From Candidatus Auribacterota bacterium (GTDB taxonomy: Bacteria; Auribacterota; JAFGBW01): 11,941 nt of DNA. The position numbers were made by a program, and so were the translations under genes. The notes beneath the pieces are model-generated. The model made no database searches, had not been told where the DNA came from, and saw only the letters and a program-made list of their open reading frames with translations. Positions 1-11,941 of this stretch are shown piece by piece (position 1 is the first letter of the stretch; the number at the start of each line of letters is the position of its first letter). The stretch covers positions 1 to 11,941 of the forward strand of contig JAFGBW010000033.1 in the NCBI GenBank assembly GCA_016932965.1, read 5' to 3'.

Positions 1-971
1 AGGGCTTCCTGACCGGATTCTGGCTGGAGATTGGCAACCACCAGATCATAGGTTCCCAAACCTTCCATGAGATCATTCTTGAAACAACGGACCCTTTGTT
101 CCATGCTCCTGCAAAGAAGACCGGTGTTCACTATGGGCATAGAATTCATATCAACCGAATCAACGACTCCTCCTTTTTCCCCGATAACACAGGCTTCTAC
201 TCCCATACCTGGACACACAAACAAGACCTTCATGCCGGGTTTAAAGTTAATAATGGCTCCCTGTAAGCTCATCCTGTTGGATGAATGCATATTATGAAAA
301 ACGCCGGGAAGTATTGGAAATCTTCTGATTCTATACCTGTCTATAGGTACATGTTGTAATCGTTTGATTAAAGCGGTCGCATTCAAGCGAAAATCAATCG
401 CTCTGCCATCAAAGGTATTAAACGCGGCATACAAGTAGGGATCAAAAACGACTTTTTTTATGCTACGGAATATGGTAGCCCGAACTTGTTCCCAGATCAT
501 GTCAGGGATTACAGAATCAAGCCCGATATAATACCTGGTCAAATCCACCAGATGGATGGGGCCTTCCTGGACTAACATCAGAAAAAAAGGAGTCCTTTGG
601 TAATACACAATCTGAATTTCACCGTCAGGATGAGGATCTGTTTCCAAGGAAAAAGCTGATTTAAGCGCATTGAGATTGAGTTGCCTGACTGGAATTTTTA
701 TCGTGATCAATGGTTCTCCCTGCCGCGGCATCATTGATTCCTCCTGGATTCCCAGTCCACGGAAAAGATGACTGATGATCGAGTATTCCTCCTCATTTAA
801 CTCACATGATCTCCTTAATTCTGAAATAGGAGAAAGAACCGATTCGGCCTGCCCCGTGACAGGTAATGTCAATAGGAAGACTGATAAGCTGATCACGAAA
901 CCATATAAATAAAATCTCAGGCGCCAGGCAATCATCCGGCTCATGAGGATTTCGGCAATGACGCGCAGCAT
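1..971 (-). CDS. Export-leader protein with class I SAM methyltransferase domain (3' end cut by window edge)
   Basis: Reading the minus strand from ATG at 971 gives 323 codons with no stop before the left edge, so the C-terminus is missing. The start has a GGAG Shine-Dalgarno at 981-984, nine bases away. Residues 20-38 form a hydrophobic segment after basic residues, ending TGQA-ES, which reads as a Sec signal peptide or anchor. Residues about 40-240 are unrecognised. From 249 a Rossmann methyltransferase core appears: VLFVCPGMGVEA (SAM glycine loop, motif I), VDSVDMN with acidic D274 ending strand 2, D300 in the motif III position, and YDLVVANLQPE at 308-318 (motif IV, resembling PrmA and N-methyltransferases). 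The substrate is unknown. An export signal ahead of a SAM-dependent enzyme is odd because SAM is cytosolic; the segment could instead be a membrane anchor with the catalytic domain inside. The methyltransferase fold is fairly sure, its location is not. Confidence 0.75.
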   Translation of the reverse strand, partial: MLRVIAEILMSRMIAWRLRFYLYGFVISLSVFLLTLPVTGQAESVLSPISELRRSCELNEEEYSIISHLFRGLGIQEESMMPRQGEPLITIKIPVRQLNLNALKSAFSLETDPHPDGEIQIVYYQRTPFFLMLVQEGPIHLVDLTRYYIGLDSVIPDMIWEQVRATIFRSIKKVVFDPYLYAAFNTFDGRAIDFRLNATALIKRLQHVPIDRYRIRRFPILPGVFHNMHSSNRMSLQGAIINFKPGMKVLFVCPGMGVEACVIGEKGGVVDSVDMNSMPIVNTGLLCRSMEQRVRCFKNDLMEGLGTYDLVVANLQPESGQEA

Positions 972-1156
972 GTAACTTTACTCCATTTATAGTGACTTAC
1001 CATAAATACGACCTATAGACAAGGGATCTGCATGTAATTCACCAGTATCCGGGGAAAGTTTTTACCCATTGCTTTATTCTTAGATTTCATGGCGTGTTTC
1101 AAACTTTTGAGTGTTTTTGATAAGAATGGAGACTCGAAACCTTATATGGCGAAGAA

Positions 1157-1174
1157 GGACAACCGAAGGTTGCC
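1157..1174. other. Short hairpin in the gap downstream of pdxA
   Basis: GG-CAACC pairs with GGTTG-CC around a GAA loop with one bulged A, giving seven pairs. It lies about 83 bases past the pdxA stop. No T-run follows on either strand, so it is a weak candidate for a terminator or RNA 3' end. The rest of the gap at 972-1256 shows only the leader of the methyltransferase gene and the heptamer array at 1216-1250. Confidence 0.3.
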
Positions 1175-1215
1175 AAGAGAACGCTTGTCATGATTGAGTT
1201 TAAACTTCTTCCTTA

Positions 1216-1250
1216 TTTATTCTCGATTCTCACCACTTAATTCTCAATTC
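1216..1250 (-). repeat. Heptamer array, GAATTRA family (5 units)
   Basis: Read on the minus strand this is five consecutive 7-base units in strict phase: GAATTGA, GAATTAA, GTGGTGA, GAATCGA, GAATAAA. The middle unit has diverged but keeps the period. It abuts the 3' end of pdxA. The same unit recurs at 6496-6530 and 7799-7826, and in opposite orientation as a variant at 7902-7929, always between genes. Confidence 0.6.
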
Positions 1251-1256
1251 TATCAA

Positions 1257-2240
1257 TCATCCCCGGTTCCCGGCCATCCGGACAGCCAAATTAATAGCTT
1301 CAACCATGGAAGTTTCTCCGGCGATTCCTTTCCAGGCAATATCATAGGCCGTGCCGTGGTCAGGGGAAGTCCGGATAATGGGAAGTCCCGCAGTGACATT
1401 CACGGCGGAATCAAACGCAGCCAGTTTCAATGGGATGAGCCCCTGATCGTGGTTCATGGCCACAATGAGGGTATTCTCCTTATTCAAAAATTGACGAAAA
1501 AGGGTATCCGGGGGATAGGGGCCTTTTACATTAAACCCTATTTTCCGGGCAGTTTCGACAGCAGGCCTGATGATCCGTTTTTCTTCATCGCCAAAGGCGC
1601 TGTTTTCGCTTGCATGAGGGTTCAATCCGCTGACATGAATGACAGGATTCGGATAACCGAACTGTTTCATGGCCTGGTTTCCGATAAGGATAGTTTCGAC
1701 AATATTTTTCACGGACAAATCTTGGATGGAGGAAACAAGCGATTGATGATGTGTTACTAAAATGACCTTCAGTGCTTTTGAATAAAACATCATCCGGTGA
1801 GAAGGATTGCCGCAAAGGTCCGCAATAAAATCTGTATGCCCCTTGAAATGAAATCCTGCCTTGTGGCAGGCTTGTTTGTTAATCGGAGCGGTCACCAAAC
1901 CATTCAGAAGGCCCTCCCGGCATGCCTCCACCCCCTGTTCAATCCATCGGATCGCAAGGCACCCGGCTACGCGTGAAATTTTACCGGGAGAAAAAGATTT
2001 TAATAGGGTCTTTTCCTCCGATGTCCCGTGAAAAAACCGGCCAAAAAAAGAATGAGGGACTTTTGGTCTGCCGTGCCTGACCAGACGACAGGCTTTTTCA
2101 TAGATATCAGGATGTCCGAGGAGAATATATTCAGCCTTTTTATTGAGTTTGGGGTGATGGAGGGCCTTGATGATCACTTCGGGTCCGATTCCGGAGATGT
2201 CCCCAAAAGTAATCCCGATTTTCGGATTAGAAATCTTCAT
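1257..2240 (-). CDS. pdxA: 4-hydroxythreonine-4-phosphate dehydrogenase PdxA
   Basis: PdxA oxidises 4-phosphohydroxy-L-threonine with NAD(P)+ in the DXP-dependent route to pyridoxal phosphate; it is a cytosolic metal-dependent dimer. The protein has 327 residues, the usual family length. Signatures visible in order are GDISGIGPE (13-21), VTAPINK (116-122), GHTDFIA (134-140), VTHHQSL (162-168), LNPHASE (206-212) and NHDQGLIPLK (263-272). H164, H209 and H264 sit where the family has its three metal-binding histidines. The first motif normally reads GDPxGIGPE, so isoleucine replaces proline, a modest variation. ATG at 2240 lies 14 bases inside the upstream SurA-like gene in another frame and has no strong ribosome site, which suggests translational coupling. 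No other pyridoxal synthesis gene is in the window. PdxA2-type paralogues exist, but nothing here points to that role. Confidence 0.95.
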   Translation of the reverse strand: MKISNPKIGITFGDISGIGPEVIIKALHHPKLNKKAEYILLGHPDIYEKACRLVRHGRPKVPHSFFGRFFHGTSEEKTLLKSFSPGKISRVAGCLAIRWIEQGVEACREGLLNGLVTAPINKQACHKAGFHFKGHTDFIADLCGNPSHRMMFYSKALKVILVTHHQSLVSSIQDLSVKNIVETILIGNQAMKQFGYPNPVIHVSGLNPHASENSAFGDEEKRIIRPAVETARKIGFNVKGPYPPDTLFRQFLNKENTLIVAMNHDQGLIPLKLAAFDSAVNVTAGLPIIRTSPDHGTAYDIAWKGIAGETSMVEAINLAVRMAGNRG

Positions 2241-3243
2241 TTACTTGAATAAAGGCTTTTTGACGAAGCCGGTCTATCCATTCCTTCCGGATCCGGTCCG
2301 CCTGCTGGATGTACAATTTATTGCTGATCGTATCCCAGACCTCTTTAATGGGTACCACATCGGCTTTCTGAATGGATTCCACCTTTAAAATGTGAAAACT
2401 GGAGGAGGTCTCTATGATGGTACTGACTTCTCCCGGTTTCAAGGTCCACAGAACCTGGTCGATTTCCGGCATGAACTGTCCCTTTTTCACGTCATTCCAC
2501 AAGCCGCCATCTTTGGCATGCGGATCTTCGGAATGTTCTATAGCCAAGGCCTTGAAATCCTTGCCGTTTTTGATCTCTTCTGCGATGGATTCAATGAGAG
2601 CTTTCTTGGCCCCTGTGTTTTTCTCATCGGCTTCCTTCTTGATCCAAATCTGGGAAAACGTGATCATGGCCGGTACTTTGAATTCTTCCTCATGAGAGTG
2701 ATAATATTGTTCAATATCAGAATTACTCACGTAAACCTTGGAGGATACCTCTTTGGAAACAAGGTGTTTCACAAGCAGCTGATCCGTGCAATCCTTTTTA
2801 AAATCCTCAAAAGAAAGATTTTCCTTTTCCAAGGCATCCTCAAAGACTTCCCGTGATGGAAATTTAGCGATGATTCTTTCTATATGCTGCAGGATTTCTT
2901 TTTCAGGAACCTGTAATTCCTTACCCTGCATTTCAACGGCTGTCTGCAAAATGAGTTTATTCTCTATCAACTGCTCCAGGATTTCCTTTTTTATCTCCTC
3001 GATTTTTGTATTGAGTTCCGGACCGGAATACTCGCTTTTAAGCTGTTTAATGAGAGGGAAAAGAGAACGGATCAAATCCGTTTGGGTGATCACATCATTA
3101 TTGACGACGGCAACCACTCCGTCTATGGTGAACCGCCGTTTTGAAGAAGCGGATTCATTTTCGGAAAATCCGGGGACAAGGCTCAATAATAAGCATCCCA
3201 GAGCGGCTCCCATAATAAAATACGCTATTTTCTGTTTTCTCAT
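2227..3243 (-). CDS. SurA-like periplasmic peptidyl-prolyl isomerase / chaperone
   Basis: Predicted exported folding factor for outer-membrane or periplasmic proteins. With ATG at 3243 it has 338 residues. Residues 3-25 are a signal peptide (basic MRKQK, hydrophobic core, then VPGFSENES). DGVVAVVNNDVIT at 41-53 is the classic start of a SurA N-domain, followed by helical segments to about 190. One parvulin (PpiC) domain runs from about 193 to 290, with HSEDPHAKDGGLW, FMPEIDQVLW, LKPGEVS and FHILKVE. SurA of E. coli has two parvulin domains; this has one, as is common outside Proteobacteria. An in-frame TTG at 3261 would add six residues, but the promoter at 3269-3297 puts the transcript start near 3262, and TTGGAA then serves as leader with a GGAA ribosome site, so ATG is preferred. 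The gene overlaps pdxA by 14 bases; surA-pdxA adjacency is also known in enterobacteria. Confidence 0.92.
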   Translation of the reverse strand: MRKQKIAYFIMGAALGCLLLSLVPGFSENESASSKRRFTIDGVVAVVNNDVITQTDLIRSLFPLIKQLKSEYSGPELNTKIEEIKKEILEQLIENKLILQTAVEMQGKELQVPEKEILQHIERIIAKFPSREVFEDALEKENLSFEDFKKDCTDQLLVKHLVSKEVSSKVYVSNSDIEQYYHSHEEEFKVPAMITFSQIWIKKEADEKNTGAKKALIESIAEEIKNGKDFKALAIEHSEDPHAKDGGLWNDVKKGQFMPEIDQVLWTLKPGEVSTIIETSSSFHILKVESIQKADVVPIKEVWDTISNKLYIQQADRIRKEWIDRLRQKAFIQVNEDF

Positions 3244-3268
3244 GGCATCAGTTATTTCCAAAGAACGG

Positions 3269-3297
3269 AATCTAATAAAAGGCCATTTTCATGGCAA
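3269..3297 (-). promoter_or_regulatory. Predicted sigma-70-type promoter of the surA-like/pdxA operon
   Basis: On the minus strand TTGCCA (3297-3292, five of six to consensus) and TAGATT (3274-3269, four of six) are separated by exactly 17 bases. The predicted start point near 3262 leaves a leader of about 19 bases before ATG 3243. Confidence 0.5.
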
Positions 3298-3322
3298 GAG
3301 GTTTTCTGCTTGTTTTTTTTTC

Positions 3323-3351
3323 TTGCATTCTGTTTTCTGAATTTATTTAGT
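3323..3351 (+). promoter_or_regulatory. Possible promoter of nnr
   Basis: TTGCAT (3323-3328) and TTTAGT (3346-3351) are 17 bases apart in a T-rich stretch, upstream of the ATG at 3393. The -10 box is weak (four of six), and AT-rich sequence gives such matches by chance. Confidence 0.3.
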
Positions 3352-3380
3352 TTATTAACTGAGTGGCCGTTATTATATCC

Positions 3381-3384
3381 GGAG
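3381..3384 (+). promoter_or_regulatory. Ribosome binding site deciding the nnr start
   Basis: GGAG eight bases before ATG 3393. It supports that ATG over the in-frame GTG at 3363, which lies upstream of this site and has no comparable one. Confidence 0.75.
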
Positions 3385-3392
3385 ATCAAACC

Positions 3393-4970
3393 ATGTCGGA
3401 AATCAAAATCCTATCCGTGGAGGAAAGCCAGGAACTGGACCGTAAAACGATCCAGGGTCATCATGTCAGGGGACAGGAGCTCATGAAAAGAGCAGGGGAA
3501 CTCGTTGCCTCTCATGTGGCGGACATCTGCATCAAAAAAAAATTTTCAAAAGAAATCCTCATTCTTTGCGGCAAGGGAAACAACGGCGGCGATGCCTATG
3601 TCGCGGCTTACAACTTGTACGAAAAAGGATTTGTCCCGCGTGTTATTCTGACCTGTCCCTCTTCTGAAATCACACGCGATGCGGGCATTCATTACGAAAA
3701 AATGTTCGCCCTTCCAATCGATATCAGGGAAATCAAAGAACCCTCCCAGTTCGGGGAGATCCTGCTCTCATTTACCGGAAATATTCTGATAGACGGGCTT
3801 TTAGGAACCGGTTTTAAACCTCCCATAAAGGAATTTTATGGAGCCCTCATTGACCTGGTGAACGAACAAAAACTCTTTGTCGTTTCCATTGACATCCCCT
3901 CAGGCATGCACGGCAATGAAGAATTACAGGACCATGATAAAGCCATCCGGGCAGACAAAACACTCACTATCGGAAGCGTGAAACCATCCCTTCTCAAAAG
4001 AAAAAATATCAATCATTGCGGACAGATCATGGCACTCGACATCGGATTCCCCCCTTCTCTGATCCAGTCTTTTCATTCGCCTTTTTCCGTCTTCACCCTC
4101 CATGATTTAAAAGCGGCCCTGCCCAAAAGAAAACGAAACAGTCACAAGGGTGATTTCGGCCATGTGCTGATCATTGGCGGAGAAAAAGATTTCTTGGGAG
4201 CTCTTGTCCTTGCCGGTCTTGGATCCGTGAAAAGCGGAGCAGGACTCGTGACATTGTGTCCCTTGCAGAAGGAAAGCTGCGCCTTTCTCCATGTCAAACT
4301 GACGGAAGCCATGACCCTGGATCCGTCGGTCCTGTTGAATACTTCAGCCAAAGTAATAGACGGCATTCTGCAAAAATTTGATGCGATTGGAATCGGCCCG
4401 GGATTGGGGACCTCAGAAGAGGCTTTGCAGCTTCTGAAAATCATATTGAGAACAGGACTCCTTTCTCCGGTTGTATTGGATGCGGATGCCTTGAACCTTC
4501 TTGCCGGCAAAAAAATTGAACCGGAAAAAAACAATAAAAGACCTCTCATCATGACTCCCCATCCCGGGGAAGCGGCTCGTCTGCTTTCAACAAACGTGGA
4601 TGAGATCGAAAACGACCGCATGTCCTCTATCCTCAAATTGAATAAGCAATGGAATGCCACCATCGTCTTAAAAGGCTCTCACACGCTGGTATCGGATTCC
4701 GCTTTTTGTCATCTGCATCTGACCGGAACCCCTGCGATGGCTTCAGGAGGCATGGGAGATGTTTTGACCGGCCAGATTGCGGGCTATCTGGCTCAGGGAT
4801 TCTCACCGGTTCAATCCTGTGACCTGGGCGTGGCGTTAGCCGGCCTGAGCGCACAGGATCTGGAAGATCAATACGGCCCTTTTGGCTTCACAGCGACCCA
4901 GATGGCTGAAAATATACCTAGCACGGCAAAAAATCTGGAGAAAATCGAGAAGAAATCTTATTGGATTTAA
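3393..4970 (+). CDS. nnr: Bifunctional NAD(P)H-hydrate epimerase / ADP-dependent NAD(P)H-hydrate dehydratase
   Basis: Repairs damaged nicotinamide cofactors. The N-terminal half (YjeF_N/NnrE) epimerises R- and S-NAD(P)HX, and the C-terminal half (carbohydrate-kinase fold, NnrD) dehydrates S-NAD(P)HX using ADP. From ATG 3393 it has 525 residues, typical for the fused form. NnrE signatures are GKGNNGGDAYVAA (60-72; most homologues have GDG), DGLLGTGF (134-141) and SIDIPSGMHG (165-174). NnrD signatures are HKGDFGHVLIIGG (251-263), SVKSGAGLVTL (278-288), GIGPGLGT (333-340), VLDADALNLLA (361-371), MTPHPGE (387-393), VLKGSHTLVS (425-434) and SGGMGDVLTG (451-460), the last carrying the catalytic aspartate region. 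It diverges from the surA-like operon, and its TAA stop at 4968-4970 touches the convergent gene's stop with no gap. An in-frame GTG at 3363 would add ten residues without a ribosome site. Confidence 0.95.
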   Translation: MSEIKILSVEESQELDRKTIQGHHVRGQELMKRAGELVASHVADICIKKKFSKEILILCGKGNNGGDAYVAAYNLYEKGFVPRVILTCPSSEITRDAGIHYEKMFALPIDIREIKEPSQFGEILLSFTGNILIDGLLGTGFKPPIKEFYGALIDLVNEQKLFVVSIDIPSGMHGNEELQDHDKAIRADKTLTIGSVKPSLLKRKNINHCGQIMALDIGFPPSLIQSFHSPFSVFTLHDLKAALPKRKRNSHKGDFGHVLIIGGEKDFLGALVLAGLGSVKSGAGLVTLCPLQKESCAFLHVKLTEAMTLDPSVLLNTSAKVIDGILQKFDAIGIGPGLGTSEEALQLLKIILRTGLLSPVVLDADALNLLAGKKIEPEKNNKRPLIMTPHPGEAARLLSTNVDEIENDRMSSILKLNKQWNATIVLKGSHTLVSDSAFCHLHLTGTPAMASGGMGDVLTGQIAGYLAQGFSPVQSCDLGVALAGLSAQDLEDQYGPFGFTATQMAENIPSTAKNLEKIEKKSYWI

Positions 4971-6404
4971 TCAACCGCTAGCAAGAAATACTTCCTCGGC
5001 TCTAAAAATGAGTATTCCGTTCAATTCCTTGGCTTCCGCAATGGCTTTTCTGAAATCGGACATGATTTCTTGAGCAAGCATAGTCAGACTTTCCCCCTGC
5101 AACACTCTGCCGTTTAATCTGAACCTGAATTCCATCGCAATGGAATTACCGCTTCCTATGTATTTGTCCGGGTGTGCCCTGGTTAAACATTCCCTCATCC
5201 TGATCAAATCATAACGATTTTCATCACCGTTGTATCTGATGTTGACCCTGATCACGGCGAAACCCTGATAGGTCCCATAACTGATGATGATAACAGAACG
5301 CTTATCAGCCAAAGGCCTCCCGTTGGAAATCTCCACTGCGCAAGAAGCGTGGATCATTTCACTGAGAAGATTGACCTGATCCCCTTTCCAAGTGAAAAGA
5401 TACTCCTGCTGCGGCACAAAGACTCCGATCACATGTTCATCCGACTGGGACTGGACTGAAGAGGCTATTTGTCCAATTTTCTGCCGGCATCCTTCATACT
5501 TTTCATATAATGTATCAAGTTCTTGTACGGTTCTGGCATTCATGACACGCACCAAAACATCGCTTCCTATTTCACATAAATATCTCACCTTGGAAGTCAT
5601 GAGGGGATCCCCCACCCTGAATACGTAGTCATGCTCATCCATTGGAAATAAAAAATCGCCTTTAACGCCCACATCCACCCATAATCCAACAGGAATGGGT
5701 AAATTCAGCGATTCTAGTCCCTTGTCAGGCCCCTTCTTAACTTTCAGGATATAATCACTGAGGATGGCTGTGAGTATCACGCAAGGAAAATAACGCGACT
5801 TGGCTTTTATCCCCATCTGCTTCAAATTAACAAGGCACTGGTTTGATTCAGCATAGATCTCCTCTGATTTAGCCAGCACATGATGATCAACCGCCATATT
5901 GATCCCACTGATCATTTGTGACCAGTATAAATCCAAAGCCACGACCGCATCGATATCATCCATGATCCACGGCCCGTAGTTAGAGGCTAGCCTCGGCTCA
6001 TATACGGCTATAAGTGTGATGCCTGCAGGGACCGGATAAGCGTTCAAAAAGGCCTGAAAAATCTTTGCAGAACCTACTCCGTCCGCATCATTATGAAACA
6101 AAATCCTGAATGTGACTTGGGACCGGCGTTCTCTGATGGCTTTTTCTATGAGACTATCCATATAACGGATGTATGCTTGAGCGATGTCATTAATCGCCTG
6201 TGAATCAATAGTGGGGGGGAAAGGCAGATTACGGTTCAATCGTGAAAAAATAATGCCATTGCTTTCCAAGATTTCTGAAGGAGTGCTCTTATTGACAGAA
6301 ATCGGGGCAAGGGGAAAAACAGGTGTGGCGCCTGTAAGCAGAATAACAACGCTTAGAACCAGAATGAGCTTGGAATTCGAAAGAGATAATGCTTGGTATT
6401 TCAT
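4971..6404 (-). CDS. DHH-family phosphoesterase with an export signal
   Basis: 477 residues. DHH proteins are Mn-dependent phosphodiesterases or exonucleases acting on nucleic acids, short oligonucleotides or cyclic dinucleotides. Motifs seen: FHNDADGVGS (103-112, motif I with H104, D106, D108), VALD with D158 (motif II), VDHH (172-175, motif III) and DVGVKGD (244-250, motif IV region). KYIGSGNSIAMEFRFR (414-429) sits where the glycine-rich substrate loop of a DHHA1 domain is expected, although the usual GGH is replaced by GSGN. The catalytic set looks intact. Unusually, residues 10-32 are a hydrophobic leader ending PVFPLAPIS, a typical Sec signal peptide or anchor, which would place the enzyme in the periplasm or on the membrane; characterised DHH exonucleases are cytosolic. 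ATG 6404 has no Shine-Dalgarno and sits at the predicted transcription start. Substrate unknown. Confidence 0.85.
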   Translation of the reverse strand: MKYQALSLSNSKLILVLSVVILLTGATPVFPLAPISVNKSTPSEILESNGIIFSRLNRNLPFPPTIDSQAINDIAQAYIRYMDSLIEKAIRERRSQVTFRILFHNDADGVGSAKIFQAFLNAYPVPAGITLIAVYEPRLASNYGPWIMDDIDAVVALDLYWSQMISGINMAVDHHVLAKSEEIYAESNQCLVNLKQMGIKAKSRYFPCVILTAILSDYILKVKKGPDKGLESLNLPIPVGLWVDVGVKGDFLFPMDEHDYVFRVGDPLMTSKVRYLCEIGSDVLVRVMNARTVQELDTLYEKYEGCRQKIGQIASSVQSQSDEHVIGVFVPQQEYLFTWKGDQVNLLSEMIHASCAVEISNGRPLADKRSVIIISYGTYQGFAVIRVNIRYNGDENRYDLIRMRECLTRAHPDKYIGSGNSIAMEFRFRLNGRVLQGESLTMLAQEIMSDFRKAIAEAKELNGILIFRAEEVFLASG

Positions 6405-6410
6405 ATTGTT

Positions 6411-6439
6411 TTAATACTGCTAAATCGATAATTTGTCAA
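6411..6439 (-). promoter_or_regulatory. Strong promoter candidate for the DHH gene, possibly leaderless
   Basis: On the minus strand a perfect TTGACA (6439-6434) is followed, after exactly 17 bases, by TATTAA (6416-6411). Only six bases separate the -10 box from ATG 6404, so the transcript would begin at or next to the A of the start codon. No ribosome binding site precedes this ATG, which agrees with a leaderless message. Confidence 0.6.
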
Positions 6440-6462
6440 GTCATCAATATGAAATAAAAAAT

Positions 6463-6488
6463 TTCACCGCAAGGGCACACGAAGAGGA
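6463..6488. repeat. Intergenic A/G-rich repeat of the cacgaag type
   Basis: Contains CACCGCAAGG followed by GCACACGAAGAGG. Similar wording, inverted, occurs at 11463-11486. It resembles dispersed CGCAAAG/CACGAAG intergenic repeats that I recall from other environmental genomes. No open frame covers it. Confidence 0.35.
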
Positions 6489-6495
6489 GTAAAAA

Positions 6496-6530
6496 AAATT
6501 AAGAATTAAGACTTTTGAATTAGCAATTAA
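6496..6530 (+). repeat. Heptamer array, GAATTRA family (5 units)
   Basis: Five 7-base units in phase: AAATTAA, GAATTAA, GACTTTT, GAATTAG, CAATTAA. It lies in the 252-base gap between the lpxK stop and the DHH start. The remaining bases, 6531-6656, show nothing I can name. Confidence 0.55.
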
Positions 6531-6656
6531 GATGACTCCTTCAGAGGATAAAACGATAACTGCCGACCATCAACCATGCTGAATACACAATTTTTCTTAA
6601 TTTTCCTCCGTGGCAAACTATTTTTTTCTTCCGGATCATCTCATGAATACGGGGGA

Positions 6657-7760
6657 TTATCCTCGGTTCTGAATCTGATTTTTTACTTCATGGATCCATT
6701 CATCAGGAAGAAAAAGCTCCATTTCTATCACGTAGCAGGGAACGTTAAAAATCCTGCCTTTCAGCCTGACTGCATCCTTTTCAGTGGTGATGATTCCATT
6801 GACCCCTTCTTTTTGTATCCACTCCTGTATTTTGAAAAATAATCTGTCATCGTAGGGTATATGATCCGGTAAATCCTGATGAGGCCCTTGGATCCCCACC
6901 ATCTCAAGTGTTTTTGAAAAAGATTCCGGGTTGCCGATGGAAGAGAGTATTCCCAATTTTTCTTTTTCCAGGCGGTTTATATCCACCACATGAAGCGGAT
7001 CATTCAACAAATAGGCTCCAAGGATGTCATAATTAAAAAAATAGATCTGCTTTGATTTCTCCTGCCCCACAATGGCTTTGACCTGATTCTCGATTCTAAG
7101 CCTGGGCTTACCCTTGGGAAAAACAAAATGCGTTCCCTTTGCCAGAAAGGAAATGGGCTCTCTAAGGGGCCCCCTCGGTAAAAGATATCCGTTACCAAAA
7201 GGCCGCCGGCTATCCAAGCATAGGATATCCATGCATTTAGCAAACTGCCTTTGCTGGAAAGCGTCATCTAAAATAATGAATTCACAACCGCAATCCTTTT
7301 CCAGCCTTTCGATCGCTTTGATACGGTCAGAACAGACCATGATCCTGGCCTGGGGACATAATTCCGAAAGCAGCCTCGCTTCATCTCCTATGAGATCCAA
7401 TTCCAATCCGGGTCGTGTGACATCGGCGTCAACCAAAACCGGAGTTCTGAGAACCTTTCTCCGGCCATAGCCCCTCAATACGATTCCAACGGGCAACGAA
7501 GTTTTGGTCTGGAGATAAAGCGCCATCCAGGCCACTAAAGGAGTTTTTCCTGTTCCTCCTACTGTCAAATTACCGATGGAAATCAGCTGCGCGCGAAAAA
7601 CAATTTTAGGTTTTAAAGAGGCCTGGATATCCCGGTACTTCACGATTTTCTCATACAAAAGGGCGAGCCAGGTCAGAATCTGTAAAATCCATTTTCCTCT
7701 TCCCAGGTTATACGGAAGCTCCCAGACAGAATGAATCCATTTATATAAATAGGAATACAC
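6657..7760 (-). CDS. lpxK: Tetraacyldisaccharide 4'-kinase LpxK
   Basis: Phosphorylates the 4'-position of the tetraacyl-disaccharide 1-phosphate lipid A precursor with ATP at the inner face of the cytoplasmic membrane, giving lipid IVA. The protein has 367 residues, slightly above the usual length. Residues about 10-40 form the hydrophobic, amphipathic membrane-binding region. GNLTVGGTGKTP (63-74) is the Walker A loop, then LRGYGR (95-100), IGDEARLL (124-131; D126 matches the catalytic aspartate), IILDDAFQQR (162-171), PRGPLREP (195-202), LPDH (297-300; H300 fits the catalytic histidine partner) and TTEKDAVRL (325-333). The DDxxQ element normally reads DDGLQH; here it is DDAFQQ, keeping both aspartates and the glutamine. 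The start is GTG at 7760, backed by AAGGAG eight bases upstream. No other raetz-pathway gene is in the window. Presence implies an LPS-type outer membrane. Confidence 0.95.
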   Translation of the reverse strand: MYSYLYKWIHSVWELPYNLGRGKWILQILTWLALLYEKIVKYRDIQASLKPKIVFRAQLISIGNLTVGGTGKTPLVAWMALYLQTKTSLPVGIVLRGYGRRKVLRTPVLVDADVTRPGLELDLIGDEARLLSELCPQARIMVCSDRIKAIERLEKDCGCEFIILDDAFQQRQFAKCMDILCLDSRRPFGNGYLLPRGPLREPISFLAKGTHFVFPKGKPRLRIENQVKAIVGQEKSKQIYFFNYDILGAYLLNDPLHVVDINRLEKEKLGILSSIGNPESFSKTLEMVGIQGPHQDLPDHIPYDDRLFFKIQEWIQKEGVNGIITTEKDAVRLKGRIFNVPCYVIEMELFLPDEWIHEVKNQIQNRG

Positions 7761-7768
7761 GCTATGCT

Positions 7769-7774
7769 CTCCTT
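7769..7774 (-). promoter_or_regulatory. Ribosome binding site fixing the lpxK GTG start
   Basis: On the minus strand AAGGAG ends eight bases before GTG 7760, a near-perfect Shine-Dalgarno with ideal spacing. No in-frame ATG lies near it. Confidence 0.8.
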
Positions 7775-7798
7775 AACAATCGGTGTATATTATGATTA

Positions 7799-7826
7799 AA
7801 ATTAAGAATTGAGAATTGAGAATTAA
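7799..7826 (+). repeat. Heptamer array, GAATTRA family (4 units)
   Basis: The cleanest copy: AAATTAA, then GAATTGA twice, then GAATTAA, all in phase. It lies in the 218-base gap between the kinase stop and the lpxK start, about 25 bases upstream of the lpxK ribosome site. Confidence 0.65.
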
Positions 7827-7867
7827 TCCTATAAAGAGCAGCAAATAATACCATGAATAACTTGAAC

Positions 7868-7896
7868 GGATAAGTCTTGTCAGATAGAGGCTATCC
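7868..7896 (+). other. Potential hairpin between the two heptamer arrays
   Basis: GGATA and GTCT pair with AGGC and TATCC around a ten-base loop, with one bulged A and one G-U pair on the plus strand. On the minus strand, which carries lpxK, the wobble becomes a mismatch. Function unknown. Confidence 0.25.
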
Positions 7897-7901
7897 TTTC
7901 C

Positions 7902-7929
7902 TAATTCTTCATTCTCCATTCTTCATTCC
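7902..7929 (-). repeat. Heptamer array, GAATGRA variant, opposite orientation (4 units)
   Basis: On the minus strand the units read around GAATGAA, GAATGGA, GAATGAA, GAATTAG in 7-base phase. It mirrors the array at 7799-7826 across about 75 bases, so the pair forms an imperfect inverted repeat (about five of seven positions per unit). Confidence 0.5.
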
Positions 7930-7933
7930 TCTT

Positions 7934-7962
7934 GGATCAGATTTCGACAATTCGAAAAATCC
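7934..7962. other. Imperfect inverted repeat just downstream of the kinase gene
   Basis: Inner stem TTTCGA/TCGAAA closes a four-base loop, and outer GGAT/ATCC can pair across a small internal loop. It begins about 16 bases past the kinase stop. It could be a weak 3'-end structure, but no T-run follows on the minus strand. Confidence 0.3.
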
Positions 7963-7978
7963 ATAATAAATACCGTCA

Positions 7979-9244
7979 TCATTCAACTAATCTATTTTCA
8001 TTCAGCATGCCTTCTGCCTTTTCGGCATAAGGAGTCCGGGAATAATCAGAAATGATTTTCTGAAGCAAAGGCTCAGCTAGATCATAACGTCTTATCAGCA
8101 TATAATTCTTAGCTTTGTCAAAATCTCTTTTTGCATGAGAATCCATCCGGTAGGAATCAAGCATCTTGACCTTCAAAACGGCTAATCCAAATAAAAACAA
8201 AAGTCCCGTCATAACCATGACCGCCGTATTTTTTAAAACCGACCTTCTTTTTCTTAATGAATAGACATCCTTTCTTTTCATGCCGCGGGCATGGTAGGAG
8301 GACACTCTTTGGTAAGCATGGGTTTGTTTTTTTTGGATCACTTTTTCCACATCCTCCAGACACTCGTTCATCGAAGCATACCGGTCCTCCTTCTTCTTTT
8401 CCATCATGATAAACACCATGCTGTCTATGTCCGGGGAGATTTCAGGATTAATACTGGAAGGGGCAGGAGGAATCCGGTGGTGTATGGCGTCAAAAAGGCG
8501 TGTTGAAGAAGTATCGGGGAAAGGGCGTTCCAGCGTCAATAATTCGTACAGGATGACTCCCAGGGAAAAAATGTCCGTCCTGGGATCCAAATCCTTTCCA
8601 AGAGTTTGTTCAGGAGACATGTACGCGGGAGTTCCGGCAACCATTTTCGCCGTATTACCCGTTGGAAAACGATAAAAACTGGCCAGACCAAAATCCATCA
8701 CTCGGCAGTTCTTTTTCTGATCCATCATGACGTTGGCTGTTTTGACATCGCGGTGTATGATGTTCTTTTCATGAGCGTAGGCCAGAGCAGAACCGACCTG
8801 CTGTAAAATTTTTAAGGACTCTTCCAGTGAAAAAAAAGGCCGTCTTCTTTTCTTATCCTTTCTTTTTACCTCCAGCATTTTTTCCAGCGTGATTCCTTCG
8901 CATAAATCCATGACGAAAAAATAATGGCCTTTATCTTCGGCGAAAAGATGAATGGAAACAATATGCGGATGCTGGAGTTTGGCCGCCATCTTGGCCTCAT
9001 CTTTAAGCTGCTGAATATGAAAAGGGCTGTATTCATTGCTGGGCAGCATTTTCAAAGCCACATAACGGTCTAATGAGGCCTGATAAGCCTTGTAAACGAT
9101 GCCCATTCCTCCTGTTCCCAGCACATCGGTGATACGGTAATCCAAAAAAATCTCGCCAAGGAGGTGAGAAGCAGCGAGGACATCTGACCTCGTTTTGGTG
9201 TAATAAGGTTCTGTATTATGTGAGGAAACGTCATTCATTGGCAT
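7979..9244 (-). CDS. Transmembrane Ser/Thr protein kinase with TPR-like C-terminal tail
   Basis: A 421-residue Hanks-type (PknB-like) kinase. The kinase domain spans about 36-305: glycine loop GTGGMGIVYKA (43-53), ATP lysine K65 in VALK, E83, HRDVKTAN (164-171; catalytic D166, with K168 and N171), DFG (184-186), GTPAYMSPE (204-212) and D224. All catalytic residues are present, so it should be active. A basic stretch precedes one hydrophobic helix at about 340-358, predicted to anchor the protein with the kinase inside. The last 60 residues (FDKAKNYMLIRRYDLAEPLL, then YAEKAEGML) look like a TPR or BamD/YbgF-type repeat and would be periplasmic. ATG 9244 follows the PqqD-like stop by three bases, so the two are co-transcribed; a second ATG at 9238 is possible. 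Targets are unknown; the HAD phosphatase in the same operon is a plausible functional partner by position only. Confidence 0.93.
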   Translation of the reverse strand: MPMNDVSSHNTEPYYTKTRSDVLAASHLLGEIFLDYRITDVLGTGGMGIVYKAYQASLDRYVALKMLPSNEYSPFHIQQLKDEAKMAAKLQHPHIVSIHLFAEDKGHYFFVMDLCEGITLEKMLEVKRKDKKRRRPFFSLEESLKILQQVGSALAYAHEKNIIHRDVKTANVMMDQKKNCRVMDFGLASFYRFPTGNTAKMVAGTPAYMSPEQTLGKDLDPRTDIFSLGVILYELLTLERPFPDTSSTRLFDAIHHRIPPAPSSINPEISPDIDSMVFIMMEKKKEDRYASMNECLEDVEKVIQKKQTHAYQRVSSYHARGMKRKDVYSLRKRRSVLKNTAVMVMTGLLFLFGLAVLKVKMLDSYRMDSHAKRDFDKAKNYMLIRRYDLAEPLLQKIISDYSRTPYAEKAEGMLNENRLVE

Positions 9245-9247
9245 GAT

Positions 9248-9511
9248 TCAATCACCCGAGATAAAACCCTGTTCCGTGAGGGCGGAAATAAAAGCCCGGA
9301 GATCCGAGCGCAAATCCTCCTCCTCCACTTCATACTTGTTTTTCATTTGAGCTAAGATGGAGTCCGGCGATTCGCCTATCGAAAGAAGCTTCCATATGAG
9401 GATTCCGCTTTCATTCAGCCAGAATGTCAATAATGTCTCAGGATCAAAGAGAATCGCTTCACCCTTTTCTTCCTGAAGAACGGCTTTTTTATTCACTTTC
9501 ATCCATGTCAT
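9248..9511 (-). CDS. PqqD-family (RiPP recognition element-like) small protein
   Basis: 87 residues matching the PqqD/RRE winged-helix pattern: EKGEAILFDPETLLTFWLN (15-33), then the signature ESGILIWKLL (34-43), a helix with SILAQMKNKYEVEEEDLRSD, and a closing ALTEQGFI. PqqD proteins bind leader peptides and hand them to modifying enzymes, but many stand-alone homologues in non-RiPP contexts have no known role. No radical SAM enzyme, cyclase, protease or obvious precursor peptide lies in this window, so a RiPP role is not supported by the neighbours. It sits between the HAD gene (16-base gap) and the kinase gene (three-base gap), all minus, as the middle gene of an apparent operon. The start could be ATG 9511 or ATG 9502; neither has a good ribosome site. 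Confidence 0.82.
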   Translation of the reverse strand: MTWMKVNKKAVLQEEKGEAILFDPETLLTFWLNESGILIWKLLSIGESPDSILAQMKNKYEVEEEDLRSDLRAFISALTEQGFISGD

Positions 9512-9527
9512 GGCTCATTAAACAGGT

Positions 9528-10355
9528 TTACGCCAGGATGTTCCTTAAACAGGATTTGATCGCATCCCTCACTTGTCCTTTAAGGCTATAATCGGATTCT
9601 GCAATACAGATAACCCGCTCATCCGTCAACAGCGATTTCGCGATGGTATATTTTGCCTGATCGAACACCGCAATGCCATAACCGCCAAATTTTTTCAACA
9701 AAGCAAAAGACGGGATATCGGAAAATCCATCCCCTACAAAAATCATGCGGGAAAACGGGATTTCATATTCCCTTGTGTTAAGGCGTTGATTGACTTGAGA
9801 TGGATCATGAAAATAATCCTGTTCGTGCTTGATTCCTTTAGAAATGGAAAATAAGAAACGGGTTTTGTCCGTAAAATTAACTGTTCTTTTGGGATAAAGA
9901 ATCCTTCCATTTTTAGGATCATGATAAAAGGCTGAGGAAAAAATGCCGCAAAACTCATGCGCTATGACCGTGGATTTCAAAATCCCGTCTATTCCTCCTG
10001 AAACCAGATAATACTGGATCTCAACATGAGGATTGAATTCTTTCACATCGTGTTTGAGGTCCCTGAAAAGGGTCTTCACCCCCTGGTAAAATCGAATGGT
10101 TCTGGCATAGGATTTGAAGCGGCTTAAAGTAAACAACGGGGCAAAGTGTTTTGTTTTTGACATCCGAATCATCAGATTCATGTAAGCTAGAACCGGGTCA
10201 AATCCTTCCTGAATGAGTTCGTGTGCTGTATTCCAAAACCCGATCGTGTCCACTCCGCACCATGTTAAAAATCCGTTGGTTGAGTCAGGACAAAGGGTGT
10301 CGTCAAAATCGAACACCAAAGCCAGTTTTTCTTTTCTTGGGGCAGGAACTCTCAT
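9528..10355 (-). CDS. HAD-superfamily phosphatase (phosphoserine phosphatase-like)
   Basis: 275 residues. HAD motif I is FDFDDTL (15-21; nucleophile D16, acid/base D18), motif II is LVSGG (117-121; S119), motif III lysine is K164 in FTDKTRF, and motif IV is FVGDGFSDIP (206-215; D209, D213). All four motifs are intact, so a Mg-dependent phosphohydrolase is expected in the cytosol. The large helical cap between motifs I and II (about 25-110) places it with phosphoserine phosphatase-like HADs; I recall uncharacterised homologues of similar length and wording (PDSTNGFL, FYQGV, YPKR) in varied bacteria, with no substrate assigned. It is the first gene of the HAD-PqqD-kinase operon. ATG 10355 has only a weak purine-rich leader. 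Dephosphorylation of the kinase's targets is possible, but HADs of this group usually act on small molecules. Confidence 0.9.
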   Translation of the reverse strand: MRVPAPRKEKLALVFDFDDTLCPDSTNGFLTWCGVDTIGFWNTAHELIQEGFDPVLAYMNLMIRMSKTKHFAPLFTLSRFKSYARTIRFYQGVKTLFRDLKHDVKEFNPHVEIQYYLVSGGIDGILKSTVIAHEFCGIFSSAFYHDPKNGRILYPKRTVNFTDKTRFLFSISKGIKHEQDYFHDPSQVNQRLNTREYEIPFSRMIFVGDGFSDIPSFALLKKFGGYGIAVFDQAKYTIAKSLLTDERVICIAESDYSLKGQVRDAIKSCLRNILA

Positions 10356-10381
10356 TTCTCTATTGATCAGAACTCAATCCC

Positions 10382-10407
10382 CCCTCTTCTCAATTCATGA
10401 AGGAGGG
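10382..10407. other. Imperfect hairpin in the HAD 5' leader region
   Basis: CCCTC-TTC pairs with GAA-GGAGGG (one bulge) around a nine-base loop. It lies 27 bases upstream of the HAD ATG, so on the minus strand it could sit in the operon's untranslated leader. No T-run follows, so it is not a convincing terminator. No known riboswitch pattern was recognised. Confidence 0.3.
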
Positions 10408-10523
10408 TTTGGGGAAAGAATTGATCTCATTATGGCAAAGATATTCAGCTCAGAACAGTTCATTTTTCGCGCCTCTTTGTTCATAAAAAAAATCATGACC
10501 GAATTACTGGAACAGCTCTTGCA

Positions 10524-10529
10524 TATAAT
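10524..10529 (+). promoter_or_regulatory. Candidate -10 box for the PilZ gene
   Basis: A perfect TATAAT 23 bases before ATG 10553. A TG lies two bases upstream of it, close to but not exactly an extended -10. No good -35 is present at the usual distance. Confidence 0.4.
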
Positions 10530-10552
10530 AGAACCAAGTCGAATTACTCATC

Positions 10553-11404
10553 ATGAAAGCGTTTTTTATGACCGATTCTAGAAGCCATAGGCGTTGTTAT
10601 TTACAACAATATGCAAGAGGGGGGATTTTGCATCGGGGATGGACCGAGTTTACTCCCAGGCTCAACTTTAAACCCGTCATCAAAGACATCAGTTTTGGCG
10701 GAATGGGACTGATTCTTTTTTCTCCAATTGGTCAACAGAGTCTTGAATTGCTGCAAAACGGAAAAAGCAATCTATTTATTGAATTCAATTTACCCCCCTC
10801 CCTGAAAACGATGGGAATCACGGGAAAAGTAAAATGGGTGAAGAAGAAAAATTATCTGCAAACCCCTTTCACAACATTGGGGATTGAATTCATCAATAAA
10901 ACTCAGGAACTGTACCGGGAAATCGATAAATTCTTCAAAATAGCCACCACCCAATCCGAATTGAATCCAAACCGCCGTTTCTTTCCCCGTATTCCTGTCC
11001 AGTTAAGAACCGACTACACGATTGACGGGATCCTCAATTGGGGTTTATTTCCCAAGGTATTTCGAGCTGATGTGCTCAATCTGTCCGCATTGGGCATTTC
11101 GATTAAAACCATCACCCCCCTGAAAGAAAAAGAGCTAAAATGGTTGATAAAGCGCCCACAGCAAATCAAGCTGAAATTTTTCGTGGATTATCTCAACCGT
11201 TTTGTCCATACAAACGCAAGAGCCATCTATTTCAATCCCGGTTCTCTCTCTCAATCGGTTATATTGGGAATGAAATTCATCAATCTGCCGGAACGCGATC
11301 AGAGCATGCTGGTGGAATATCTCAGCCTCAAACGGCATCTTTTCATTAAAGAGGATATTTCTTTTATAGAAAATACCCCGACCCTGCAGACTATCTCTGC
11401 CTGA
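10553..11404 (+). CDS. Tandem PilZ-domain protein (predicted c-di-GMP receptor)
   Basis: 283 residues, soluble, no signal peptide or membrane helix. Two PilZ-like barrels are visible. The first has RSHRR (R10-xxx-R14) and DISFGG (45-50, the D/NxSxxG motif), then GKVKWV (91-96) and LGIEFI (109-114). The second has RFFPR (R142-xxx-R146) and NLSALG (176-181), then ARAIYF (222-227) and ILGMKFI (237-243). Each half thus keeps both parts of the c-di-GMP-binding signature, so two ligand sites per chain are predicted. PilZ proteins pass c-di-GMP signals to motility, polysaccharide or adhesion machinery; no such target is in the window. The gene diverges from the HAD operon, has a TATAAT upstream and an intrinsic terminator 114 bases downstream. 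An alternative ATG at 10568 would drop five residues; neither start has a clear ribosome site. Confidence 0.85.
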   Translation: MKAFFMTDSRSHRRCYLQQYARGGILHRGWTEFTPRLNFKPVIKDISFGGMGLILFSPIGQQSLELLQNGKSNLFIEFNLPPSLKTMGITGKVKWVKKKNYLQTPFTTLGIEFINKTQELYREIDKFFKIATTQSELNPNRRFFPRIPVQLRTDYTIDGILNWGLFPKVFRADVLNLSALGISIKTITPLKEKELKWLIKRPQQIKLKFFVDYLNRFVHTNARAIYFNPGSLSQSVILGMKFINLPERDQSMLVEYLSLKRHLFIKEDISFIENTPTLQTISA

Positions 11405-11462
11405 CAAAAGTCAACTGATACTTCCGCACTCAATCAAAGATGGATCGATCTGGATCATTTTT

Positions 11463-11486
11463 TTCGTGTCTTCTTTGTGTTTCATT
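11463..11486. repeat. Second copy of the cacgaag-type intergenic repeat
   Basis: Read on the minus strand it is ATGAAACACAAAG followed by AAGACACGAA, similar in wording to 6463-6488. Between 11405 and 11510 nothing else is recognisable. Confidence 0.3.
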
Positions 11487-11517
11487 GATAAAAATACCCA
11501 CCATACAAAACTGATTC

Positions 11518-11537
11518 AGCGCAAGGCGCTTTTTTTT
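11518..11537 (+). terminator. Intrinsic terminator after the PilZ gene
   Basis: AGCGC-AAG-GCGCT forms a perfect five-pair GC-rich stem with a three-base loop, directly followed by seven T (eight counting the stem base). Orientation suits the plus-strand PilZ transcript. It ends 36 bases before the lipoprotein ATG, which therefore needs its own promoter or read-through. Confidence 0.75.
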
Positions 11538-11573
11538 ATAAAAGCCCCTGTTTCAGATTAAAGGAATAAAATA

Positions 11574-11744
11574 ATGATAAAGAAATACTCCATCATTTTT
11601 TCGCTGATGGCGGTCATGATGCTCCTTCTTGCAGGATGCCGCACCTTAAAGCCGCCAACAGATGAGAATACCCAGCCCTGGGCACAACCGGAAAAATGGC
11701 AGGGAAGCCCGTCCATTCCTGGGCTGACTCAAAACCAGGATTAA
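11574..11744 (+). CDS. Small predicted lipoprotein (56 aa)
   Basis: A short gene starting at ATG 11574 with an AAGGA ribosome site at 11561-11565, eight bases away, and ending with TAA at 11742-11744. Residues 1-21 form a signal peptide (MIKKYS, then hydrophobic SLMAVMMLLLAG) with lipobox LAGC, cysteine at 22, so lipid attachment to Cys22 is expected. The mature part is only 35 residues, rich in proline, glutamine and tryptophan (PWAQPEKWQGSPSIPG), with no hydrophobic core for a fold. R23 follows the cysteine rather than aspartate, so under the E. coli rule it would go to the outer membrane; that rule may not hold here. The last four bases overlap the convergent SDR gene. Function unknown. 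Good lipobox plus good ribosome site make it a likely real gene despite its size. Confidence 0.8.
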   Translation: MIKKYSIIFSLMAVMMLLLAGCRTLKPPTDENTQPWAQPEKWQGSPSIPGLTQNQD

Positions 11745-11941
11745 GACTCACCCGTCCAGATTCTGCTGTCAAAATTCCATACCTGGCCGGAAATATGATT
11801 CTGATTTGCCAGATAATAAATGGTTTCTGCCGCCTGTTCAGGCCGGCTGAGATGTTTGAAACAACTGTTTTCTATCACTTCCTCTCTGAAACGGGCTGAA
11901 TTGGCCTGCGTCAGAGGGGAATCCATGTATCCGGGAAATAC
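11741..11941 (-). CDS. Short-chain dehydrogenase/reductase, C-terminal fragment (5' end outside window)
   Basis: The open frame runs from the right edge to TAA at 11743-11741, giving 66 residues of the C-terminus. PGYMDSPLT matches the PG-[YFW]-x-x-[TS] segment after the SDR active site. HLSRPEQAAETIYYLANQNHISGQV follows, split here for length as HLSRPEQAAE and ISGQVWNFD, and corresponds to the usual R-x-PE-[ED]-[VA]-A plus ITGQ-x-x-x-x-DGG ending of FabG-like enzymes. The final DGG is changed to DSR. The catalytic Ser, Tyr and Lys and the NAD(P)-binding glycine loop lie outside the window, so substrate and activity cannot be judged. An internal ATG at 11926 is not the start; coding continues upstream in the same frame. 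Convergent with the lipoprotein gene, sharing a TTAA stop overlap. Confidence 0.82.
   Translation of the reverse strand, partial: VFPGYMDSPLTQANSARFREEVIENSCFKHLSRPEQAAETIYYLANQNHISGQVWNFDSRIWTGES

What the first reader, a model, noticed from the sequence alone, without database searches (positions are those of the whole stretch)
4971..6404. DHH phosphoesterase carrying an export leader
The DHH catalytic motifs (H104-N-D106-A-D108, D158, DHH at 173-175, GD at 249-250) look complete, yet residues 10-32 form a Sec-type leader ending PVFPLA. Known RecJ, NrnA and c-di-AMP phosphodiesterases of this family are cytosolic, or membrane-tethered with the DHH domain inside (GdpP). A periplasmic or surface DHH enzyme would point to extracytoplasmic breakdown of DNA, nanoRNA or cyclic dinucleotides.
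Basis: partly seen in the sequence, partly recalled or inferred. Interest (0 to 1): 0.75.

Follow-up and report, generated by a model that had tools for sequence, protein, structure and literature searches.

The report
Tagged, exported DHH-type phosphoesterase
An uncultured bacterium makes a nucleotide-cutting enzyme of a kind normally kept inside the cell, but with an export leader and the same short end-tags found on about two dozen unrelated "inside-the-cell" enzymes in its sampled genome, which suggests an undescribed route for shipping working enzymes out of the cell.

Summary
Window 4971-6404(-) encodes a 477-aa orphan protein with intact DHH motifs (HNDADG 104-109, D158, DHH 173-175) and a strong N-terminal leader. 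DHH membership rests on weak profile hits and motif order; no fold could be shown. No homologue was found, so leader conservation cannot be tested.

The larger result is that the leader is not a one-off. Directly after it lies LAPIS. In an 848-kb sample of the same genome, L[AS]Px[ST] follows the leader in 23 of 178 leader-bearing ORFs, against 1 of 1,320 body windows and 0.7 expected from shuffles. It is absent from 171 leader proteins of other genomes of the phylum. Tagged ORFs also end in small residues (-SA/-AA/-SG; 21/28 versus 31/562, p=7e-19; this one ends ASG). They are poor in lysine and cysteine, and more often have a promoter abutting the ATG, as here. Tagged proteins carry cytosol-type enzymes (RlmN-like, uridine kinase, isochorismatase, GNAT), catalytic residues intact where inspected; twenty untagged leader proteins carry envelope domains.

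Best reading: an enzyme exported through Sec, one of a lineage-specific tagged class. Its destination, perhaps another cell, is inferred. Simple periplasmic scavenging is not favoured.

The parts
4971..6404 (-). CDS of the 477-aa tagged DHH-type protein (P0001), stop included
   Evidence: orphan by tblastn in all collections searched
6434..6439 (-). -35-like hexamer TTGACA
   Evidence: sequence; 17-nt spacer to TATTAA; promoters abutting the ATG are enriched in tagged genes: 8/31 versus 18/555, p=2e-5
6411..6416 (-). -10-like hexamer TATTAA ending 6 nt before the ATG (predicts a leaderless mRNA)
   Evidence: the generic scanner did not list it because its rule needs T at position 6 of the -10 hexamer
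6309..6404 (-). export leader, residues 1-32 (K2, K12, then hydrophobic 13-23)
   Evidence: coding-frame test
6297..6311 (-). post-leader tag LAPIS, residues 32-36
   Evidence: L[AS]Px[ST] in 23/178 post-leader windows versus 1/1320 body windows; shuffle mean 0.74, max 5 in 2000
6078..6095 (-). DHH motif I HNDADG (104-109)
   Evidence: same HNDxDG form as P0002 of another genome of the phylum, which matches solved PggH 7d62 at E=2e-16
5931..5942 (-). DHH motif II VALD (D158)
5880..5888 (-). DHH motif III (173-175)
5652..5663 (-). candidate motif IV KGDF (D250; D244 in VDVG is an alternative)
   Evidence: position only; not resolved
5127..5156 (-). GSGNSIAMEF (417-426), resembles the DHHA1 GGGHxxAAG substrate loop with H replaced by N
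   Evidence: by eye; low-confidence secondary structure of this half alternates strands and helices
4974..4985 (-). C-terminal LASG-stop: small-residue end shared by the tagged class
   Evidence: 21/28 tagged versus 31/562 other ORFs end in [SAG][AGS], p=7e-19
3..971 (-). second tagged gene in the window: leader + LSPIS (46-50) + class I methyltransferase-like body, cut by the window end
   Evidence: no Pfam hit on the 323-aa fragment, methyltransferase reading is by eye

Best explanation
The protein is a DHH-DHHA1-type, presumably Mn2+-dependent phosphoesterase that belongs to a lineage-specific class of exported 'cytosol-type' enzymes. It is made from its own, probably leaderless, transcript. 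It crosses the inner membrane through Sec by its N-terminal leader and carries two short tags, L[AS]Px[ST] just after the leader and a small-residue C-terminal end, that mark it for a further sorting, processing or secretion step. At its destination it would cleave short nucleotides (nanoRNA, pGpG, pAp or cyclic dinucleotides). Shown here: the leader, the tags, the class, and its compositional signature. Inferred: Sec export, catalysis, substrate, and that the destination is outside the producer's cytoplasm, most likely another cell or an ATP-containing compartment, because class members need ATP, SAM or acetyl-CoA and keep the catalytic residues inspected.
For: Motifs and profile hits. Tag enrichment: 23/178 versus 1/1320; shuffles mean 0.74, maximum 5; 0/171 in other phylum genomes (G000 and G001 excluded) and 1/193 in 80 named control loci. 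C-terminal end 21/28 versus 31/562. Tag codons differ between genes, so the signal is at protein level. Tagged bodies are low in Cys like exported proteins (0.86% versus 0.81% exported and 1.57% cytosolic) and low in Lys (5.1% versus 7.8% in GC3-matched cytosolic ORFs, 29 of 31 lower, p=5e-9). Tagged proteins carry PRK+CYTH, radical SAM, isochorismatase, amidohydrolase, Asp/Glu racemase, GNAT, AAA_5; 20 untagged leader proteins carry envelope or secreted-type domains, repeats, or none. The tagged RlmN-like protein is an extra copy beside an unleadered RlmN-like match at C169.
Against: No signal-peptide predictor or experiment. The DHH profile scores are below curated cut-offs, and AlphaFold without an alignment gave pLDDT 37 and 37, with no DHH match in the fold search of the full-length model. 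No homologue exists in which to test conservation. The signal-peptidase site is not clean (T-G-A26 or P-L-A33). The class was seen in one genome plus two or three proteins of a second genome of the phylum. No secretion machinery or partner cell was identified; no ATP/ADP translocase was found, although that search had no positive control.
Confidence: 0.62

Rival explanations
1. Periplasmic or surface scavenging enzyme: the leader is an ordinary signal peptide and the DHH domain degrades extracellular nucleic acid or dinucleotides for nutrition or signalling; the LAPIS tag only anchors or sorts it to the envelope.
For: Leader present; Cys content like exported proteins; secreted glycosidases and a secretin occur in the same genome.
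Against: Does not explain the same tags on ATP-, SAM- and acetyl-CoA-dependent enzymes nor the lysine depletion relative to ordinary exported proteins (5.1% versus 8.6%).
Confidence: 0.22
2. Envelope-anchored or internally compartmented class: the leader is an uncleaved anchor or targets an internal membrane-bounded compartment in which these enzymes work.
For: Signal-peptidase site not clean in this protein; cofactor-dependent enzymes would fit an ATP-containing internal compartment.
Against: The motif directly follows plausible cleavage sites in several members (CFA|LSPRS, AWG|LAPGS); low Cys argues for an oxidising route.
Confidence: 0.12
3. Cytosolic housekeeping DHH enzyme (NrnA replacement) whose leader is a start-site artefact.
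For: The genome shows RecJ but no canonical NrnA-sized DHH protein; TTG46 and TTG56 could be starts.
Against: Codons 1-46 score as coding in frame; TTGACA-17-TATTAA abuts ATG1; LAPIS and ASG-stop match the class. The assembly is only 92.6% complete, so absence of NrnA is weak.
Confidence: 0.04
4. Not a DHH enzyme; the motifs are coincidental in an orphan tagged protein.
For: Sub-threshold profile scores; no usable structure.
Against: Two profile libraries hit the same region; the motif spacing occurs only in DHH-sized proteins among 2,255 ORFs; a GSGNSIA loop lies at the expected DHHA1 position.
Confidence: 0.1

Closest known systems
DHH/DHHA1 phosphoesterases with an HNDxDG motif I (PggH, PDB 7d62; HNDxDG oligonucleotide phosphodiesterases)
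   Same: HNDADG, D158, DHH motifs in order; two-domain size after removal of the leader; P0002 of another genome of the phylum shares HNDxDG and matches 7d62.
   Different: No detectable overall similarity to P0002 beyond 16 residues or to any solved DHH protein; DHHA1 GGGH-like loop reads GSGN; carries leader and tags.
GdpP and soluble DHH-DHHA1 c-di-AMP phosphodiesterases
   Same: Catalytic motifs; two-domain layout.
   Different: Those are soluble or membrane-bound with a cytoplasmic domain (general knowledge); the known extracytoplasmic dinucleotide phosphodiesterase CpdB is a metallophosphoesterase without a DHH domain (PMC4905662).
Post-leader host-targeting motifs of eukaryotic pathogens (PEXEL, RxLR, powdery mildew Y/F/WxC)
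   Same: Unrelated proteins sharing a signal peptide followed by a very short motif; lineage-restricted (PMC2886064).
   Different: Bacterial; motif L[AS]Px[ST]; extra C-terminal small-residue end; members are recognisable enzymes; no host known.
Bacterial sorting signals (lipobox, LPXTG, PEP-CTERM, T9SS CTD)
   Same: Short conserved tag on exported proteins.
   Different: No lipobox Cys, no C-terminal hydrophobic segment and no long CTD in this protein; the tag sits after the N-terminal leader with a 2-residue C-terminal preference. Comparison is from general knowledge apart from inspection of the sequences.

Membership tests
DHH phosphoesterase superfamily | Motifs I-III (DxD, D, DHH) in order and spacing | tested here: met
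DHH phosphoesterase superfamily | Score over the curated family cut-off | tested here: not met
   14.7 versus 28.1 bits (Pfam DHH); 15.3 versus 360 bits (NCBIfam archaeal RecJ). So this is filed as DHH-type, works like a DHH enzyme, not as a confirmed member.
DHH phosphoesterase superfamily | DHH/DHHA1 fold | tested here: inconclusive
   single-sequence AlphaFold pLDDT 37; fold search without meaning at that confidence
DHHA1 C-terminal domain | GGGHxxAAG-type loop | tested here: inconclusive
   GSGNSIAMEF at 417-426 lacks the His; the PF02272 search of the genome reports only RecJ and a protein taken for AlaRS
Sec-exported protein | Positively charged n-region, hydrophobic h-region, small residue at -1/-3 | tested here: inconclusive
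   n- and h-regions clear; cleavage site ambiguous (T-G-A26 or P-L-A33); no SignalP available
L[AS]Px[ST] tagged class of this genome | Leader followed within 35 aa by L[AS]Px[ST] | tested here: met
   LAPIS 32-36
L[AS]Px[ST] tagged class of this genome | C-terminal [SAG][AGS] | tested here: met
   ...VFLASG
L[AS]Px[ST] tagged class of this genome | Low lysine body | tested here: met
   4.8% Lys versus class mean 5.1% and GC3-matched cytosolic 7.8%
Bacterial lipoprotein | Lipobox cysteine after the h-region | tested here: not met
   first Cys is residue 190

The most novel reading that the evidence does not exclude
The genome encodes an effector-like arsenal: many unrelated, catalytically intact cytosol-type enzymes, this DHH phosphoesterase among them, exported through Sec and recognised by a bipartite tag (post-leader L[AS]Px[ST] plus a small-residue C-terminus) for delivery into the cytoplasm of another cell. 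This would be a bacterial counterpart of PEXEL/RxLR targeting. The lysine depletion might reflect escape from ubiquitin-like tagging or lysine modification in the recipient.
Probability: 0.27. Interest if true: 0.93.

Novelty: new variant of a known kind. Interest (0 to 1): 0.7.

Why it matters
If the class is real, a simple sequence rule (leader + L[AS]Px[ST] + small C-terminal end) predicts a whole set of exported enzymes in an uncultured lineage and makes an undescribed sorting route testable. It would also be the first case I know of in which a DHH phosphoesterase, and rRNA-methylase-like and kinase-like enzymes, are routinely sent out of the producing cytoplasm, which bears on predatory or symbiotic lifestyles of poorly known phyla.

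Tried and rejected
Homologue searches of P0001 in genome contigs, viral contigs, phages, plasmids and the phylum: nothing. AlphaFold on the full protein and on residues 95-301: unusable; the PDB fold search gave acetyl-CoA carboxylase matches with TM-scores of about 0.2, disregarded. HHalign against RecJ and NrnA of the phylum: only motif I aligned. I first took the giant ORF on C98 (ABC-type ATPase, weak DHH hit) for a relative; its HH lies in the ABC ATPase region, rejected. Naming the phylum by a PdxA scan failed: hits were 38-51% identical, mostly Nitrospirota and Deltaproteobacteria, used only as controls. The ATP/ADP translocase search was uninformative. Some tag matches are probably chance: a BtuF-like 'IISLAPATTEILFA' (L091) and a DctP-like 'FASLAPEG' (L100) fit known families by eye. 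Lysine depletion is not shared by the tagged G001 protein (10.2%).

Full report
What was checked. Pfam DHH (E=0.038) and NCBIfam archaeal RecJ (E=0.007) both land on residues 91-201. Both are below the curated cut-offs, so membership rests on motif order and spacing. Among 2,255 ORFs of at least 150 aa from all fetched loci, the arrangement DxDG, then 45-85 residues, then [DN]HH occurs only in this protein and in RecJ/DHH-sized proteins, a few apparently truncated. Motif I is of the HNDxDG type; a 329-aa protein of another genome of the phylum shares it, and that one matches the solved DHH protein PggH, 7d62. AlphaFold without an alignment gave no usable model.

Orphan status. tblastn and pattern searches found no homologue in 44 genomes of the phylum (including two of the same order), in one genome for each of 84,980 species, or in viral, phage and plasmid collections. 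The proposed test, whether homologues keep the leader, therefore cannot be run.

The leader is part of a class. Reading 660 kb and then 848 kb of the same genome showed that many leader-bearing ORFs carry L[AS]Px[ST] shortly after the hydrophobic segment; here it is L32-A-P-I-S36. The motif is found in 23 of 178 post-leader windows, in 1 of 1,320 windows of the same proteins' bodies, and in 2 of 349 N-termini without a leader. Shuffling residues within each window gives a mean of 0.74 and a maximum of 5 in 2,000 trials. An unbiased count of gapped three-residue patterns puts the same motif first (L-x-P-x-S 21, LAP 19), while the best pattern in any of 50 shuffles reached 13. It is absent from 171 leader proteins of other genomes of the phylum, G000 and G001 excluded, including the same-order genome G017, and occurs once in 193 leader proteins of 80 named loci from other phyla. 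G001 has a 1,436-aa tagged protein (LAPPS, ending ADRAA, with DHH-like, GDPD and epimerase regions), a neighbour with LAPKF and a phosphotransferase domain, and one further match.

A second, independent mark. Tagged ORFs, chosen only by their N-terminus, end in [SAG][AGS], mostly -SA, -AA or -SG, in 21 of 28 cases, against 31 of 562 other ORFs (p=7e-19). The C-terminal rule was framed after seeing some of these proteins, so the p-value is descriptive; the effect size is the point. This protein ends ...VFLASG. The codons of both marks differ between genes, so the conservation is at the protein level and not a copied DNA element.

Further class properties. Bodies of tagged proteins have the low cysteine content of exported proteins (0.86% versus 0.81% for other leader proteins and 1.57% for cytosolic ORFs). 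They are poorer in lysine than either group (5.1% versus 8.6% and 7.75%; GC3-matched 7.78%, 29 of 31 lower); this protein has 4.8%. Promoter-like sequences whose -10 abuts the ATG are more frequent in tagged genes (8/31 versus 18/555, p=2e-5), and here TTGACA-17-TATTAA-6-ATG predicts a leaderless mRNA. Members occur in clusters (six on C2; six to nine on C37 depending on the rule).

What the tagged proteins are. Pfam finds uridine kinase+CYTH, P-loop kinase-like, NDK-like, radical SAM (RlmN-like by its CPQKCRYC site and MGEP motif, read by eye), isochorismatase, amidohydrolase, Asp/Glu racemase, PrmA-like methyltransferase, GNAT, and two giants with AAA_5, one also with WD40 repeats; some of these hits are weak and about half of the tagged proteins have none. 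Catalytic residues look intact by eye in the isochorismatase, racemase, kinase and RlmN-like proteins (sequences). The RlmN-like protein is an extra, about 30% identical copy beside an RlmN-like protein on C169 of the same genome, and the matches to other genomes begin after the leader region. Twenty untagged leader proteins give OEP, TPR, Band 7, FadL, porin, PDZ, CsgG, TonB receptor, secretin, TolB, glycosidases, HEAT or ankyrin repeats, or nothing, and no cofactor-dependent cytosolic enzyme.

Interpretation. The simplest account is that this genome exports a class of cytosol-type enzymes by a Sec leader plus two short sorting marks, and that the DHH protein is one of them. Export itself is supported by the leader, by charge order, and by the exported-like cysteine content of the class; it is not proven. 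Because several members need ATP, SAM or acetyl-CoA, a destination with a cytoplasm-like content, for instance another cell, is more plausible than the periplasm. That step is inference. A short motif behind a signal peptide on otherwise unrelated proteins is how powdery mildew effector candidates were recognised (PMC2886064), and the extracytoplasmic dinucleotide phosphodiesterase CpdB lacks a DHH domain (PMC4905662). Predatory or parasitic lifestyles are proposed for Omnitrophota (PMC10066038), but I could not name the phylum of this genome, so that is only a lead.

Limits. One genome (about 27% of it sampled) carries nearly all the evidence; the taxon is unnamed; there was no signal-peptide predictor; the sorting machinery is unknown; the DHH fold is unproven. 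No literature on this tag was found in the few searches made, which does not show that none exists.

Noticed in passing
window 3-971 (-): Second tagged gene of the window: leader, LSPIS tag and a class I methyltransferase-like body, truncated by the window end.
   Followed up: partly
L052 (G000:C2) 1583-12084: Cluster of six tagged genes: NDK-like, P-loop kinase-like, RlmN-like radical SAM, isochorismatase, an unknown 848-aa protein, uridine kinase-CYTH.
   Followed up: partly
L087 (G000:C37) 980-15778: Cluster of at least six tagged genes, including GNAT, PrmA-like methyltransferase and amidohydrolase.
   Followed up: partly
L079 1171-9768 and L066 8166-16508: Giant tagged proteins (about 2,800 aa) with AAA_5 ATPase domains, one also with WD40 repeats.
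   Followed up: no
L154 (G001:C36) 284-7259: Two neighbouring leader+LAP proteins in another genome of the phylum: DHH-like+GDPD+NAD epimerase (ends AA) and an APH-type phosphotransferase.
   Followed up: partly
G000 whole assembly: No canonical NrnA-sized DHH protein found, only RecJ (C205) and this protein; nearly all other genomes of the phylum show at least two DHH matches. The assembly is 92.6% complete.
   Followed up: partly
G000 tagged ORFs: Marked lysine depletion, with arginine raised, relative to both exported and cytosolic ORFs; unexplained and not seen in the tagged G001 protein.
   Followed up: partly
L044 (G000:C98) about 1715-10000 (-): Very long ORF (3,200-codon open frame) with membrane segments and an ABC-type ATPase inside; its weak DHH match is to the ABC region.
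   Followed up: no
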